A stretch of DNA of 64,000 bases, taken from contig NZ_JAGJCB010000002.1 in the NCBI RefSeq assembly GCF_017814435.1, positions 1-64,000 of the forward strand. Reading direction: 5' to 3'. This document shows positions 1 through 64,000 of the stretch, piece after piece. The stretch comes from Mariniflexile gromovii. GTDB taxonomy: Bacteria; Bacteroidota; Bacteroidia; Flavobacteriales; Flavobacteriaceae. Within the stretch, counting starts at the first letter, position 1; every line of letters begins with the position of its first letter. The position numbers were made by a program, and so were the translations under genes. A model generated the notes under the pieces. That model saw only the letters and a program-made list of their open reading frames with translations. It ran no database searches and was not told the origin of the DNA.

Positions 1-120
1 ACAGTAGTTTTTTTTCAAGGTCATATGTATTTGATTATCAATGTAATATACGAAAACAATGCCATAAAAACAACAATAAACCATTGATAATCAATTGAAT
101 AGAAGCTTAACTTAATGACA

Positions 121-190
121 TTGAGTGCGAGCGTCCCGCTCGTACTTAATATACGTGAATGAATTGTTTGCACGAGCGGGACGCTCGCGC
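121..190. repeat. Long inverted repeat (GAGCG...CGCTC family)
   Basis: Two perfect 17-bp arms (127-143 and 172-188) are separated by 28 nt. Each arm is itself nearly palindromic around the core GAGCGTCCCGCTCG. A close single copy lies at 850-867, on the other side of the reductase gene. No coding sequence is convincing in 1-207, which otherwise looks like AT-rich intergenic DNA. The element behaves like a dispersed REP-type repeat and may also end transcription of the gene at 208. Confidence 0.75.
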
Positions 191-207
191 CAGCGCTTGG
201 TTCGTTT

Positions 208-741
208 TTATTTTTTCCGTTTGTAATGCAGTTGTACCAATCCTGTATCAAATGTTTTTACTTTCACAAATTCAAGTAGTTGTTCTGGTCGCCCGTCTTT
301 AAATAATCTTGTACCATTGCCTAACAAAACAGGCACCACAGAGATAATAAAATCATCAACCAAGTCATTTTTTAATAGTTCATTAATTACTTCAGCACCA
401 CCATCGCAATATATATTTTTTCCGTTTTCAGCTTTTAGTTGTTCAACCAAATCGGTCAATTTTCCTGTGTAAAAAGTTGTTCTTCCAACATTTTGACTTG
501 GAGTTCTTGTTATAATATACACGTCTCTTTGTCCATTATCGTAAAATGATGCGCCAATTTCTTTAAGCACATAATCATAGGTTTTTCTACCAATAATCAA
601 AGTGTCAATTGTACCCGTAAATTCTTTATAGCCATAATCTTCACCTTCTTTTTCTACGAGTTTTAAAAAACTAAGGTCATCATTAGGTTTTGCTATATAG
701 CCATCCAAACTTGTTGCAATGAAAAGTGATATTTTTCTCAT
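208..741 (-). CDS. Dihydrofolate reductase-like (RibD C-terminal domain) protein
   Basis: The 177-residue protein consists of one RibD_C/DHFR fold. It opens with KISLFIATSLDGYIA, continues with TLIIGRKTYDYV near residue 50, and has the YCDGGAEVINELL segment near 110, which in this family is the nucleotide-binding G-G loop. Relatives (YyaP/YwjB type) are presumed NADPH-dependent reductases of unknown substrate; a role in riboflavin or folate synthesis is not implied. The gene is alone on the minus strand and is bracketed by copies of a palindromic repeat (121-190 and 850-867). Such single-domain genes are often horizontally mobile. The family is clear, the substrate unknown. Confidence 0.85.
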   Translation of the reverse strand: MRKISLFIATSLDGYIAKPNDDLSFLKLVEKEGEDYGYKEFTGTIDTLIIGRKTYDYVLKEIGASFYDNGQRDVYIITRTPSQNVGRTTFYTGKLTDLVEQLKAENGKNIYCDGGAEVINELLKNDLVDDFIISVVPVLLGNGTRLFKDGRPEQLLEFVKVKTFDTGLVQLHYKRKK

Positions 742-844
742 CTGTTTTAAATTTTAATGTTTTTGTAAAATTAATTTTAGCAACCATTTAGGTTTTGTAT
801 AATGCATCATTTTAAAGTAGCGATGGGAAAAGTTCTTTATTTCT

Positions 845-875
845 ATTAAGTACGAGCGAGACGCTCGCACTAGCA
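845..875. repeat. Single copy of the GAGCG-CGCTC palindromic repeat
   Basis: TACGAGCGAGACGCTCGC here differs by one base from the arms of the inverted repeat at 121-190. With that copy it flanks the RibD-like gene on both sides. Confidence 0.6.
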
Positions 876-920
876 CTTTGAAAGAACCAACTTTCAACCT
901 CTTAACTCATACTTTTCAAC

Positions 921-2063
921 CTACCCTCCACAAATTTCATTTAAAACCCATAAATAATCACTTCGGTTTTCTATAAAATCTTTATCAGAAATATCAATAA
1001 TTTTTACGTTAAAATCGGTTTGGGTTTTTAAAAACTCTAAATAGCCGGTGTTTATTTTTTCTAAATAATCGTTGGCAATGTTTTGTTCGTAATCGCGCCC
1101 ACGCTTTTGTATGTTTTGTTGCAAGCGTTCGGTATTTTGGTATAAATACACGTATAAATCGGGTTTCCGCAAGTCTTTGTACATCAGGTAAAAAAGCTTT
1201 CGGTACAACTTAAACTCATCTTCTTGCAAAGTAATTTTCGAAAAAATAAGCGATTTAAACACATCATAATCGCTCACAATAAAATCTTTAAACAAATCGA
1301 GCTGCGCTAAATCGTCGCTAATTTGTTGGTAACGGTCTGCTAAAAACGACATTTCCAAAGGAAACGCATACCGCGACGCATCGTTATAAAATTTGGGCAA
1401 AAACGGATTGTCGGCAAAGCGTTCCAAAATAAGTTTCGCATTAAAATCATGTGCTATTTTGGTTGCTAAACTGGTTTTTCCTGCACCAATATTTCCTTCA
1501 ATGGCTATATAACCAAATTTAGAAAAACCATAGTCTTTACTTGGGTTTTTTAACCAAATGTTGATGGGTTCTAAAACGCTATCATCATCACATTCGTTTA
1601 ACAAAACAGCCACTTCTTTATGCAATGTTGCATGTTTTGCATGGGGCGCAATATCGTTTAGCGGCAACAATACAAACCTGCGTTTTTGCATTTCTGGGTG
1701 CGGTACTTGCAAGGTTTTGGTGTCTATAACAGCATCTTCAACCAAAATAACATCCAAATCAATACTTCGGGCTTCGTACTTGTTTTGCTGCGTACGAACA
1801 CGCCCTAAAACGGTTTCAATAGCCAATAATTCCTGAAGTACGGTTTCGGGTTCCAAACAGCTTTCCAAAACCAAACAAGCGTTTAAAAAATCGTCGCTTT
1901 CAAAACCAAACGCAGGCGATTTGTACACTTTTGAAATACGGATAATCATACCGATTCTCTCATGAATCAAATCAATAGCATCTTGTAGGTTTTTAAATTT
2001 ATCACCTTTATTGCTACCTAATGCAATGTAAAACGTTGTGGGCTGTATCATAAGTATCGGCAA
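921..2063 (-). CDS. folK: Bifunctional HPPK-deoxynucleoside kinase fusion
   Basis: This 380-residue protein joins two enzymes. Residues about 8-160 are 6-hydroxymethyl-7,8-dihydropterin pyrophosphokinase (folate synthesis): YIALGSNKGD at 12-21, the RSIDLD metal/ATP motif at 99-104 and PHP at 121-123. Residues about 184-380 are a deoxynucleoside kinase: P-loop GNIGAGKTS at 190-198, ERFADNPFLPKFY after it and an R-G-R-x-x-E lid-like segment near 320. HPPK alone is about 160 residues and dNK about 200, so both halves are full length. The arrangement is known in flavobacteria. It couples folate and deoxynucleotide supply in one polypeptide. The start could also be the internal ATG five residues in. 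The gene is transcribed divergently from the transporter at 2198. Confidence 0.92.
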   Translation of the reverse strand: MPILMIQPTTFYIALGSNKGDKFKNLQDAIDLIHERIGMIIRISKVYKSPAFGFESDDFLNACLVLESCLEPETVLQELLAIETVLGRVRTQQNKYEARSIDLDVILVEDAVIDTKTLQVPHPEMQKRRFVLLPLNDIAPHAKHATLHKEVAVLLNECDDDSVLEPINIWLKNPSKDYGFSKFGYIAIEGNIGAGKTSLATKIAHDFNAKLILERFADNPFLPKFYNDASRYAFPLEMSFLADRYQQISDDLAQLDLFKDFIVSDYDVFKSLIFSKITLQEDEFKLYRKLFYLMYKDLRKPDLYVYLYQNTERLQQNIQKRGRDYEQNIANDYLEKINTGYLEFLKTQTDFNVKIIDISDKDFIENRSDYLWVLNEICGG

Positions 2064-2197
2064 AATAACTAAAACAAATTTTATTCCTTTATATTTACAA
2101 GACGTATTTATTCACAATCTGTTCTGGACTCCGCTTGAACCGTCGTTGTAATAAATCATACAAATAATTAGTAGCACGATTTACAGGAATTTTACCT

Positions 2198-2902
2198 ATG
2201 AGTAATAAAGACAAACTTGCTGCCCAACAAATTTATTTGCTTTTAGGGGCACTTTTTATAACATCGTTAGTGGTTTCAAACCTTATTTTTCAAAAATTCT
2301 TTTATTGGTATCCGTTTGATGTGGAGGTTTTTGGAAGCAAACTGTTTGTGGTTTCGGTGGGCATTTTACCCTACCCCATTACCTTTTTAATAACCGATTT
2401 AATTAGCGAAATTTATGGTAAAAAACGTGCCAACCAAGTAGTTGTTGCTGGCATTTTTGCATCGTTATTCTCGGTTTTAATAGTTTATGTTGCCGATTTA
2501 GTTCCCGCCATTTCAAGTTCGCCCATTGATAACGGCATGTTCTCCCACGTTTTTGGGCGCACCATTTTAGCTGTTGGTGCAAGTATGACGGCGTATTTAT
2601 TTGCCCAATTTATCGATATTCAAATTTTTCATTTTTGGAAGCAACTTACAAAAGGCAAACACTTATGGTTACGCAATAATTTCTCAACCTTTTTATCGCA
2701 ATTTGTCGATACCTTTTCGGTGGTGCTTTTGTTATGCTTTTTTGAAGTTTTACCTTGGAGCATGTTTAAAGGTCTATTAATTAGCGGATTTTTATTCAAG
2801 GTACTCATAGCGGTTTGCGATACGCCTTTGTTATATTTAGGGGTGTTTCTATTCAAAAAACGCTTTAAACTTCAAGCACATGAAGAAATTCAACTGCTTT
2901 AG
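2198..2902 (+). CDS. yhhQ: Queuosine precursor transporter (YhhQ/VUT family)
   Basis: The 234-residue polytopic inner-membrane protein has about six hydrophobic helices. It carries the family segment PYPITFLITDLISEIYGKKRANQVV at about 62-86, with conserved D-L-I-S-E-x-Y-G, and a second conserved stretch with RNNFSTFLSQFVDT. YhhQ proteins import preQ0/preQ1 for queuosine tRNA modification. It starts with ATG after a 134-nt gap shared with the divergent folK fusion. No preQ1 riboswitch was recognised in that gap. A plain vitamin or other base transporter cannot be excluded, but the motif set is characteristic. Confidence 0.88.
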   Translation: MSNKDKLAAQQIYLLLGALFITSLVVSNLIFQKFFYWYPFDVEVFGSKLFVVSVGILPYPITFLITDLISEIYGKKRANQVVVAGIFASLFSVLIVYVADLVPAISSSPIDNGMFSHVFGRTILAVGASMTAYLFAQFIDIQIFHFWKQLTKGKHLWLRNNFSTFLSQFVDTFSVVLLLCFFEVLPWSMFKGLLISGFLFKVLIAVCDTPLLYLGVFLFKKRFKLQAHEEIQLL

Positions 2903-2928
2903 GAAAACTATAAATGGTTGTTAAAATT

Positions 2929-2960
2929 TTGGCTCAACTTCAACCTTTTAGCTACATTTG
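2929..2960 (+). promoter_or_regulatory. Promoter of the AsmA-like gene (TTG-N21-TACATTTG)
   Basis: TTG at 2929-2931 and TACATTTG at 2953-2960 are 21 nt apart and match the Bacteroidota -33/-7 consensus exactly. The start codon follows 25 nt later. Confidence 0.7.
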
Positions 2961-2985
2961 TTCGTATACTTTATAAAACTTGTTA

Positions 2986-5679
2986 ATGAAAAAAGCTCTA
3001 AAAATCACCGGAATTTCCCTACTTGTCATCATTGTACTTTTAGTTGCAGCGCCTTTTATCTTTCAATCGCAAATAAAAGAGATGGTGAAACGCACCATCA
3101 ACGAAAACCTAAATGCCCAAGTGGACTTTACAGATGTTGACTTAAGTTTTATAAAAAGTTTTCCAAAAGCACATGTAAACATTAGCGATTTGGTTATTAC
3201 CAATTTTGAACCATTTAAAGGAGATACCTTGGTTAGCGCAAAAAGCATTGCACTTAACATGTCCATCAAAGAACTTTTTAAAAGTGCGGACGAGGCTATT
3301 ATAGTAAATTCCATTTATGCCGATGGTGTACTTTTGAATTTAAAAACCGATGCTTCCGGGGCTGCCAATTATGATATTACCAAAGAAAATGAAAATGCTT
3401 CCACCGAATCGAGCAGTTTTACTTTCGACATACAAGATTATCAAATAAAAAATAGTACCATAAATTATATAAGCATTGGTGAAGACTCTAAAATGGTTAT
3501 AAGAATTTCAGAATTTAACCATGAAGGAAAAGGAACGTTTTCAGCAGAAAAATCGGAATTAGACACCAAAAGTGATGCTAAAATAAGTTTCACTATGGAT
3601 GGTTCTAACTATTTAAACAACAACCCGATAAAACTAGATGCTTTAATTGGGCTCGATTTAGAAAACAGCAAATACACATTTAAGGACAATAAAGGATTCA
3701 TCAATCAATTACCTATAGAATTTCATGGGTTTGTTCAACTACTTGAAGCAGGACAAGATGTAGATATTACATTTGAAAACCCAGAATCGTCATTCAAAAA
3801 CTTTTTGGCTATTATCCCAGAAACCTATTCTAAAAACATAGAAAACGTTAAAACTACGGGCGATTTTAAGGTTAAAGGGATTATTAAAGGTATGGTTACC
3901 GATGAAACCATCCCAACGTTGGATATAAGTATTAAATCGAACAATGCCTCTTTTAAATATCCCAGCTTACCAAAAAGTGTCGAGAATATTGTGATTGATA
4001 CCGAAATTAAAAACACAACAGGTAAAACTGAAGACACCTATGTGGCCATAAACACCTTAAATTTTAAGATTGACCAAGATGTTTTCAAATCGTCTGCTAC
4101 CATAAAAAACATCACTGGCAATATGCTGGTAAATGCGGATATTGATGGCGTTCTCAATTTAGCGAACATCTCCAAAGTATATCCGGTAGATTTAGAAACA
4201 CAATTAACCGGTATTTTAAAAGCCAAAGTAAATACGGCTTTTGATATGGAAGCTATCGAAAAAAATGCTTATGATCGTGTAAAAGCCAGTGGTAACATGA
4301 GTTTAAGTAATTTCAACTACACCTCGGATGCTTTTAAAAGTCCGTTCAAAATCTCAGACGCTGCCGTTACATTCAATCCAGCAACCGTATCGTTAAACAG
4401 CTTTAAAGCGCAAACGGGTAAAACCGATTTGAATGCCACAGGAACTATTGAAAACCTGTTAGGTTTTATGTTTAGCAACAAAACCTTAAAAGGGAACTTT
4501 AACCTAAGCTCGAACACGTTTGCGGTAAACGATTTTATGAGCGATGAAGCTCCAACAACCACAAACAAAACCGAAGGTACTAAAACAACCGCTACTAAAG
4601 AATCTTTAAAAATTCCTGCTTTTTTAGATTGTACCATAAATGCACAAGCCAATACCGTTATTTACGATAATTTACAGCTTAAAAATGCTAAAGGTGCTTT
4701 AATTATTAAAGATGAACAAGTGAAGTTGGAAAATTTCACAACCAATCTTTTTGATGGGCAAATAGCTGTTTCTGGGCTTGTTTCAACTAAAACGGATACG
4801 CCAACTTTTAGTATGAATTTAGGCATCAATAGTTTTGATATTGCCAAATCGTTTAAAGGCATGGAGTTGTTCCAAAATTTAGCACCTTTAATGAAGATTG
4901 TTGAAGGAAAACTGAACACCACCTTAAACTTACAAGGTAATTTAACGGATGATTTTACACCAAATTTAGGCACGCTATCGGGCAATGCCTTGGCAGAAAT
5001 TTTATCTTCAACGGTAAACCCATCCAATGCCGAAGTATTAAACAAATTAGGCAGCTCGTTAAATTTCATCGACTTTAAAAAATTGAATTTAAACGACCTA
5101 AAAACCCAATTTGCGTTTAATGATGGTAAAGTAAGCGTAAAACCATTTCATATAAAATACCAAGACATTGATATTGAAATAGCCGGATCGCATGGGTTTG
5201 ATAAAACCATGGCTTACAATGCCGTTTTTAATGTACCTGCAAAATATTTGGGTACCGAGGTTACAAATCTTATTGCAAAAATTGATGATGCTTCGGCTAA
5301 AAACATTACCATCCCCATTACAGCAAACATTGGAGGCACTTATACAAGCCCTACGGTAAAAACCGATTTAACCAGTGGTGTTAGCAATTTAACCAAACAA
5401 TTGGTTGAAATTCAAAAACAAAAACTTCTTAATCAAGGTAAAGACAAAGTAAGTGGTATGCTTGGTGATTTAATTTCGGGCAATAAAGCAAAAAAAGACT
5501 CTACTTCAACAGCACAAAGCAATTCGGTTAAAGATGCGCTAAGTGGAATTGTAGGTGATAGTAAAACCACAACAACTACTGATACTACCAAAACCACTAC
5601 ACCAACAACCAAAGATGCTGTTAAAAATGTTTTAGGCGGATTATTGAACAAGAAAAAACAAAAAGATACCGTTAAATAA
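2986..5679 (+). CDS. AsmA-like outer-membrane biogenesis protein
   Basis: The 897-residue protein has an N-terminal signal anchor (residues about 4-24, ITGISLLVIIVLLVAAPFI) and a long periplasmic body rich in beta strands and N/T/K residues. It matches the AsmA family as seen in Bacteroidota: AINMS-like repeats and the FDGQIAVSGLVS and LNTTLNLQGNL segments, typical of the repeating beta-groove of AsmA/TamB/VPS13-like lipid-transfer proteins. The C-terminal 90 residues are low-complexity K/T/D. A TTG start two codons upstream is possible, but ATG at 2986 gives MKKALKI, a normal export start, and follows a good promoter. Family assignment is good; the exact lipid cargo is unknown. Confidence 0.85.
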   Translation: MKKALKITGISLLVIIVLLVAAPFIFQSQIKEMVKRTINENLNAQVDFTDVDLSFIKSFPKAHVNISDLVITNFEPFKGDTLVSAKSIALNMSIKELFKSADEAIIVNSIYADGVLLNLKTDASGAANYDITKENENASTESSSFTFDIQDYQIKNSTINYISIGEDSKMVIRISEFNHEGKGTFSAEKSELDTKSDAKISFTMDGSNYLNNNPIKLDALIGLDLENSKYTFKDNKGFINQLPIEFHGFVQLLEAGQDVDITFENPESSFKNFLAIIPETYSKNIENVKTTGDFKVKGIIKGMVTDETIPTLDISIKSNNASFKYPSLPKSVENIVIDTEIKNTTGKTEDTYVAINTLNFKIDQDVFKSSATIKNITGNMLVNADIDGVLNLANISKVYPVDLETQLTGILKAKVNTAFDMEAIEKNAYDRVKASGNMSLSNFNYTSDAFKSPFKISDAAVTFNPATVSLNSFKAQTGKTDLNATGTIENLLGFMFSNKTLKGNFNLSSNTFAVNDFMSDEAPTTTNKTEGTKTTATKESLKIPAFLDCTINAQANTVIYDNLQLKNAKGALIIKDEQVKLENFTTNLFDGQIAVSGLVSTKTDTPTFSMNLGINSFDIAKSFKGMELFQNLAPLMKIVEGKLNTTLNLQGNLTDDFTPNLGTLSGNALAEILSSTVNPSNAEVLNKLGSSLNFIDFKKLNLNDLKTQFAFNDGKVSVKPFHIKYQDIDIEIAGSHGFDKTMAYNAVFNVPAKYLGTEVTNLIAKIDDASAKNITIPITANIGGTYTSPTVKTDLTSGVSNLTKQLVEIQKQKLLNQGKDKVSGMLGDLISGNKAKKDSTSTAQSNSVKDALSGIVGDSKTTTTTDTTKTTTPTTKDAVKNVLGGLLNKKKQKDTVK

Positions 5680-5704
5680 CCTTTTTCGTTTCTTTTTGGG
5701 CTTT

Positions 5705-5736
5705 TTGCCAAGAAAGTACCGTAATTATTAGGTTTT
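5705..5736 (+). promoter_or_regulatory. Candidate rpoD promoter (TTG-N21-TAGGTTTT)
   Basis: TTG 5705-5707 and TAGGTTTT 5729-5736 match seven of eight -7 positions with the same 21-nt spacer as other promoters in this window. Upstream, 5682-5722 holds the near-palindrome CTTTTTGGGCTTTTTGCC. Confidence 0.45.
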
Positions 5737-5790
5737 CTCAATAAAAAAGTTAAGTTGTAGATAGTGTAATCTATAACTTAAAAATAATAT

Positions 5791-6654
5791 ATGAGGCAAT
5801 TAAAAATTACGAAACAAGTTACCAACCGAGAATCAAAGTCGCTTGATAAATATCTACAAGACATTAGCAAAATTCAATTAATAACCGCTGATGAAGAGGT
5901 AGAATTAGCACAACGCATCCGACAAGGAGACCAAAAGGCTTTAGATAAACTCACCACTGCTAACTTACGCTTTGTAGTTTCAGTCTCAAAACAATATCAA
6001 AACCAAGGGTTAACATTGCCCGATTTAATAAACGAAGGCAATGCAGGTTTGGTTAAAGCCGCCAAACGTTTTGATGAAACCAGGGGTTTTAAATTCATTT
6101 CGTATGCTGTTTGGTGGATTCGTCAAGCAATTCTTCAAGCTTTAGCAGAACAATCTCGAATAGTTAGATTACCTTTGAACAAAATTGGTTCTATAAACAA
6201 AATAAACAAAGCGTATTCGTTTTTAGAACAAACCCACGAAAGACCACCAAGTCCCGAAGAAATTGCAAGCAATTTAGACCTTACCCTTAGCGACGTTAAG
6301 CAATCTATGAAAATTTCGGGTAGACATGTATCCATGGATGCACCCTTAAAAGAAGGCGAAACCTCAACACTTTACGATGTTGTAAATTCGAACGAGTCTC
6401 CCAGGCCCGATATGGGCTTGATGAAGGATTCTCTAAACATAGAAATTAACCGTGCTTTAGACATGCTATCGGACAAAGAAGCTGAAGTCATTCGGAATTA
6501 TTACGGTATAAGCAACGCACAACCCATGAGTTTGGAAGAAATAGGCGAAGCATTTGGGTTAACACGCGAACGCGTAAGACAGATAAAAGAAAAAGGCATT
6601 CGCAGGTTGCGACATACCTCTAAAAGCAAAGTATTAAAAACGTATTTAGGATAA
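5791..6654 (+). CDS. rpoD: Primary RNA polymerase sigma factor (RpoD/SigA)
   Basis: The 287-residue sigma70 factor selects promoters for the core polymerase. It lacks region 1.1, as usual in Bacteroidota. Region 1.2 begins at SLDKYLQDI (about 17). Region 2 carries [19 protein letters not shown] and the -10-reading segment [19 protein letters not shown]. Region 3 is around 160-200. Region 4 ends with the helix-turn-helix [20 protein letters not shown]. This short form recognises TTG/TAnnTTTG promoters, which are indeed found in this window. The rpsU gene follows after 28 nt, probably in the same transcript, ending at the hairpin near 6921. Confidence 0.96.
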
Positions 6655-6682
6655 CCCTAAAACAAACAATTAAAAACAATTT

Positions 6683-6877
6683 ATGTTAAAAATTATTATC
6701 AAAGAAGGTGAAAACATAGAACGTGCCTTAAAACGTTATAAACGAAAACACCGAAATATTAAAGTGATGCAAAATTTAAGAGAGGCTCAATTTTTTACAA
6801 AACCATCGGTAAAAAGAAGACGCCAAGTACAAAAAGCATCTTATATTCAAAATTTACGAGATCAGGAAGATATTTAG
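6683..6877 (+). CDS. rpsU: 30S ribosomal protein bS21
   Basis: The 64-residue basic protein has the bS21 signature: EGENIERALKRYKRKHR at the N-terminus and a KRRRQVQKA tail. bS21 sits near the anti-Shine-Dalgarno end of 16S rRNA. In Bacteroidota it is thought to help mask that end, which fits the near absence of Shine-Dalgarno sequences in front of genes here. It is cotranscribed with rpoD, and a strong terminator follows. Confidence 0.95.
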   Translation: MLKIIIKEGENIERALKRYKRKHRNIKVMQNLREAQFFTKPSVKRRRQVQKASYIQNLRDQEDI

Positions 6878-6912
6878 ATGATTAGATAATTAGATAATTA
6901 GATAATTAGATG
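6877..6912. repeat. 9-bp tandem repeat (ATTAGATAA type)
   Basis: About four copies of GATAATTA run from the rpsU stop codon to the terminator. It is one of several word-like, low-complexity repeats in this window. Confidence 0.75.
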
Positions 6913-6920
6913 AAAATAAA

Positions 6921-6957
6921 AAATCCCATTTGCATTAAAATTGCAAATGGGATTTTT
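6921..6957 (+). terminator. Intrinsic terminator after rpoD-rpsU
   Basis: A 14-bp stem (6921-6934 with 6942-6955, core ATCCCATTTGCA) is followed by a T run. Its A-rich other side suggests bidirectional use, also for the minus-strand gene ending at 6964. Confidence 0.9.
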
Positions 6958-6963
6958 TTGATT

Positions 6964-7212
6964 TTATTTCTCTTTGTCCTTATTAGGAAAAAACTTTTTG
7001 TAACGGTATGGATAATTAATCCACCAAGCCCCTAAAAAAGAAATTAATAAGCATACATACATCATAGGGTTATCTATGTTTTCTTTTATAGTATTAAAGG
7101 ATGCAGGTCTGTCTGAGAAAAAGAATGCATAAAACATAATTAAAGTTCCGATTGTAATTAGGATAACCCTAATAAAAGTATAATGCTTTAAAACAAAATC
7201 TCTGAATTTCAT
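6964..7212 (-). CDS. Small membrane protein, unknown function
   Basis: The 82-residue protein has two hydrophobic segments (about 13-32, FIRVILITIGTLIMFYAFFF, and 50-66, MMYVCLLISFLGAWWI), joined by a polar loop, with a Lys-rich C-terminal tail. The family was not recognised. It lies 10 nt downstream of the lipoprotein gene at 7223 on the same strand and is probably its operon partner. The basic tail (KKFFPNKDKEK) is probably cytoplasmic. Confidence 0.65.
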   Translation of the reverse strand: MKFRDFVLKHYTFIRVILITIGTLIMFYAFFFSDRPASFNTIKENIDNPMMYVCLLISFLGAWWINYPYRYKKFFPNKDKEK

Positions 7213-7222
7213 AGTTCATAAA

Positions 7223-8119
7223 TTAAGGGGTTAATATTAATTCTATTTGTAAGTCAGGATCTATTCCCAATTCCCTGATTACACCATATTCATCAAGAGT
7301 AATGAAATCTCTTTTGACTTGGGCAAGACAATCAGCTGCTGCCCAAAGAACGCCCCCAACAGCTCCTGTTATTGCGCCATAAGCAGCACCCATTACTGCA
7401 CCACGAACACTTCCCGCGGCTGTTCCGGCCGGACCAAAAAAGGAGCCCAACAAACCTCCTCCTGTTCCTCCACTAATTGCCCCACTAATTGCTCCACCTG
7501 CTATTCCTCTACCTACAGATTTACCCACCGTTTTTTTAAAACAATCTCCAAATCCACCGCCTTTAGCACTAAAACTATTTTTCGAAAACTTACTTGAACT
7601 TTCCGCATAAAGTGCTTCTAAAACGTCCAATGCGTAATATGAGGCATTTAATATAATTTGAAACTGTTCTTTTTCATCGATAGATATAAGAAACATTTCA
7701 TTATCCAACCTGTTTTGATAAGCATTTATTACATTAATAACTTCATAATCATAAGCATTTACCATATCATTATAAAAATCTAATGTTATCGTATTACTAA
7801 ATTCAGTATAATGAGGTGGAAATTCTATATAAATTTCAGCTACATTTACACTCGCATCAGGATTATCATCAATTTTGGCATTTTTTATATTTTTAGATAA
7901 ATTTTGACTTGTGCTTTTTACTATGGTGAACTTGTTGAACAATTCCATTGTTGATTCTTCCGAATCAAAAGAATTTTTCAATGAATTGGCATAAGCGCTT
8001 AATTCAACATTCAAATCGGCATAATCAAGAGAGTTTGCATCTTCGCTTTTCTCAATAATGTCGTTATCATTGCAAGCAACCAATAATAATACGGATAATA
8101 AAAATGACATTTTTTTCAT
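7223..8119 (-). CDS. Glycine-zipper lipoprotein, unknown function
   Basis: The 298-residue protein has a lipoprotein signal peptide (MKKMSFLLSVLLLVAC, lipobox Cys16). A helical, acidic middle region of about 170 residues follows, and then, near residues 195-265, a glycine zipper made of GxxxG and AxxxG steps (GRGIAGGAISGAISGGTGGG and onward). Such zippers insert into membranes or form channel-like or toxin-like oligomers in other proteins. Here function is not known. The gene sits upstream of a two-helix membrane protein on the same strand. A lipoprotein carrying a long membrane-seeking zipper could be an effector or a stress-related outer-membrane factor; this is inference. Confidence 0.7.
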   Translation of the reverse strand: MKKMSFLLSVLLLVACNDNDIIEKSEDANSLDYADLNVELSAYANSLKNSFDSEESTMELFNKFTIVKSTSQNLSKNIKNAKIDDNPDASVNVAEIYIEFPPHYTEFSNTITLDFYNDMVNAYDYEVINVINAYQNRLDNEMFLISIDEKEQFQIILNASYYALDVLEALYAESSSKFSKNSFSAKGGGFGDCFKKTVGKSVGRGIAGGAISGAISGGTGGGLLGSFFGPAGTAAGSVRGAVMGAAYGAITGAVGGVLWAAADCLAQVKRDFITLDEYGVIRELGIDPDLQIELILTP

Positions 8120-8528
8120 GTTTTAAAAATTTTAAACCCAAACACTCTATATTTAATACGTATTGGGCGGGTTAGTAAATAAACTATAAAGCCAAATTTA
8201 AAAAAGCCGAAAAAATTTAAAGCCGAGGTATTAAATAACAAAAGCCATTGTTATTTTTAAAAAACTAGCGCTAGTTATAGATTAATCTGTTTTGTATAAA
8301 ACTTGTTATTAACCGGCTTAAAATTAATTAAAATCTTACACAATTCAAATGTATGTAAAAAAAAAAATCAGAAAATAAAACTTTTTTTATAAAATTTTAC
8401 GCATTTTGTCGAAAACACCACAAAGGGCTACGGGTTTCCCGTAAAGCTTTTAAAATCTGATAAAAAATGATGTAATTTGAAGGGAAAAAAGGTTTTGATA
8501 TAACAAACCTAAATCATTTCATTAAAAA
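8120..8528. other. 409-nt AT-rich intergenic region
   Basis: No gene was seen. It holds a perfect short palindrome, TACGGG-TTT-CCCGTA, at 8429-8443, and the upstream region of the lipoprotein gene. No clear TAnnTTTG promoter was found on the minus strand. Confidence 0.6.
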
Positions 8529-9320
8529 TTACAACATAATTGCTACTACCAAACCTTCATTAGCACGCACATTAAACACCGTATCATCCTCAAAAATAAG
8601 ATATTGCCCTTTTATACCCGTAAGTTTACCGGTGTAGGCTTGGGCTTTAATCAGGTTTAAACTTTTTGGTGTTGCTGGGTATTTTTCAACCGGGAAATCT
8701 AAATTGGTTTCAGTATTGGTTTCTATAAAATAATCTTTGGCTTCATCAGGAATGTATGGCTTTAACTTGTCGCGCCATTGCACTAAATCTTCATCTACTA
8801 CATCGTTTTTCAACATCGTGCGCCAATTGGTTTTATCGCCTACATGGTCTTTTAAAGCTACTTCCGTAATACCTGCTAAATAACGGTTGGGCACTTCTAC
8901 AATTTCAATAGCTTCATGTGCCCCTTGGTCTATCCAACGGGTTGGCACTTGGCTTTTTCTGGTTACACCTACTTTTATATTGCTTGAATTTGCCAAATAT
9001 ACAATGTGCGGTTGCAGCTGTACTTTCTTTTCGTACTCCAAATCGCGGTCTTCTTTATCTAAATGCGCGGTGCTTAACTCAGGTCGCATAATCCAATCGG
9101 CAGCTTGTGGTATTTCAAAAAAACAGCTCTTGCAAAACCCTTGTCGGTATATAGGCTTATCCATGCCACAATTCAAACACTGGTACTTAATAAATTGAAT
9201 GGTAACGGTTTTGCCCAATAACTGGTTCATATTTAAAAAATCGCTTTCAAACACCAAATAGTATTCAATAGGACTTGAAAATTCTGTTTCCATTTTTGTT
9301 AAAACACCTTGATAAGTCAT
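8529..9320 (-). CDS. DUF2797 domain protein
   Basis: The 263-residue protein belongs to the DUF2797 family of unknown function. A zinc-ribbon-like pair, CLNCG at about 49-53 and CKSC at about 68-71, lies near the N-terminus. It is followed by HIVYLANSSNIKVGVTR and QVPTRWIDQGA, which resemble the GIY-YIG-like strand-turn-strand layout reported for the family. No catalytic claim can be made. It is divergent from the GH3 gene; the promoters overlap the 42-nt gap. Confidence 0.8.
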   Translation of the reverse strand: MTYQGVLTKMETEFSSPIEYYLVFESDFLNMNQLLGKTVTIQFIKYQCLNCGMDKPIYRQGFCKSCFFEIPQAADWIMRPELSTAHLDKEDRDLEYEKKVQLQPHIVYLANSSNIKVGVTRKSQVPTRWIDQGAHEAIEIVEVPNRYLAGITEVALKDHVGDKTNWRTMLKNDVVDEDLVQWRDKLKPYIPDEAKDYFIETNTETNLDFPVEKYPATPKSLNLIKAQAYTGKLTGIKGQYLIFEDDTVFNVRANEGLVVAIML

Positions 9321-9340
9321 AAAAAAAAGTATTATTTTTA
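9309..9340 (+). promoter_or_regulatory. Candidate promoter of the GH3-family gene
   Basis: TTG 9309-9311 and TATTTTTA 9333-9340 are spaced by 21 nt. The -33 lies inside the divergent gene. Seven of eight -7 positions match. Confidence 0.45.
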
Positions 9341-9362
9341 AGAACTTAAATATAAAACAAAT

Positions 9363-10877
9363 ATGCCAATCACTATAGTAAATTCCATTGCTTCTTGGTT
9401 CTTAAAAAAACGCTTCCATCAAATTGAATTGTTTTTAAAATATCCCAATGAAGTACAAAACGAAATACTATTAGAGCTTTTGGATATGGCTAAAGACACC
9501 CAAATTGGCAAAGAATACGATTTTGCTTCCATAAAAAATTATAGAACCTTTGCAGAACGCATTCCCATAAAAAATTACGATGGTTGGCAAGATGTGATTG
9601 AACGCTCTATGAAAGGTGAAACCAATTTATTTTGGCCAACACCTATAAAATGGTTTGCAAAATCCAGCGGCACAACCCGAGCCAAAAGTAAATTTATTCC
9701 AGTAAGTGAGGAATCGCTTGAAGATTGCCACTATGCGGCCAGTAAAGATTTACTGTGCATGTACTTAAATAATAATGAAGACTCCCAATTATTTACAGGT
9801 AAAAGTTTACGCTTGGGCGGAAGCAAAGAGTTGTACAGAGAAAACGGCACCGTGTTTGGCGATTTGTCGGCTATTTTAATTGACAACATGCCGTTTTGGG
9901 CAGAATTTAGTAGCACTCCAAGCAACAAAGTGTCTTTAATGAGCGATTGGGAAAATAAAATGCAAGCCATTGTAAATGAAACCATGAATGAAAACGTTAC
10001 GAGTCTTGCCGGTGTTCCATCGTGGATGTTGGTACTACTTAACAACGTTTTAGAAACTACCGGCAAACAAAACCTTCATGATGTTTGGCCAAACTTGGAA
10101 GTTTATTTTCATGGTGGTGTAAGCTTCACACCATACAAAGACCAGTACAAAAAAATATTGCCTAAAAAAGACTTTAGGTATTATGAAATTTACAATGCTT
10201 CGGAAGGATTTTTTGCCATTCAAGACCAGAACAATTCCAACGAATTACTGCTCATGCTTGATTACGGTATATTCTATGAGTTTATTCCCATGGATATTTA
10301 CGCTACCGAAGCTGAAAAAGCCATTCCACTTAGCGAGGTAAAACTCCATCAAAATTACGCTGTAATTATAACCACCAATGCAGGGCTTTGGCGCTACAAA
10401 ATAGGCGACACGGTTAAATTCACCTCATTAAGCCCGTACAGAATTAAAATTTCTGGTAGAACCAAACACTTTATAAATGTTTTTGGAGAAGAACTTATTA
10501 TAGAAAATGCAGAAGAAGCACTTAGAAAGGTTTGCAAAAAAACAAAAGCTGAAATTGTAGACTACACCGCTGCACCTATTTTTATGGAAGGTAAAGAAAA
10601 AGGCGGACACGAATGGATGATTGAGTTTAAAACACCACCTAAAGACATTCACTATTTCAACGAATTGTTTGATAATGCTTTAAAAGCTTTAAATTCCGAT
10701 TACGAGGCGAAACGCTATAACAACATCACACTTAACAAACCTAAAATAAATATCGCCCGTAAAAATTTGTTTTACGATTGGTTAAAAGCGAACAACAAAT
10801 TAGGTGGACAGCATAAAGTCCCTAGACTTTCTAACACCCGTTTATATCTAGACGATTTAATTAGGTTGAATTCTTAA
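9363..10877 (+). CDS. GH3-family acyl-adenylate/amido synthetase-like protein
   Basis: The 504-residue protein matches the bacterial branch of the GH3 fold (ANL superfamily, acyl-adenylating enzymes that in plants conjugate hormones to amino acids). Visible are the P-loop-like KSSGTTRAKSKFIPVS near 100-115, the YNASEGFFAIQD adenylate-binding segment near 277, and the WRYKIGDTVKF hinge region near 345 followed by GRTKHFINVFGEEL. The substrate in flavobacteria is unknown. It forms a single-gene unit between a divergent DUF2797 gene and a convergent clpX. Confidence 0.85.
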   Translation: MPITIVNSIASWFLKKRFHQIELFLKYPNEVQNEILLELLDMAKDTQIGKEYDFASIKNYRTFAERIPIKNYDGWQDVIERSMKGETNLFWPTPIKWFAKSSGTTRAKSKFIPVSEESLEDCHYAASKDLLCMYLNNNEDSQLFTGKSLRLGGSKELYRENGTVFGDLSAILIDNMPFWAEFSSTPSNKVSLMSDWENKMQAIVNETMNENVTSLAGVPSWMLVLLNNVLETTGKQNLHDVWPNLEVYFHGGVSFTPYKDQYKKILPKKDFRYYEIYNASEGFFAIQDQNNSNELLLMLDYGIFYEFIPMDIYATEAEKAIPLSEVKLHQNYAVIITTNAGLWRYKIGDTVKFTSLSPYRIKISGRTKHFINVFGEELIIENAEEALRKVCKKTKAEIVDYTAAPIFMEGKEKGGHEWMIEFKTPPKDIHYFNELFDNALKALNSDYEAKRYNNITLNKPKINIARKNLFYDWLKANNKLGGQHKVPRLSNTRLYLDDLIRLNS

Positions 10878-11082
10878 AACCATATATATCACGGTTTTTA
10901 GTAACTACCGATTAAAGTCACTGCTAAAAGTGATTTTAACGAGTATTTCGTCTAATCATCTAAAAGGTAATATTGGGAGCTTAAATAAAATTAAAATAGA
11001 CATACTTTTAACTAAGTTTTTAAAAACAGTATGAAAAAATCCCATAATGTCCTTTATTAATTAACATCCATAAAAACAAAAA

Positions 11083-11112
11083 AAACCACGCAAGTTGCGT
11101 GGTTTTTTTTAT
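11083..11112. terminator. Bidirectional terminator between GH3 gene and clpX
   Basis: The stem ACCACGC/GCGTGGT with loop AAGTT is bordered by A8 and T8, so it can serve both converging genes. The remainder of 10878-11128 shows no gene. Confidence 0.85.
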
Positions 11113-11128
11113 ATGATGTTTTTAAGTT

Positions 11129-12361
11129 TTACGAAACTGCCTTTAGTTTCTTTAAAGTGGTTTTAACCAATTTATCTTCAACATACGATTTAGTAACATT
11201 CAGCTTTTTATCGTTACTACTTGGCATTTCAAACATAGCGTCAGTTAAAACTTCTTCGCAAAGCGAACGCAATCCTCTAGCTCCTAATTTATATTCAATA
11301 GCTTTTTCAACTATATAATCTAAAGCACCATCAGAGATTGAAAAATCAATATCATCCATAGAAAATAATTTTTGATATTGCTTAATAATGGCGTTTTTAG
11401 GCTCTGTAAGAATGGCTCTTAATGTTTTGGCATCTAACGGATCCATATAAGTAAGTACAGGTAAGCGCCCTATAATTTCTGGAATTAAACCAAAGTCTTT
11501 TAAATCTTTTGGTATAATATATTGAAGTAAGTTATCCTGATCTACAACCTCTTCAGACTTCGAAGCACTATAACCAACCGCTTGCATATTCAAACGTTTT
11601 GATATATGGCGTTCTATACCATCAAAAGCACCACCTGCAATAAATAATATATTTTCGGTATTAACTTCTATAAACTTTTGGTCTGGATGCTTACGTCCTC
11701 CTTTTGGTGGCACGTTAACAACGGTACCTTCCAAAAGTTTTAGTAAAGCTTGTTGCACACCTTCACCAGAAACATCTCGGGTAATAGATGGGTTATCGCT
11801 TTTACGTGCAATTTTATCAATCTCATCAATAAAAACGATGCCTTTTTCAGCCTTTTCTAAATTATAATCAGCGGCTTGTAATAAACGGGTTAAGATACTT
11901 TCTACGTCTTCACCAACATAACCTGCCTCTGTTAAAACCGTAGCATCTACTATTGCCAAAGGCACATTAAGCATTCTGGCTATTGTTTTTGCAACTAAGG
12001 TTTTACCTGTTCCGGTTTGACCAACCATAATGATATTACTTTTTTGTATTTCAATATCATCTTTGGTTACAGGTTGCAATAAACGTTTATAATGGTTGTA
12101 TACGGCCACAGACATCACTTTTTTGGTCATGTTTTGCCCTATAATATATTCGTCTAAAAAAGCTTTAATTTGTTGTGGTTTGCGTAGTTTTAGTTCTGCA
12201 GTTAAATCGCTACTATCATTTTGTTTCGATTCTTCTAATACAATACCATGTGCTTGCTCTATACATCTGTCGCATATATGAGCATCTAATCCTGCTATTA
12301 ATAAATTCGTTTCTGGTTTTTTACGACCACAAAACGAACATTCCAATTCTTCTTTTGCCAT
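11129..12361 (-). CDS. clpX: ATP-dependent Clp protease ATP-binding subunit ClpX
   Basis: The 410-residue AAA+ unfoldase feeds ClpP. The N-terminal zinc-binding domain has Cys8, Cys11, Cys30 and Cys33 for SspB-type adaptors and substrates. Walker A is GQTGTGKT at 114-121 and Walker B is FIDE at 177-180. The pore and sensor regions are complete. The ClpP-docking loop, IGF in Escherichia coli, reads VGY (in MQAVGYSA near 275). It forms the tig-clpP-clpX cluster, 74 nt downstream of clpP. Confidence 0.96.
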
Positions 12362-12435
12362 TAATCTTTATGTTTTTCAAAGAGAAATTATTATAAATAC
12401 CTCTATAACAATTCTTTAAAATTACGAAATTTTAT

Positions 12436-13110
12436 TTAATTACGTGCTAAAATTTCATCAATCATACCGTATTCTTTAGCTTTATCGGCTTTCATCCAGT
12501 AATCTCTATCACTATCATTATATACTTTGTCGTAATCTTGCCCTGTGTGCTTACTTATAATTTTATAAAGTTCTTCTTTTAAAATTAATATCTCTCTTGC
12601 AGTAATTTCAATATCACTTGCTTGTCCTTGCGCACCACCTAAGGGTTGGTGAATCATCACACGGGAATGTGTTAAACCACTACGTTTCCCTTTAGTGCCC
12701 GCACATAATAACACAGCACCCATAGAAGCTGCCATACCTGTACAAATAGTGGCAACATCTGGTTTTATAAACTGCATGGTATCGTAAATCCCTAAACCGG
12801 CATACACACTTCCTCCAGGAGAATTAATATAAATTTGGATATCTTTAGAGGAGTCTGTACTTTCCAAAAAAAGTAGTTGTGCTTGTATGATGTTTGCTAC
12901 TTGGTCGTTAATGGCTGTTCCCATAAAAATGATACGATCCATCATTAAACGAGAAAACACATCAAAAATAGCGATATTCATTTGGCGTTCTTCAATAATA
13001 TTTGGGGTTAAGCTTGTTGGATACATGCTACTGATGATTTTATTGTAGTATGTACTGCTTATTCCTTGATCTTTTATCGCGAATTTTTCAAATTCTTTTG
13101 CGTAATCCAT
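12436..13110 (-). CDS. clpP: ATP-dependent Clp protease proteolytic subunit ClpP
   Basis: The 224-residue serine peptidase has catalytic Ser129 (in GMAASMG), His154 (in MIHQPLGG) and Asp202. It forms the tetradecameric chamber that degrades substrates unfolded by ClpX. The N-terminal extension of about 35 residues before the mature fold is typical of the family's cleaved propeptide. It lies downstream of tig and upstream of clpX, all on the minus strand. Confidence 0.96.
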
Positions 13111-13222
13111 AATTGTTTCTTGTTGTTGTTTTAGGTTAAATCCTTAATTATCAATTGAGTGATTTAAAAAAGACCATTTAAAAACTTTTTTAATCTTTTG
13201 AAGCTAAATGTACTCAACAAAT

Positions 13223-13256
13223 TAGGCGCTATAATTAACCAATTATAGCGCCTAAA
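13223..13256 (-). terminator. Strong hairpin between tig and clpP
   Basis: A perfect 15-bp stem (13223-13237 with 13242-13256, core AGGCGCTATAATT) has a 4-nt loop. No T run follows on the minus strand, so it may be a processing or stability hairpin rather than a full terminator. Confidence 0.65.
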
Positions 13257-13286
13257 TATAATGAATTATTCTGTAAAGGCACAGGA

Positions 13287-14615
13287 TTATTTATCGCCGT
13301 ACACTTCCTTTACGAAATTTTCGTAACTTAATTCTTTTACTTTAAGATTTGCTTTTTCTTTGTAAAGAGTCAATAATTTTTGACTAATCAATTGCTCAGA
13401 AATACGACGCGCCTCTTCTTGATTTGATAAAATACGTGCAGCTATATCATCCAATTCCTTGTCAGAAGGATTCATTTGTCCAAACTGTGCCATTTGCGCT
13501 TTTATCATTTCTCTTGAATGATTTCTAATATCATCCATAGTTACTTGAATATTGTTATCTGTAATTAACTTACCTTCAATTAATTGGTAACGCAAGCTTT
13601 TTTCAGACTTCTCATATTCTTCTTTAGCTTGGTCGCTATCCAATGGTTGCTCGCCAGCTGTTTGCATCCATTTCTGTAAAAACTCTGCAGGTAAATCGAA
13701 CTTGGTGTTTTCAACCAAATACTCGGTAACATCATTTAAAAGTTTTTGGTCTGCTTGTTGCGCAAATTGCTTTTCAGCGTCTTCCTTAATTTTATCTTTT
13801 AATTCTGTAACCGATTTAACAACATCTTTACCAAATAATTTATCAAATAATTCTTGGTCTAAGTCTGCCAATTCACGAGTATTGATTTCAGAAATTGTAA
13901 ATGTTACTTCAATATCCAAACCATGTACATCATCATGACCTAATTTTAATGCGTGCATTAATTCATGCTCATCATCATAAAGACCTTTGGTTTGCAATGT
14001 AATAACATCACCAACTTTAGCTCCAATAAATAGTTTTTCAGTCGCTTCTCCTTTAAATTTATCTAAAGTTAAAGTTACTTTATTTTCTATGTCGCGTTCC
14101 TCATTTTTATAAACACCCGTAATTTCGCTATCTTTTGCTACTGAAGATTGAGAAATTAATTTGCCATATTGCTTTTGAATACGCTCTACTTGTTCGTCAA
14201 TCATTTTATCATCGGCAATAATATGGTATTGCGTGATAGCGTCTTTCGCTTTTAAGTCAACTTCAAATTCTGGAGCTAAACCTAATTCAAATTCAAATGA
14301 AAGTGTATCAGCATCCCAGTTAATGGCATCTTGAGGCTTAGGTAGCGGTTGCCCTAAAACATCTAACTTTTCTTCAGTAAGATATTTGTTTAATGCATCT
14401 TGCAACAACTTATTCACTTCATCAACCAACACTGCTTTTCCGTATTGCTTTTTAACCATACCCATTGGTACTTGGCCTTTTCTAAAACCTGGAATGTTTG
14501 CTGTTTTACGGTAATCTGTTAAGATTTTTTCAACTTTAGCGCTATAATCTTCTTTAGCGATATCTACTTTTACTACAGCATTTAATGCATCAACGTTTTC
14601 TCTTGTAATATTCAT
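13287..14615 (-). CDS. tig: Trigger factor chaperone
   Basis: The 442-residue ribosome-associated chaperone has the N-terminal ribosome-binding domain with the GFRKGQVPMGMVKKQYG loop (about 43-59). A PPIase-like middle follows but lacks obvious FKBP active-site residues, as is usual in Bacteroidota. A long helical C-terminal cradle makes up the rest. It captures nascent chains at the exit tunnel. It heads the tig-clpP-clpX group. Its own promoter overlaps a dyad at 14693-14725. Confidence 0.95.
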   Translation of the reverse strand: MNITRENVDALNAVVKVDIAKEDYSAKVEKILTDYRKTANIPGFRKGQVPMGMVKKQYGKAVLVDEVNKLLQDALNKYLTEEKLDVLGQPLPKPQDAINWDADTLSFEFELGLAPEFEVDLKAKDAITQYHIIADDKMIDEQVERIQKQYGKLISQSSVAKDSEITGVYKNEERDIENKVTLTLDKFKGEATEKLFIGAKVGDVITLQTKGLYDDEHELMHALKLGHDDVHGLDIEVTFTISEINTRELADLDQELFDKLFGKDVVKSVTELKDKIKEDAEKQFAQQADQKLLNDVTEYLVENTKFDLPAEFLQKWMQTAGEQPLDSDQAKEEYEKSEKSLRYQLIEGKLITDNNIQVTMDDIRNHSREMIKAQMAQFGQMNPSDKELDDIAARILSNQEEARRISEQLISQKLLTLYKEKANLKVKELSYENFVKEVYGDK

Positions 14616-14692
14616 TTTAAATGATATAAAGCCTTTTAATAGGCATTTAACAAATACTATTTATTTTTAAACCGAATTTATTTAATTAAAAT

Positions 14693-14729
14693 CGGGTTGC
14701 AAAAATATAACATTTTTACAACCCGACAA
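14693..14729 (-). promoter_or_regulatory. tig promoter overlapped by a dyad
   Basis: On the minus strand, TTG (14727-14729) and TATTTTTG (14700-14707) are 19 nt apart. The arms CGGGTTG 14693-14699 and CAACCCG 14719-14725 form a dyad spanning the -7 and spacer, placed where an operator could block polymerase. Confidence 0.6.
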
Positions 14730-14747
14730 AGTTTTTAACAGCTTGAT

Positions 14748-15107
14748 TTAAAGCGGTTTTTTATCTTCATTTAAAAGTGAATACAGAAAAGATTGGAGTA
14801 CGGAAAGCAGAATACTAAATAGAATGGCTGTCCAAATACTGCTTACTGAAAAACCATCTATTAATTTATCGGCCAATAGTATAATTAAAGCATTGATTAC
14901 CAAAAGGAATAAGCCCAACGTTACAACAGTAATTGGCAAGGTTAAAATTATTAGGATGGGTTTTACAAATACATTTAGAACTGCCAAAACTATGGCTACG
15001 ATGATAGAGGTTACGTAAACATCTCCGGACAATGTAACTCCAGGCAAAAAATATGCTAGAATAAATACGGCAAAGGCGGTTAACAGAAGTCTTAAAATTA
15101 AACTCAT
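14748..15107 (-). CDS. Phage-holin-family (4-TMS) membrane protein
   Basis: The 119-residue protein has four hydrophobic helices (ILRLLLTAFAVFILAYFLPGV, VTSIIVAIVLAVLNVFVKPIL, ILTLPITVVTLGLFLLVINAL and the C-terminal WTAILFSILLSVLQSFLYS). The P-I-L-I-I-L-T-L-P-I-T loop is typical of the YvlD/'phage holin family 4' family. Despite the name these are chromosomal membrane proteins. No phage genes are nearby. The role is unknown, possibly envelope stress. Confidence 0.85.
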   Translation of the reverse strand: MSLILRLLLTAFAVFILAYFLPGVTLSGDVYVTSIIVAIVLAVLNVFVKPILIILTLPITVVTLGLFLLVINALIILLADKLIDGFSVSSIWTAILFSILLSVLQSFLYSLLNEDKKPL

Positions 15108-15140
15108 AATGTTTCGTTTTTAATAAAAATACTAAAAAAA

Positions 15141-15905
15141 TTATTTAACAAATACCATAACAGCATCAAAAAAGTCTTTTGGGTTTTCGGCATGCAACCA
15201 ATGCCCAGCATTAGAAATGGTAATAATTTTGGCTTTTGGAAAGTGGTTTGTAATAATACGTTCATCCTCAACCCCTATATATTCTGAACGGTCGCCACGT
15301 AAAAATAGCGTATCTTTTTCAAAAGTTGCTTGTGGTGGTAAGGGTTCGCCCACTTCGGCTACTTCTTCTTTTAAAACTTCCAAGTTCATTCGTAATGCCA
15401 ATGTTCCTTTTTCAATCCAATAGAGGTTTTTCAGTAAAAATTGACGGGTTCCCACATCAGAAATATAACCGCTTAAAATTTTATCGGCTTCACCCCTGCT
15501 TTTTATAACATCAAAATTTAAAGCACTTAATCCATTTAAAATGCCATCGTGATGCACGGGATAGAACCGTGGCGATATATCGGCTATTATTAATTTTGAA
15601 ACCATTTCTGGGTATTTAGAAGCAAATAACATAGCAGTTTTACCGCCCATAGAATGCCCTAGCAACACCATGTTTTCTAGTTGATGCGTTTCACAATAAT
15701 GCTTTAAATCTTCAACTAAAACTTCATAACTAAATTCATTATCATGAAAACTATGGCCATGGTTGCGTTGATCTACCAAATGTACTTGAAAATTTTCCTC
15801 GCTAAATTGAATCCCGAGTGTTTTCCAGTTATCACTCATTCCTAAAAAACCATGTAGAATAACAAAAGGTTGGCCTTCGCCTAAAATATTTGAATGTAAA
15901 AGCAT
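15141..15905 (-). CDS. Alpha/beta-hydrolase, YbfF-type esterase
   Basis: The 254-residue hydrolase has the LHGFLGMSDNWKTLG oxyanion region near 18-32, the nucleophile elbow GHSMGGK (Ser near 87), an acid in the LRGDRSEYI strand, and His in SNAGHWLHAENP near 236. Relatives are acyl-CoA/ester hydrolases of broad specificity. It is in line with pdxJ upstream and the holin-like gene downstream. The catalytic triad is complete; the natural substrate is unknown. Confidence 0.9.
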   Translation of the reverse strand: MLLHSNILGEGQPFVILHGFLGMSDNWKTLGIQFSEENFQVHLVDQRNHGHSFHDNEFSYEVLVEDLKHYCETHQLENMVLLGHSMGGKTAMLFASKYPEMVSKLIIADISPRFYPVHHDGILNGLSALNFDVIKSRGEADKILSGYISDVGTRQFLLKNLYWIEKGTLALRMNLEVLKEEVAEVGEPLPPQATFEKDTLFLRGDRSEYIGVEDERIITNHFPKAKIITISNAGHWLHAENPKDFFDAVMVFVK

Positions 15906-16000
15906 TTTTGATTTACGATTTATGATTAACGATTAACGAGTTATGAGTTAGAATTTACGATTTTGAAACTTTGAACTTAAAACATTGAACTTGAAACTTT
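15906..16000. repeat. Word-like low-complexity repeat
   Basis: Interleaved imperfect copies of GATTAACGA and of TTTGAAC/TTGAACTT-type words fill the gap between pdxJ and the esterase. The same vocabulary (GATTGACGA, GAATTTGGAATTT) occurs inside the deacetylase gene at 25709-25762. Confidence 0.65.
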
Positions 16001-16003
16001 GAA

Positions 16004-16717
16004 CTACTTAAGTTTACGAAGATACATTTGGATAACGTTTTCAATCCCTAAATACAAACTTTCGGCTATTAAGGCATGACCTATGGAAACTTCCAATAAA
16101 TTAGGAATGTTCTCCTTAAAAAATCGGATATTATCTAACGACAAATCATGGCCCGCATTAACGCCCAAACCTAAATCATTGGCCAATGTAGCGCTTTCAG
16201 CATAGGGTTTTATGGCGTTTTCATCACCTAAACCGTATTGGTGCGCAAAAGCTTCGGTATAAAGTTCAATTCTATCGGTTCCGGTGGCTTTGGCACCTTC
16301 AATTTGCTTTAAAATGGGATCTACAAAAATAGAGGTTCTTATTCCATTATTCTGAAATTCCTTAATCACATCTACCAAAAAATCTTTGTTTTTAATGGTA
16401 TCCCAACCCGCGTTGCTGGTAATAGCATCTTCGGCATCTGGCACTAAAGTTACCTGTGTTGGTTTCACTTGTAAAACCAGATCTAAAAACGATTTCACAG
16501 GATTTCCTTCAATATTATATTCGGTATAAACAATAGGTTTTAAATCGCGCGCATCTTGGTAACGGATGTGGCGCTCGTCGGGTCTCGGGTGTATGGTTAC
16601 ACCTTCAGCACCAAAACGTTGCACATCTTTTGCAAATTGCACCACATTAGGCACATCGCCTCCTCTAGAATTCCTTAAAGTTGCTATCTTGTTAATATTT
16701 ACACTTAACTTTGTCAT
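16004..16717 (-). CDS. pdxJ: Pyridoxine 5'-phosphate synthase
   Basis: The 237-residue TIM-barrel enzyme condenses 1-deoxyxylulose 5-phosphate with 3-amino-2-oxopropyl phosphate to PNP in vitamin B6 synthesis. Motifs are VNINKIATLRNSRGG, the HPRPDERHIR phosphate/substrate loop (about 41-50), and the conserved VNAGHDL segment near 190. Its DXP substrate comes from Dxs, encoded at 31408. TATTTTTG at 16737-16744 (minus) is a likely -7. It is divergent from the CBS gene. Confidence 0.95.
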   Translation of the reverse strand: MTKLSVNINKIATLRNSRGGDVPNVVQFAKDVQRFGAEGVTIHPRPDERHIRYQDARDLKPIVYTEYNIEGNPVKSFLDLVLQVKPTQVTLVPDAEDAITSNAGWDTIKNKDFLVDVIKEFQNNGIRTSIFVDPILKQIEGAKATGTDRIELYTEAFAHQYGLGDENAIKPYAESATLANDLGLGVNAGHDLSLDNIRFFKENIPNLLEVSIGHALIAESLYLGIENVIQMYLRKLK

Positions 16718-16805
16718 GTATCACTGTTTTAAAAAACAAAAATACAAAGTAGAACAGGCTTAAATGCTTTTTTTTTGATTAATTTGCATAGATATAAATT
16801 GGATA

Positions 16806-17465
16806 ATGAGACTATCAGAATTTATAATTAACGATATAAAGCCATTAAATAGCAAAAGCAAAATCAGCGATTTGCAACATCTATTTAATCAGTTAACCTA
16901 TTCGCACGTCCCTATACAAGACGACAACAAAATATATTTAGGATGCTTTTCCGAAACCGATGCCCATTGTTTTGAAAGCGACAAAACTGTTGATGATTAC
17001 AAATATTCCATTGAAAGTTTTTTTGTGCGCGACTCTACGCTTTGGCTGGATGTTTTAGAAGCGTTTGCTGTAAACTCCGCTAATATTATGCCCGTTTTAA
17101 ACGACCAAAATGTGTATTTGGGTTATTATGAATTGAAAGAGGTAATTAGCTTATTTAGCGAATCGCCCTTTTTCTCTGAGCCCGGAGGCATTTTAGTAAT
17201 TGAAAAAGGTATAAATGATTATTCCTTTAGTGAAATTAGCCAGATTGTAGAATCTAACAACGGAAAATTACTTGGTGCTTTTGTATCTAAAATGAAACCC
17301 GATTTGGTTCAAGTCACCCTAAAAATAGGCAGTACGGGGTTAAATGGCATTATTCAAACCTTTAGAAGGTACAGCTATCAAATTGTATCTGGACATGAAG
17401 AGGACAGTTATTTAGAAAGTTTGAAAGAACGATCGGATTATTTAAACAAATATTTAAACATATAA
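16806..17465 (+). CDS. CBS-domain protein
   Basis: The 219-residue protein has two CBS-like halves near residues 1-125 (SYVPIQ-like HVPIQDDNKIYLG and IMPVLNDQNVYLGYYE), the usual adenosine-nucleotide sensor fold, followed by a small alpha/beta (ACT-like) C-terminal domain with GGILVIEKGINDYSFSEIS. It lies 2 nt upstream of nadK and is translationally coupled with it. A sensor role toward NAD(P) or adenylate status is an inference from that neighbour. Confidence 0.85.
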   Translation: MRLSEFIINDIKPLNSKSKISDLQHLFNQLTYSHVPIQDDNKIYLGCFSETDAHCFESDKTVDDYKYSIESFFVRDSTLWLDVLEAFAVNSANIMPVLNDQNVYLGYYELKEVISLFSESPFFSEPGGILVIEKGINDYSFSEISQIVESNNGKLLGAFVSKMKPDLVQVTLKIGSTGLNGIIQTFRRYSYQIVSGHEEDSYLESLKERSDYLNKYLNI

Positions 17466-17467
17466 GC

Positions 17468-18352
17468 ATGAAGGTTGCCGTTTTTGGACGATTTTACAAC
17501 AAAACCACTACAACATCGGTAGAACGGTTATTTGATTATTTATTAAAGAAAAATGCCGATGCTTATATTGAATCCGAGTTTTTCAACCTTATAAAAAAGG
17601 AAGCTCCAAATTTTGACGATTACAAATCTTTTAAAACTTTCGACACCTTAGATAAATCGTTTGATTTTTTAGTTAGTGTTGGTGGCGATGGCACCATTTT
17701 ACGCGCCATTATTTTTGTAAAAGACATGGGCATCCCCATTGTAGGCATCAATACAGGGCGTTTAGGTTTTTTAGCAACCATACAAGTAGATGAAATAGAA
17801 AATGCCATTCAAAACATCATCGATGGCAAATATAAAATATCCGAACGTAGTTTACTGTCCATTGAAACATCTCCTGAAAACGAGGATGTAAAATCTTTAA
17901 ATTTCGCATTGAACGAAATTGCAGTTAGCCGAAAAAACACCACCTCTATGATTACCGTAGAAACACATTTAAACGGGGAGTATTTAACATCGTATTGGAG
18001 TGATGGCTTGATTGTTTCAACACCAACAGGCTCAACAGGTTACTCATTAAGTTGTGGTGGTCCCGTAATAACACCAGACACCAATAGTTTTGTTTTAGCA
18101 CCTATTGCACCACATAATTTAAGTGCACGCCCACTTATTATTCCAGATTCAACCGAAATTCAATTAAGGGTTGAAGGGCGTGAAGAAAGCCATTTAATAT
18201 CCTTAGATTCTAGAATTGCCACCTTAGAGAATGGCACCATCATTAAAATAAAAAAAGCCGATTTTAAAATTAAAATGATCGACTTACTGAATGAAAGCTT
18301 TTTAGACACGCTTCGAAAAAAACTGCTTTGGGGAGAAGATAAGCGCAATTAA
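17468..18352 (+). CDS. nadK: NAD kinase
   Basis: The 294-residue protein carries the diacylglycerol-kinase-like GGDGT motif (VSVGGDGTILRA near 77) that binds ATP. It also has LNEIAVSRKN, TYWSDG-like SYWSDGLIVSTPTGSTGYSLS and the conserved PIAPHNLSARP segment that forms the NAD site. It phosphorylates NAD to NADP. It follows the CBS gene with only 2 nt between. Full length for the bacterial enzyme. Confidence 0.96.
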   Translation: MKVAVFGRFYNKTTTTSVERLFDYLLKKNADAYIESEFFNLIKKEAPNFDDYKSFKTFDTLDKSFDFLVSVGGDGTILRAIIFVKDMGIPIVGINTGRLGFLATIQVDEIENAIQNIIDGKYKISERSLLSIETSPENEDVKSLNFALNEIAVSRKNTTSMITVETHLNGEYLTSYWSDGLIVSTPTGSTGYSLSCGGPVITPDTNSFVLAPIAPHNLSARPLIIPDSTEIQLRVEGREESHLISLDSRIATLENGTIIKIKKADFKIKMIDLLNESFLDTLRKKLLWGEDKRN

Positions 18353-18402
18353 ACAATAATTTCATATAAATACTGTTTTACACTAATACAATTTAGCTCA
18401 AA

Positions 18403-18434
18403 TTGCATTAGGCTAATCTTATTTATTATATTTG
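18403..18434 (+). promoter_or_regulatory. Promoter of the DUF6089-uppS-bamA operon
   Basis: TTG 18403-18405 and TATATTTG 18427-18434 have exactly 21 nt between them, a full match to the group consensus. The start codon is 17 nt downstream. Confidence 0.75.
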
Positions 18435-18451
18435 CAAACTTTTGAACATTT

Positions 18452-19138
18452 ATGAGGCATTTAACCATATTAATATTAAGCATCTTAACCATTCAATTTA
18501 GCCATTCTCAAATTAACGAATTAGGTGTATTTGTAGGAGGCAGTAATTTTGTAGGAGATGTTGGTGCTACAGATTTTATTAACCCCAACACTCCAACGCT
18601 TGGCATTCTGTATAAATGGAACAGAAGCCCCAGACATGCTTGGAGAGTTTCATTATTGTACTCCGATTTAAAAGCATATGATAGCAAGTCGGATGATCCA
18701 CGTCGTATAGAAAGAGATTATTCTTTTGACTCCAATCTCTTAGAAATTTCTGCGGGTATGGAATTCACTTTTATGGATTTCAACTTACATTCTGGCCATA
18801 CCATTGGAACACCCTATTTATTTGCAGGACTATCTGCCGCCCGTCATCAAAATTATTATTACTTTAATGGCAATCAAACCGCCGAAAACACTTATGGCTG
18901 GGCATTCGGAATCCCTATGGCTTTGGGTTATAAAACAAATTTTTTAGGGAATATCATTTTAGGCGTTGAAGTTGGTGCGCGCTATACGTTTTCAGATGCT
19001 ATTGATGGTAATTTACCAAATGAAGCAAACCATCAACAATACCGATTTGGTAACATAAATAATAACGACTGGTATGTATTTTCAGGCATTACCTTAACCT
19101 ATACATTTGGAGAAAAACCATGTTATTGTGTAAATTAA
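18452..19138 (+). CDS. DUF6089-family exported beta-barrel-like protein
   Basis: The 228-residue protein has a signal peptide (MRHLTILILSILTIQFSHS) and a repeated aromatic/glycine beta-strand pattern (FVGGSNFVGDVG, WRVSLLYSDLKAYDS, LFAGLSAARHQNYYYF, GVEVGARYTFSDAID) ending in a terminal aromatic strand, consistent with a small outer-membrane barrel. The family sits upstream of uppS and bamA in flavobacteria. Only 1 nt separates it from uppS. Function is unknown; a role in envelope assembly is inferred from position. Confidence 0.8.
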   Translation: MRHLTILILSILTIQFSHSQINELGVFVGGSNFVGDVGATDFINPNTPTLGILYKWNRSPRHAWRVSLLYSDLKAYDSKSDDPRRIERDYSFDSNLLEISAGMEFTFMDFNLHSGHTIGTPYLFAGLSAARHQNYYYFNGNQTAENTYGWAFGIPMALGYKTNFLGNIILGVEVGARYTFSDAIDGNLPNEANHQQYRFGNINNNDWYVFSGITLTYTFGEKPCYCVN

Positions 19139-19139
19139 A

Positions 19140-19880
19140 ATGGATTTAAAGGAAGAAGTATTAAGCAAAAACTTACCAAAACACATTGCCATTATCATGG
19201 ATGGTAATGGGCGTTGGGCAAAACAACAGGGCATGATGCGGGCTTTTGGTCATGAAAATGGCACAAAATCGGTAAGAAAAACCGTTGAAGCCTGTGCTGA
19301 ACTTGGTGTTGAAAACCTAACGCTTTACGCATTTTCTACCGAAAACTGGAACCGACCAAAGCTTGAAGTACAAACTCTCATGAAACTTTTGGTTTCTTCA
19401 CTAAAAAAAGAAATTAAAACCCTGCAAGACAACAATATAAAACTCTCTGCTATAGGTAATTTAAACACCTTGCCTAAAAAAGTTTTTAAAGAACTTCACG
19501 AAGTTATAGAACAAACTAAAAACAATACCCGAATGACTTTAACCTTAGCTTTAAGCTATGGTTCTCGCGAAGAATTGCTAAATACTGTTAAAGAGATTAG
19601 TATTAAAGTTAAAAATAATATAATTTCGCTCGAAAAAATTGATGAATCAATTATTAATGAGCATCTTTACACGCGAAATTTACCAGATGTAGATTTGCTT
19701 ATCAGAACCAGTGGAGAACAACGAATAAGCAACTTTTTGCTTTGGCAAATTGCTTATGCCGAATTGTATTTTACTAGCGTATTATGGCCAGATTTTACAA
19801 AGCAACATTTGTATGAAGCTATTATTGAATATCAAAAAAGAGAACGACGATTTGGGAAAACAAGTGAACAACTTAGCTAA
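19140..19880 (+). CDS. uppS: Isoprenyl transferase (undecaprenyl diphosphate synthase)
   Basis: The 246-residue cis-prenyltransferase elongates farnesyl diphosphate to the C55 lipid carrier used for peptidoglycan and O-antigen. The IIMDGNGRWAKQQG motif (catalytic Asp near 20), YAFSTENWNRP near 60, and DLLIRTSGEQRISNFLLWQIAYAELYF near 185-211 are all present. It overlaps the beginning of the bamA reading frame. The operon with BamA and OmpH is standard in Bacteroidota. Confidence 0.96.
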   Translation: MDLKEEVLSKNLPKHIAIIMDGNGRWAKQQGMMRAFGHENGTKSVRKTVEACAELGVENLTLYAFSTENWNRPKLEVQTLMKLLVSSLKKEIKTLQDNNIKLSAIGNLNTLPKKVFKELHEVIEQTKNNTRMTLTLALSYGSREELLNTVKEISIKVKNNIISLEKIDESIINEHLYTRNLPDVDLLIRTSGEQRISNFLLWQIAYAELYFTSVLWPDFTKQHLYEAIIEYQKRERRFGKTSEQLS

Positions 19881-19890
19881 TATTTTATCT

Positions 19891-22428
19891 TTGACAACAT
19901 TTTTAAAACACACTATTGCAGCATTACTTTTAATAAGTAGCATTAGTATTCAAGCACAAGATTTACCATATAGCAACGGTAAAAAATACATTTTAGGAGA
20001 AGTTACTGTTTCTGGAAACACCTCGTTTAGCGAACAAACCATTATTACTTACTCGGGTTTAAGCAAAGGAAAAGAAATGTCTATCCCTGGAGAAGACATT
20101 GGCAATGCCATTAAAAAGCTTTGGAATTCAAAATTATTTAACGATATCGAGATCTACATTACCAAAATTGAAGGTAATGTTGCCCATTTGGAAATTAGGT
20201 TGTCCGATCTTCCTCAACTTAACGAATTAAAAATTAATGGTGTAAAAAAAGGCAAACACGAAGGTATCATTAAAGACACCAAATTAAATAAAGGTGTAAA
20301 AGTTACCGAAAACCTAATTACTACCACAAAAAATTTCCTTAATAAAAAATACAAAAAAGAAGGTTACTTAAACTCTAAAGTACATATTAATACTATTGAA
20401 GTTAAAGATTCTACACCAACAGCCAGAGTTAATATGGTACTTAATATTGACAAAGGAGAAAAAGTAAAAATAAAAGACATTGTGTTTAGTGGTAACGAGA
20501 TATTAAGTGATAAATATCTGCGTAGAAGCATGAAAGGCACTAAAAAAATAAACCGTATCCGTATATTGAAACGCTCTAAATTTATAGATTCGGCTTACCA
20601 AGCAGATTTAGGTCATATTGTAGAAACGTACAAAGAGAATGGTTATAGAGATGCCCGTATTTTATCGGATAGCATTGTTTATAACGACAACAAAACCATC
20701 TCTTTACATATAGCTGTTCACGAAGGTACACAATATACCTTTGGAGACATTACATTTATTGGCAACACAGTTTACAGCAACGAATATTTAAGCAGAATGT
20801 TGCGCATCAATAAAGGAGATACGTATAATGGAGTTTTGTTACAAAAACGCATTGAAGACAAAAGTAAACCAGATGCTTTTGACATAACGAATGAATACCA
20901 AAACCATGGCTATTTATTTTCAAGTATCAGTCCAGTTGAGGTAAGCGCTGCCAATAATGTTATAGACATGGAAATTAGAATAGCCGAAGGGAAACCTGCA
21001 TATTTTAACGACGTGTCCGTAGTTGGTAACGATAAAACAAACGATCACGTTATATACCGCGAAATAAGAACGCGCCCAGGGCAATTATACAGTAAAGCCA
21101 ATGTAGTGCGTACCGTTAGGGAGTTGGGACAATTAGGATTTTTTGATGCACAGGAAATATCACCAAACTTCAACAATCCAAACCCAAATGAAGGTACTAT
21201 CGATATGGAATACTCGGTAAAAGAAACTGGGTCTAGCCAAATTGAATTACAAGGTGGTTACGGTGGTGGCGGTTTTATTGGAACTTTAGGACTATCGTTC
21301 AATAACTTTTCCATTAAAGATATTTTCAAAAAAGATGCTTACAAACCAATCCCAATGGGTGATGGCCAAAAATTAGCATTACGTTTACAAGCCAGTCGTT
21401 TTTACCAAACATACAGTTTCTCATTTTCTGAGCCTTGGTTAGGTGGAAAACGCCCTGTACAGTTTTCTACATCGTTATCGCATACCAAACAGTTTTTATA
21501 CAATTATCAAACTGGAAATGCTGATAAAGACAAAAGTTTCAACATTACAGGTATCACTTTTGGTTTAGCAAAACGTTTACAGGTTCCAGATGATTATTTT
21601 GTACTATCGCAAGCCATTAGTTTCCAACGTTACGATTTAAATAACTATAACACTGGTTTATTTACATTTGGTAATGGTTATGCAAATAACTTATCGTACA
21701 CCATTGGTTTAGGAAGAAACAACACCAGTGTAGATCCTATTTACCCAACAGCTGGTTCTAATTTTAATGTTACTGCTAAATTATCAATTCCTTACTCCTT
21801 GTTTGATGGTGTAGATTACAAAGCTTTGAGGGAAGAAAGAAATGGACTTACTAATACAGATGCAAGATCTGCTGTAATAGACCAACAGTTTTACAAATGG
21901 TTAGAATTTTATAAAGTAAAATTCAAAGGCGAATGGTATACCCAGATAGCAAAAGATTTAGTTTTAAAACCAACTACAGAATTCGGTTTCCTTGGTGCCT
22001 ACAATAATGATAGAGGCGTTATTCCTTTCGAGCGTTACTTTCTTGGTGGCGATGGTTTAGGAACCTATAGTTTAGATGGTAGAGAAGCCATTGCTTTGCG
22101 TGGTTACCCAAACCAATCGTTATCCGATAACGATGGAGGTACTATTTACAATAAATTCTCTTTAGAACTTCGTTACCCTATCACATTAAAAGCTTCAGCA
22201 AAAATTTATGCCTTAGGCTTTTTAGAAGGTGGTGCATCCTATAATAACTTTAGAGATTACAACCCTTTTGATATTAAACGTTCAGCAGGTTTAGGTATTC
22301 GCATCTTTATGCCAGCGTTCGGATTGTTAGGAATCGACTTTGGTTATGGATTCGACCCTCTAGAAACTTTGGGTGAAACTACAAGTCATGGATGGGAAAC
22401 TCATTTCATAATTGGGCAACAATTTTAA
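19891..22428 (+). CDS. bamA: Outer-membrane protein assembly factor BamA
   Basis: The protein inserts outer-membrane barrels. Five periplasmic POTRA domains (first at about GKKYILGEVTVSGNTSFSEQTI, last at AYFNDVSVVGNDKTNDHVIYREIRTRPG) precede a 16-strand barrel with the final EGF-like aromatic strand ending in HFIIGQQF. The frame is open from 19750 inside uppS, but the signal peptide begins much later (LKHTIAALLLISSISIQAQ). TTG at 19891 is the most likely start, 10 nt after the uppS stop. TTG at 19852 or GTG at 19864 are alternatives. No ATG fits, so the gene uses a non-ATG start. Confidence 0.9.
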   Translation: MTTFLKHTIAALLLISSISIQAQDLPYSNGKKYILGEVTVSGNTSFSEQTIITYSGLSKGKEMSIPGEDIGNAIKKLWNSKLFNDIEIYITKIEGNVAHLEIRLSDLPQLNELKINGVKKGKHEGIIKDTKLNKGVKVTENLITTTKNFLNKKYKKEGYLNSKVHINTIEVKDSTPTARVNMVLNIDKGEKVKIKDIVFSGNEILSDKYLRRSMKGTKKINRIRILKRSKFIDSAYQADLGHIVETYKENGYRDARILSDSIVYNDNKTISLHIAVHEGTQYTFGDITFIGNTVYSNEYLSRMLRINKGDTYNGVLLQKRIEDKSKPDAFDITNEYQNHGYLFSSISPVEVSAANNVIDMEIRIAEGKPAYFNDVSVVGNDKTNDHVIYREIRTRPGQLYSKANVVRTVRELGQLGFFDAQEISPNFNNPNPNEGTIDMEYSVKETGSSQIELQGGYGGGGFIGTLGLSFNNFSIKDIFKKDAYKPIPMGDGQKLALRLQASRFYQTYSFSFSEPWLGGKRPVQFSTSLSHTKQFLYNYQTGNADKDKSFNITGITFGLAKRLQVPDDYFVLSQAISFQRYDLNNYNTGLFTFGNGYANNLSYTIGLGRNNTSVDPIYPTAGSNFNVTAKLSIPYSLFDGVDYKALREERNGLTNTDARSAVIDQQFYKWLEFYKVKFKGEWYTQIAKDLVLKPTTEFGFLGAYNNDRGVIPFERYFLGGDGLGTYSLDGREAIALRGYPNQSLSDNDGGTIYNKFSLELRYPITLKASAKIYALGFLEGGASYNNFRDYNPFDIKRSAGLGIRIFMPAFGLLGIDFGYGFDPLETLGETTSHGWETHFIIGQQF

Positions 22429-22553
22429 TTTGGCACGATTTTTTCTAATAACACTTTAATGATTTGAATGCCAAATAAAATTTTTAAGATTATATTTCGT
22501 TAATTTTGAAATGAGCAAGCTAAAATTTTTATTTAATCTGAAAATGTTTAATT

Positions 22554-22701
22554 TGCGAGTTGCATCTGACAATTGAAAAATAACAAAATCAATCAGATGA
22601 AAATATAATTTTAAAAAAAATGGCAGAATCAAAAAACTATAGAAATATTTTATGCGAATTGCATCTGTCATATAAAAACGATAAACACAAACAGATGAAA
22701 A
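22554..22701 (+). repeat. Duplicated ompH leader, two copies about 99 bp apart
   Basis: TGCGAGTTGCATCTG at 22554-22568 recurs as TGCGAATTGCATCTG at 22653-22667, and CAGATGAAAA at 22594-22603 recurs at 22692-22701. In each copy CATCTG can pair with the CAGATG that contains an ATG. The first ATG opens a frame of only three codons (Met-Lys-Ile-stop), so it looks like a decayed first gene start. Confidence 0.7.
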
Positions 22702-23702
22702 ATAACGTTCTTTTTTTACTGACATTAGTTTTTATGGTATCCCTTTCGGCTCAGGCGCAACGTAGTGTACGAATTGGATATATAGATACCGAGTTTATTT
22801 TAGAGAATATTCCAGAATACCAAGAAGCCACCGCACAATTAAATGAAAAAGCTGGCAAATGGAAAAACGATATTGATGCGCAATTAAGCACCATTGAACA
22901 AAAACGAAAAGCCTTAAGCAATGAAAAAGCACTTTTAACCAAAGAACTTATTGATGAACGCGAAGAGGATATTGATTTTGAAGAAAAGGAAATTTTAGAC
23001 TATCAGCAAAAGCGTTTTGGACCCAATGGCGATTTGTTCATTCAAAAAAGACAATTGATGCAACCCATTCAAGACCAAATTTTTGCAGCGGTTCAAGATA
23101 TGGCAGCAACAAAACAGTACGATTTTATTTTTGATAAATCATCGGATGCTGTGATGCTTTATTCAGCAAAACAATTTGATTTAAGCGATCAAATAATACG
23201 AAGCATTACAAGAAGCGCCAAACGTACCCAAGCACAAAGCAAAGCGGAACGTAAGGCTGCCGAAAGTGAAGAACTAGTGCCAGAAATTAATTATGAACTA
23301 GAAGCGCGTGAAAAAGCATTGGAAGAGAAAAAAGCAGAACGTGAAAGTGCTGTTGAAAAACGCCGACAAGAAATTTTAGATGCCCGTGCAGCAAAAGTAA
23401 AGGAAGCTGAAGAGAAGCGTCAAAAAATATTGGAAGAACGCGAAAAAGCAAAACAAGATAAGTTGGATGAAAGAAAAACAACCAACGAACCAGAAGTAAA
23501 AGTAGAGGATACAGCGAAACCTGTTGAAACAAAAACTGAAGCATCAGCTCAAGTTGAAGAAGTAAAAACACAGGCGCAACTTATTGAAGAAAACAGACAA
23601 AAAAAATTAGCCGAAAGAGAAGCTAGAAAAAAAGAATTGGAAGAAAGAAAAAGGAAAATTCTTGAAGAACGCCAAAAGGCAAAAGACAGCATAAACAATT
23701 AA
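22695..23702 (+). CDS. OmpH/Skp-family periplasmic chaperone with long coiled-coil tail
   Basis: From ATG 22695 the protein has 335 residues: a signal peptide (MKNNVLFLLTLVFMVSLSAQAQ), an OmpH/Skp domain (VRIGYIDTEFILENIPEYQEA to SDQIIRSI) and an extra tail of about 150 residues made of K/E/R-rich coiled coil (KAEREAARK-like repeats). Skp holdases escort unfolded outer-membrane proteins to BamA, encoded just upstream. An earlier in-frame ATG at 22620 would put 25 residues before the signal peptide and is rejected. The tail is far longer than in the second copy at 23734. Confidence 0.9.
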   Translation: MKNNVLFLLTLVFMVSLSAQAQRSVRIGYIDTEFILENIPEYQEATAQLNEKAGKWKNDIDAQLSTIEQKRKALSNEKALLTKELIDEREEDIDFEEKEILDYQQKRFGPNGDLFIQKRQLMQPIQDQIFAAVQDMAATKQYDFIFDKSSDAVMLYSAKQFDLSDQIIRSITRSAKRTQAQSKAERKAAESEELVPEINYELEAREKALEEKKAERESAVEKRRQEILDARAAKVKEAEEKRQKILEEREKAKQDKLDERKTTNEPEVKVEDTAKPVETKTEASAQVEEVKTQAQLIEENRQKKLAEREARKKELEERKRKILEERQKAKDSINN

Positions 23703-23733
23703 AACAATTATAACACATTAATACTATTTAAAA

Positions 23734-24240
23734 ATGAAACAATTAAAAACCCTTTTATTAGCAACTGCATTATGTATTGGAACTGTTAGTTTCTCTAACG
23801 CCCAAAGCAAAATTGCTCATATAAATACCCAAGAATTAATTACGGCTATGCCAGAAATGAAAGAAGCCCAAAAGCAACTGGAAACCTTAAGCAAAACCTA
23901 TCAAACAGACATGCAAAGTTCTTACACAGAATTTCAAACATTGTTAAAACAATACGAAGCAGAAGCTGCTACTAAAACTGAAGATGAAAATGCTAAAAGA
24001 GGTCAAGAAATTCAAGAAAAACAACAACGTATTCAACAATTTCAAGCAGACGCTCAAAAAGATTTACAGAAAAAAGAAATGGATTTGCTACAACCAATTA
24101 CCGAAAAAGCAAAAGCTGCTATCTTAAAAGTTGGTAGAGCTCAAGGTTTTGATTATGTATTGGACGCTTCTCAAGGTGTTACTATTTTAGCTGATGGTAA
24201 AAACTTATTAGATGACGTTAAGAAAGAATTAGGCATCTAA
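23734..24240 (+). CDS. OmpH/Skp-family periplasmic chaperone
   Basis: The 168-residue protein, close to the standard Skp length, has the signal peptide MKQLKTLLLATALCIGTVSFSNAQ, then KIAHINTQELITAMPEMKEAQ and a long coiled coil (about 40-120) forming the jellyfish tentacle, closing with FDYVLDASQGVTIL. It lies 31 nt behind the longer paralogue. Tandem ompH genes after bamA are standard in the group. Confidence 0.94.
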   Translation: MKQLKTLLLATALCIGTVSFSNAQSKIAHINTQELITAMPEMKEAQKQLETLSKTYQTDMQSSYTEFQTLLKQYEAEAATKTEDENAKRGQEIQEKQQRIQQFQADAQKDLQKKEMDLLQPITEKAKAAILKVGRAQGFDYVLDASQGVTILADGKNLLDDVKKELGI

Positions 24241-24324
24241 ATATTTAAATGAAATTCCAAAAGAGCAAAAAAAACCAAATTCCATAAATGCGCAAGCATT
24301 GTGAATTAAAAAATAAAATTACTA

Positions 24325-24357
24325 AAAGCTGTCTTTTACAAGGCAGCTTTTTTATTT
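24325..24357 (+). terminator. Terminator of the envelope operon
   Basis: The stem AAAGCTGTCTT/AAGGCAGCTTT (one G-T pair) has a 4-nt loop and a T-rich tail. The remainder of the gap to murI holds a partial GAGCGCAGTC-family repeat near 24366. Confidence 0.85.
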
Positions 24358-24457
24358 TTGTTATGGTCCGTTCAAGCGCAGTCAAAAAACTTTAACCCTT
24401 TTAAATTAAAAACATCGCTTCTGCCCTATATAGGACCAACTAGTTAACCTAAAGCTT

Positions 24458-25237
24458 ATGAGCAAACAACCTATTGGCATTTTCGATTCTGGAGTTGGTG
24501 GCACTTCTGTTTGGAAAGAAATTCATTTGCTATTGCCTAACGAAAACACCCTATATTTAGCCGATAGTGCCAATGCGCCTTATGGTTTAAAATCGAAACA
24601 AACCATTATAAACCTCAGCATTAAAAATGTAGAATACCTTATTAACCAAGGTTGCAAAATTATAGTAGTGGCTTGCAACACCGCTACTACCAATGCTATT
24701 TATGCACTAAGGGAAGTTTATAACATTCCCATTATAGGTATAGAGCCCGCTATAAAACCGGCAGCATTGAATACCCAAACAAAGGCGGTGGGTATTTTGG
24801 CTACCAAAGGAACACTGTCTAGCGAGTTGTTCCATAAAACAACCGATTTGTTTGCCAGCAACATTACCGTTATTGAACGTATAGGCGAAGGTATTGTAGA
24901 ACTTATTGAAAGTGGCGATTTGTATTCTGATGCCATGAAAAACTTACTGAAACTGTATTTACAACCTATGATTGATGCCAATATCGATTATTTGGTGTTG
25001 GGCTGCACCCATTACCCCTATTTAATGCCTTTATTAATTGAATTGCTTCCAAACCATGTTAAAATTATAGATTCGGGCGAAGCAGTAGCAAGACAAACCA
25101 AAGCCATTTTAGAGAAAAACGATTTGTTAAACACAAGTGTAGCAAAAGGAAACTGCCAATTTTTTACAAACGGAAAAACCGAGGTTTTAGCATCGCTTTT
25201 AGATAATCATTTTAAGGTTGAATTTCTGAATTTTTAA
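24458..25237 (+). CDS. murI: Glutamate racemase
   Basis: The 259-residue enzyme makes D-glutamate for peptidoglycan. Catalytic residues are visible: Asp10 in IFDSGVGG, Cys73 in VACNTATTNA and Cys183 in LGCTHYPYL, plus the GIEPAIKPA strand. Length is normal. It stands as a single gene after the OmpH operon, grouped with other envelope functions. Confidence 0.96.
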   Translation: MSKQPIGIFDSGVGGTSVWKEIHLLLPNENTLYLADSANAPYGLKSKQTIINLSIKNVEYLINQGCKIIVVACNTATTNAIYALREVYNIPIIGIEPAIKPAALNTQTKAVGILATKGTLSSELFHKTTDLFASNITVIERIGEGIVELIESGDLYSDAMKNLLKLYLQPMIDANIDYLVLGCTHYPYLMPLLIELLPNHVKIIDSGEAVARQTKAILEKNDLLNTSVAKGNCQFFTNGKTEVLASLLDNHFKVEFLNF

Positions 25238-25260
25238 TTGAATCTAAAACAGTCGTAATT

Positions 25261-25340
25261 GGGCGTTCCCCTATCGGGTCGGGCTATCCATTGCAATCTT
25301 TTTAAAACACGTCATAGCGATGGTACGACGAAGCAATCTG
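25261..25340. repeat. Two dispersed repeats (GGGCGTT and GCAATCTG families)
   Basis: GGGCGTTCCCCTATCGGGTC at 25261-25280 is a partial copy of the element at 57409-57494 and 63524-63610. CGTCATAGCGATGGTACGAC at 25310-25329, ending in AAGCAATCTG, is a copy of the family also at 37219, 37321 and 57499. The gap to the deacetylase shows nothing else. Confidence 0.75.
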
Positions 25341-25427
25341 CTAATAATCAGTTCTAATATAAATTTAGTTTTTTTATTTTTTTAAAAAGGATGCCGCTAC
25401 AAATGCGTAGCATTCAGTTATAAATAT

Positions 25428-26093
25428 TCAATGCAAAACTTCAAATGTAAACCCTTTTTCAGTAAAATATTCCAATACTTTTGGTAAAGCGAATTCCATA
25501 TTTCTTGATGCTTTTACGCTATCATGAAATACAATAATACTACCATTTGTAGCATTTGAAGTCACATTTTTTAAGCAGGTTTCCTTACTTACATCTTTTT
25601 CCCAATCAAAAGAAAGCACGTCCCACATAATTATTTTATAACCCAACTCTAAAAGCGCCTTCCCTTGTTTGTGCGTAATTTGACCATAAGGAGGACGGAA
25701 GAGGTTTATGATTGACGATTGACGATTGACGAACTTGGAATTTGGAATTTGATTATTGATTGTCTTTTCAGCTTCAGCAATATTTTTAAGATACTCGGTT
25801 GCCTTTGTTTTCCATCCTTTTAAATGGTTTTGGGTGTGGTTGCCTATGGCATGTCCTTCATTTAAAATATTTTGGAAAATATCAGGATGCTTTTCCACAT
25901 TGTTTCCAATGCAAAAAAAAGTAGCTTTAGCATTGTAAGCTTTTAAGGTATTTAAAACCCAGTTGGTAATTTCTGGTGTAGGGCCATCATCAAAAGTTAG
26001 GTAGATTACCTTATCATCCGTTGCGATGTCCCAAACATAGTTTGGGAACATCTTTTTGGCAACCAATGGTGTTTTTACAGGTACTAAGGTCAT
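25428..26093 (-). CDS. Polysaccharide deacetylase (NodB-like)
   Basis: The 221-residue carbohydrate esterase 4 fold protein has TFDDGP at 33-38 (Asp35 base and Asp36 metal ligand), His86 and His90 as metal ligands in HTQNH, and RPPYG at 133-137. It removes N-acetyl groups from a glycan. Residues about 112-131 (NNQIPNSKFVNRQSSIIN) sit exactly on a repetitive DNA stretch (25709-25762) and look like an inserted repeat kept in frame. It starts 3 nt after the DUF2723 gene stop, so the two are cotranscribed. No signal peptide was seen. Confidence 0.9.
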   Translation of the reverse strand: MTLVPVKTPLVAKKMFPNYVWDIATDDKVIYLTFDDGPTPEITNWVLNTLKAYNAKATFFCIGNNVEKHPDIFQNILNEGHAIGNHTQNHLKGWKTKATEYLKNIAEAEKTINNQIPNSKFVNRQSSIINLFRPPYGQITHKQGKALLELGYKIIMWDVLSFDWEKDVSKETCLKNVTSNATNGSIIVFHDSVKASRNMEFALPKVLEYFTEKGFTFEVLH

Positions 26094-26096
26094 GCC

Positions 26097-29000
26097 TTAC
26101 TCCGTTGTTAAATCAATACTGTCTGATGTTGGAAAATCTACTTCTGTATTGGGAACAAAATCCTCTTCTTCTGATTGATCTCCGTAAAAGTGTTTGAACA
26201 ACATTAAGTTGTTGTTGAAAATATCACCTTCCGTTTCAGCAAAATCAAGGTCGTATTTCACTAAAACATTTATTAAGCCTTTATAGCGTTCAATATCGGT
26301 ATAGATATCTTCAAACAAGCGTTCTTGGTCATCCTTTTTCAATTTGCTGTAGTAGTTCAAATTTTCCTGATATTTTTTTGCAACCTCTTTAAATAATTTT
26401 CGGGCCTTTTCCTTATTTCCTACTTCATAATAAGCACTGATATAAGGTTCTAAAAGCGTGTAATATCCAAAATATTCTACAGGCATGTTGGTCATAGCTA
26501 TGTCTGCTATTTCTTCAGCTTTATCAAGTTTCTCTTCGGTAAGTAGCTGTTCGATTAATCGGGCTAAATTGCCTCTATACGTTATGGAGTTTTTACGTGT
26601 TTCTGGGTCGTGATATATATCTGGACTACCACTATTACCCCAATCCCATTTTTTAACTTTATTGTACATAAGTTCACTATCTACACGTCCCATATCAAAA
26701 GGGTTTGCTTTATCTACAGGCGTTTTTATTGGCACCAATTTGTAGCACATACCATCAAGCTGTAAATAGTCTTTCATCCAAATATAATCGTCGTCGCCAA
26801 AACTTCCGCCCGTGAAATAAATAGGTCGTTTCCAGTCATTATTAGCAACAATATCAAGCATTAATAACCTATTTTTGTATAGAGCACCACCAGTTACTTT
26901 TATGTCTATATAAGGCACAATTTTATCGGCATCTTTGGGTTTTACAATACCATATTTTAAAGCGTTTTCTTTATTTACCGGAATTCTTAAAAACTCTGTA
27001 GGTAAATAAGCGGCATTCAAATCTTGTGGTCTTGCTTGTGCAATATCGTAACCTTTTTGTTCTAAAATATATTTATACTTGGTTTTAGGGTTATTACTTG
27101 CAATGAAATCCAAAAACTGTTTTACTCGAAGTGTATCTTTAACAACTGGTTCTATGATAATATAGTCGTTGGTACCATACTTATATAAATCGTGTGTTAA
27201 TTGAGATGGAATCGGGTCGCTTTCATAGGCTTTGCGCTTCATTTGGTCTATATACCAATCCGTTTGAAACAAGCTGGTATTTACCACACGCACATCGGTT
27301 CTATAACCTTCAATTTCTTGGGCATACCAAAGTGCAAACGTATCATTATCACCAATAGTGAATAAAATACCATCTTCTGCACAGGAATCCAAATACATTT
27401 TAGCCATAGATTTGGCAGTGTATTTATCAGATCTATCATGGTCGTCCCAATTATTAGCTGCTAAGATACCGGGAACCAATATTAAACAAACAACAGATAA
27501 CACTGGTGCTAAAATTCTCGGTGCAAGGTATTTCTTCAATAGGTCGAATAAGGCATAAACTCCAAATCCAATCCAAAGTGCAAACACATAAAACGACCCT
27601 ACTAATGAGTAATCGCGTTCGCGAGGTTCAAAAGGGCGTACATTGGTATACACTTGTATGGCTATCCCTGTAAAAAGGAAAAACACCAATAAAACCCAAA
27701 AAACGTTTTTGTTGATATTGAACAAAAAGAAAAAACCTATAAGCCCTAAAATAAGAGGCAACATATAGTAAGTGTTTCTTGCTTTGTTATTAAGCACATC
27801 ACTTGGTAAATTATCTTGAGACAAGCCTAAAAGCTTTTCATCCAATGGTTTTATACCGGTTATCCAATTGCCATGGTTGTCATATTTCCCTTGAATATCA
27901 TCTTGTCTTCCAGAGAAATTCCACATAAAATAACGCCAATACATAAACCCTAATTGATATTCAAACAAATATTTAACGTTACTTGCAAATGAAGGTGTTT
28001 CAATGTCAATATAATTTTTAAAACGCTTCAGGAAGTTGTTATAATCTTCATAATCTACAGCACCATTAGCTACATCATTTTTAAAATTAGCAATGGTAGT
28101 TCGCAAATCATTTTCCATTTGGTATTCGGGCTTTAGTTTAAAATCCAAATACCCCGAAAACATCATATAATTTTCGGCATGTTCTGCACTCCACATACGT
28201 GGTAAAAAAGAGGCGTGTTTATGGTTATAGTTTTGCTTTGCCTTTTTATAATCGTTTACAATAACGTATTTACCTTTAGCTTCGTCTTTTTCGTATTTAG
28301 GTTTATCGTCTACATAGGGTTCGTTTTCATCTAAATAAGCATATTGGTCTGTAAACTGAGGCCCATAAAACAAGTGCGTTTCAGGATACTGCTCTAAATT
28401 ATAGTATGCCAATAATTCTCTCGCACTCGATGGGTTGTTTTCATTAACAACTACATTGGCATTGGCGCGTATAGGAAGCATTAACCAGGTTGAAAACCCA
28501 ATAATAATAAAAGTGATACATAAAACACCTGTGTTAAGATGTACCATCCCTTTTTTACGTGTATAGTTTAATGAGTAATAAATAATGGCTACCAACAAAA
28601 TACCCGCAATAATAGACCCCGAATTAAAAGGAAGCCCAATAGAATTGACAAAGAAGATTTCTGATATACTGAATATTTTAAGGATGCTAGGTGCTAATAA
28701 TTTAAATATGAAAAGTAAAATTGCTACTGAAATAACATTCGCAATAATGAAGTTTTTAACGGTAATGGTTTTATAGTTTTTAAAGTAGTATATTAAACCA
28801 ATAGCAGGTATGGTTAACAAACCCATAAAATGCACCCCAAAAGAAAGCCCAATAATAAACGCAATTAAGATAAGCCAACGGTTACCACGTGGTTTATGCA
28901 TATCTTGTTCCCAACGAAGCCCAAGCCAAAACATAGCCGCCATAATTAAAGTAGCCATGGCATAAACCTCAGTTTCTACAGCGTTGAACCAAAACGAGTC

Positions 29001-29405
29001 GGTAAATGTGAAAGCTAAACTGCCTACAACACCGCTACCTAAAATAGCGATTGCTTTATCATTTGTTAATTCTTTTTTATTCCCAACCAGCTTTTTTAAA
29101 AGCAATGTTATGGTCCAAAACATGAAAAGAATGGTAAAAGCACTGGCTACAGCGCTCATCATATTCATCATATAACCAACTTGCGATGGTTCTAATGCAA
29201 ACATAGAAAAGAAGGCACCAAGCATTTGGAACAAGGGTGCCCCAGGTGGATGCCCTACTTGTAATTTTGCCGAAGTTAAAATATATTCGCCAGCATCCCA
29301 GAAACTTACGGTGGGTTCTACTGTTAGTCCATAAGTGATAAACGCTATTAAAAAAGTGAACCATCCTAAAATGGTGTTCCATTTTTTAAAATTGAAATTG
29401 GTCAT
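26097..29405 (-). CDS. DUF2723 membrane protein, protein-glycan transferase-like (GT-C)
   Basis: The 1102-residue protein has about 12 membrane helices in its first 600 residues, beginning WFTFLIAFITYGLTVEPTVSFWDAGEYILTSAKLQVGHPPG. This matches the GT-C glycosyltransferase layout: a conserved D-x-G-E near the first loop (here WDAGEYI) and a GHPPG motif. A soluble, TPR-like C-terminal region (DKAEEIADIAMTNMPVEYFG) follows. DUF2723 proteins are assigned to Bacteroidota protein O-glycosylation, but the donor is uncertain. The deacetylase downstream could trim its product; that is inference from the 3-nt spacing. Confidence 0.88.
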   Translation of the reverse strand: MTNFNFKKWNTILGWFTFLIAFITYGLTVEPTVSFWDAGEYILTSAKLQVGHPPGAPLFQMLGAFFSMFALEPSQVGYMMNMMSAVASAFTILFMFWTITLLLKKLVGNKKELTNDKAIAILGSGVVGSLAFTFTDSFWFNAVETEVYAMATLIMAAMFWLGLRWEQDMHKPRGNRWLILIAFIIGLSFGVHFMGLLTIPAIGLIYYFKNYKTITVKNFIIANVISVAILLFIFKLLAPSILKIFSISEIFFVNSIGLPFNSGSIIAGILLVAIIYYSLNYTRKKGMVHLNTGVLCITFIIIGFSTWLMLPIRANANVVVNENNPSSARELLAYYNLEQYPETHLFYGPQFTDQYAYLDENEPYVDDKPKYEKDEAKGKYVIVNDYKKAKQNYNHKHASFLPRMWSAEHAENYMMFSGYLDFKLKPEYQMENDLRTTIANFKNDVANGAVDYEDYNNFLKRFKNYIDIETPSFASNVKYLFEYQLGFMYWRYFMWNFSGRQDDIQGKYDNHGNWITGIKPLDEKLLGLSQDNLPSDVLNNKARNTYYMLPLILGLIGFFFLFNINKNVFWVLLVFFLFTGIAIQVYTNVRPFEPRERDYSLVGSFYVFALWIGFGVYALFDLLKKYLAPRILAPVLSVVCLILVPGILAANNWDDHDRSDKYTAKSMAKMYLDSCAEDGILFTIGDNDTFALWYAQEIEGYRTDVRVVNTSLFQTDWYIDQMKRKAYESDPIPSQLTHDLYKYGTNDYIIIEPVVKDTLRVKQFLDFIASNNPKTKYKYILEQKGYDIAQARPQDLNAAYLPTEFLRIPVNKENALKYGIVKPKDADKIVPYIDIKVTGGALYKNRLLMLDIVANNDWKRPIYFTGGSFGDDDYIWMKDYLQLDGMCYKLVPIKTPVDKANPFDMGRVDSELMYNKVKKWDWGNSGSPDIYHDPETRKNSITYRGNLARLIEQLLTEEKLDKAEEIADIAMTNMPVEYFGYYTLLEPYISAYYEVGNKEKARKLFKEVAKKYQENLNYYSKLKKDDQERLFEDIYTDIERYKGLINVLVKYDLDFAETEGDIFNNNLMLFKHFYGDQSEEEDFVPNTEVDFPTSDSIDLTTE

Positions 29406-29509
29406 AAAAAGGGTATGTTTATTAACTGTGCGAATTTAACAATAAATATGTTATTGGGAATGTTTTTAAGTAAACGTTAAGTATTAGAAATTATTTTTCA
29501 AAAAAATGC

Positions 29510-29539
29510 TTGTGAAAATAAAACTTTGTATTAAATTTG
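29510..29539 (+). promoter_or_regulatory. Promoter of tRNA-Gln (TTG-N19-TAAATTTG)
   Basis: TTG 29510-29512 and TAAATTTG 29532-29539 form a full consensus with 19-nt spacing. The tRNA starts 18 nt after it. Confidence 0.75.
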
Positions 29540-29556
29540 CACCCTCAATTGCACAT

Positions 29557-29629
29557 TGGCTTATGGTGTAACTGGCAACACGTCTGGTTTTGGTCCAGAA
29601 GAGTCTAGGTTCGAGCCCTAGTAAGCCAA
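29557..29629 (+). tRNA. tRNA-Gln (anticodon TTG)
   Basis: Folding by eye gives a 7-bp acceptor stem TGGCTTA/TAAGCCA with discriminator A29629, a D stem GTGT/ACAC, an anticodon stem TCTGG/CCAGA with loop TTTTGGT (anticodon TTG) and a T stem CTAGG/CCTAG with loop TTCGAGC. It is 73 nt long. The CCA end is not encoded. It is a complete, single tRNA with its own promoter and terminator. Confidence 0.95.
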
Positions 29630-29641
29630 CAAAAATTGAAT

Positions 29642-29672
29642 AAACCCTAACTTTAATATGTTAGGGTTTTAT
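29642..29672 (+). terminator. Terminator of tRNA-Gln
   Basis: The stem AAACCCTAAC/GTTAGGGTTT at 29642-29651 and 29660-29669 has an 8-nt loop and a T-rich tail. Confidence 0.85.
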
Positions 29673-29732
29673 ATTTTATGATAAAAACTTAATGGGGCGA
29701 GAAGTTTATACTGAGCACAGACGGAGTAAACA

Positions 29733-29795
29733 CTAGTAAGCCAACTTAAATTGTAAAAATCCTGATTCTTTGTTCAGTCGGGATTTTTTTTATGC
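29733..29795 (+). repeat. Copy of the tRNA-Gln 3' end plus a second terminator
   Basis: CTAGTAAGCCAAC at 29733-29745 repeats the last 13 nt of tRNA-Gln and its flank (29618-29630). It is again followed by AAATTG and by a terminator hairpin (29755-29790, with the stem AAAAATCC paired to GGATTTTT). It looks like a leftover attachment-site half or a decayed second tRNA. Confidence 0.7.
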
Positions 29796-29817
29796 AATTT
29801 GGCGTTATCCTTATTAT

Positions 29818-29955
29818 CAGTTTTCAGTCTCGGTTTACAGTCTCAGTCGCAGTATTCAGTAGTTCCCTGTCAGGTTGAGCGCAGTCGAAACCTCTTTTTT
29901 CAGTTGCAGTCGCAGTTTTCAGTTTTCCCTTTCAGGTTGAGCGCAGTCCAAACTC
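29818..29955. repeat. CAGTTTTCAGTC words and two GAGCGCAGTCGAAAC elements
   Basis: Runs of CAGTCTCAGTCGCAG-type words enclose two copies of the TTGAGCGCAGTC element (29873-29885 and 29937-29948), a repeat seen also at 24366, 38797, 39473 and 61796. Confidence 0.75.
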
Positions 29956-29964
29956 CAAAAAACC

Positions 29965-30414
29965 TTAATTCAAATTACGCTTCTGAATAAAAAACCGCTT
30001 CAAAAGTTCTGAAGCTTCCGTTTCCAAAACGCCACCTTGTATGGTGGTTTTAGGGTGCAACTTGGTGTTCAAATTAATACAACCACGCTCCAAATCTCTA
30101 GCGCCATATACAATTTTTGAAATCTGGCTCCAATACAAAGCACCTGCACACATTTGGCAAGGTTCTAGAGTAACATACAACGTGCAATCCTTTAAATATT
30201 TACCCCCTAAAAAATTAGACGCCGCTGTAACGGCTTGCATTTCGGCATGTGCCGTAACATCGGTAAGCATTTCGGTTAAATTATGCCCACGTGCTATCAC
30301 TTTATTATCAATTACAATAACGGCACCTACGGGTATCTCGCCTTTTTCAAAAGCCATTTCTGCTTCTTGAAGGGCTTTTTTCATAAAATAGGTGTCATCA
30401 AAAGGTTGTATCAT
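29965..30414 (-). CDS. tadA: tRNA-specific adenosine deaminase
   Basis: The 149-residue zinc deaminase converts A34 to inosine in tRNA-Arg(ACG). It has zinc ligand His56 and proton shuttle Glu58 in AHAEMQA, and zinc ligands Cys86 and Cys89 in PCQMC. The family's LVYGARD-like IVYGARDLERGC and C-terminal helix (LKRFFIQKR) are present. Guanine deaminase-type relatives are a weaker alternative. It is monocistronic and separated from the tRNA by repeats. Confidence 0.9.
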   Translation of the reverse strand: MIQPFDDTYFMKKALQEAEMAFEKGEIPVGAVIVIDNKVIARGHNLTEMLTDVTAHAEMQAVTAASNFLGGKYLKDCTLYVTLEPCQMCAGALYWSQISKIVYGARDLERGCINLNTKLHPKTTIQGGVLETEASELLKRFFIQKRNLN

Positions 30415-30492
30415 GATAGCAAAAATACAAATTCAATTTGTTTAAAATTCTTTCGGCAAGAAATTTGATGACACTTTTTAAATCTTTCCATT

Positions 30493-31389
30493 ATGAAAAA
30501 ATATTATGCTATTTCAATCCCCAAGCCATGTCATGAAGATTGGAACGCTATGTCTCCAAAGGAAAAAGGCAAATTCTGTAGCTCTTGTTCTAAAACAGTC
30601 ATCGATTTCACTAAAATGAATACTAATGAAATTCAAGATTTTATTCATGAAAACAAAAACAATCGTATTTGTGGCCATTTCAAACAAACACAATTAGATA
30701 GCATTCATTTACATATTCCATCACAAATTCTAACGCAACAACAAAGTTTTCATAAATTATTTTTATTGGCTTTGTTAATTGTTATGGGAACAACCTTAAT
30801 GAATTGTACCAACAAAAATGGAAACAAGCAAAAAATAGATAGTATTGAGGTGGTTGACAACAAAAACGACACCTTTATGGCTACATTTGGCGAACCTCTT
30901 GTAAGTGAAAAAGATTCCACCCCAAATAATACATGTAAAACTAATTCTTTGAAAACACCTAAAATTCCAGAATTAGAAGGCGAAGTCGAAATTATAGGTA
31001 ATACCCTTTTAGAGGAGCCTATTGAAGAAAATTTGGTTTTTGGGATGATTGTTGAAACCCCTGCCGAATTCCAAAACACCCCTCAAAACTTATCAAATAC
31101 AGAAAAACAAGCATATTTCTCTAAAGAGTTGTCAAAATTCATTACCGAAAACTTTAATACGTCGGTATGCATAGAATTAAAAGGAAGACAAATAATTCGA
31201 ACCCAATTTAAAATTGATAAAAAAGGAAATATAACAGACATTAAAATTAGAGCGCCCCACATAAAACTAGAAGAAGAAGCCATTCGTGTGCTTAAACTTT
31301 TACCCCAATTTATTCCTGCAACCCAACGGAACAAACTTATAGACATGAATTATACAATCCCAATCGTTTTTCAAGCAGAAGAACAATAA
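30493..31389 (+). CDS. TonB-like protein with N-terminal Cys-motif domain
   Basis: The 298-residue protein has three parts. Residues 1-65 form a cytoplasmic-looking module with Cys13, Cys29, Cys32 and Cys60 (CHEDWNAMSPKEKGKFC) that could bind a metal. One membrane helix lies at about 86-104 (LFLLALLIVMGTTLMNC). A periplasmic region ends in a TonB C-terminal fold (residues about 205-298; IDKKGNITDIKIRAP, IRVLKLLPQFIPA). TonB proteins energise outer-membrane receptors. The Cys module in place of a normal short cytoplasmic tail is unusual and may sense metal or redox state (inference). It is 18 nt upstream of dxs. Confidence 0.8.
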   Translation: MKKYYAISIPKPCHEDWNAMSPKEKGKFCSSCSKTVIDFTKMNTNEIQDFIHENKNNRICGHFKQTQLDSIHLHIPSQILTQQQSFHKLFLLALLIVMGTTLMNCTNKNGNKQKIDSIEVVDNKNDTFMATFGEPLVSEKDSTPNNTCKTNSLKTPKIPELEGEVEIIGNTLLEEPIEENLVFGMIVETPAEFQNTPQNLSNTEKQAYFSKELSKFITENFNTSVCIELKGRQIIRTQFKIDKKGNITDIKIRAPHIKLEEEAIRVLKLLPQFIPATQRNKLIDMNYTIPIVFQAEEQ

Positions 31390-31395
31390 AATCTG

Positions 31396-31403
31396 TACTT
31401 TTG
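31396..31403 (+). promoter_or_regulatory. -7 element TACTTTTG immediately before dxs
   Basis: An exact TAnnTTTG ends only 4 nt before the GTG start of dxs. A start of transcription about 7 nt further would make a leaderless mRNA. No good TTG was found 19-21 nt upstream, so this is tentative. Confidence 0.35.
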
Positions 31404-31407
31404 CTTC

Positions 31408-33162
31408 GTGCAAAAAAGTCTTTTAAATACAATCCTTTCACCAAAAGAACTCCGTCTTTTAAACCAGAAAGACTTACCCCTACTGGCCCAAGAATTACGC
31501 GAGTTTATCATCAATATTGTCGCCACCAAAGAAGGCCATTTAGGTGCTAGTTTGGGCGTGGTAGAATTAACCATTGCACTGCATTATGTTTTTAACACCC
31601 CCGAAGACCAACTTATTTGGGATGTTGGCCATCAAGCCTACGGTCATAAAATTTTAACGGGCAGAAAAGATTTGTTCCATACCAACCGACAAATGGGTGG
31701 CATTAGTGGGTTCCCAAAACGCGATGAAAGTGTGTATGATGCTTTTGGTGTTGGGCATGCTTCTACTTCTATTTCGGCTGCGTTGGGAATGGCAATTGCG
31801 TCGCAATTAAAAGGCGATGTAAATAAACAACATATTGCCGTTATTGGCGATGCCAGTATTGCAGGAGGCATGGCGTTTGAAGGGTTAAATCACGCTGGCG
31901 TTACCGATGCTAATGTATTAATTATTTTAAATGATAATGCTATTGGTATCGACCCGAGCGTAGGTGCCTTAAAACAGTATTTAACTAATGTTAAAAAAGG
32001 TACACAACGGAAAAATAATATTATTGAAGCCTTAAATATTGATTATTCTGGACCTATTGATGGGCATGATATTGATAAAGTCATTTCAGAATTAAAGCGA
32101 TTAAAAACGGTTAAAGGCCCTAAGTTTTTACATGTTATCACCACCAAAGGCAAAGGTTTAAAACAAGCCGAACAAGACCAAGTAAAGTACCACGCCCCTG
32201 GAAAATTTGATGCCGCTACGGGTGATCTTATTTCCAAAACACCTTCGGAATTTACCAAATACCAAGATGTTTTTGGGCACACCATTGTGGAACTTGCCCA
32301 GCAAAACAAACACATTGTAGGCATTACCCCTGCCATGCCAACAGGAAGCTCGTTAAAATACATGATGGAAACCATGCCGCATCGCGCTTTTGATGTGGGT
32401 ATTGCCGAACAACATGCCGTTACCCTTGCCGCAGGTATGGCAACCCAAGGCTTGGTGCCGTTTTGCAATATATACTCCACGTTTTTACAACGCGCTTACG
32501 ACCAAATCATACACGATGTGGCTTTACAAAAACTACCCGTTATTTTTTGTTTAGACCGTGCTGGTTTGGTGGGGGAAGATGGCGCCACCCACCATGGAGT
32601 TTTTGATATATCGTATTTAAGATGCATACCCAACCTCATCATATTTGCACCACGTAACGAGGTGGAACTGCGCAACATCATGTACACCGCGCAATTGGGG
32701 TTGCAGCAACCCATCGCCATTCGTTACCCACGAGGTACAGGCGTAACGGTTGATTGGAAACAGCCTTTTGAAAAAATTGACATAGGCAAAGGCGTTCAGT
32801 TAAAAGCAGGGAATAACCTTGCTATTTTGAGCATTGGTACTATGTCCAAAAATGTTACCGAAGCTATTTTAGATTTAGAAGTGTCGCATTACGATATGCG
32901 TTTTGTAAAACCTTTAGACGACACCCTACTTCATAACATCTTTAAAAAATACCAAACCATTGTAACGGTTGAAGACAATAGCATACAAGGTGGTTTTGGA
33001 AGCGCTATTTTAGAATTTGCCGCTACCCACAACTACAAAAACACCATAAAGGTTTTAGGGATTCCTGATACTTTTATTGAACATGGCAGTGTTACCGAAC
33101 TGCAAAAAAGTGTTGGGTTGGATGTTCAAAGTTTATCAACTATGTTTAGTGGTCTTATTTAG
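31408..33162 (+). CDS. dxs: 1-deoxy-D-xylulose-5-phosphate synthase
   Basis: The 584-residue thiamine-diphosphate enzyme is the first step of the MEP isoprenoid pathway and the DXP source for pdxJ. Visible are the VGHQAYGHKILTGR N-terminal His region, GDASIAGGMAFEGLNHAG (ThDP-binding GDG-like, residues about 150-167), VGIAEQHAVTLAAG (catalytic Glu, about 330-343) and the transketolase C-terminal domain. It starts with GTG. It is a little shorter than the Escherichia coli enzyme (620). A 14-bp exact piece of its 3' end is repeated at 33432-33445 beside the restriction island. Confidence 0.95.
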   Translation: MQKSLLNTILSPKELRLLNQKDLPLLAQELREFIINIVATKEGHLGASLGVVELTIALHYVFNTPEDQLIWDVGHQAYGHKILTGRKDLFHTNRQMGGISGFPKRDESVYDAFGVGHASTSISAALGMAIASQLKGDVNKQHIAVIGDASIAGGMAFEGLNHAGVTDANVLIILNDNAIGIDPSVGALKQYLTNVKKGTQRKNNIIEALNIDYSGPIDGHDIDKVISELKRLKTVKGPKFLHVITTKGKGLKQAEQDQVKYHAPGKFDAATGDLISKTPSEFTKYQDVFGHTIVELAQQNKHIVGITPAMPTGSSLKYMMETMPHRAFDVGIAEQHAVTLAAGMATQGLVPFCNIYSTFLQRAYDQIIHDVALQKLPVIFCLDRAGLVGEDGATHHGVFDISYLRCIPNLIIFAPRNEVELRNIMYTAQLGLQQPIAIRYPRGTGVTVDWKQPFEKIDIGKGVQLKAGNNLAILSIGTMSKNVTEAILDLEVSHYDMRFVKPLDDTLLHNIFKKYQTIVTVEDNSIQGGFGSAILEFAATHNYKNTIKVLGIPDTFIEHGSVTELQKSVGLDVQSLSTMFSGLI

Positions 33163-33323
33163 CCAAGACACTTACTAAACCACTTAAAATTAATTGCATC
33201 TAGAAATTTATTTGATATGAAGTACTACGTCCATCACCTTCCACTTTAAACAGGTCCAATCGCCACCAATTATATAATATTTGCAGATTACAACACTTAA
33301 TTGGCTCAGAAATAGCTAAAAGC

Positions 33324-33367
33324 ATGAGCCGATTAACAAAAATAATTGGCTCATCATAAATTTTTTT
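33324..33367 (+). terminator. Terminator downstream of dxs
   Basis: A 12-bp stem (33324-33335 with 33343-33354, core ATGAGCC/GGCTCAT) has a 7-nt loop followed shortly by T7. It is placed 160 nt after the dxs stop. Nothing coding was seen between. Confidence 0.8.
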
Positions 33368-33423
33368 AGGAATTATTTCAAAATAAACTTGCTTTTATAA
33401 AATTATAATCTAAAATTGATTTA

Positions 33424-33466
33424 AGAAACTATTGGGTTGGATGTTGAGGGTTTGTCTTTATTATAA
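33424..33466 (+). pseudogene. Duplicated remnant of the dxs 3' end
   Basis: TTGGGTTGGATGTT at 33432-33445 equals 33113-33126 in dxs. In the matching frame it reads ETIGLDVEGLSLL-stop against KSVGLDVQSLSTM in dxs. It is a second, divergent copy of the gene's tail, so a different dxs allele probably entered with the island. Confidence 0.6.
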
Positions 33467-33585
33467 ACTTAATCATTAACCTATATCAACTTCGTGATTT
33501 ACTTGGGTTATTCAGGTTAAAAATGTGTTACATTATTGAATAAACAAAATAATCAAATTAAAAACTCGAAATCAAAATGTTTTCA

Positions 33586-33606
33586 TATATTTGGACAATA
33601 TTTGTC
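33586..33606 (+). promoter_or_regulatory. Promoter and operator-like dyad of the controller gene
   Basis: TATATTTG at 33586-33593 is an exact -7. It overlaps GACAA-TAT-TTGTC (33594-33606), a dyad lying at the expected transcription start and so a likely site for the controller's autoregulation. The gap 33163-33623 otherwise holds only the dxs terminator and the dxs tail copy. Confidence 0.5.
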
Positions 33607-33623
33607 TAAAACTATTTTGACCA

Positions 33624-33932
33624 ATGATAACATTAGGTGATACTTTAAAATGTGCAAGAGAGGAAAAGGGTTTGATACTACGAAAAGTTGCGGCTGAAGT
33701 AGATATTGACCAATCTCTGATTAGTAAGTTTGAGAAAAATGAAAGGAAGCCGACAATGGAGCAAATCATAAGGCTTGCGAAGTTTTATAAACTTTCAGAA
33801 GGTGAGTTAATCATAAATTGGTACTCGGAAAAAATTGCAGATGAACTAAAATACACAGAATCAACTTCTGAAATACTAAAAGTAGCAGAAGAAAAAATTA
33901 ATTATTACAAAGCTCAAGAAAATGGAAAATAA
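33624..33932 (+). CDS. XRE-family regulator (restriction-modification controller)
   Basis: The 102-residue DNA-binding protein has a helix-turn-helix at residues about 12-62 (LKCAREEKGLILRKVAAEVDIDQSLISKFEKNERKP), followed by a helical tail ending in KINYYKAQENGK. It overlaps the methylase gene by 11 nt, as controller genes of type II systems often do, so that methylase is made first. The dyad at its promoter supports autoregulation. Its small size and position make a C protein more likely than an unrelated phage repressor. Confidence 0.85.
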   Translation: MITLGDTLKCAREEKGLILRKVAAEVDIDQSLISKFEKNERKPTMEQIIRLAKFYKLSEGELIINWYSEKIADELKYTESTSEILKVAEEKINYYKAQENGK

Positions 33933-35169
33933 GAAAATGAAAGTTGCAGAATTATTTGCGGGAGTTGGAGGGTTTCGTCTTGGACTTGAAAAAAGTAACT
34001 ATGAAGTTGTTTGGAGTAATCAATGGGAGCCTTCCACCAAAACGCAACACGCTTCAATGGTTTATGAAGCGCGTTTTGGAAAAGAAAACCACTCAAATGA
34101 AGATATAAATGAAGTTGTAGCAAGAAATGTAGAGGAAATTCCAGATCATGATTTATTGGTCGGCGGATTTCCCTGTCAAGACTATTCAGTTGCAACTACA
34201 TTGCATAATTCAAAAGGGTTAAAAGGAAAAAAAGGTGTTTTATGGTGGTCGATTCACAAAATTCTAGAGAATAAAAAGATTAAACCAAAATATCTTTTTT
34301 TGGAGAATGTTGATAGACTTTTGAAATCACCAGCAAAACAAAGAGGACGTGATTTTGCTGTAATGTTGCAGAGCTTGAACGATTTAGGTTATGCTGTAGA
34401 ATGGAGAGTTATCAATGCCGCAGAATATGGGATGCCACAAAGACGAAGAAGAATTTTCTTTATTGGTTATCATAAATCAACAGAGGTTTACAATAGACTT
34501 CAAAAATGTAATAAGATTAATTGGTTAACAAAAGAAGGAACTATAGCAAACGCCTTTCCAGTGTCTGAAACAAATTCAATTCAAGAAGTCGAGTTGAAAG
34601 GAGATTTAGTAGAACTAACCAAGAATTTCAATAAAACCGGAAAATTATCGCCTTTTAAAAATACAGGATTGCTTATTAATGGAAAGGTTTACACAACTAA
34701 AACAGAGCCAAATTATGATGGAGAAAAAATCGTTTTAGCTGATGTTTTACAGAATGGAGAAGTCCCTAAAGACTTTTTCATTGATGAAAAAGACAAAGAC
34801 AAATGGGAATATTTAAAAGGCTCTAAAACCATTGAACGTGTTTCAAGTGAAGGACATAAATATAAATACTCAGAAGGCGGAATGATTTATCCTGATGCTT
34901 TAGATAATGCTTCAAGAACTATAATTACAGGAGAAGGTGGAAAATCGCCTTCAAGATTTAAGCACGTAGTTGCTTCCGATAGGGGCTTGAGAAGATTAAC
35001 TCCAATCGAATTAGAAAGATTAAATATGTTTCCAGACAATCACACAAAACTTCTCGGGATAACGGACACAAAACGAGCCTTTTTTATGGGAAATGCATTG
35101 GTAGTTGGAGTCATTGAGAAAATTGGAGTGGAACTATATAAACAGGTAAACCAATTTGAATATGCTTGA
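33922..35169 (+). CDS. DNA cytosine-5 methyltransferase (Sau3AI-type)
   Basis: The 415-residue C5 methylase has motif I VAELFAGVGGFRLGLE at 8-23, the catalytic motif IV GFPCQDYS with Cys85, ENV at 128-130, and QRRRR at 173-177, then a variable target-recognition region and the C-terminal GNALVVGV motif. DRLLKSP-x-QRGRDFAVML and the WRVINAAEYG stretch resemble what I recall of M.Sau3AI, which methylates GATC. The partner nuclease agrees. It protects host DNA. Start ATG at 33922 overlaps the controller; ATG 33937 is a second option. Confidence 0.92.
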   Translation: MENKKMKVAELFAGVGGFRLGLEKSNYEVVWSNQWEPSTKTQHASMVYEARFGKENHSNEDINEVVARNVEEIPDHDLLVGGFPCQDYSVATTLHNSKGLKGKKGVLWWSIHKILENKKIKPKYLFLENVDRLLKSPAKQRGRDFAVMLQSLNDLGYAVEWRVINAAEYGMPQRRRRIFFIGYHKSTEVYNRLQKCNKINWLTKEGTIANAFPVSETNSIQEVELKGDLVELTKNFNKTGKLSPFKNTGLLINGKVYTTKTEPNYDGEKIVLADVLQNGEVPKDFFIDEKDKDKWEYLKGSKTIERVSSEGHKYKYSEGGMIYPDALDNASRTIITGEGGKSPSRFKHVVASDRGLRRLTPIELERLNMFPDNHTKLLGITDTKRAFFMGNALVVGVIEKIGVELYKQVNQFEYA

Positions 35170-36547
35170 TATCAATTCAGCAGAATCAATTATTGAATTT
35201 GCTAAAAAACTAAAAAATCAAACTTTACGACAAGCCTGTGGTATTGAAATTGAAAAACACGGTTATAAGGGAAAAGGGAATTTTGGTCAAATATTAGAGA
35301 AATTCTATTTTGGCTATGAGCCTAATTCAGATTCAGAACCTGATTTTAAAGAAGCAGGAATTGAACTAAAAACCAGTCCATTAAAGACTTTAAAAAATGG
35401 TGAATTCCGCTCAAAAGAAAGATTGGTTTTAAATATCATAAACTATTTAGAAGTTCATAAAGAAGAGTTCGAAACAAGTTCATTTTGGAAGAAAAATGCA
35501 CATTTATTGCTGGTGTTTTATCTTCACGACAAAGATTTGGATTTACTTGATTACTTAATAAAATTAGTTGAAGGTTGGCAATACCCAAGTGAAGATTTAA
35601 AAATAATTAAGCACGATTGGGAATTAATCAATCAAAAAATAAAAAACGGAAAAGCACACGAATTATCTGAAGGGGATACATTTTATCTTGGAGCTTGCAC
35701 AAAAGGGTCAACTGCCTTAAAATCCTTTAGAAATCAGCCTTTCAATTTAGAACAAGCTAAACAAAGAGCATATTCTTTAAAGCAAGGCTATGTAAATCAT
35801 ATAATTGCAAATATAGCTCAAGAAGAAACTGCTATTTATGGAAAAATAATTGAAAAGCCAGAAATTCTTGATGTAGTTGAGTCAATTGAAGATGTTGTTA
35901 TTTCTAAATTCAAACCGTTTTATGGAAAATCAGCAGAACAAATTGAACAAGAATTAGGCTTGGAGTTAAACCAAAAAGCTAAAAGTTATTTCGCTAATCT
36001 TACAAATGCTATTCTTGGGCTCAAACTTGGGCAAAAAATTGAAGAATTTGAAAAAGCAGATATTCATGTAAAAACTATTCGACTTAAAGAAAACAACTTA
36101 CCTAAAGAAGATATTTCATTTCCAACTTTTGAATATAAAGAATTGATTGATACAGATTGGGAAGATTCGGATTTCAAGAATATTTTGGAAAGTAAATTTT
36201 TCTTTGTCTTCTACCAATTTGACGGTCAAAAATTAATATTAAGAAAAGTGAAATTTTGGAATATGCCTTATTCAGATATAATTGAAGCTAAAAATATTTG
36301 GGAAGCAATGGTAAAGACTGTTTCAAATGGAGAAATCGTAAAAGAAGTAACGGAAAAAGGTGTAAGAAAAACATATTTCCCAAAGAAAACTGAAAACAGA
36401 GTAAGTCATGTTAGACCACACGCAAGAAATGCAGCAGATACCTATGGTTTACCTGTTGCAGATAAATTGACAGGATTGACTGAATACACAAAACATTGTT
36501 TTTGGCTAAATGCAAGTTATGTGAAAGACGAAATATATCTAAAATAA
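35156..36547 (+). CDS. Sau3AI/MutH-type restriction endonuclease
   Basis: The 463-residue nuclease has the MutH-fold active site Asp63, Glu70 and Lys72 (in DFKEAGIELKTSP). The preceding GNFGQILEKFYFGY segment has the same layout as MutH and Sau3AI. The remaining about 250 residues can form the second, non-catalytic MutH-like half of Sau3AI, which makes it dimer-like and effector-sensitive. Length matches Sau3AI (about 490). It overlaps the methylase by 14 nt. Recognition of GATC is inferred from both family resemblances and not visible in the sequence itself. Confidence 0.88.
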   Translation: MNMLDINSAESIIEFAKKLKNQTLRQACGIEIEKHGYKGKGNFGQILEKFYFGYEPNSDSEPDFKEAGIELKTSPLKTLKNGEFRSKERLVLNIINYLEVHKEEFETSSFWKKNAHLLLVFYLHDKDLDLLDYLIKLVEGWQYPSEDLKIIKHDWELINQKIKNGKAHELSEGDTFYLGACTKGSTALKSFRNQPFNLEQAKQRAYSLKQGYVNHIIANIAQEETAIYGKIIEKPEILDVVESIEDVVISKFKPFYGKSAEQIEQELGLELNQKAKSYFANLTNAILGLKLGQKIEEFEKADIHVKTIRLKENNLPKEDISFPTFEYKELIDTDWEDSDFKNILESKFFFVFYQFDGQKLILRKVKFWNMPYSDIIEAKNIWEAMVKTVSNGEIVKEVTEKGVRKTYFPKKTENRVSHVRPHARNAADTYGLPVADKLTGLTEYTKHCFWLNASYVKDEIYLK

Positions 36548-36618
36548 ACCAAAACTTCAAATTATTCCCTAATTCCACATCAGAAATTATATTAATTCCT
36601 AGTAAAAACAAGTTAACA

Positions 36619-37074
36619 ATGACCCTCAGAAAAGCCACAAAAAACGATATTTCAGCCATTGTGGAACTAATGGCAGATGATGACCTGGGAAAAAAACGTG
36701 AAAATTTCCAAACACCTTTGCCTAAACAATATCTCACTGCTTTTGAAAAAATAAATGCCGACACCAATCAAGAACTTATGGTTGTAGAAGATGAAAACCA
36801 TGAGGTTATTGGCACGTTTCAGTTAACATTTATTCAATACCTATCTTATAGCGGTGGTATTAGGGCGCAAATTGAAAACGTTATGATTAGAAAAGACCAA
36901 AGAGGTTTGGGTATTGGAAAACGTATGTTTGAATGGGCCATAAACCGAGCCAAAGAACGCCATGCGCATGTACTACAACTAACATCGGACAAACAAAGAC
37001 CGAGAGCCATTAAATTTTACGAAGATTTAGGTTTTGTTGCCAGTCATGAAGGGATGAAGTTGCATTTTAAATAA
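36619..37074 (+). CDS. GNAT-family N-acetyltransferase
   Basis: From ATG 36619 the protein has 151 residues. The GNAT acetyl-CoA loop is RKDQRGLGIGKRMFEWAI (about 95-112), preceded by the IENVMI strand, and the end RPRAIKFYEDLGFV is typical. The longer open frame from 36496 overlaps the nuclease gene and adds an unlikely tail. The substrate is unknown. It may belong to the original neighbourhood of dxs rather than to the restriction island. Confidence 0.88.
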   Translation: MTLRKATKNDISAIVELMADDDLGKKRENFQTPLPKQYLTAFEKINADTNQELMVVEDENHEVIGTFQLTFIQYLSYSGGIRAQIENVMIRKDQRGLGIGKRMFEWAINRAKERHAHVLQLTSDKQRPRAIKFYEDLGFVASHEGMKLHFK

Positions 37075-37080
37075 GGGATC

Positions 37081-37101
37081 GAGCTATTTTAGAAATAGCT
37101 C
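37081..37101. repeat. Hairpin after the GNAT gene
   Basis: GAGCTATTT-TAG-AAATAGCTC is a perfect 9-bp stem. It is followed by A6 rather than T, so it is not a normal terminator on the plus strand. Confidence 0.6.
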
Positions 37102-37150
37102 AAAAAAGTCAATTTTCAAACCTAAAACTTCAATGTATTACTGCATTTCT

Positions 37151-37347
37151 GCGTTAGCGATTGAAGCGATATCCTTTTTAAAACCTGATTACTAAAAGTT
37201 TGTTTGAACTAAAAAGTTGCAGATGGCTTCGTCCTGTGTCCTCGCCATGACGTTTTAAAAAGATTTAGCGTAAAGCGCGACCCTTCGGGTAACGCCCAAA
37301 TTATAAATTCTTAAATTAGAGATTGCTTCGTTTTACTCGCCATGACG
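37151..37347. repeat. Cluster of dispersed repeats
   Basis: GCGTTAGCGATTGAAGCG (37151-37168) and GCGACCCTTCGGGTAACGCC (37277-37296) are the two ends of the element seen intact at 57409-57494. Between and after them lie two copies of the AGATTGCTTCG-x-GCCATGACG family (37219-37252 and 37321-37347). No gene lies between 37075 and 37349. Confidence 0.75.
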
Positions 37348-37349
37348 CA

Positions 37350-38690
37350 CTAAAAACTAATCCCTTTTATTTTTTTATATTCCAATATGGCTTTGCTATC
37401 TGATAGTAACGAGATGTGATAACACACGCTTGAAAGTCTGTTGTATAAACTGGTATCGTTTGCTTTTATGGTTTTTGGCAAGCCTTTTAAAATGAGTTTG
37501 TCGTAGTTGGATGCAACGCCTTCAAAACTATTGTTAACGGCGTTGGTGTAGGTGTTTAATAGCGTGTTGATAACGCCGTAACCTGCAATTTCTTTGTCTA
37601 TGACTTCGGTGGACTGGTAAATGTTTTCGATACTTATCTTAATAATGTCCTTTATTTGCGCATCGTATCTGCTTTTATCTAGCAAGGCACAATCGAAATG
37701 GCCACTTAAAATGGCTTCTTCGTGGGTCATGAAAATATCGACCGCCTCGTTAATAAGGCTGCCTATGGCCAAGGCTCGCAAATAGCCTATGCGGTCTTCT
37801 TTGGTGGAAAGTGCATAATAATTTTCGGGCTTGATGTTGTGGCGTATTATTTTAGAGAGGTACTCTAAAGCAAATTCCTCTTGGATGAGGCCTAGGTTGA
37901 TGCCATCTTCAAAATCGATGATGGTGTAGCAAATATCATCAGCCGCTTCTACTAAAAAAGCGAGGGGATGGCGTGCGTAACTTAGGTGTTTATCGCTGCG
38001 TTTGAGTAAACCCAGTTCGTTGGCAATATCTTCATAGGCTTCTTTTTCACTTTGGAAAAACCCGTATTTTTTATCGGCTATATGGCTGGTTGGCTTTTTG
38101 GGCAACGATTCTTTTGGGTATTTGGTGAAGGCCCCTAAGGTGGCGTAACTTAAACGTAAACCGCCAATACGTCCTGCCCTACTTTCGGTTAAAATTTTAA
38201 AGCCGTTGGCATTGCCTTCAAAATCGCATAAATCTTGGTATTCTTTTTCGGTTAACTGGCTTTTATATTGGCTGCCTGCACCCGATTTAAAAAACTCGCC
38301 AATGGCTTTTTCACCAGAGTGCCCAAAAGGCGGATTGCCAATATCGTGCGCCAAAGCTGCTGCAGCAACTATAGCTCCAAAATCGTTGGCTTGGTAGCCG
38401 TGTACGTTTTGCAAATGCGGATGCTTTTCCAATAGTTTTTTACCAACCAAACGTCCCAAAGAACGCCCCACAACGCTTACTTCTAAACTGTGGGTTAAGC
38501 GGGTGTGAACAAAATCGGTTTCCGATAGGGGAATCACCTGGGTTTTATCTTGTAAACTTCTAAATTCTGATGAAAAAATAACACGATCGTAATCTACTTC
38601 AAAGCCCAAACGGGTTTCGTCCTGTTCTTTTCGTATGCGTTTATTGGTGTCGCCAAAGCGTTTTAAAGATAATAATTGTTCCCAGTTCAT
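37350..38690 (-). CDS. dgt: Deoxyguanosinetriphosphate triphosphohydrolase (dGTPase)
   Basis: The 446-residue HD-domain enzyme cleaves dNTPs to nucleoside plus triphosphate. HD-motif ligands are His67 (in RLTHSLEV), His115-Asp116 (AHDIGNPPFGHSGE) and a later Asp in LVEAADDICYTIIDFEDG. The N-terminal NWEQLLSLKRFGD is typical of Bacteroidota dGTPases. It lowers dNTP levels and may aid phage defence. It stands as a single gene between repeat-filled gaps. Confidence 0.93.
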   Translation of the reverse strand: MNWEQLLSLKRFGDTNKRIRKEQDETRLGFEVDYDRVIFSSEFRSLQDKTQVIPLSETDFVHTRLTHSLEVSVVGRSLGRLVGKKLLEKHPHLQNVHGYQANDFGAIVAAAALAHDIGNPPFGHSGEKAIGEFFKSGAGSQYKSQLTEKEYQDLCDFEGNANGFKILTESRAGRIGGLRLSYATLGAFTKYPKESLPKKPTSHIADKKYGFFQSEKEAYEDIANELGLLKRSDKHLSYARHPLAFLVEAADDICYTIIDFEDGINLGLIQEEFALEYLSKIIRHNIKPENYYALSTKEDRIGYLRALAIGSLINEAVDIFMTHEEAILSGHFDCALLDKSRYDAQIKDIIKISIENIYQSTEVIDKEIAGYGVINTLLNTYTNAVNNSFEGVASNYDKLILKGLPKTIKANDTSLYNRLSSVCYHISLLSDSKAILEYKKIKGISF

Positions 38691-38796
38691 TGTGAAATTT
38701 TATGCTTGGGCAAGATAATAAAGAATTTCTTTAAACGTAGCATATTCTTTTATAAGGGAAAATTAAATGATCTTTTCTTAGCTGAATAAATGTTCT

Positions 38797-38858
38797 ATGT
38801 CACACTGAGCTTGTTGACGTGGTACTTTATGTCTTCGACAAGCTCAGACTGACATTTT
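38797..38858. repeat. CACTGAGC...AAGCTCAG dispersed element
   Basis: CACTGAGCTTGTTGACG at 38801-38817 faces TCTTCGACAAGCTCAGACTG at 38832-38851. This is an inverted-repeat element of the same family as 39473-39540. Confidence 0.75.
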
Positions 38859-38911
38859 GGAACTAATTGGCTAACGTTCTACTTAAAGTAAAATGTTTCA
38901 TAAAAAATCTG

Positions 38912-38991
38912 GTAACATTAAGGTAACATTTTAATAGCTGTTGTTTAATATTTAGATAACATACAATTTAAGCAGAATCGTTTTTTTTGCA
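38912..38991 (+). promoter_or_regulatory. PHO-box array, five units, upstream of the small CarboxypepD gene
   Basis: 7-mers start at 38912 (GTAACAT), 38923 (GTAACAT), 38934 (ATAGCTG), 38945 (TTAATAT) and 38956 (ATAACAT), each 11 bp apart with 4-bp spacers. After the last unit come 23 nt and then TTTGCA at 38986-38991. The two perfect units with TAAG between them copy the 7-4-7 layout of Pho boxes. Confidence 0.75.
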
Positions 38992-39010
38992 GTGTATTTA
39001 TAACAACACT

Positions 39011-39397
39011 ATGAAACATTTAATTTACATCACTATTTTTCTTTTTACCACTTTATCCTTTGGGCAAAACACAGGTTTAATAGTTGGAAAAGTATTGGAT
39101 AATGAGGTGAATGACGCACCATTAGTGTTAGCAAATGTTTCGGTAAAAGGAACTTCCTTAAACATAAACACCGATTTAACGGGCATGTTTGTTATTGAAA
39201 ACCTAGAAGCTGGCGATTATACCTTGGTATGTAGTTTTGCTGGTTATGATACCAAAGAAATTAGCGTGCATGTAGATGCCCTACAACCTGCAGAGGTATC
39301 ATTATCTTTGGCAGCAAGCACCATCTCATTAGGCGAGTTAGCACTTCTTACCGCTGTTGCCCAAAAAGATGATAAATCGAGTGCTTCTTTAAATTAA
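39011..39397 (+). CDS. Exported stand-alone CarboxypepD-regulatory-like protein
   Basis: The 128-residue protein has a signal peptide (MKHLIYITIFLFTTLSFGQ), then a single carboxypeptidase-regulatory-like (transthyretin-like) domain that is clearly paralogous to the N-terminal domain of the receptor at 39811: LVGKVLDNE / VVGKLTDKE, VSVKGTS / VLIKGTT and IENLEAGDYTLVCSFAGYDT / IENLEAGSYTVIFSFVGYET. No barrel or plug follows. A Pho-type array precedes it. It could be a decayed receptor or a soluble/periplasmic partner in phosphate uptake. Confidence 0.8.
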   Translation: MKHLIYITIFLFTTLSFGQNTGLIVGKVLDNEVNDAPLVLANVSVKGTSLNINTDLTGMFVIENLEAGDYTLVCSFAGYDTKEISVHVDALQPAEVSLSLAASTISLGELALLTAVAQKDDKSSASLN

Positions 39398-39472
39398 TAC
39401 AGCGTTTATTTTTTAAACCTCCTTCATTTAACCCCTTAGGTGTCATTATTTAAAAAGTTAATTTTATACTAA

Positions 39473-39540
39473 TTGTCACATTGAGCGCAGTCGAAATGTT
39501 TCTGAAATAAAGTCTTCGACAAGCTCAGACTGACATTGAG
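39473..39540. repeat. TTGAGCGCAGTCG...CGACAAGCTCAG element
   Basis: CATTGAGCGCAGTCGAAATG at 39479-39498 and GTCTTCGACAAGCTCAGACT at 39512-39531 are inverted arms, close to 38797-38858 and 61796-61871. The gap 39398-39810 holds this repeat and the next Pho array only. Confidence 0.75.
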
Positions 39541-39707
39541 GTGCTAATTGGTTTATTAGTTTCAAATAAAAAACGGATTTCATTTAAAATATATCTATCC
39601 CAAAAAAGGATGGATTTTTGGTTTTATGGCATTCTTGGTTTTGGGCAAACACCTTCCGTATTTACATAAACCCAATGTTAAATTAATGTTTAGAAATCAA
39701 CGATTAG

Positions 39708-39787
39708 ATAACATTAACATAACCCTTTTGTTACGGTTGTTTAACCTATTCATAACATCCTATTCATTTAGTGTTTCGTTCTTTGCA
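39708..39787 (+). promoter_or_regulatory. PHO-box array, five units, upstream of the TonB receptor
   Basis: Units start at 39708 (ATAACAT), 39719 (ATAACCC), 39730 (GTTACGG), 39741 (TTAACCT) and 39752 (ATAACAT), period 11. The last is followed by 23 nt and TTTGCA at 39782-39787. The -7 has TTTG but no TA, as expected of activator-dependent promoters. Confidence 0.75.
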
Positions 39788-39810
39788 CCAGATAAAAACT
39801 AAAGAATAAA

Positions 39811-42588
39811 ATGAAAAATTTAACCCTATTGTTACTATTATTTACAGCAACAATTTCATATGGACAGAACACTGGTTCTGTGGTTGGTAAACTAACCGAT
39901 AAAGAATACAATGATGAACCTTTAGCTTTCGCTAACGTATTAATAAAAGGAACCACTAAAGGAACTACTTCAGACATTGATGGTTTGTACAGTATTGAAA
40001 ATTTAGAAGCGGGTTCATATACTGTAATATTTAGTTTTGTTGGTTACGAAACACAAGAAATACCTGTAACAATTGTAGCTAACAAAGTAACGGAAGTTAA
40101 TGTTCCTATGGGAGCAAGTGCTGCATCTTTATCGGAAGTTATTATAACAACTACTGCTAAAAGAGAAAGTGAAACCGCTTTATTATTAGAGCAAAAGAAA
40201 GCGGTTGCTTTTAAAGCATCTATTGGTGCCGACGAGCTTTCTAGAAAAGGTGTTAGCGATGTTGCTACCGCTGTAACTAAAGTAAGTGGTATTTCTAAGC
40301 AAGAAGGTTCTGGTAGTATTTTTGTAAGAGGTTTAGGTGATAGATACAATATTACAACCTTAAATGGTTTACCATTACCATCTAACAACCCTTCAAACAA
40401 AAATATAGTTTTAGATATTTTTACTACCGATATTGTAGAATATGTAGGTATTAGTAAAACCTTTGAAGCTCAAAATTATGCCGATTTTGGAGGTGCTAAT
40501 ATTGACATTGTTTCTAAAAAATTCACGGGTGCTCCTTATATTGCTATTGGCGTTGGTTTAGGTGCTAACACAAATGTTTTAAAAGTAGATGATTTTTATT
40601 TACAAGATGGGCCATCATACTTTGGTTTCGATTCTGGAAAAGCTCCAAACAATCCGCTTTTACCTTATGATTATGGAACAAGTTGGGACAGACAAAATAG
40701 CAAAAACACCTTTAATAATAGTTACTCATTATCGGGTGGTAAAAAATTTAGCTTAGGTGATGAAAGTAATTTAAGTACTTTTATTACCGCATCCTTTGAT
40801 GCTGAAAACAAATATGTAGAAGGTATTGATAGAGGTAACATTACGGCGCAAGGAACCATAAACTCCGACTTCTACAAAAAGTCGTACAAGCACAATACCA
40901 ATACAACGGTAATGGGTTCTGCCGACTATAGAATAAACAGTGATAACTCATTATTGTTCACCTCTTTATTTTTAAATTCTAGTTCGCAAGATTATAGTGA
41001 GTACGAAGGTACCAATCAAAACTTTGATGGTGGTGCTTCTGGAGCTGGCGATATATCAGGTTTCATAAAACGTGGTACTTTTGATAAAACACAATTATTT
41101 GTAAATCAATTGTTAGGTAAACACGATTTTACAGAACAATGGGAAGCTAATTGGGCCGTTGGATACAGTATTTTAAATAATGTGATCCCAGACCGTATGC
41201 AAAACACCTTTGTTCCTGCGCGTGATGGATCAACAAACTACACATTCTTTACTGATTCCAGTATTCATAACCACCGTTATTTTCAAGATTTAGAAGAAAA
41301 AGAATTATCTGCAAATCTTTCTGTATCGTATAATTTCAACAAAAACGCGGAAGATGAATTTAATGGCAAAGTAACATTAGGATACTCTGGTAAAATGAAA
41401 GATATTAATTTCGATTCACAACAATACGGGTTCTTCCCAATTGCAAACAAAATTACATTTCCAGCAAGCGATATTCATAATGTAGACACCTCTTTAAATT
41501 CAACCAACTTCAATACATCTTTAGGTGATAGATCTACCTTTATTCCTCAATTATACACAGGTAATTTAGATGTACATGCCGTATTTGGAACCTTGCAATA
41601 CAACCTAACCGAAAAACTTTCGGCCATAGTTGGTGCCAGATTTGAACAATTGGAACAAAACGTTCATTTTGAAACATCTTTAGTGCCTAGTGGAGACACT
41701 TCTAATTATGCACCTGTAAACTTTTTACCAAGTTTAACTGCAAAATATAAGTTAAACGACAATCAAAATTTAAAATTTGCATCCAGTAAAACCTACACAT
41801 TACCTCAGTTTAAGGAAAAAGTAAAATTACTTTTCCAAGAAGTAACCCAAGATTATGAAGGTAACCCTAATTTATACGCATCTACCAATTACAACGCCGA
41901 TTTAGGTTGGGAATATTTCCCGAGCAATGGCGAGTTAGTTTCGGTAACAGCATTTGGAAAGTTAATTCAAAACCCCATAAACGAAATGTTTACCAACTCT
42001 TCTTCAGGAAACATTACTTATGCCAATACTGGTGAAAAAGCGGTGGCTTTTGGTGTGGAACTAGAATTAAGAAAAAACATTTTTGACATTGAAAAAGACA
42101 ACGATTTAAACGATAAATTATCTTTTGGATTCAATGGTTCATACATCAACCACAACCAAGATTTAGATCCTACTAAAGTATTTGAAGAAAATGGGTTTGG
42201 TGCTAACTTTACTTTTGATGAAGCAAAATTATCGGGAGCGTCTGATTTTTTAGCAAATGCCGACATTACATTTGTAAAAGAATTTGCTGAAAATAAAGAC
42301 ATAACCGCAACATTATCTTACGCTTACTTTTCAGATAAGTTAGCGGTAATTGGAACTCAAAGTAAAGGTAACATGGTTGATAAATCTATTAATAGATTAG
42401 ATTTTGTGGTTAAATCCAATTTAACTAAAAACTTAAAATTAGGCCTATCGTTTAAAAACATATTAGACCCAACTTACAAACGTGTTTTAGAACAAAGCGA
42501 AGTGCCAGGAAGTACCACTCAAGATGTTTTAGTAAGCTCTTATAAAGTAGGTTCTAATTTTAAACTATCATTAGAATACAAGTTTTAA
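39811..42588 (+). CDS. TonB-dependent outer-membrane receptor (probable phosphate-regulon receptor)
   Basis: The 925-residue receptor has a signal peptide (MKNLTLLLLLFTATISYGQ), a CarboxypepD-regulatory-like domain (about 20-105), a plug (about 130-240, with DELSRKGVSDVATAVTKVSGIS and RGLGDRYNITTLNGLPLPS) and a 22-strand barrel closing at NFKLSLEYKF. Its Pho-type array, the OprP-like porin and the Pit transporter nearby indicate uptake of phosphate or a phosphorylated compound. No SusD partner is present; instead a lipoprotein with beta-helix repeats follows. Confidence 0.88.
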   Translation: MKNLTLLLLLFTATISYGQNTGSVVGKLTDKEYNDEPLAFANVLIKGTTKGTTSDIDGLYSIENLEAGSYTVIFSFVGYETQEIPVTIVANKVTEVNVPMGASAASLSEVIITTTAKRESETALLLEQKKAVAFKASIGADELSRKGVSDVATAVTKVSGISKQEGSGSIFVRGLGDRYNITTLNGLPLPSNNPSNKNIVLDIFTTDIVEYVGISKTFEAQNYADFGGANIDIVSKKFTGAPYIAIGVGLGANTNVLKVDDFYLQDGPSYFGFDSGKAPNNPLLPYDYGTSWDRQNSKNTFNNSYSLSGGKKFSLGDESNLSTFITASFDAENKYVEGIDRGNITAQGTINSDFYKKSYKHNTNTTVMGSADYRINSDNSLLFTSLFLNSSSQDYSEYEGTNQNFDGGASGAGDISGFIKRGTFDKTQLFVNQLLGKHDFTEQWEANWAVGYSILNNVIPDRMQNTFVPARDGSTNYTFFTDSSIHNHRYFQDLEEKELSANLSVSYNFNKNAEDEFNGKVTLGYSGKMKDINFDSQQYGFFPIANKITFPASDIHNVDTSLNSTNFNTSLGDRSTFIPQLYTGNLDVHAVFGTLQYNLTEKLSAIVGARFEQLEQNVHFETSLVPSGDTSNYAPVNFLPSLTAKYKLNDNQNLKFASSKTYTLPQFKEKVKLLFQEVTQDYEGNPNLYASTNYNADLGWEYFPSNGELVSVTAFGKLIQNPINEMFTNSSSGNITYANTGEKAVAFGVELELRKNIFDIEKDNDLNDKLSFGFNGSYINHNQDLDPTKVFEENGFGANFTFDEAKLSGASDFLANADITFVKEFAENKDITATLSYAYFSDKLAVIGTQSKGNMVDKSINRLDFVVKSNLTKNLKLGLSFKNILDPTYKRVLEQSEVPGSTTQDVLVSSYKVGSNFKLSLEYKF

Positions 42589-42607
42589 AAACATAACTTA
42601 ACAATTA

Positions 42608-42646
42608 AAAAAAGGTGATTAACAATTAGTTAGTCACCTTTTTTAT
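42608..42646 (+). terminator. Terminator after the TonB receptor
   Basis: A7-GGTGA (42607-42618) pairs with TCACC-T6 (42634-42644) through one mismatched arm extension, followed by T-rich DNA. Confidence 0.8.
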
Positions 42647-42704
42647 TTACAAAACAAGGTATGTAAATTTTATGTTAACTAATCTTGAGGTTCATTAAAA
42701 ATAC

Positions 42705-42762
42705 TTAACAAGAAGGTAATAAAGGCTTAACCAATTAAAAACAGTTTGTGGCTTTCTTTGCA
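42705..42762 (+). promoter_or_regulatory. PHO-box array, three units, upstream of the beta-helix lipoprotein
   Basis: TTAACAA 42705, GTAATAA 42716 and TTAACCA 42727 repeat every 11 bp. After the last, 23 nt lead to TTTGCA at 42757-42762. Confidence 0.7.
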
Positions 42763-42793
42763 GCATAAATCAAAACGAAAAAAAATATTTAAA

Positions 42794-43909
42794 ATGAAAA
42801 AATCAATTTTAGCAATAGCGGTAATCGTAACACTTGCATTTACAAGTTGTACCGATGACAACAATCCATCAACTCCAAAAAGCACTTTCGAATTGAAGAT
42901 CGATGACTTAAAAGGTGATATCACTGATGGCACAGTAACTTTAGATCCATCTCAAACTTACACTTTAACAGGTGCGTTAATAGTAAAATCTGGAGCTACT
43001 TTAACTATTCCTGCTGGAACAACTATAAAAACTAGCACAACTGCTCTTAATACCTCTCTATATATAGGTGTTGAAAGAGGCGCAACCATCAATATCAATG
43101 GTGAAGCTAATAACCCTGTAGTTATGACTTCTGGACAAGCGGCACCTAAAGAAAGTGATTGGGGCGGATTGGTAATTTGTGGTGATGCAAAAGTAAATAC
43201 TGGAGATAATGGAACTTCTGAAGTAGGTGGTTTAAGTTTCGGAGGAAACAATAATGCCGATTCTTCTGGAAAAATCAACTTTTTAAGAATAGAATATACA
43301 GGAGCTAAGTTTTCATCAGACAAAGAATTTAACGGTGTTTCTTTCTTTGGTGTAGGTAGCGGAACAGAAGTATCAAACATTTATGCTTTTGAAAGTGGTG
43401 ATGATGGTATCGAATTTTTTGGTGGTGCTGTAAACGCTTCTAACTTGGTTATTGTAAATGCATACGATGATTCTTTAGATTTTGCTGATGGCTACCAAGG
43501 TACTATTACCAATGTTTACATTTCAGGTGTATCTAAAGCTGGTATTGAAGGTTCTAACAATCAAGGAAATGATATTGCTACTCCAATGACCGATGCTAAA
43601 TTAATAAATGTTTCTATTGTGAAGGGTGCTGATGCTAAGTTTACAGCTGGTGAACAAGCTATCAACTTTAAAGAAGGTGGTGGAAAACAAACTTACACTA
43701 ACTTGTTTGTTTCTGGTATCGATACATTTGCCAAACTAGATACAGGTTCTGGTGCCACTGCTAGAATTGACGCTGGAGATTTTAAAGTTAACGGTAAAAA
43801 CTTTGTAAGTACAAGTAACTTAACTACTGATTATGTTTCTACTGAAACTGGCGCTGGTAATGGAGCTACTTTACCTACTTGGGCTACTAAAATTTCTAAA
43901 AACAACTAA
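42794..43909 (+). CDS. Exported lipoprotein with beta-helix repeats (Pho cluster)
   Basis: From ATG 42794 the protein has 371 residues: lipobox FTSC (Cys19), then a low-complexity DNNPS linker and a right-handed parallel beta-helix-like repeat region (SGATLTIPAGTTIKTSTTAL, VISGVSKAG-like turns, GDDGIEFFGGAVNASNLVIVN). It is likely on the cell surface, downstream of the receptor, and may bind phosphorylated ligands or help the receptor; this is inference. An earlier in-frame ATG at 42746 would place 16 residues before the signal and is rejected. Confidence 0.82.
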   Translation: MKKSILAIAVIVTLAFTSCTDDNNPSTPKSTFELKIDDLKGDITDGTVTLDPSQTYTLTGALIVKSGATLTIPAGTTIKTSTTALNTSLYIGVERGATININGEANNPVVMTSGQAAPKESDWGGLVICGDAKVNTGDNGTSEVGGLSFGGNNNADSSGKINFLRIEYTGAKFSSDKEFNGVSFFGVGSGTEVSNIYAFESGDDGIEFFGGAVNASNLVIVNAYDDSLDFADGYQGTITNVYISGVSKAGIEGSNNQGNDIATPMTDAKLINVSIVKGADAKFTAGEQAINFKEGGGKQTYTNLFVSGIDTFAKLDTGSGATARIDAGDFKVNGKNFVSTSNLTTDYVSTETGAGNGATLPTWATKISKNN

Positions 43910-43934
43910 TTTTCTTAGTAAAGAAAACATACAA

Positions 43935-43972
43935 TACAAAAAAAGCATCCCGAAAAAGGGATGCTTTTTTAG
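43935..43972 (+). terminator. Terminator after the beta-helix lipoprotein
   Basis: AAAAGCATCCC/GGGATGCTTTT with loop GAAAAA and flanking A and T runs can act in both directions. Confidence 0.9.
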
Positions 43973-43994
43973 TTTAGTTTAAAAAAAAATTACT

Positions 43995-44330
43995 TTATTG
44001 AATTTCAGATTCTTTTAAATTGGCTATAGCGTTATTGCTATAATCTACTTCCTTTACAGTTTCATTTGTATAATAAAACCATTTGCCGACTTTTTTACCA
44101 TTATCATAATTTCCCGAAACAATTTTTTTGCCTGCTGTATCAAAACTTAACCACTCTCCTTGTAATTTACCATCTGCCGTATAAGTTCCAGTTTGACTTA
44201 CAACGCCATTGTCGTGATAATAAACAACTTCAATTAAATTAGTGTCTTTGTTAAGTTTTAAATCTCTCTTTTGTTGCCCAAAAGAAACCACAGTAATTAA
44301 AAAGGCAAAAAACAAAATACATTTCTTCAT
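43995..44330 (-). CDS. YwqK-like MORN-repeat exported protein
   Basis: The 111-residue protein (start Met at 44330; signal MKKCILFFAFLITVVSFGQ) has three MORN-like units: NGVVSQTGTYTADGKLQGEWLSF, DTAGKKIVSGNYDNGKKVGKWFYY and TNETVKEVDYS. The databases call such proteins YwqK antitoxin-like, but there is no toxin gene here, so that name is not supported. It stands alone on the minus strand inside the Pho cluster, facing the beta-helix gene. Confidence 0.8.
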   Translation of the reverse strand: MKKCILFFAFLITVVSFGQQKRDLKLNKDTNLIEVVYYHDNGVVSQTGTYTADGKLQGEWLSFDTAGKKIVSGNYDNGKKVGKWFYYTNETVKEVDYSNNAIANLKESEIQ

Positions 44331-44373
44331 AATTATGCGGGTTTTAACATTATATATCAAATATAGTCATTTG

Positions 44374-44413
44374 ATAACCTTTAAACAACACTTAGGTAAC
44401 ATTAAATTAACAT
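44374..44413 (+). promoter_or_regulatory. Orphan PHO-box array (four units)
   Basis: TAAC (44375), CAAC (44386), TAAC (44397) and TAAC (44408) repeat every 11 bp on the plus strand. The expected TTTGCA is absent at the 23-nt position; TTTTCAG lies 3 nt off. No coding sequence begins here, but a terminator ends the region at 44637. Confidence 0.6.
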
Positions 44414-44439
44414 TAAAAATTTAATATATTGATTTTCAG

Positions 44440-44475
44440 AATATTACCAATGTTAAATTTAACATTGGTAATATT
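44440..44475. repeat. Perfect 36-bp palindrome
   Basis: The half-site AATATTACCAATGTTAAA is followed at once by its exact reverse complement, with no loop. It could be a strong hairpin in RNA or a dimer-binding site in DNA. Confidence 0.9.
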
Positions 44476-44607
44476 AATAATTAGTTAATATTAATATTAC
44501 AATTAGCTAAAATTAAAGGTTGATATTCGCATTGTCTTAAGACATAACAATTAGTTTTTCATATAATCTATTAGTTTTTGTCGACTACATTATCATGATT
44601 TCTAATG

Positions 44608-44637
44608 AGCTGCCTTTGGCCAAGGCAGCTTTTTTTA
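44608..44637 (+). terminator. Strong terminator upstream of the porin
   Basis: AGCTGCCTT/AAGGCAGCT with loop TGGCC is followed by T7. No gene on the plus strand ends before it, which points to an unannotated transcript. Confidence 0.85.
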
Positions 44638-44659
44638 TTATTTTAAATTTAATTTTCAG

Positions 44660-44695
44660 GAAACATTTAGTTAACATTGGTTTTGGTTCTTTGCA
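44660..44695 (+). promoter_or_regulatory. PHO-box pair upstream of the porin
   Basis: GAAACAT 44660 and TTAACAT 44671 are spaced by 11 bp, then 12 nt to TTTGCA (44690-44695). The 12 is exactly 23 minus one period. Confidence 0.7.
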
Positions 44696-44716
44696 GCGAC
44701 AAAAACTAAAATAATA

Positions 44717-45922
44717 ATGAAAAACTTAAAAGCAATTTTAATTGTTATTCTTGTTGCTACGCTTCAAATTAATGCACAAGATACTGCTACTCCTATTACT
44801 GAAACCCCTAAAAAAGAATGGTTCGAATCTTTTAAAATAAGAGGTTATGCCCAAGTAAGGTATAATGGCTTATTTCAAACAAACCCAGATTTGACCTGCG
44901 AACAATGTGACAAATCTTGGGGTGGTGATAGTCAATTTTTCTTCAGACGTATCCGATTGGTTTTTTACGGACAAATTCATCCAAGAGTATACTTCTACAT
45001 TCAGCCTGATTTTGCAAATGCAACCGGTGGAAATCAACAATTTGGACAAATTCGTGATGCTTATTTTGACCTTGGTTTAGATGCCAAAAACGAATTTCGT
45101 TTCAGAATTGGACAAAGTAAAATTCCATTTGGTTTTGAAAACATGCAATCTAGCCAAAACAGGTTGCCACTAGACCGTAATGATGGTTTAAATAGTGCCG
45201 TAAAAAACGAACGTGATTTAGGGATCTTTTTTTATTGGGCACCTGAAGAAATAAGAAAGCGCTTTTCAATGCTTACCAGAGAAGGCTATAAAGGAACTGG
45301 AGATTATGGTGTTTTTGGATTGGGTATTTATAATGGCCAAACTGCTAACGTTGCCGATTTGAATGATAAAAAGCATGTGGTAGCCCGATTAACTTATCCA
45401 TTTAAAATTGGTTCCCAAATTTTTGAACCAGGAATTCAAGCATACACAGGGCAACATACTATAGATCCTGATGATATATCAGATGGTGTTCAAACAAATG
45501 ATGACAATACATATATAGACCAACGTGTAGGCTTTACAGCTGTTTTATATCCTAAGCCATTTGGTTTTCAAGCTGAATACAATTTTGGTAGAGGCCCTGA
45601 ATTTAATAAAGAAACCCAAGCCATAAGTGTTGAGAAATTACATGGTGGTTATCTTCTATTAAATGCAAAATGCTCGATTAAAGACCAGTTAATCTATCCA
45701 TTTACTCGAATTCAATATTACAATGGTGGCAAAAAACATGAATTAGATGCCAGAAGTTATGAAGTAAAAGAACTAGAATTAGGCGTGGAATGGCAACCTT
45801 ATAAAAACTTTGAAGTTGTGGCTATGTACACCTTTTCAGATAGAACTTATGAAGATTTCATCAATCAAGACAATAACCAAACAGGAAGTTTGTTGCGATT
45901 ACAATTTCAAGTGAACTTTTAA
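44717..45922 (+). CDS. OprO/OprP-like phosphate-selective porin
   Basis: The 401-residue outer-membrane barrel has a signal peptide (MKNLKAILIVILVATLQINAQ) and the OprP-family pattern: SFKIRGYAQVRYNG at the first strand, FFFRRIRLVFYGQIHPRVYFYIQPDF, RIGQSKIPFGFENMQSSQNRLPLDRNDG and the terminal GSLLRLQFQVNF. OprP proteins form trimeric pores selective for phosphate or polyphosphate. It is single-transcribed behind a Pho-type pair and followed by the Pit transporter. Phosphate selectivity is inferred, since the Lys ladder cannot be judged by eye. Confidence 0.85.
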   Translation: MKNLKAILIVILVATLQINAQDTATPITETPKKEWFESFKIRGYAQVRYNGLFQTNPDLTCEQCDKSWGGDSQFFFRRIRLVFYGQIHPRVYFYIQPDFANATGGNQQFGQIRDAYFDLGLDAKNEFRFRIGQSKIPFGFENMQSSQNRLPLDRNDGLNSAVKNERDLGIFFYWAPEEIRKRFSMLTREGYKGTGDYGVFGLGIYNGQTANVADLNDKKHVVARLTYPFKIGSQIFEPGIQAYTGQHTIDPDDISDGVQTNDDNTYIDQRVGFTAVLYPKPFGFQAEYNFGRGPEFNKETQAISVEKLHGGYLLLNAKCSIKDQLIYPFTRIQYYNGGKKHELDARSYEVKELELGVEWQPYKNFEVVAMYTFSDRTYEDFINQDNNQTGSLLRLQFQVNF

Positions 45923-46005
45923 TCCATTAACAATATCTCTTAGCTAAAGAATCAATATATTTAAAATATTATACTAAGTATTTACTGTTTGTGAAATTAA
46001 AAAAT

Positions 46006-46052
46006 ATAACAATTACGTAACTTAGCATCTTGAAATACATTAGATATTTGCA
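46006..46052 (+). promoter_or_regulatory. PHO-box pair upstream of the Pit transporter
   Basis: ATAACAA 46006 and GTAACTT 46017 are 11 bp apart, followed by exactly 23 nt and TTTGCA at 46047-46052. Confidence 0.7.
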
Positions 46053-46067
46053 AACTTATTTTTTATT

Positions 46068-48461
46068 ATGGACAATATTTACTTATTAATGATAGTTGCC
46101 CTAGCGGTATTAGCCATTGCCGATTTAGTGGTGGGTGTAAGCAACGATGCTGTTAACTTTTTAAATTCCGCTATTGGATCTAAGGCTATTTCATTTAAAA
46201 CAATTATGATAGTTGCCAGTATTGGCGTTGCGCTAGGTGCTGTTTTTTCAAGTGGCATGATGGAGGTTGCTAGGTCTGGAATTTTCAACCCTCATGAATT
46301 CATGTTTAATGAAATCATGATTATTTTTATGGCGGTAATGATAACAGACATCCTGTTGTTAGACTTTTTTAATACCGTAGGGATGCCAACTTCTACTACA
46401 GTCTCTATAGTTTTCGAATTATTGGGAGCTTCTGTAGCCATGGCACTTATTAAAATAGGGCACAATGGTGGAAGTTTTTCTGATGTTGTTAACTACATAA
46501 ACACTTCTAAAGCTACCGAAATCATTTTTGGCATCTTATTATCGGTGGTTATTGCCTTTTCTGTGGGTGCAGCGGTTCAATGGGTATCAAGGTTGTTATT
46601 ATCATATAACTATGAAAAACAAGCCAATTGGGTTGGTGCCATTTTTGGTGGTATTGCCATTACATCTATTACCTATTTTATTTTTATGAAAGGTATAGGA
46701 GGAACAACCTATGCCAAACAAAGTTATGATATTATAGGCGGTTCTACCATTAAAGAATTTTTAAGCAATCAAGCACCTTTAATTATTTTTGTAAGTTTAA
46801 TTTTATGGTCATTGCTTTCATATGCTTTAATCTCCTTTGCTAAATTAAATATATACAAAATTGTAATTATTATTGGAACGTTTGCTTTAGCGCTAGCATT
46901 CTCTGGAAACGATTTAGTTAACTTCATAGGTGTACCTATTGCTGGTTGGCAATCTTACACGGCTTGGGCTGGTTCAGGCGTATCTCCTGAAGCCTTTAGC
47001 ATGGGCTTTCTTGCAGATAAAGTTCCTACTCCAACCTTTTTATTGGTTATAGCAGGTTTTGTGATGGTAGCTACTTTATGGCTTTCTAAAAAAGCAAAAT
47101 CGGTAACCGAAACCGAAATCAATTTATCCAGAGAAGGTGATGGTAAAGAACGTTTTGAACCTAACTTTTTATCTCGTGGTTTTGTGAGGTTAGCTGTTGG
47201 AATTTCTGAAATGTCCTCTTATATCCTACCAAAAACTTGGCAAACTAAAATTGATAAACAGTTTGAAAAACCTGTAATTAATTTAGCAAAGTCCAAAACG
47301 CACGAATTACCGGCTTTCGATATGGTACGTGCTGCCGTAAACCTAATGGTTGCTGCTATCCTTATTTCGTTAGCAACCTCAATGAAACTGCCTTTATCAA
47401 CCACATATGTAACATTTATGGTGGCGATGGGTTCCTCTTTAGCCGATAGAGCTTGGGGTGCTGAAAGTGCCGTTTACAGGGTTGCTGGTGTGTTAAATGT
47501 TATTGGTGGTTGGTTTTTTACTGCCATTATAGCCTTTGTTGCTGCTGCAATAATTGCGTACTTATTAAATTGGAACGTTGCCGTTATGGTACCTATTTTA
47601 CTTTTGGTAGCTATCTTCCTATTGGTTAGAAACTATATAGCTCACAGAGAAAAATCGAAAGAAGCTAAAGCTGAAGATAGTTTAACAAAAGCTGAAAGTA
47701 GTTCTATCCAAGGTGTTATTCACGAAAGTGCCAACAATATTGCTAGTGTTGTAAAGCGTGGTAATAAAATATACACCAATGCCATCAATGGATTGGCAAA
47801 ACAAGATTTAGCACTACTGAAAAAGAACAAAAAACAAATCGTGAAATTATCTAGTGAAGTAGATGAATTGCGCGATAATATTTTCTATTTCATTAAAAAT
47901 TTAGATGAATCGAGTCTTGCAGCGAGTAACTTTTACATTCATGTATTGGGATACCTTCAAGACATGACTCAATCTTTAGAATATATTACTAAGGTTAGCC
48001 ACAAACACGTTCAAAACAATCATAAAAAACTTAAATTCAACCAAATAAAAGAATTAAAGGAAGTTGATGAACGTTTTGAAACCTTCTTCAATAACACTCA
48101 AAAAGCTTTTGATTCTAGATCTTTTGAAGAAATTGGTATTATTTTAGGAAGAAAACAAGAGATTTTAGGTTTGGTAACTTCAAAAATCCAAAAACAAGTG
48201 GAACGTACCCGTACAGAAGAATCGAGCCCTAAAAACACAACCTTATATTTTAGTTTATTGTTGGAGACTAAAGATTTACTGAATGCTTCCATGAATCTTT
48301 TAGAAGAATATTATAACGCTCACGATAGTTCTGTTAAACCAGCAACTCCTGTGCAAGCGCCTGCCAAAACAGCAAAACCTGTTAAAACAGCAGAGCCTAA
48401 AGAACCTAAAATAGAGTCGCCATCAAGCGAAACATCAGACTCTTCAGAACCTAAAGAATAA
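46068..48461 (+). CDS. Pit-family inorganic phosphate transporter fused to a PhoU-like domain
   Basis: The 797-residue protein has an N-terminal Pit permease of about 12 helices with the paired PiT signatures (DLVVGVSNDAVNFLNSAIGS at about 20-39 and the second, GNDLVNFIGVPIAGW, near 284). An extended C-terminal cytoplasmic region (about 535-740) is a helical PhoU-like domain (SKESANNIASVVKRGNKIYT...HLQDMTQSLEYITK-type). A disordered P/E/K tail ends it. Pit permeases cotransport phosphate with H+ or Na+. The fused PhoU half would tie uptake to the phosphate signalling state. Confidence 0.88.
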   Translation: MDNIYLLMIVALAVLAIADLVVGVSNDAVNFLNSAIGSKAISFKTIMIVASIGVALGAVFSSGMMEVARSGIFNPHEFMFNEIMIIFMAVMITDILLLDFFNTVGMPTSTTVSIVFELLGASVAMALIKIGHNGGSFSDVVNYINTSKATEIIFGILLSVVIAFSVGAAVQWVSRLLLSYNYEKQANWVGAIFGGIAITSITYFIFMKGIGGTTYAKQSYDIIGGSTIKEFLSNQAPLIIFVSLILWSLLSYALISFAKLNIYKIVIIIGTFALALAFSGNDLVNFIGVPIAGWQSYTAWAGSGVSPEAFSMGFLADKVPTPTFLLVIAGFVMVATLWLSKKAKSVTETEINLSREGDGKERFEPNFLSRGFVRLAVGISEMSSYILPKTWQTKIDKQFEKPVINLAKSKTHELPAFDMVRAAVNLMVAAILISLATSMKLPLSTTYVTFMVAMGSSLADRAWGAESAVYRVAGVLNVIGGWFFTAIIAFVAAAIIAYLLNWNVAVMVPILLLVAIFLLVRNYIAHREKSKEAKAEDSLTKAESSSIQGVIHESANNIASVVKRGNKIYTNAINGLAKQDLALLKKNKKQIVKLSSEVDELRDNIFYFIKNLDESSLAASNFYIHVLGYLQDMTQSLEYITKVSHKHVQNNHKKLKFNQIKELKEVDERFETFFNNTQKAFDSRSFEEIGIILGRKQEILGLVTSKIQKQVERTRTEESSPKNTTLYFSLLLETKDLLNASMNLLEEYYNAHDSSVKPATPVQAPAKTAKPVKTAEPKEPKIESPSSETSDSSEPKE

Positions 48462-48480
48462 CCCCCATAAAGGTTAAATA

Positions 48481-48512
48481 CAAAGCCATCTAAAACCTAG
48501 ATGGCTTTGTTG
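48481..48512 (+). terminator. Terminator after the Pit gene
   Basis: The perfect 12-bp stem CAAAGCCATCTA/TAGATGGCTTTG has a 5-nt loop. A TTG-N18-TACTTTTG promoter for ppnP starts inside its end. Confidence 0.85.
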
Positions 48513-48535
48513 TTTCTATAATTTATTTACTTTTG
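48507..48535 (+). promoter_or_regulatory. Promoter of ppnP (TTG-N18-TACTTTTG)
   Basis: TTG 48507-48509 and TACTTTTG 48528-48535 have an 18-nt spacer, slightly short of the common 19-21. Confidence 0.5.
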
Positions 48536-48556
48536 TATAAATTTAAATAATATACA

Positions 48557-48838
48557 ATGATTACAGCAAATGAGTATTTTGATAGTAATGTAAAATCTTT
48601 AGGCTATACAACAGCTTCCGGAAATTCTACTTTAGGCGTTATGAACCCTGGCGAGTATGAATTTGGAACTTCTAAGCACGAAACCATGCGTGTTATTGAA
48701 GGTGAAATGACTGTTAAGTTACCTGGAAGCACCGAGTGGGTTACTTATAAAGCTGGTGAAGCTTACGAAATAGATGCTAACGAAAAATTTCAAGTTAAAG
48801 TATCTACACAAACATCATATTTATGTCAGTATAAATAA
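48557..48838 (+). CDS. ppnP: Pyrimidine/purine nucleoside phosphorylase PpnP
   Basis: The 93-residue cupin-fold protein of the PpnP (formerly DUF1255) family phosphorolyses uridine, thymidine, inosine and guanosine. GVMNPGEYEFGTSKHETMRVIEGEMTVKLPGS is the family core. It is a full-length single domain. It is flanked by its own terminator and stands between the phosphate cluster and nrdA. Confidence 0.93.
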   Translation: MITANEYFDSNVKSLGYTTASGNSTLGVMNPGEYEFGTSKHETMRVIEGEMTVKLPGSTEWVTYKAGEAYEIDANEKFQVKVSTQTSYLCQYK

Positions 48839-48860
48839 GAGTACTGATCTTATTCAAAAC

Positions 48861-48892
48861 AAAAAAAGCACCTCAATCGAGGTGCTTTTTTA
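48861..48892. terminator. Bidirectional terminator between ppnP and nrdA
   Basis: The stem GCACCTC/GAGGTGC is flanked by A7 and T6, serving both converging genes. Confidence 0.9.
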
Positions 48893-48950
48893 TAACACTT
48901 AACTTAAAATTTCTTTCGAATACTATAAGTTCAAATTTGGGGCAAAATTA

Positions 48951-51431
48951 TTAAGACCCGCACATTAAGCAATCGTCCCCCTCTGCTGCTTTAGCTTGGG
49001 CTATTAAAGCTTTCATTTCCTCGGCTGTCATAGGTTCAACCTCAGCTGCTTGCTTTTGTTTTGCAAATGTAGCGGCATTCTTTTCTGCTATATGTTTTTT
49101 CTGTTCTTGCTGTTCAGCCACATTGTTAACCTCAACCGTTTCTGCAACGGGTTCTTCCATTTTCGTGGTTTGCAAAGTAAACTTAATAGCATCTACAGCA
49201 CTCTTAGTACGTAAATAGTACATACCAGTTTTTAAGCCACTTTTCCAAGCATAAAAGTGCATAGAGGTTAATTTAGCCATGGTTGCGCCTTCCATAAATA
49301 GGTTAAGCGACTGTGACTGATCGATAAAGTACCCACGTTGGCGACTCATATCAATAATGTCTTTCATACTTAGTTCCCAAACAGTTTTGTAAAGCTCTTT
49401 TATATCTTGTGGAATGATATCGATACCTTGTACCGAACCATTGGCTCTCATGATTTCTTGTTTTAAATTATCGTTCCATAAACCTAAATCTACTAAATCT
49501 TCCAATAAATGTTTATTAACGATGATAAACTCACCAGATAATACACGACGTGTGTATATGTTTGATGTATAAGGCTCAAAACACTCATTATTACCAAGAA
49601 TTTGAGATGTGGAGGCTGTTGGCATTGGCGCCACTAAAAGCGAGTTACGTACACCGTGTTTCAATACTTGTTTACGTAATTTATCCCACTCCCACATGCC
49701 GCTTAATTCTTCATCTTTCAAGTTCCAAAGATTGTGTTGGAACTGGCCTTTGCTAATTGGAGAATCTTCATAAGTTTGGTATGGGCCATCGGCCTTAGCT
49801 TCTTCCATACTAGCGGTAACCGCAGCGAAATAAAGCGTTTCAAAAATATCTTGGTTTAATTTTTTTGCTTCATCACTTGTAAAAGGCATACGCAATTGAA
49901 TGAACGTATCTGCCAACCCTTGCACCCCTAATCCAATAGGACGGTGGCGCATATTTGAGTTTTCAGCTTCTTTTACCGGATAGTAATTTCTATCAATAAC
50001 ACGGTTTAAGTTTTTGGTTACGCGTTTTGTGATACGGAACAATTCTTTATGGTCGAACTCACCATTTTTAACAAACATTGGTAACGCAATAGAAGCCAAA
50101 TTACATACAGCAACTTCATCTGGCGATGTGTACTCTAATATTTCTGTACATAAGTTAGATGAACGGATGGTTCCTAAATTTTGTTGGTTTGATTTGCGGT
50201 TGGCCGCATCTTTATACAACATATAAGGTGTGCCGGTTTCAATTTGAGATTCTAATATTTTCTCCCAAAGTTCGCGGGCCTTTATGGTTTTTCTACCTTT
50301 ATTTTCACTTTCGTACTTTAAATACAGGGCTTCAAACGCTTCACTATGCACCTCATCTAAACCTGGGCATTCGTTAGGGCACATGAGGGTCCATTTTCCA
50401 TCTTCTTCAACACGTTTCATGAACAAATCTGAAATCCACATCGCATAAAACAAATCGCGTGCACGCATTTCTTCTTTACCATGGTTCTTCTTTAAATCTA
50501 AGAAATCCATAATATCAGCATGCCATGTTTCAATATACATAGCGAAACTTCCTTTACGCTTTCCGCCACCTTGGTCTACATAACGTGCCGTATCGTTAAA
50601 TACTTTAAGCATGGGTACAATACCATTACTTGTTCCATTAGTGCCTGCAATATAACTTCCCGTAGCACGAATGTTATGAATTGCCAATCCAATACCACCT
50701 GCAGATTGCGATATTTTGGCTGTTTGTTTTAAGGTATCATATATACCATCAATACTATCATCTTTCATGGTTAACAAGAAACAAGATGACATTTGTGGTT
50801 TTGGTGTTCCTGAATTGAAAAGGGTTGGTGTAGCGTGTGTAAAATATTTTTTAGACATCAACTCATAGGTTTCAATAACCGAATCCAAATCGTCTAAATG
50901 AATACCAACGGCAACACGCATTAACATGTGCTGCGGACGTTCAGCTATTTTACCATCAAGTTTTAATAAATATGAACGCTCTAAGGTTTTAAACCCAAAA
51001 TAATCATAACCAAAATCGCGGTTATAGATAATGTTTGAATCTAAAACATCTTTGTTTTTCATTATTACCTCATAAACATCATCAGCTAAAAGTGGTGCAT
51101 TTTTGCCTGTTCTTGGGTTTACATAGGTGTAAAGGTCGTGCATAACCTCACTAAACGTCTTCTTCGTGTTTTTATGTAAGTTAGAAACAGAAATTCTAGC
51201 CGCTAGTTTTGCATAATCTGGATGCGTGGTTGTCATGGTTGCAGCAATTTCAGCAGCTAAATTATCAAGTTCGCTAGTGGTTACACCATCGTACAAGCCT
51301 TCAATTACACGCATAGTTACTTTTAATGGGTCTACCAATTCGTTTAACCCGTAACATAATTTACGCACCCTTGCGGTGATTTTGTCGAACATTACCTGTT
51401 CTTTTCTGCCGTCTCTTTTTACTACATACAT
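48951..51431 (-). CDS. nrdA: Ribonucleoside-diphosphate reductase, large subunit (class Ia)
   Basis: The 826-residue catalytic subunit makes dNDPs. An ATP-cone allosteric domain ([17 protein letters not shown]) precedes the ten-stranded barrel. Catalytic Cys217 lies in [15 protein letters not shown], and the NLCTEILEY segment carries the other active-site residues. The C-terminus ends in DCLMCGS, the shuttle Cys pair. An E/Q/A-rich linker about 60 residues long before the tail is longer than usual. It lies behind nrdB on the same strand, 224 nt apart. Confidence 0.96.
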
Positions 51432-51563
51432 ACTTTACACTTTTTTTAAGTTCTTCTGATACACCTTCAGAAAAATGGTTAGTTGATTATTCCAAATACT
51501 GAACTAATTAACAATTAGTTTAATACTTAGTTGGTTTAGTTGGATTAATAAAATTTATTTGTT

Positions 51564-51605
51564 TTCTCATTTTACTGAAACCAGTTCAGCGAAAGGGCAT
51601 GAGAA
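51564..51605 (-). ncRNA. Nested hairpin between nrdB and nrdA (RNA element)
   Basis: Outer stem TTCTCAT/ATGAGAA (51564-51570, 51599-51605) encloses CTGAA-x5-TTCAG (51575-51579, 51585-51589). It lies 130 nt before nrdA in the shared gap, a good place for a leader element, but no known riboswitch family was recognised. Confidence 0.35.
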
Positions 51606-51655
51606 CAACTCCTTTATTACTAATAGAAAGTTTATCTTTTGTTTGATTTCAATAA

Positions 51656-52636
51656 TTAAAAATCGGCATCAAAAGTAAATTTATCTTTGTCTTCTTCTTT
51701 GTTAAGAACACCTGCTTTTTGGTATTCAGACACTCGTTTTTCAAAGAAATTGGTTTTTCCTTGCAACGAAATCATATCCATAAAATCGAATGGATTGGCG
51801 GTATTGTATTCTTTATCGCAACCTAGTTCAAACAACAATCTATCGGTTACAAACTCTAAATATTGAGACATTAATTTGGCATTCATACCAATTAAACTAG
51901 CTGGTAATGATTCGGTTATAAATTCACGCTCAATATCCAAGGCTTCAACCAAAATTTCTCTAATTCTAGCTTTTGGCACTTTGTTTACCAAATGTTTGTT
52001 GTGTAAGTGCACAGCAAAGTCGCAGTGTACACCTTCATCACGAGAAATCAATTCGTTTGAGAATGTTAATCCAGGCATTAAACCTCTTTTCTTTAACCAG
52101 AAAATAGAACAAAATGCTCCTGAAAAGAAAATACCCTCAACCGCTGCAAACGCAATTAAACGCTCTGCAAAACTTGGAGATTCAATCCATTTTAAAGCCC
52201 AATCCGCTTTTTTCTTAATAGCAGGAAAGTTCTCTAAAGCATTAAACAATAAGTCTTTTTCTTTTTCGTCTTTTACGTAAGTATCAATTAAAAGCGAGTA
52301 GGTTTCACTGTGGATGTTTTCCATCATAATTTGAAATCCATAAAAGAATTTCGCTTCACTATATTGTACTTCGCTTACAAAATTTTCAGCTAAATTTTCA
52401 TTTACAATACCATCGCTCGCTGCAAAAAACGCTAAAATGTGTTTGATGAAATAACGCTCATCATCATTTAATTTGTTTTTCCAGTCGGTAAGGTCTTGAT
52501 GTAAATCTATTTCTTCTGCAGTCCAAAAACTTGCCTCCGATTTTTTATACCATTCCCAAATATCATGATGTTCAATTGGAAAAATAACAAAACGATTTTT
52601 GTTTTGTTGTAAAATGGGTTCGATAGCCTGAGACAT
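51656..52636 (-). CDS. nrdB: Ribonucleoside-diphosphate reductase, small subunit
   Basis: The 326-residue diiron-tyrosyl subunit supports NrdA. It contains a ferritin-like bundle with Glu/His iron ligands in [22 protein letters not shown], and the later [15 protein letters not shown] gives E-x2-H. The C-terminal tail ends DKFTFDADF, which docks to NrdA. It is transcribed with nrdA. Confidence 0.95.
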
Positions 52637-52921
52637 TGTTGTTTGTGTTTATAATTTATGTTAGACGAAAAATTTGTCAATTTTAGGAACAACAAAGATT
52701 CAAAAATCATGTTAAAAATGAAAGGTTTAGTTATAAACATTGTTAGGAAGTTTTTAACAATTACCAAAAACGCTTAGGATGAGAAGTTTACAAATTAAAA
52801 AGGTTAATAAATTGAAAAACAATTATTTGCGTTTTTTAAAAAACCAAAAAGTTTGCAGAAAAAATATAGTTTTTAAATTTTAAATCCCTTATTTTAAAGG
52901 TGTTTTAAGGGTTTTTTTAAG
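52637..52921. other. 285-nt AT-rich gap
   Basis: The region upstream of nrdB holds nothing recognisable beyond an AT-rich promoter area. No NrdR box or gene was found. Confidence 0.5.
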
Positions 52922-53488
52922 TTATAAATCTTTGTTAGCAACCTTTTCCAATTCGGCATACCAGTCGGCTCCAAATTTTCTAATCAAAGCTTCTTTTACA
53001 AATTTGTAAACAGGAATTTGCAATTCCTTTCCGAGGGTGCAAGCATCGTCGCAAATTTCCCATTTGTGGTAATTGACCGCAGAAAATTCGGTATAATCTT
53101 GTACTCTTATAGGATATAAATGGCAAGAAACAGGTTTTTTCCAAGAAATTTCACCTTGGTTATAAGCCTCTTCAATGGCACAAAGGGCCACTTTTTTTTC
53201 ATCAAAAATAACATAGGCACAATCGGCACCATTAATTAAAGGAGTTTCTAAATCGCCATTTTCAGAAGTTACATATACCCCTTGGTCTTCTATGGCCTTG
53301 ATGCCTTCCTTTCTTAAAAAAGGTTTCACTTTAGGATAAATTTCTTTTAAAATATCAGCTTCTTCTTTCTCTAAAGGCGCGCCGGCATCACCATCAATAC
53401 AACAAGCACCTTTACATGCCGATAGATTGCACAAAAAATCCTTTTCTATAATCTCTTCTGAAACGATGGTTTTACCTAACTGAAACAT
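52922..53488 (-). CDS. DUF3109 cysteine-rich protein (YkgJ-like)
   Basis: The 188-residue protein of the DUF3109/CxxCxxCC zinc-iron family has the cluster CNLSACKGACC near residues 21-31 and further Cys in GADCAYV, VALCAIE and EICDDACTLG, plus the SCHLYPIRV segment typical of YkgJ-type zinc/iron chelating proteins. Function is unknown. It shares a divergent upstream region with marC. Confidence 0.85.
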   Translation of the reverse strand: MFQLGKTIVSEEIIEKDFLCNLSACKGACCIDGDAGAPLEKEEADILKEIYPKVKPFLRKEGIKAIEDQGVYVTSENGDLETPLINGADCAYVIFDEKKVALCAIEEAYNQGEISWKKPVSCHLYPIRVQDYTEFSAVNYHKWEICDDACTLGKELQIPVYKFVKEALIRKFGADWYAELEKVANKDL

Positions 53489-53596
53489 ATTCTTAATTAT
53501 CTGATAAGGCGCAAAAATAACTAAACTTTAGCGTTTAATACCCTAAATATTGTGTACAATCCTATACTTTTGCAACAAAATATTAAAAGCACACAC

Positions 53597-54184
53597 ATGC
53601 AACTTAATTTTAAAGAGATATTTACTGCTTTTATGGTATTATTTGCCGTGGTTGATATTGTTGGCAATATTCCTATTATAATTGATTTACGGAAAAAAGT
53701 AGGCCATATTAATAGTAGAAAAGCTGCTATTATTTCTGGAGTTATCATGATATCATTTCTGTTTCTAGGAAATAGCATTTTAAAACTTATTGGTATTGAT
53801 GTTAACTCGTTTGCCGTGGCCGGATCGTTTATTTTATTTTTTATTGCTTTAGAAATGATTTTAGGCATTACACTCTATAAACATGAAGAATACACTTCTG
53901 ATACCGCTTCGGTATTTCCATTAGCTTTTCCACTTATTGCAGGTCCTGGTAGTTTAACAACCTTACTTTCATTAAGAGCTGAGTTTAAAATTGAAAACAT
54001 TATAATTGCCATTGTTTTAAACGTAATTGTTATTTTTATTGTTTTAAAAACCTCTAAAACCATCGAGCGTTTTTTAGGAGCAAACGGTATTAGTATTGTT
54101 AGAAAAGTGTTTGGCGTGGTACTATTGGCCATTGCCGTTAAGCTGTTCGCCCATAATATTAAAGCATTATTTGAAATTATTTAA
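53597..54184 (+). CDS. MarC-family integral membrane protein
   Basis: From ATG 53597 the protein has 195 residues and six helices: FKEIFTAFMVLFAVVDIVGNIPIII, KAAIISGVIMISFLFLGNSIL, and the FPLAFPLIAGPGSLTTLL signature of MarC (UPF0056). The function is unclear; the multiple-antibiotic-resistance name is historical. The earlier ATG-like frame from 53552 is not needed, and an exact TACTTTTG at 53565-53572 overlaps it, supporting the later start. The next two genes follow closely. Confidence 0.88.
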   Translation: MQLNFKEIFTAFMVLFAVVDIVGNIPIIIDLRKKVGHINSRKAAIISGVIMISFLFLGNSILKLIGIDVNSFAVAGSFILFFIALEMILGITLYKHEEYTSDTASVFPLAFPLIAGPGSLTTLLSLRAEFKIENIIIAIVLNVIVIFIVLKTSKTIERFLGANGISIVRKVFGVVLLAIAVKLFAHNIKALFEII

Positions 54185-54194
54185 TTTTTAAAAA

Positions 54195-54398
54195 ATGAAA
54201 ATCGCAACCATTGTAATTAGCGTATTGGCTCTAGCTCTTATCATCTTCAACGCTACTCAAATAAATTTTGATACGCCTTTTGAAGGTGAAAGCATGATAG
54301 CCCTAATAACTATTTTGGCAGCACTTTGCGCCATAGTAATGATGCAAATTTTAAGAATTTCTAAACGTATAGAAGCAAAAGTAAAAGGTCGTCGCTAA
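54195..54398 (+). CDS. Small two-helix membrane protein, unknown
   Basis: The 67-residue protein has helices at about 4-22 (IATIVISVLALALIIFNATQ) and 35-53 (IALITILAALCAIVMMQIL), and a basic tail KRIEAKVKGRR. It lies 10 nt after marC and its stop overlaps the next start by one base, so the three form one operon. No family was recognised. Confidence 0.75.
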   Translation: MKIATIVISVLALALIIFNATQINFDTPFEGESMIALITILAALCAIVMMQILRISKRIEAKVKGRR

Positions 54399-55003
54399 TG
54401 TTTGATGCTTTAATAATAGGTGGTGGTGCCGCCGGACTACAATGCGCCTTAGTGTTAGGTTCTGCTAAAGGTAAGCCCTTTGCGGAAAACAAACATATTG
54501 GTATTATTGTGCACCAAAAAACATCGCATTTACAAACCGCTTTATTTAATAATGTGCTTGGTTTGGCTCCTGGAACAACGGGTGAATCTATTTTAAATAG
54601 CGGCAAAGCTCAACTAAAAACTTTATATCCACATGTTGAACACATTGAAAACGAAAAAGTTTTAGAGATTTCAAAGCATGAAGGTATTTTTACCGTTGAA
54701 ACCAACAAACAAATTTACAAAGCCAAAATAGTGGTTGTTGCTGTGGGTTACACCAATTTAATGACTATTAAAGGTTTAGAAGCCTTTATTGAACCACACC
54801 CTAGAGCAACTATTGAAAAAGATCGTATTTGGCTGAAAAATACAGATCATTTGGTTGAAGACAACCTATATGTTGCTGGTTCACTTGCTGGTTGGCGCAG
54901 TCAGTTTGCTATTTGTGCTGGTAGTGGTGCCCATGTAGCGACTGATATTTTAACGCTTTGGAATGGTGGGAAGCATGTGAAGGTACATGATAAGATTGGC
55001 TGA
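54398..55003 (+). CDS. Half-size FAD/NAD(P)-dependent oxidoreductase-like protein
   Basis: The 201-residue protein begins with the dinucleotide-binding motif IIGGGAAGLQCALVLG (about 5-20) and ends with a FAD-binding VEDNLYVAGSLAGWRSQF...GSGAHVATDI segment like that of thioredoxin-reductase-type proteins. It lacks the second (NAD(P)H) Rossmann domain and the CxxC redox pair, so it is about 100 residues short of the usual family. It could be a one-domain flavoprotein that relies on a partner. It forms an operon with marC and the 67-residue protein. Confidence 0.82.
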   Translation: MFDALIIGGGAAGLQCALVLGSAKGKPFAENKHIGIIVHQKTSHLQTALFNNVLGLAPGTTGESILNSGKAQLKTLYPHVEHIENEKVLEISKHEGIFTVETNKQIYKAKIVVVAVGYTNLMTIKGLEAFIEPHPRATIEKDRIWLKNTDHLVEDNLYVAGSLAGWRSQFAICAGSGAHVATDILTLWNGGKHVKVHDKIG

Positions 55004-55049
55004 TAGAGCTTCAAAGTTGCAAATCGGAAAAACAAACTATTAACTTTGG

Positions 55050-55139
55050 CTAAAAATGTTTGGGAATGTCTTTACTTCCATGAAGCACCCTTACAATTCT
55101 AATATGTTTTTCTTGAATTCTGTAAAAATAAAACAGCAC
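55050..55139 (-). pseudogene. Remnant of a RelE/ParE-family toxin gene
   Basis: The minus-strand frame reads LFYFYRIQEKHIRIVRVLHG, then SKDIPKHF and a stop. This is the C-terminal third of a RelE/ParE toxin, where IRIVRVLHGSKDIP is the conserved end. A stop lies just upstream and no antitoxin gene remains, so it is a decayed toxin-antitoxin locus. Confidence 0.7.
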
Positions 55140-55238
55140 TTAACAGCTATATTTATTTACATTTATGTATTTGAGAAATACTGTAAAAAGGTAACATCAC
55201 TAAATCTCAAAGTAAGATAAATATTTAGACTCTAAATA

Positions 55239-56831
55239 TTACTTCTTACCTTTACTCAACTCCATAACCTCTTCAATCATAAGATCATGTTGATTGAATA
55301 CTTCTTCAAAAGCACCTGCACCGTAAAGTTGGTCTGCCAAGGTTGCTTTTAAATATTGTTTCACTTCCTCATGGTAGGCCACAAAGGTTAATTTAGACTC
55401 CGTTCTTTTGTTCAAATACTCTTGGAAATCGTAAACCATAGCTTCGCTAACTTCAAATTTATCAATAAAATCCTGTCTTGAAATATCGCTATATGCTTTT
55501 CGGTTTTTATCTAAGGTTTCAAAAACAAAATAACCAATAAACCCACGACGCTGTAAAAACGTTAGTGTTTCATTTTGCATACCGCTATCGATAGGCACAA
55601 ACACATCTGGAATAATACCACCACCGCCATATACAATTTTTCCTTTTGGAGTTTTATATTTTAAAGAATCGGCTACTTGAATTTTCTCTGGATCTAAAAG
55701 TTCGCCACTTTCAATTCTGGCAAAATACTCATCGTAATAATCTTTATTTCCTTTGCTGTATGGCCTTTGTATAGAGCGTCCTGTTGGCGTATAATACCTT
55801 GATACGGTTAAACGCACAGCACTACCATCGCCCAAATCCATTTCGCGTTGCACCAAACCTTTTCCGTAGGAACGACGCCCAATAATAATGCCCTTATCGT
55901 TATCTTGCAATGCACCCGCTACAATTTCACTTGCCGATGCCGAATTTTCATTTATCAATACATAAAGCTTACCTTTTTCAAAATCGCCTTTATCGGTCGC
56001 ATAGCTTTTTTCAATATTACCACGTTTGTTTTTTGTAAATAGAATGAGTTTATCTTCTTCTAAAAATTCATCTGCAATTTCTTCGGCAATGCCTAAAAAA
56101 CCACCTGGGTTATCACGTAAATCGAGGGTTAATTCTGTGGCGCCTAAATCCAATAATTTATTTAAACCGCTTTTAAACTCTTTATAGGTGGTTTCAGCAA
56201 AACGATTGATTTTTATATAGCCTAATTTATTGGTAAGCATATATGCTGCATCCACACTTTTTATGGGAATGTGGGAACGCTTTACTGAAAAATCAAGCAA
56301 TTTTGACTCCCCTTTTCTAAATATCTTTAAGTTGACCCTGCTATTTAACGGTCCTTTAAGTTTTTTTACCAATTCGCCATCGTTCAATTTACTACCATAT
56401 AGGATGTCTCCATCTGCCATGATAATGCGGTCTCCTCCTCTTATACCGGCTTTATCACTTGGACCTCCCGCTATGGCTCTTATCACTGCAATGGTATCGC
56501 GATATGGATAAAAACTAACGCCAATACCAACAAAATCGCCTTTCATATTTTCGGCAACACTTTCCATGTCTTCTTTAGGAATGTACACCGAATGCGGATC
56601 TAAATTATCTAAAATACCATTTACGGTAACATCTACGATGCTATCTGTATTCACATCATCAACATAATCGTAATCAATGTAATCTATAAGTCTGTTAAGT
56701 TTATCCTTTTTGCTGTTTTTTGAAAATAATTTATCAGGGACATCGCTAAAATTTAGCCTGCCTCCAATAAAAATGCCCGCAGCAATGGCTACGCCTATTA
56801 TTAATGGTAAGTATTTTTTTTTGTATGCCAT
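55239..56831 (-). CDS. S41-family C-terminal processing peptidase
   Basis: The 530-residue protease has an N-terminal membrane anchor (about 7-24), a PDZ domain (about 95-180; GVSFYPYRDTIAVIRAIAGGPSDKAGIRGGDRI) and the Tsp/CtpA catalytic domain. The nucleophile Ser is in NENSASASEIVAG and the Lys general base in RSYGKGLVQ. It processes periplasmic or outer-membrane proteins. It overlaps the deaminase gene by 1 nt on the minus strand. Confidence 0.93.
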   Translation of the reverse strand: MAYKKKYLPLIIGVAIAAGIFIGGRLNFSDVPDKLFSKNSKKDKLNRLIDYIDYDYVDDVNTDSIVDVTVNGILDNLDPHSVYIPKEDMESVAENMKGDFVGIGVSFYPYRDTIAVIRAIAGGPSDKAGIRGGDRIIMADGDILYGSKLNDGELVKKLKGPLNSRVNLKIFRKGESKLLDFSVKRSHIPIKSVDAAYMLTNKLGYIKINRFAETTYKEFKSGLNKLLDLGATELTLDLRDNPGGFLGIAEEIADEFLEEDKLILFTKNKRGNIEKSYATDKGDFEKGKLYVLINENSASASEIVAGALQDNDKGIIIGRRSYGKGLVQREMDLGDGSAVRLTVSRYYTPTGRSIQRPYSKGNKDYYDEYFARIESGELLDPEKIQVADSLKYKTPKGKIVYGGGGIIPDVFVPIDSGMQNETLTFLQRRGFIGYFVFETLDKNRKAYSDISRQDFIDKFEVSEAMVYDFQEYLNKRTESKLTFVAYHEEVKQYLKATLADQLYGAGAFEEVFNQHDLMIEEVMELSKGKK

Positions 56832-57262
56832 TAGGCTTCTAATTCTTCAATTTGTTTTAACTCGATTCCTGCTTTTTCTAAGAATTTCAATCCAGAATCA
56901 TCTTTATATGCTTGATGAAACACCACTTTCACAATGCCTGCTTGATGGATGAGCTTGCTGCATTCTTTACATGGCGACATGGTAATATAAAGTGTAGCCC
57001 CTTTACACGATTGTGTTGATGCTGCCACTTTTAAAATAGCATTGGCCTCTGCATGTAGCACATACCATTTGGTATAGCCTTCATCGTCCTCACAAAAATT
57101 TTCAAAACCCGATGGCGTACCGTTGTAGCCATCTGATATTATCATTCTATCTTTTACAATGAGCGCTCCTACTTGGCGGCGTTTGCAATAGGATAATTTT
57201 CCCCATTCTTGTGCTATTCTTAAGTAGGCTTTATCGTATTTAAGCTGTTTTTTTTCTGGCAT
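56831..57262 (-). CDS. dCMP deaminase-family protein (ComEB-like)
   Basis: The 143-residue zinc deaminase converts dCMP to dUMP. It has HAE in YVLHAEANAIL (His and catalytic Glu) and zinc ligands in PCKECSKLI, plus QVGALIVKDRMIISDGYNGTPSGF, a strong dCMP deaminase signature. It overlaps the S41 peptidase gene by one base, which ensures coupling. The TadA-like gene at 29965 is a separate family. Confidence 0.9.
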   Translation of the reverse strand: MPEKKQLKYDKAYLRIAQEWGKLSYCKRRQVGALIVKDRMIISDGYNGTPSGFENFCEDDEGYTKWYVLHAEANAILKVAASTQSCKGATLYITMSPCKECSKLIHQAGIVKVVFHQAYKDDSGLKFLEKAGIELKQIEELEA

Positions 57263-57408
57263 TAAATTTTTATAATTTTGGCGCTAAGATAATTAACGCA
57301 AATTACTATAACGAATATACTTGGTTCGTATTTTAATTACAACGCAAGTTCGTTAAAGTTTTATGAAAGTTTATAAATAACAACAGGTTTTATTTGAAAA
57401 TTGGGTTT

Positions 57409-57527
57409 GCGTTAGGGATTGAAGCGGAAAGCCCACAGCGAGGTACGAGCGAGGACTTGCAGCGAAAAGCCCGACCCTTGTGGTAACGCCCAAATAAACA
57501 GATTGCTTCAGGTTGTTCGCAATGACG
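57409..57527. repeat. Complete GCGTTA...TAACGCCC element and a GATTGCTTC copy
   Basis: Arms GCGTTAGGGATTGAAGCGG (57409-57427) and GGTAACGCCC (57482-57491) flank a middle with GCCCACAGCGAGG. The same element runs in reverse at 63524-63610. Then CAGATTGCTTCAGG...GCAATGACG (57499-57527) belongs to the second family and ends next to the gpsA stop. Confidence 0.85.
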
Positions 57528-57529
57528 AA

Positions 57530-58531
57530 TTAATCCAACTTCTCGGTCAATTTTTTAAAGGTTTTTTTAGGGTCTTTTCCTTCGTATAAAATATCATAAA
57601 CCGCGTTTATAATAGGTAATTTGGTTTTACTTTTATTCTTTTCGTTAAGTAGATGGGCACTTTTGGTAGCGTAATATCCTTCGGCCACCATACTCATTTC
57701 CATTTGGGCAGATTTTACGGTGTAGCCTTTACCAATCATATTTCCAAACATGCGGTTTCTGGAAAATACCGAATAGCCCGTTACGAGTAAATCGCCCAAA
57801 TACGCCGAGTTATTAATGTTACGTTTCATTTTGTGCATTTTCTTAATAAAACGTTTCATTTCACGAATGGAGTTGCTCATCAGTACACTTTGGAAATTAT
57901 CGCCATAGCCCAAACCGTGCGCTATGCCTGCAGCAATGGCATATATGTTTTTAAGCATTACGGCGTATTCTACACCAATAATATCGTCGCTAATTTTAGT
58001 TTTTATATAATCGCTGGACAAAGCATCGGCCAAAGTTTGTGCTTTTTTGGAATCGGAACATGAAATGGTTAAGTACGATAAACGTTCTAATGCTACCTCT
58101 TCGGCATGGCAAGGACCCGCAATAACCGCAATATTATTATAGGGTACTTTATAGGCTTCATGAAAATGTTCGCCTAATAATAAACCAGACTCTGGCAAAA
58201 TACCTTTAACGGCCGAAACAATTATTTTATTAGAAATATCAATATTCAGTTTTTCCAATTCGCTATGAATAAAAGCAGAAGGAATTGCAAAAATCAACAC
58301 ATCGGCATATTCGGCAATTTCATTAATATCGTTGCTTAACTTTAATTGGTCTATATGAAACTCAACCGAACTTAAATAATTGGGGTTGTGGTACTCTCTT
58401 AACAAATGTTCTTTGGTGTAAACACTGCGCATGTACCAGCCAACTTCATCTAAATTTTCGCAAAGCATTTTTACAATGGCCGTTGCCCAACTTCCTGCAC
58501 CAAAAACCGCGTATTTTAAAGGTTTGTTCAT
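57530..58531 (-). CDS. gpsA: NAD(P)H-dependent glycerol-3-phosphate dehydrogenase
   Basis: The 333-residue enzyme makes sn-glycerol 3-phosphate for phospholipid synthesis. A Rossmann GxGxxA lies in FGAGSWATAIVKML. AVKGILPES and GPCHAEEVA (catalytic region) and the catalytic Lys region VEYAVMLKNIYAIAAGIAHGLGYGDNFQS are present. It stands alone on the minus strand, with TATTTTTG about 30 nt upstream of the start on that strand. Confidence 0.93.
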   Translation of the reverse strand: MNKPLKYAVFGAGSWATAIVKMLCENLDEVGWYMRSVYTKEHLLREYHNPNYLSSVEFHIDQLKLSNDINEIAEYADVLIFAIPSAFIHSELEKLNIDISNKIIVSAVKGILPESGLLLGEHFHEAYKVPYNNIAVIAGPCHAEEVALERLSYLTISCSDSKKAQTLADALSSDYIKTKISDDIIGVEYAVMLKNIYAIAAGIAHGLGYGDNFQSVLMSNSIREMKRFIKKMHKMKRNINNSAYLGDLLVTGYSVFSRNRMFGNMIGKGYTVKSAQMEMSMVAEGYYATKSAHLLNEKNKSKTKLPIINAVYDILYEGKDPKKTFKKLTEKLD

Positions 58532-58704
58532 ATATAGTTTTGTTGTTTAATACTTCAAAAATACATAAAATATTTATCTGTGTCGTGAAAGAAACGGATA
58601 TAAAAGAAACAAGAATAAAGAAGCTAGAATAAAGACGGGAGACGGATGTTTAAGGACAGAAATAGAACACTGAGACTGCTACCGTAAACTGTGACTAAAA
58701 ATTT

Positions 58705-58721
58705 TTGGCACGCGTTTTGAA
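58705..58721 (+). promoter_or_regulatory. Sigma-54-like promoter of the lipoprotein gene
   Basis: TTGGCACG at 58705-58712 and TTGA at 58717-58720 have the 10-nt gap between G58708 and G58719 that sigma-54 promoters need. The -12 GC is GA here, one mismatch. Confidence 0.45.
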
Positions 58722-58755
58722 AACCATTAAAGTATAAACCCAAAAATGTTTGATT

Positions 58756-59697
58756 ATGAAGACTATAAAATTACTTTTAACATTTGCCTTAACAGCAACC
58801 TTATTTACTTCGTGTTACACCGAGGTAATTGTAGACGATTACGATAATACCCCACAAATATCATTAAACCAATTATTAGGTTCGTACGAATTGTGGTATG
58901 TAGATATTAATTCTACTAAAGGTTATGGTGAAACACCGTTTTTACAGAAAGCATTTACCATGTCGTTTAGAAACGGTAGCGTATATGCGAACAACAATAT
59001 AGTTGGTTTGGGCAGTACAGGAAATGGTTTTGGTGTTAAAATAGGAAATTACGATGCCTATGATATGATTTTAGATGTATACCATGTTATTGATGGTTTT
59101 GAAACCTTTGATATTTACCAAATAGACAATAATACCATCGAGCTTTACAACCCAAATAATGATACCTCATACTTTTTAGATGGTTACCAACGTAGCAATT
59201 TTGATTATGATTTTGTGTTTTACGATAACATCCATTATTTCTTACAAGAATACAAAGCTTGGGAAAAAGTATATACCAGTAATTACGGCGCCATCAATGA
59301 GTTTGATAACGAAAACTATTTACAATTTTTAGCTGGTGGAAACGATTCGGAGTTCAGAAGCTCGCAAGATGCCAATGGAAAAAACATCAATAACTTATAT
59401 TGGGATTATACCGGAGTTTACGGGGTTGGAAATGTAACGGGAAATAACAAGCTGAAAACTTTAACATTAGATTATGATTATTTCGACAATGAATTTTTCG
59501 AATTGAGCGTTATTAATGATAGTAAGATAGAATTGTATCACCCAGCATCGGGAACCGCTTATGAGTTTGTTGGTAAAGGCTATATACAATTTATGAAAAC
59601 AACAGATACAAAAGGAAAAACTGCAACTACGGAAAAATTACGTAAGTACAGAAAAGATAAAGTAGAAAACCCAAGAGAAAGCACTAGGGTTTTATAA
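58756..59697 (+). CDS. Exported lipoprotein, unknown function
   Basis: The 313-residue protein has a lipobox (LFTSC, Cys19), then two internally similar halves that carry a recurring beta pattern (NQLLGSYELWYVDI with FTMSFRNGSVYANNNIVGLG, and DYDNDFFELS-like with YEFVGKGYIQF). These resemble a lipocalin-like or META-type beta barrel. In some flavobacteria I recall relatives next to nadD that carry its name by mistake; here a PIN module separates the two. Its start is chosen at 58756, the ATG directly before the signal peptide. Confidence 0.75.
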   Translation: MKTIKLLLTFALTATLFTSCYTEVIVDDYDNTPQISLNQLLGSYELWYVDINSTKGYGETPFLQKAFTMSFRNGSVYANNNIVGLGSTGNGFGVKIGNYDAYDMILDVYHVIDGFETFDIYQIDNNTIELYNPNNDTSYFLDGYQRSNFDYDFVFYDNIHYFLQEYKAWEKVYTSNYGAINEFDNENYLQFLAGGNDSEFRSSQDANGKNINNLYWDYTGVYGVGNVTGNNKLKTLTLDYDYFDNEFFELSVINDSKIELYHPASGTAYEFVGKGYIQFMKTTDTKGKTATTEKLRKYRKDKVENPRESTRVL

Positions 59698-59794
59698 AAG
59701 TTTGGTTGGTTATTTAGTTTAGAAACCGTTTAAAGATTTATTCTTTGGGCGGTTTCTTTTTTGAGGATTTTATTTAACATTTTGATATACATTG

Positions 59795-59826
59795 TTGAAA
59801 GTAGTTTTTTATATTCTGTAAATTTG
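59795..59826 (+). promoter_or_regulatory. Promoter of the PIN module (TTG-N21-TAAATTTG)
   Basis: TTG 59795-59797 and TAAATTTG 59819-59826 with 21 nt between make a full consensus. Only 12 nt separate it from the GTG at 59839, giving a very short leader. Confidence 0.7.
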
Positions 59827-59838
59827 TATTTTAGACAC

Positions 59839-60606
59839 GTGGAAGAACAAGGATACATAGAATTAAGAGTGACGAATAAGGATAATACTTTAAGTCCTAA
59901 AGATATTGATATAAATGAGGTCAAAGACTTTATATCCGATGTCGAGTCTTTTTTATATCCAAACCGAAAAGAAAAGCAAAATAGACCACATATTTCATAC
60001 GACATACAAGAAGGGTCCGCTAAACATAAATTCTTTTTACCTATTACAGCGGTTATTTTATTCAATGGGTTGACAAGTGAAATTAAAAACAGAAATAATC
60101 TTGATTTTTTAGATTATAAAAGGCAGTCTATAATTGATAAATTTCAAAAAAAAGCTGTTAAGGAAGGTTATGTTATTGAGTTTAATAATTCTATTTCAAA
60201 AGATTCATCACTTATTATAGATTATACTACTAATTTTGAGATGATTGCACCAACTTTTTATGAAAGTGAATTTTATCTTTATGGAGAGATTTATCAAGAA
60301 GGTGGTAAAAGTCCAAATTTACACATAAGTACAAAAAAATACGGAAACCTTACTATTTCTGCAACCAAAGAACAAATAATGGATGGTGAAAAGAAAACTT
60401 ACAAACCATACGGAATTAAAGTTCGCGGTAAAAAAAGTTTTGAAGATGACTACTTAACTGATTTAGAATTAGTTGAGTTTATTCAATATAAGCCAGTTTT
60501 TAATAAGTCCCTTTTAGAAAAAGTAATTGAAAAGGCTTCTGCTAATTTAAGTAAAATTACGAATGTTGATGCTTGGTTAGATGACATAAAAGCAGAGGGA
60601 ATATGA
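59839..60606 (+). CDS. Unknown protein of a two-gene PIN module
   Basis: About 255 residues are read from GTG 59839 (a TTG at 59761 would precede the promoter and is rejected). No family was recognised. The N-terminal third has ELRVTNKDNTLSPKDIDINEVKDF, then RPHISYDIQEGSAKHKFFLPI, a beta-rich middle (SEFYLYGEIYQEGGKSPNLHISTKKYGN) and a helical end DAWLDDIKAEGI. It overlaps the PIN gene by the four-base ATGA. The arrangement suggests an unusually large antitoxin or a DNA/RNA-binding partner; function unproven. Confidence 0.7.
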   Translation: MEEQGYIELRVTNKDNTLSPKDIDINEVKDFISDVESFLYPNRKEKQNRPHISYDIQEGSAKHKFFLPITAVILFNGLTSEIKNRNNLDFLDYKRQSIIDKFQKKAVKEGYVIEFNNSISKDSSLIIDYTTNFEMIAPTFYESEFYLYGEIYQEGGKSPNLHISTKKYGNLTISATKEQIMDGEKKTYKPYGIKVRGKKSFEDDYLTDLELVEFIQYKPVFNKSLLEKVIEKASANLSKITNVDAWLDDIKAEGI

Positions 60607-61085
60607 AAGGAGTAGAAAGCGTACTTTTAGATAGTTCTTTTTGTATTCGTTTATTAAAGTCCGACGCAGATTTTCATCAAAATGCTGTTGATTATTTTGA
60701 ATATTTTTTGGAAAATGGAATAGAAATGTATCTCTCCACTATTGTTGTTAGTGAGTATGGAGTCGGTGATAATCCAGATAATTTACTTTCCTTGAATGTT
60801 TTCCGTTTATTAGAATTTGATTACGCAGATGCTAAAATTGCAGGTAATTTTTTTTCTGAACTTAAAGGGAATGAAGATTTAAGAGTGTCTGAACAGCGAA
60901 AAGTAATAATCAACGATATTAAATTATTTGCCCAAATTCATAATAGAAATATTGATGCTTATATTACAAAGGACAGGAAATCATTGGGCAAAATGATTGA
61001 ACCTTTAGGAAAATCTCACAATTTAAAATTTGAATTTATTGACTTATCTATTTCGCTAAATGATAAGTTAGGAAGATTATTCTAA
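60603..61085 (+). CDS. PIN-domain ribonuclease-like protein (VapC-like)
   Basis: The 160-residue PIN fold has the metal-binding Asp in VLLDSSFCIRLL (about 10), a Glu in VVSEYGVGD (about 49), a third acid in VIINDIKLFAQIHN (about 105), and a fourth in DAYITKDRKSLGK (about 121). PIN nucleases include VapC toxins that cleave tRNA or rRNA. Translational coupling to the upstream gene fits toxin-antitoxin or a small defence module, but the partner is about three times the usual VapB size. Confidence 0.8.
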   Translation: MKGVESVLLDSSFCIRLLKSDADFHQNAVDYFEYFLENGIEMYLSTIVVSEYGVGDNPDNLLSLNVFRLLEFDYADAKIAGNFFSELKGNEDLRVSEQRKVIINDIKLFAQIHNRNIDAYITKDRKSLGKMIEPLGKSHNLKFEFIDLSISLNDKLGRLF

Positions 61086-61177
61086 ATTACAGCTAATTTT
61101 AAGATTATTCCGTTTCAATAAACTTTATCAGTTATTAGAACTAATTTATAAAATTTTCCGATAAAATGAAGTAAGAA

Positions 61178-61756
61178 TTACCTATAAAAATTCATCTCAT
61201 CCAAATACTCCCAAACATGTTCAGGAAGCATAGGTTTAATGTTTTTACCTGCTTTTATGGCGTTGCGAATATGGGTTGAAGAAAGTTCCATAATAGGCGC
61301 ATCGATATGGTGAATTTTTTTGTGCCCATCAAACTGGGTTTCAATTTTTTCTTCTGAAACACGTGGGTACACATAAATATGGTGATTTTCTAAAATAACC
61401 TCGTAGTTTTTCCACTTGTGGAAGCTCTTTAAATTGTCTTCACCCATAATTAAAGAAAACTCGTAATCGGGGTGTTTCTCTTGTAAATAAATTAGGGTGT
61501 TTATCGTGTAATTGGGTTGCGGTAAATTGAATTCAATATCGCAAGGTTTAAGTTTGGAGTAGTCTTTAGTAGCGCGGTACACCATTTCCAAACGCTGGAA
61601 ATTATCCAATAAACTGCTTTTCTTTTTAAACGGGTTGTGGGGCGTTACCACAAACCAAACTTCATTTAAATCGCTGTACTCGGCAATGTGGTTGGCAATA
61701 ACCAAATGTCCAATATGTATGGGGTTGAAAGAGCCAAAATACAAACCGATTTTCAT
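61178..61756 (-). CDS. nadD: Nicotinate-nucleotide adenylyltransferase
   Basis: The 192-residue enzyme joins NaMN and ATP to NaAD, the penultimate NAD step; nadK at 17468 uses the final product. It has the HxGH motif at His14-His17 in GSFNPIHIGH and the C-terminal SSTHIRNAI (the S/T-x-I-R motif). The order yicC-gmk-nadD on the minus strand is standard in Bacteroidota. Confidence 0.95.
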   Translation of the reverse strand: MKIGLYFGSFNPIHIGHLVIANHIAEYSDLNEVWFVVTPHNPFKKKSSLLDNFQRLEMVYRATKDYSKLKPCDIEFNLPQPNYTINTLIYLQEKHPDYEFSLIMGEDNLKSFHKWKNYEVILENHHIYVYPRVSEEKIETQFDGHKKIHHIDAPIMELSSTHIRNAIKAGKNIKPMLPEHVWEYLDEMNFYR

Positions 61757-61795
61757 GTAAATATTTGCAATTTAAAGAATGTTCCTTTTTTACTA

Positions 61796-61871
61796 TTGTC
61801 AGGTCGAGCGCAGTCGAGACCTTTTTAATTTAAATAATATTTAACCTCTCGACTACGCTCGAGGGGACATT
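61796..61871. repeat. GTCGAGCGCAGTCGAGAC...CTCGACTACGCTCGAG element
   Basis: GGTCGAGCGCAGTCGAGACC (61802-61821) faces CTCTCGACTACGCTCGAGGG (61846-61865), a long inverted repeat of the same family as 39473-39540. Confidence 0.8.
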
Positions 61872-61903
61872 GTGCATGCTCTGATTTAATCTAGAAAAAC
61901 ATA

Positions 61904-62491
61904 TCATTTTACAAAATCACTCACCAATTTTTCGGCTTCAGCAAAAGCTTTTTCTAAATCATCGTTTACTACAATAACGTCGAATAAAGGTGCTGTTGCT
62001 AATTCTGCTGATGCTTTTGATACACGCATGTTTATCTTGTCTTCTGTTTCTGTTTTACGATTTTTAAGTCGGATTTTCAATTCGTCTATACTTGGAGGTT
62101 TTACAAAAATAGCTAAGGTTTCTTCTGGGAATTTACGTTTTATACGCAGTCCACCCGATACATCAATATCAAAAATAACGTTTTTACCCATGGCCCAAAT
62201 GCGTTCCACTTCGGTTTTTAAAGTACCGTAAAAATTATCACGGTACACTTCCTCCCATTCTAAAAAGGCATCGTTTTTTATATTTTTTTTAAAAGCTTCC
62301 AATGATAAAAAGTAGTAGTCTTTCCCATCTACTTCGGTGCCGCGTTTTTCTCTAGAAGTTGCCGAAATGGAGAATTCTAAGTTTAAATCTTTTAAGCCTA
62401 ATAAATGCCTAACAATAGTTGTTTTTCCCGATCCCGATGGTGCCGAAAACACAATAAGCTTTCCTTTTTTTGTGGTGTTTTGTTCTGTCAC
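61904..62491 (-). CDS. gmk: Guanylate kinase
   Basis: The 195-residue kinase phosphorylates GMP/dGMP. P-loop APSGSGKTT at 17-25, the GMP-binding SATSREKRGTEVDGKDYYFLS and the lid segment RLKNRKTETEDKINMRVSKA are all visible. It lies between yicC and nadD. Confidence 0.96.
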   Translation of the reverse strand: MTEQNTTKKGKLIVFSAPSGSGKTTIVRHLLGLKDLNLEFSISATSREKRGTEVDGKDYYFLSLEAFKKNIKNDAFLEWEEVYRDNFYGTLKTEVERIWAMGKNVIFDIDVSGGLRIKRKFPEETLAIFVKPPSIDELKIRLKNRKTETEDKINMRVSKASAELATAPLFDVIVVNDDLEKAFAEAEKLVSDFVK

Positions 62492-62504
62492 TAATATTTT
62501 TTTT

Positions 62505-62580
62505 ATGGCTTTATGCCTTAAGCTATAGGCTTTAGGCTAAAATGCTGGCCTAAAGCATATGGCGTACAGCATAAAGCTTT
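62505..62580. repeat. Nested inverted repeat of GGCTTTA words
   Basis: ATGGCTTTATGCC (62505-62517) faces GCATAAAGC near 62569, and TTTAGGC faces GCCTAAA within. A hairpin between gmk and yicC is built from short repeated words. Confidence 0.65.
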
Positions 62581-63437
62581 TAAAGCACGTTCAATAATTG
62601 TTCTTTAATTTTTTCCAGTTCATCTTTCATTTGCACCACCAGTTGTTGCATAGGTGCATAATTACTTTTAGAGCCAATGGTGTTTATTTCGCGTCCCATT
62701 TCCTGACTTATAAATCCAAGTTTCTTTCCGTTGGAATCTTTGGAGTTTATAGATTCAATAAAATAATTCAAATGGTTTTTTAAACGCACCTTTTCTTCAG
62801 TAATATCAAATTTTTCAATGTAATATACCAATTCCTGTTCAAAACGGTTTTCGTCGTATTTGTCTTTAAGTTCCTCAACACCTTTCAGCAGGCGTTCACG
62901 CACGCCAACAATGCGGTCGGGATCCATAGCAATAACTTGGTCCAGCAAATCATCAATAATAGCTACACGTTTATTAAAATCCTGTTCCAAAACCTTACCT
63001 TCATTTAAACGGTGGTTGTTTAAATCTTCAATGGCATTGTTAATTTCAACAGCTATCAATGCCCACTCGTTTTCGTCAATTTCTTCACGTACGGTGTTCA
63101 AAGCATCCGGAAAACGAACCGCCATTTTAAGCAATTCTATGTCATCGCCATCAACCACACCTCGTAATTGCTCAATATATTGCTTTACAACGGGCGTGTT
63201 TATTTGTGTAGAGGTATCTTCGGCCGTAGCTTCCACGTAAATAGAAAAATCAATCTTACCACGCTCTAGGGCATCGGCAAGCAATTTTCTAATAGCAAGT
63301 TCCTTTTCTCTATAAATAGAAGGCATTCTAGCATTCAAATCTAAACTTTTGCTATTAAGCGATTTCAGCTCAATGGTCACTTTTTTGGTGGGCAATTGCA
63401 AAACAGATTTTCCGTAACCTGTCATTGAATATATCAT
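62580..63437 (-). CDS. YicC/YloC-family endoribonuclease
   Basis: From the ATG ending at 63437 the 285-residue protein begins MIYSMTGYGKSVLQ, the invariant start of the family; the longer ATG eight codons upstream is unlikely. It has the ELKSLNSKSLDLNARMP region and the C-terminal EMGREINTIGSKSN block, which forms the RNA-cutting clamp in YicC. It acts in RNA turnover. Its neighbours gmk and nadD are the standard context. Confidence 0.92.
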   Translation of the reverse strand: MIYSMTGYGKSVLQLPTKKVTIELKSLNSKSLDLNARMPSIYREKELAIRKLLADALERGKIDFSIYVEATAEDTSTQINTPVVKQYIEQLRGVVDGDDIELLKMAVRFPDALNTVREEIDENEWALIAVEINNAIEDLNNHRLNEGKVLEQDFNKRVAIIDDLLDQVIAMDPDRIVGVRERLLKGVEELKDKYDENRFEQELVYYIEKFDITEEKVRLKNHLNYFIESINSKDSNGKKLGFISQEMGREINTIGSKSNYAPMQQLVVQMKDELEKIKEQLLNVL

Positions 63438-63523
63438 AAACGTATGTATTAAGGTATGCAAAGGTAATTAAAACCAAAGGGATAGAAAACACCTATTTTC
63501 CATTGGGTAAATTTCAACCAAAA

Positions 63524-63610
63524 TTTGGGCGTTACCACAAGGGTCGGGCTATACGTTACAAGTCCTCGCTCCTGCGTCGCTGTGGGCTTTTCACTGCTAT
63601 CCCTAACGCA
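63524..63610. repeat. Reverse copy of the GCGTTA...TAACGCCC element
   Basis: GGGCGTTACCACAAGGGTCG (63528-63547) to CCCTAACGCA (63601-63610) is the element of 57409-57494 in reverse, with the middle CTGTGGGCTTTTC conserved. Confidence 0.85.
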
Positions 63611-63685
63611 CCCATCATCATACTTGGTTTTATGTTAAAAAAAGCAGTTTAAATCTATAAAGTAGTTTTTAACGCAATTAATAAA

Positions 63686-63693
63686 TACTTTTG
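63686..63693 (+). promoter_or_regulatory. -7 element TACTTTTG of the FGE-like gene
   Basis: An exact TAnnTTTG lies 32 nt before the ATG. No TTG was found at the expected distance. Confidence 0.4.
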
Positions 63694-63724
63694 TAACTAT
63701 ACATTACCTTTTTAAAACAGATTA

Positions 63725-64000
63725 ATGAAACACATAACCCAAATAATTATAACAGCAATTAGTTTTTTTGTGGTATTGGCATGCAAAAACCAAAAACAAG
63801 AACAGGAAGCGTTGTCGCAAACAACCCATAAAACAGAAATAAGCGATAGCCTAATTAACAACCCACCCCAAGGGATGGTTTGGATACCTGGTGGCACTTT
63901 TTTACAAGGCGCTGTACCACAAGATAAAATGGCAATGAAATACGAAAAACCACAGCACTCGGTAACCGTCGATGGTTTTTTTATGGACATAACCGAAGTT
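63725..64000 (+). CDS. SUMF1/FGE-like lipoprotein (5' part)
   Basis: The 92 residues present begin MKHITQIIITAISFFVVLAC (lipobox Cys20), a K/Q/E-rich linker follows, and then PPQGMVWIPGGTFLQGAVPQD, the start of a formylglycine-generating-enzyme (FGE-sulfatase/SUMF1) domain. The gene runs off the window end. In Bacteroidota such lipoproteins include GldK-like gliding/secretion proteins as well as true FGE enzymes; the part seen cannot decide. Confidence 0.8.
   Translation, partial: MKHITQIIITAISFFVVLACKNQKQEQEALSQTTHKTEISDSLINNPPQGMVWIPGGTFLQGAVPQDKMAMKYEKPQHSVTVDGFFMDITEV

Follow-up and report, generated by a model that had tools for sequence, protein, structure and literature searches.

Five separate genes in the window, the 64,000-nucleotide stretch of Mariniflexile gromovii DNA analysed here, are preceded by TAAC units on an 11-bp grid, as the sequence-only reading had claimed and a listing of positions confirmed (Table 1). 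This five-promoter layout is real and not a product of chance. Most probably, the five promoters form a PhoB-dependent Pho regulon class in which the activator takes the place of the -33 contact. The arrays provide a candidate Pho-box consensus and promoter geometry for the Flavobacteriaceae, a family that matters to the marine and soil phosphorus cycles. We found no Pho-box consensus for the phylum Bacteroidota in the open-access literature searched, supplements aside; such a consensus would allow the Pho regulon to be read from genomes without pst.

Table 1. Promoter elements and genes of the cluster, in window positions; gaps run from the last exact TAAC to TTTG.
Feature	Position	Strand	Details
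Gene 1 array	38911..38964	+	TAAC at 38913, 38924, 38957; TAGC at 38935; TAAT at 38946; all on 11-bp grid
Gene 1 -7 octamer TTTTTTTG	38982..38989	+	no TA; gap 25
Gene 1, short CarboxypepD_reg-like protein ("short protein"), 128 aa	39011..39397	+	Pfam PF13715
Receptor-gene array	39707..39760	+	TAAC at 39709, 39720, 39742, 39753; TTAC at 39731
Receptor-gene -7 octamer GTTCTTTG	39778..39785	+	no TA; gap 25
TonB-dependent receptor, CarboxypepD_reg and Plug domains, 925 aa	39811..42588	+	Pfam PF00593, PF13715, PF07715
Lipoprotein-gene array	42704..42745	+	TAAC at 42706, 42728; TAAT at 42717; AAAC at 42739
Lipoprotein-gene -7 octamer TTTCTTTG	42753..42760	+	no TA; gap 25
Lipoprotein, 371 aa	42794..43909	+	no Pfam family at E 0.001
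MORN gene	43995-44330	-	-7 TATATTTG at 44365-44358, TA kept
TAAC-N7-TAAC pair, reverse orientation relative to MORN gene	44397..44411	+	
Porin-gene array	44648..44679	+	TAAT at 44650; AAAC at 44661; TAAC at 44672
Porin-gene -7 octamer GTTCTTTG	44686..44693	+	no TA; gap 14
Phosphate-selective porin O/P family (OprP-type), 401 aa	44717..45922	+	Pfam PF07396
pit array	46005..46025	+	TAAC at 46007 and 46018; kept in relatives
pit -7 octamer GATATTTG	46043..46050	+	G in place of T of TA; gap 25
Pit-type phosphate transporter, 797 aa	46068..48461	+	Pfam PF01384

Several of the units previously read as TAAC are imperfect in the window (TAAT, AAAC, TTAC, or TAGC). The gaps first given as 23 nt at four promoters and 12 nt at the porin promoter were measured from TAACAT; they equal 25 and 14 nt once the last exact TAAC is counted, and the two values differ by one 11-bp turn. 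The TA of the TAnnTTTG consensus is absent from all five octamers, and no TTG stands at spacings of 14 to 24 nt before any of them, so both elements of the housekeeping Flavobacteria sigma-A pattern (TTG - TAnnTTTG) are missing, as originally described. The receptor, porin, and Pit assignments stand; the proposed PhoU part of Pit corresponds to a weak Pfam match in the C-terminal part, below cut-off (E 0.11). For the lipoprotein, the sole NCBIfam match is to a lipoprotein family over residues 1-31, also below cut-off.

The arrays are conserved among relatives. An exact TAAC-N7-TAAC pair is present in 73 of 81 flavobacterial pit regions, with TTTG at exactly 25 nt in 63 and either TTTA or TTTG at that distance in 71. 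The eight regions without an exact pair were counted as misses rather than dropped, and so were L077 and L093, which have neither TTTA nor TTTG at 25 nt. Three of the eight (L075, L076, L135) have two pit copies each, of which the matched copy was read; six of the eight genomes were searched for PhoB, and all six have it. Compared to the mean of dinucleotide shuffles, exact sense-direction pairs were found in 74 of 83 regions for pit (shuffle mean 1.44), 26 of 44 for the receptor (0.63), 20 of 23 for the short protein (0.38), 14 of 45 for the lipoprotein (0.74), and 10 of 54 for the porin (0.85). The corresponding counts for neighbouring genes were 2 of 40 for MORN (0.46) and 0 of 59 for HD (0.66). 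Counted in sense, MORN looked like a sound negative control, but 23 of its 40 upstream regions contain a reverse-orientation pair.

We counted TAAC on the 3-mod-11 grid at loci anchored on a TAAC at gap 25 or 14. Since that unit was the basis for choosing the loci, the anchor counts are guaranteed in advance and only the non-anchor columns are informative. With anchors included, on-grid units made up 136 of 169 for pit (66 anchors), 98 of 115 for the receptor (29), 58 of 62 for the short protein (19), 46 of 53 for the lipoprotein (16), and 57 of 74 for the porin (37). The main gaps to TTTG were 14, 25, 36, 58, and 69, with minor off-grid gaps of 19 (8 of 37 porin promoters), 23 (four receptor and two lipoprotein regions), 24 (six short-protein regions), and 30 (11 of 66 pit promoters). 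At the gap-14 position, receptor promoters of relatives match TAAC in at least three of four bases in 17 of 29 cases and read TTTACA in 11 of 29; in the window, the match is 0 of 4 bases for pit, 2 of 4 for the receptor and gene 1, and 3 of 4 for the lipoprotein. Because this position is often TAAC-like in relatives, the contrast between 12 and 23 nt partly reflects which units are strong.

At the -7 box, TA was found at 4 of 176 anchored loci of the five promoter groups (pit 3/75, receptor 0/29, short protein 1/19, lipoprotein 0/16, porin with gap 14 0/37), and it precedes TTTG in 155 of 696 cases in other upstream regions and 106 of 693 on their opposite strand. At the 63 pit sites, the dinucleotide in this position is GA in 47, CA in 7, GT in 5, TA in 2, and AA in 2. 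In relatives, a TTG at N16-20 was detected at 8 of 75 loci for pit, 1 of 29 for the receptor, 2 of 19 for the short protein, 2 of 16 for the lipoprotein, and 1 of 37 for the porin. The Pho-box-like 11-bp layout, the fixed spacing, and the missing TA, all proposed from the window, recur across genera.

The search of the M. gromovii genome for OmpR-family (PF00486) regulators yielded two, one PhoB-like (C5) and one RprY-like (C10). The best-scoring NCBIfam model for the C5 regulator is PhoB; this regulator, its kinase, and the RprY-like regulator all score below the NCBIfam equivalog cut-offs. The phoB-phoR pair lies on another contig in this genome, unlinked to the window cluster. Among 20 phoB regions fetched from other genomes, receptor and/or lipoprotein genes adjoin phoB-phoR in nine (eight divergent, one co-directional), with "receptor" calls reaching down to 27% identity; an array precedes the receptor or lipoprotein gene in seven of the eight divergent cases, and neither gene lies near phoB in the remaining 11 regions. 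All 31 genomes examined have a reverse-orientation array upstream of phoB. In M. gromovii there is no forward pair at this place and one reverse pair, which may be common to, or a remnant of, a receptor promoter that was once divergent, because the receptor gene occupies that place in other genomes. Close relatives of the C5 regulator were detected in 50 of 50 genomes in one search and in 97 of 100 in another. Since none of the 50 lacked a close PhoB relative, co-occurrence of phoB with the arrays was discarded as uninformative. We found no PBP_like_2 match for PstS in the M. gromovii genome, and there is therefore no pst promoter to examine for the box.

A gap-25 array also precedes the plcP-like gene of M. 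gromovii and three same-genus orthologues, four genomes in all, with the octamers CAATTTTG in the M. gromovii gene and CAACTTTG, CACCTTTG, and CACCTTTG in the orthologues. In two genera beyond this one (L185, L186), plcP orthologues do not have the site. The M. gromovii genome has a second plcP paralogue (C13). The phosphate link of the five promoters gains independent support from the phoB-phoR linkage and from the arrays at plcP and phoB.

Expression data from Flavobacterium johnsoniae point the same way as the earlier Pho regulon proposal. There, phoBR lies beside genes for a TonB-dependent transporter, a lipoprotein, and OprP, and phosphate depletion raised expression by log2 8.0 for the transporter, 9.9 for the lipoprotein, and 8.6 for PlcP; OprP was not induced (log2 -1.3) (Lidbury et al., PMC8115612, main text). 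The likeness to the window is one of gene type, by description, and the word "promoter" occurs 0 times in the main text of that paper. In Bacteroides fragilis, of the same phylum, PhoB binds the pstC promoter in EMSA and controls phosphate genes (PMC3547664). The text of that paper available to us gives no binding consensus (0 occurrences of "consensus"), and the system acts on pstSCAB, whereas PstS was not found in M. gromovii.

Under the PhoB explanation, the Pho regulon promoters would switch on when phosphate is short. The C5 PhoB-type regulator, phosphorylated by the neighbouring PhoR, would bind head to tail along one DNA face, on the TAAC units repeated every 11 bp. If TAnnTTTG spans -12 to -5, its mapped place in Flavobacterium psychrophilum, the units would fall near -26, -37, -48, -59, -70, and -81. 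At each of the five promoters one unit, exact except for AAAC at the porin, falls near -37, where a -33 element would otherwise sit. Once bound, the activator would give the contact otherwise made by the missing TTG, enabling sigma-A to open a -7 box without T-12, A-11, or both. Because such a box would need the activator, basal expression should be low. Promoters of this kind offer a natural series for studying how, in the Bacteroidota, sigma-A can open a -7 box that has no TA.

Escherichia coli PhoB stands over the -35 region, and its targets are phosphate genes. Compared to the E. coli spacing as generally given, the window arrays are longer and their strong proximal unit often lies one turn further upstream; their core is TAAC rather than CTGTCAT, and the -7 box is of the TAnnTTTG type without TA. 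Both have 11-bp head-to-tail units, which in E. coli comprise seven conserved and four less conserved bases, and E. coli PhoB interacts with sigma-70 (PMC4415409, in the text available to us). Like Pho boxes, the flavobacterial arrays are 11-bp direct repeats that mostly keep a constant helical phase and distance relative to the core promoter, they precede phosphate targets (Pit, the OprP-type porin, and the plcP-like gene) as well as moxR and an outer-membrane receptor gene, and they occur in a genome with a PhoB-PhoR pair.

We scanned the M. gromovii genome for TAAC-N7-TAAC-N{15,45}-TTTGCA and detected six matches, four with a 25-nt gap, against five in a letters-backwards control. Across 26 genomes, exact matches with a gap of 25 numbered 48, against 3 in the control. 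Allowing two mismatches gave 121 matches in M. gromovii against 113 in the control, and the 14-nt version with two mismatches gave 94 against 132. Because the two-mismatch pattern does no better than the control, such matches mean nothing alone, and the degenerate scans, with about as many or fewer matches than the control, were dropped as evidence. A profile built from 45 sites, none from the window, was searched against the 4.28-Mb genome, scoring 150 of 7184 candidates. The receptor, pit, short-protein, and porin promoters took ranks 1 to 4, and the fifth match (E 0.024) precedes a gene for a 164-aa protein. The lipoprotein promoter of the window, plcP, moxR, and the C1 receptor are not among the 57 matches listed (E up to 10).

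The expectation that genome-wide matches would precede phosphate genes held by half, because two of the four exact gap-25 matches lie upstream of genes with no known phosphate role, those of a moxR operon (C20) and of an OMP_b-brl_3 outer-membrane receptor (C1). Since these genes use the same geometry, the layout alone does not prove PhoB; their arrays are perhaps under RprY. One geometry may thus serve two regulators, PhoB at phosphate genes and RprY at moxR and some outer-membrane genes, with the bases flanking TAAC discriminating between them. We give this extension of the PhoB explanation, which is not an alternative to it, somewhat less than an even chance. About 11 of the 48 gap-25 matches carry a moxR-like signature (judged by eye, with the gene checked in M. 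gromovii), and 54 of 63 pit sites carry A or G just ahead of the second TAAC, a place where the moxR-like sites among the 48 have T; however, the flanks overlap, with TTAACA in 33 of 37 porin units.

It is unlikely that the RprY-like regulator works all the arrays and that the phosphate genes are an RprY regulon, although that regulator is one of only two of its family found and the M. gromovii moxR promoter has the same 25-nt geometry. In Riemerella anatipestifer, a two-component regulator named "PhoP" binds sites with a TTTAACA core, among them one at the moxR promoter, and moxR expression is lower in its mutant; the targets listed in the available text differ from the phosphate genes of the window (PMC9603813). 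The residues encoded by two qPCR primers (PMC5399024) fit C10 better than C5 proteins (GY.[LV]GAD and KG.GLG, translated by hand), suggesting that this "PhoP" is probably an RprY-type regulator. Against RprY control of the phosphate genes stand the phoB-phoR neighbourhoods, the reverse arrays before phoB, the plcP arrays within the genus, and the rise of pstS in a Riemerella double mutant (PMC5399024, in the part available to us). Functionless inheritance of the spacing by descent is very improbable: the species are related, so the conservation counts are not independent, and the five promoters sit within one conserved gene cluster, but the units stay fixed while spacer bases vary, the porin keeps 14 where the other promoters keep 25, and the unlinked plcP and phoB carry arrays too.

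Beyond the PhoB explanation, we propose, more tentatively than the sharing between two regulators, that the Flavobacteriaceae have a general activator-dependent sigma-A class with OmpR-family units 14+11k nt before TTTG. In this class, loss of T-12 and/or A-11 from the -7 box would be gene-specific and conserved, and the activator would therefore replace the -33 contact as well as some of the -7 melting signal. The geometry would be common to PhoB and RprY, and reverse arrays approximately 35-42 nt upstream would serve promoters that contain TA, those of phoB and the MORN gene among them. Upstream of HD, reverse pairs were detected in 41 of 59 regions, which we tentatively attribute to arrays belonging to the divergently transcribed neighbour, read here on the opposite strand.

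Each of five plus-strand genes in the window is preceded by a row of TAAC units, exact or with one mismatch, that fall on a grid of 11 bp. Between the last exact unit and the TTTG of the -7 element there are 25 nt in four genes and 14 nt in the porin gene, and no TTG (the -33 element) was found 14 to 24 nt upstream of the octamer at any of the five promoters. The sequence-only reading described these arrays and their spacing correctly; its values of 23 and 12 nt are distances counted from TAACAT. No Pfam family was assigned to the lipoprotein.

Locations of the promoters and genes discussed. The first five rows are window genes within 39011-48461; G000 is the genome of the window, C1, C5, and C20 are its contigs, and L145, L147, and L148 are loci fetched from it.
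Feature	Location	Strand	Upstream elements	-7 element
Short CarboxypepD_reg-like protein	39011	+	TAAC array	TTTTTTTG
TonB-dependent receptor	39811	+	TAAC array	GTTCTTTG
Lipoprotein	42794	+	TAAC array	TTTCTTTG
Phosphate-selective porin O/P	44717-45922	+	TAAC array	GTTCTTTG
Pit transporter	46068	+	TAAC array	GATATTTG
MORN promoter	window 44358-44411		reverse TAAC pair, 35 nt upstream of TTTG	TATATTTG
moxR operon promoter	G000:C20:14673-14718 (L148)	-	TAAC pair, 25-nt gap	TTTGC
OMP_b-brl_3 receptor promoter	L147 5542-5610 (G000:C1)		TAAC pair, 25-nt gap	TAGTTTTG, containing TA
phoB upstream region	L145 6300-6440 (G000:C5)		reverse TAAC pair	

The nearest relatives of the window pit gene are in Flavobacteriaceae. 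We compared its upstream region with those of the best 80 of at least 588 confirmed candidates (titled records, from isolates and metagenome bins). An exact TAAC-N7-TAAC pair precedes pit in 73 of these 81 regions, with TTTG at 25 nt in 63 and either TTTA or TTTG there in 71, and every other gap to TTTG was seen three times or fewer; after shuffling, a mean of 1.44 of 83 pit regions contained the pair. The pair was also detected upstream of the short protein (20/23 regions), receptor (26/44), lipoprotein (14/45), and porin (10/54), compared with 2/40 and 0/59 sense-direction regions of the control neighbors MORN and HD; because the species are related, these counts are not independent events. 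The chief gaps were 25 and 58 nt in the short-protein, receptor, and lipoprotein regions and 14 nt in the porin regions, with minor gaps of 24 nt (six short-protein regions) and 23 nt (four receptor and two lipoprotein regions). Across relatives the spacer bases differ, while the TAAC units and their distances are constant. In the window's own genome, the exact pattern with a gap of 15 to 45 nt matched six times (four at 25), versus five for a control with its letters reversed; with the gap fixed at 25, 26 genomes yielded 48 matches versus 3. Three pit loci (two from Lutibacter, one from another member of Flavobacteriaceae) lack both an exact pair and any TAAC at gap 25, and PhoB is present in all three genomes. 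The window porin groups with that of Confluentibacter lentus (73% identical), outside the porin family found at the same place in 53 other loci, and it is possible that the porin gene was replaced while the promoter logic was kept.

When the grid is anchored on the TAAC at gap 25 (gap 14 for the porin), further exact units in receptor, short-protein, and lipoprotein promoters lie mostly at 58 and 69; position 36 is also a main site in the first two groups and carries an exact or one-mismatch unit in 16/16 lipoprotein promoters. Pit promoters have an exact unit at 36 in 64/66, and porin promoters have theirs mostly at 25 and 36. Off-grid units occurred at gap 30 in 11/66 pit, 19 in 8/37 porin, and 63 in 3/16 lipoprotein promoters. 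Position 14 matches TAAC in at least three of four bases in 17/29 receptor promoters (TTTACA in 11); in the window, the match there is 2/4 for the receptor and short protein, 3/4 for the lipoprotein, and 0/4 for pit. Given how often receptor promoters nearly match at this position, the spacings of 14 and 25 belong to one grid, 14+11k, on which different units are strong.

Start-site mapping in F. psychrophilum, as excerpted from PMC9723704, places TAnnTTTG at -12 to -5. With TTTG or TTTA accepted, the TA was present in 3/75 pit, 0/29 receptor, 1/19 short-protein, 0/16 lipoprotein, and 0/37 porin promoters. Across 533 other upstream regions, no dinucleotide is more common at that position than TA (155/696 TTTG sites, against 106/693 on the opposite strand and 540/7504 in coding sequence), and the true housekeeping share of TA should be higher, because many of the TTTG sites counted are not promoters. 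The replacement is gene specific: GA at pit, with loss of T-12, GT at the porin, and mostly TT or GT at the other three; plcP has CA in four genomes within the genus.

Four lines of evidence connect the arrays with PhoB and phosphate: gene content, linkage to phoB, plcP, and induction in F. johnsoniae. We found two OmpR-family regulators in the genome. The best-scoring NCBIfam models were those of PhoB for the regulator on contig C5, of PnpS and PhoR for its kinase, and of RprY for the regulator on contig C10, with all scores below the equivalog cut-offs. No PstS-type protein (PF12849) was found in this genome (4.28 Mb, 52 contigs, 99.98% complete), so phosphate may be sensed without Pst here. 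Among 20 phoB regions, a receptor and/or lipoprotein gene is divergent from phoB in 8 and lies just upstream on the same strand in 1 (the matches so assigned share 27% to 51% identity), and 11 have neither gene nearby. Arrays precede the divergent gene in 7 of the 8 when TAAT is allowed as a unit besides TAAC, and TTTA besides TTTG. One locus, L272, carries pit, porin, lipoprotein, receptor, phoB, and phoR in a single run, with arrays upstream of the porin (gaps 14 and 25) and pit (gap 25, GATATTTG); none is listed upstream of its receptor. The plcP gene, which encodes a PF12850 phosphoesterase and stands upstream of a PF13528 glycosyltransferase gene, has TAAC, TAAT, and TAAC on the grid with a 25-nt gap, as do three same-genus orthologues; the site is absent from two orthologues of other genera, and among the remaining, more distant homologues listed, the pair occurs at gap 58 in five and gap 14 in one. 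Pho boxes have been predicted in marine bacteria for PlcP, a lipid enzyme of low-phosphate conditions (excerpts of PMC4796936). In the F. johnsoniae low-phosphate data excerpted from PMC8115612, PlcP (log2 8.6) and a TonB-dependent transporter (8.0) and lipoprotein (9.9), both beside phoBR, were induced, and OprP was not.

We searched the genome with a sequence-only profile built from 45 sites, all taken from relatives rather than the window, scoring 150 of 7184 candidates. The four top matches are window promoters: that of the receptor at E 1.3e-5, of pit at 2.9e-5, of the short protein at 2.8e-4, and of the porin at 0.009. The window lipoprotein promoter, plcP, moxR, and the C1 receptor are absent from the matches listed. 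The fifth match (C1:141579, E 0.024) is upstream of a 164-aa protein, and the weaker ones include a site at E 0.14 on the minus strand of C5, upstream of phoB.

The arrays could instead be worked by the RprY-like regulator on C10, which we regard as improbable. In Riemerella, a regulator named PhoP binds core TTTAACA sites, including one at moxR, and activates moxR (excerpts of PMC9603813), and residues encoded by two Riemerella qPCR primers suit the C10 proteins better than the C5 proteins (short stretches, compared by hand); however, pstS was up 8-fold in a Riemerella double mutant (excerpts of PMC5399024). Because our moxR promoter shares the pair and the 25-nt gap, geometry alone cannot name the regulator, and it is plausible that PhoB and the RprY-like regulator share one geometry. 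Signatures of the moxR type, sorted by eye and judged by signature alone, occur in ten further genomes of the 26 scanned and perhaps represent an RprY promoter class. The C1 OMP_b-brl_3 receptor signature recurs in five same-genus genomes of the 26.

For the five window promoters we infer PhoB binding, a phosphate response, and low basal activity. Most likely, phosphorylated PhoB would bind the TAAC units in tandem and hold sigma-A, substituting for the missing -33 contact at a -7 box that would be too poor for opening unaided. E. coli PhoB promoters follow the same logic. The 11-bp tandem units and the interaction with sigma are described in excerpts of PMC4415409. On the features tested, this promoter class behaves as a Pho regulon promoter and largely fits that category. 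It differs from known Pho promoters in its TAAC units, its grid of 14+11k, and a -7 that lacks TA; no Pho-box consensus for Bacteroidota was found in the open-access literature searched.

Arrays also occur in reverse orientation. A reverse pair was detected upstream of phoB in 31/31 regions (our own plus 30 loci from 50 genomes) versus 2/31 for the backwards control, in regions that also contain promoters of divergent neighbors; in 19 pair-site combinations a TTTA or TTTG lies 42 nt beyond the pair, and in 15 it lies 36 nt beyond. Upstream of MORN, 23/40 regions have a reverse pair versus 0 in the control, with 13 combinations at 35 nt. Several reverse-pair promoters that we read keep the TA of the -7 element, among them those of phoB (TATCTTTA) and MORN (TATATTTG).
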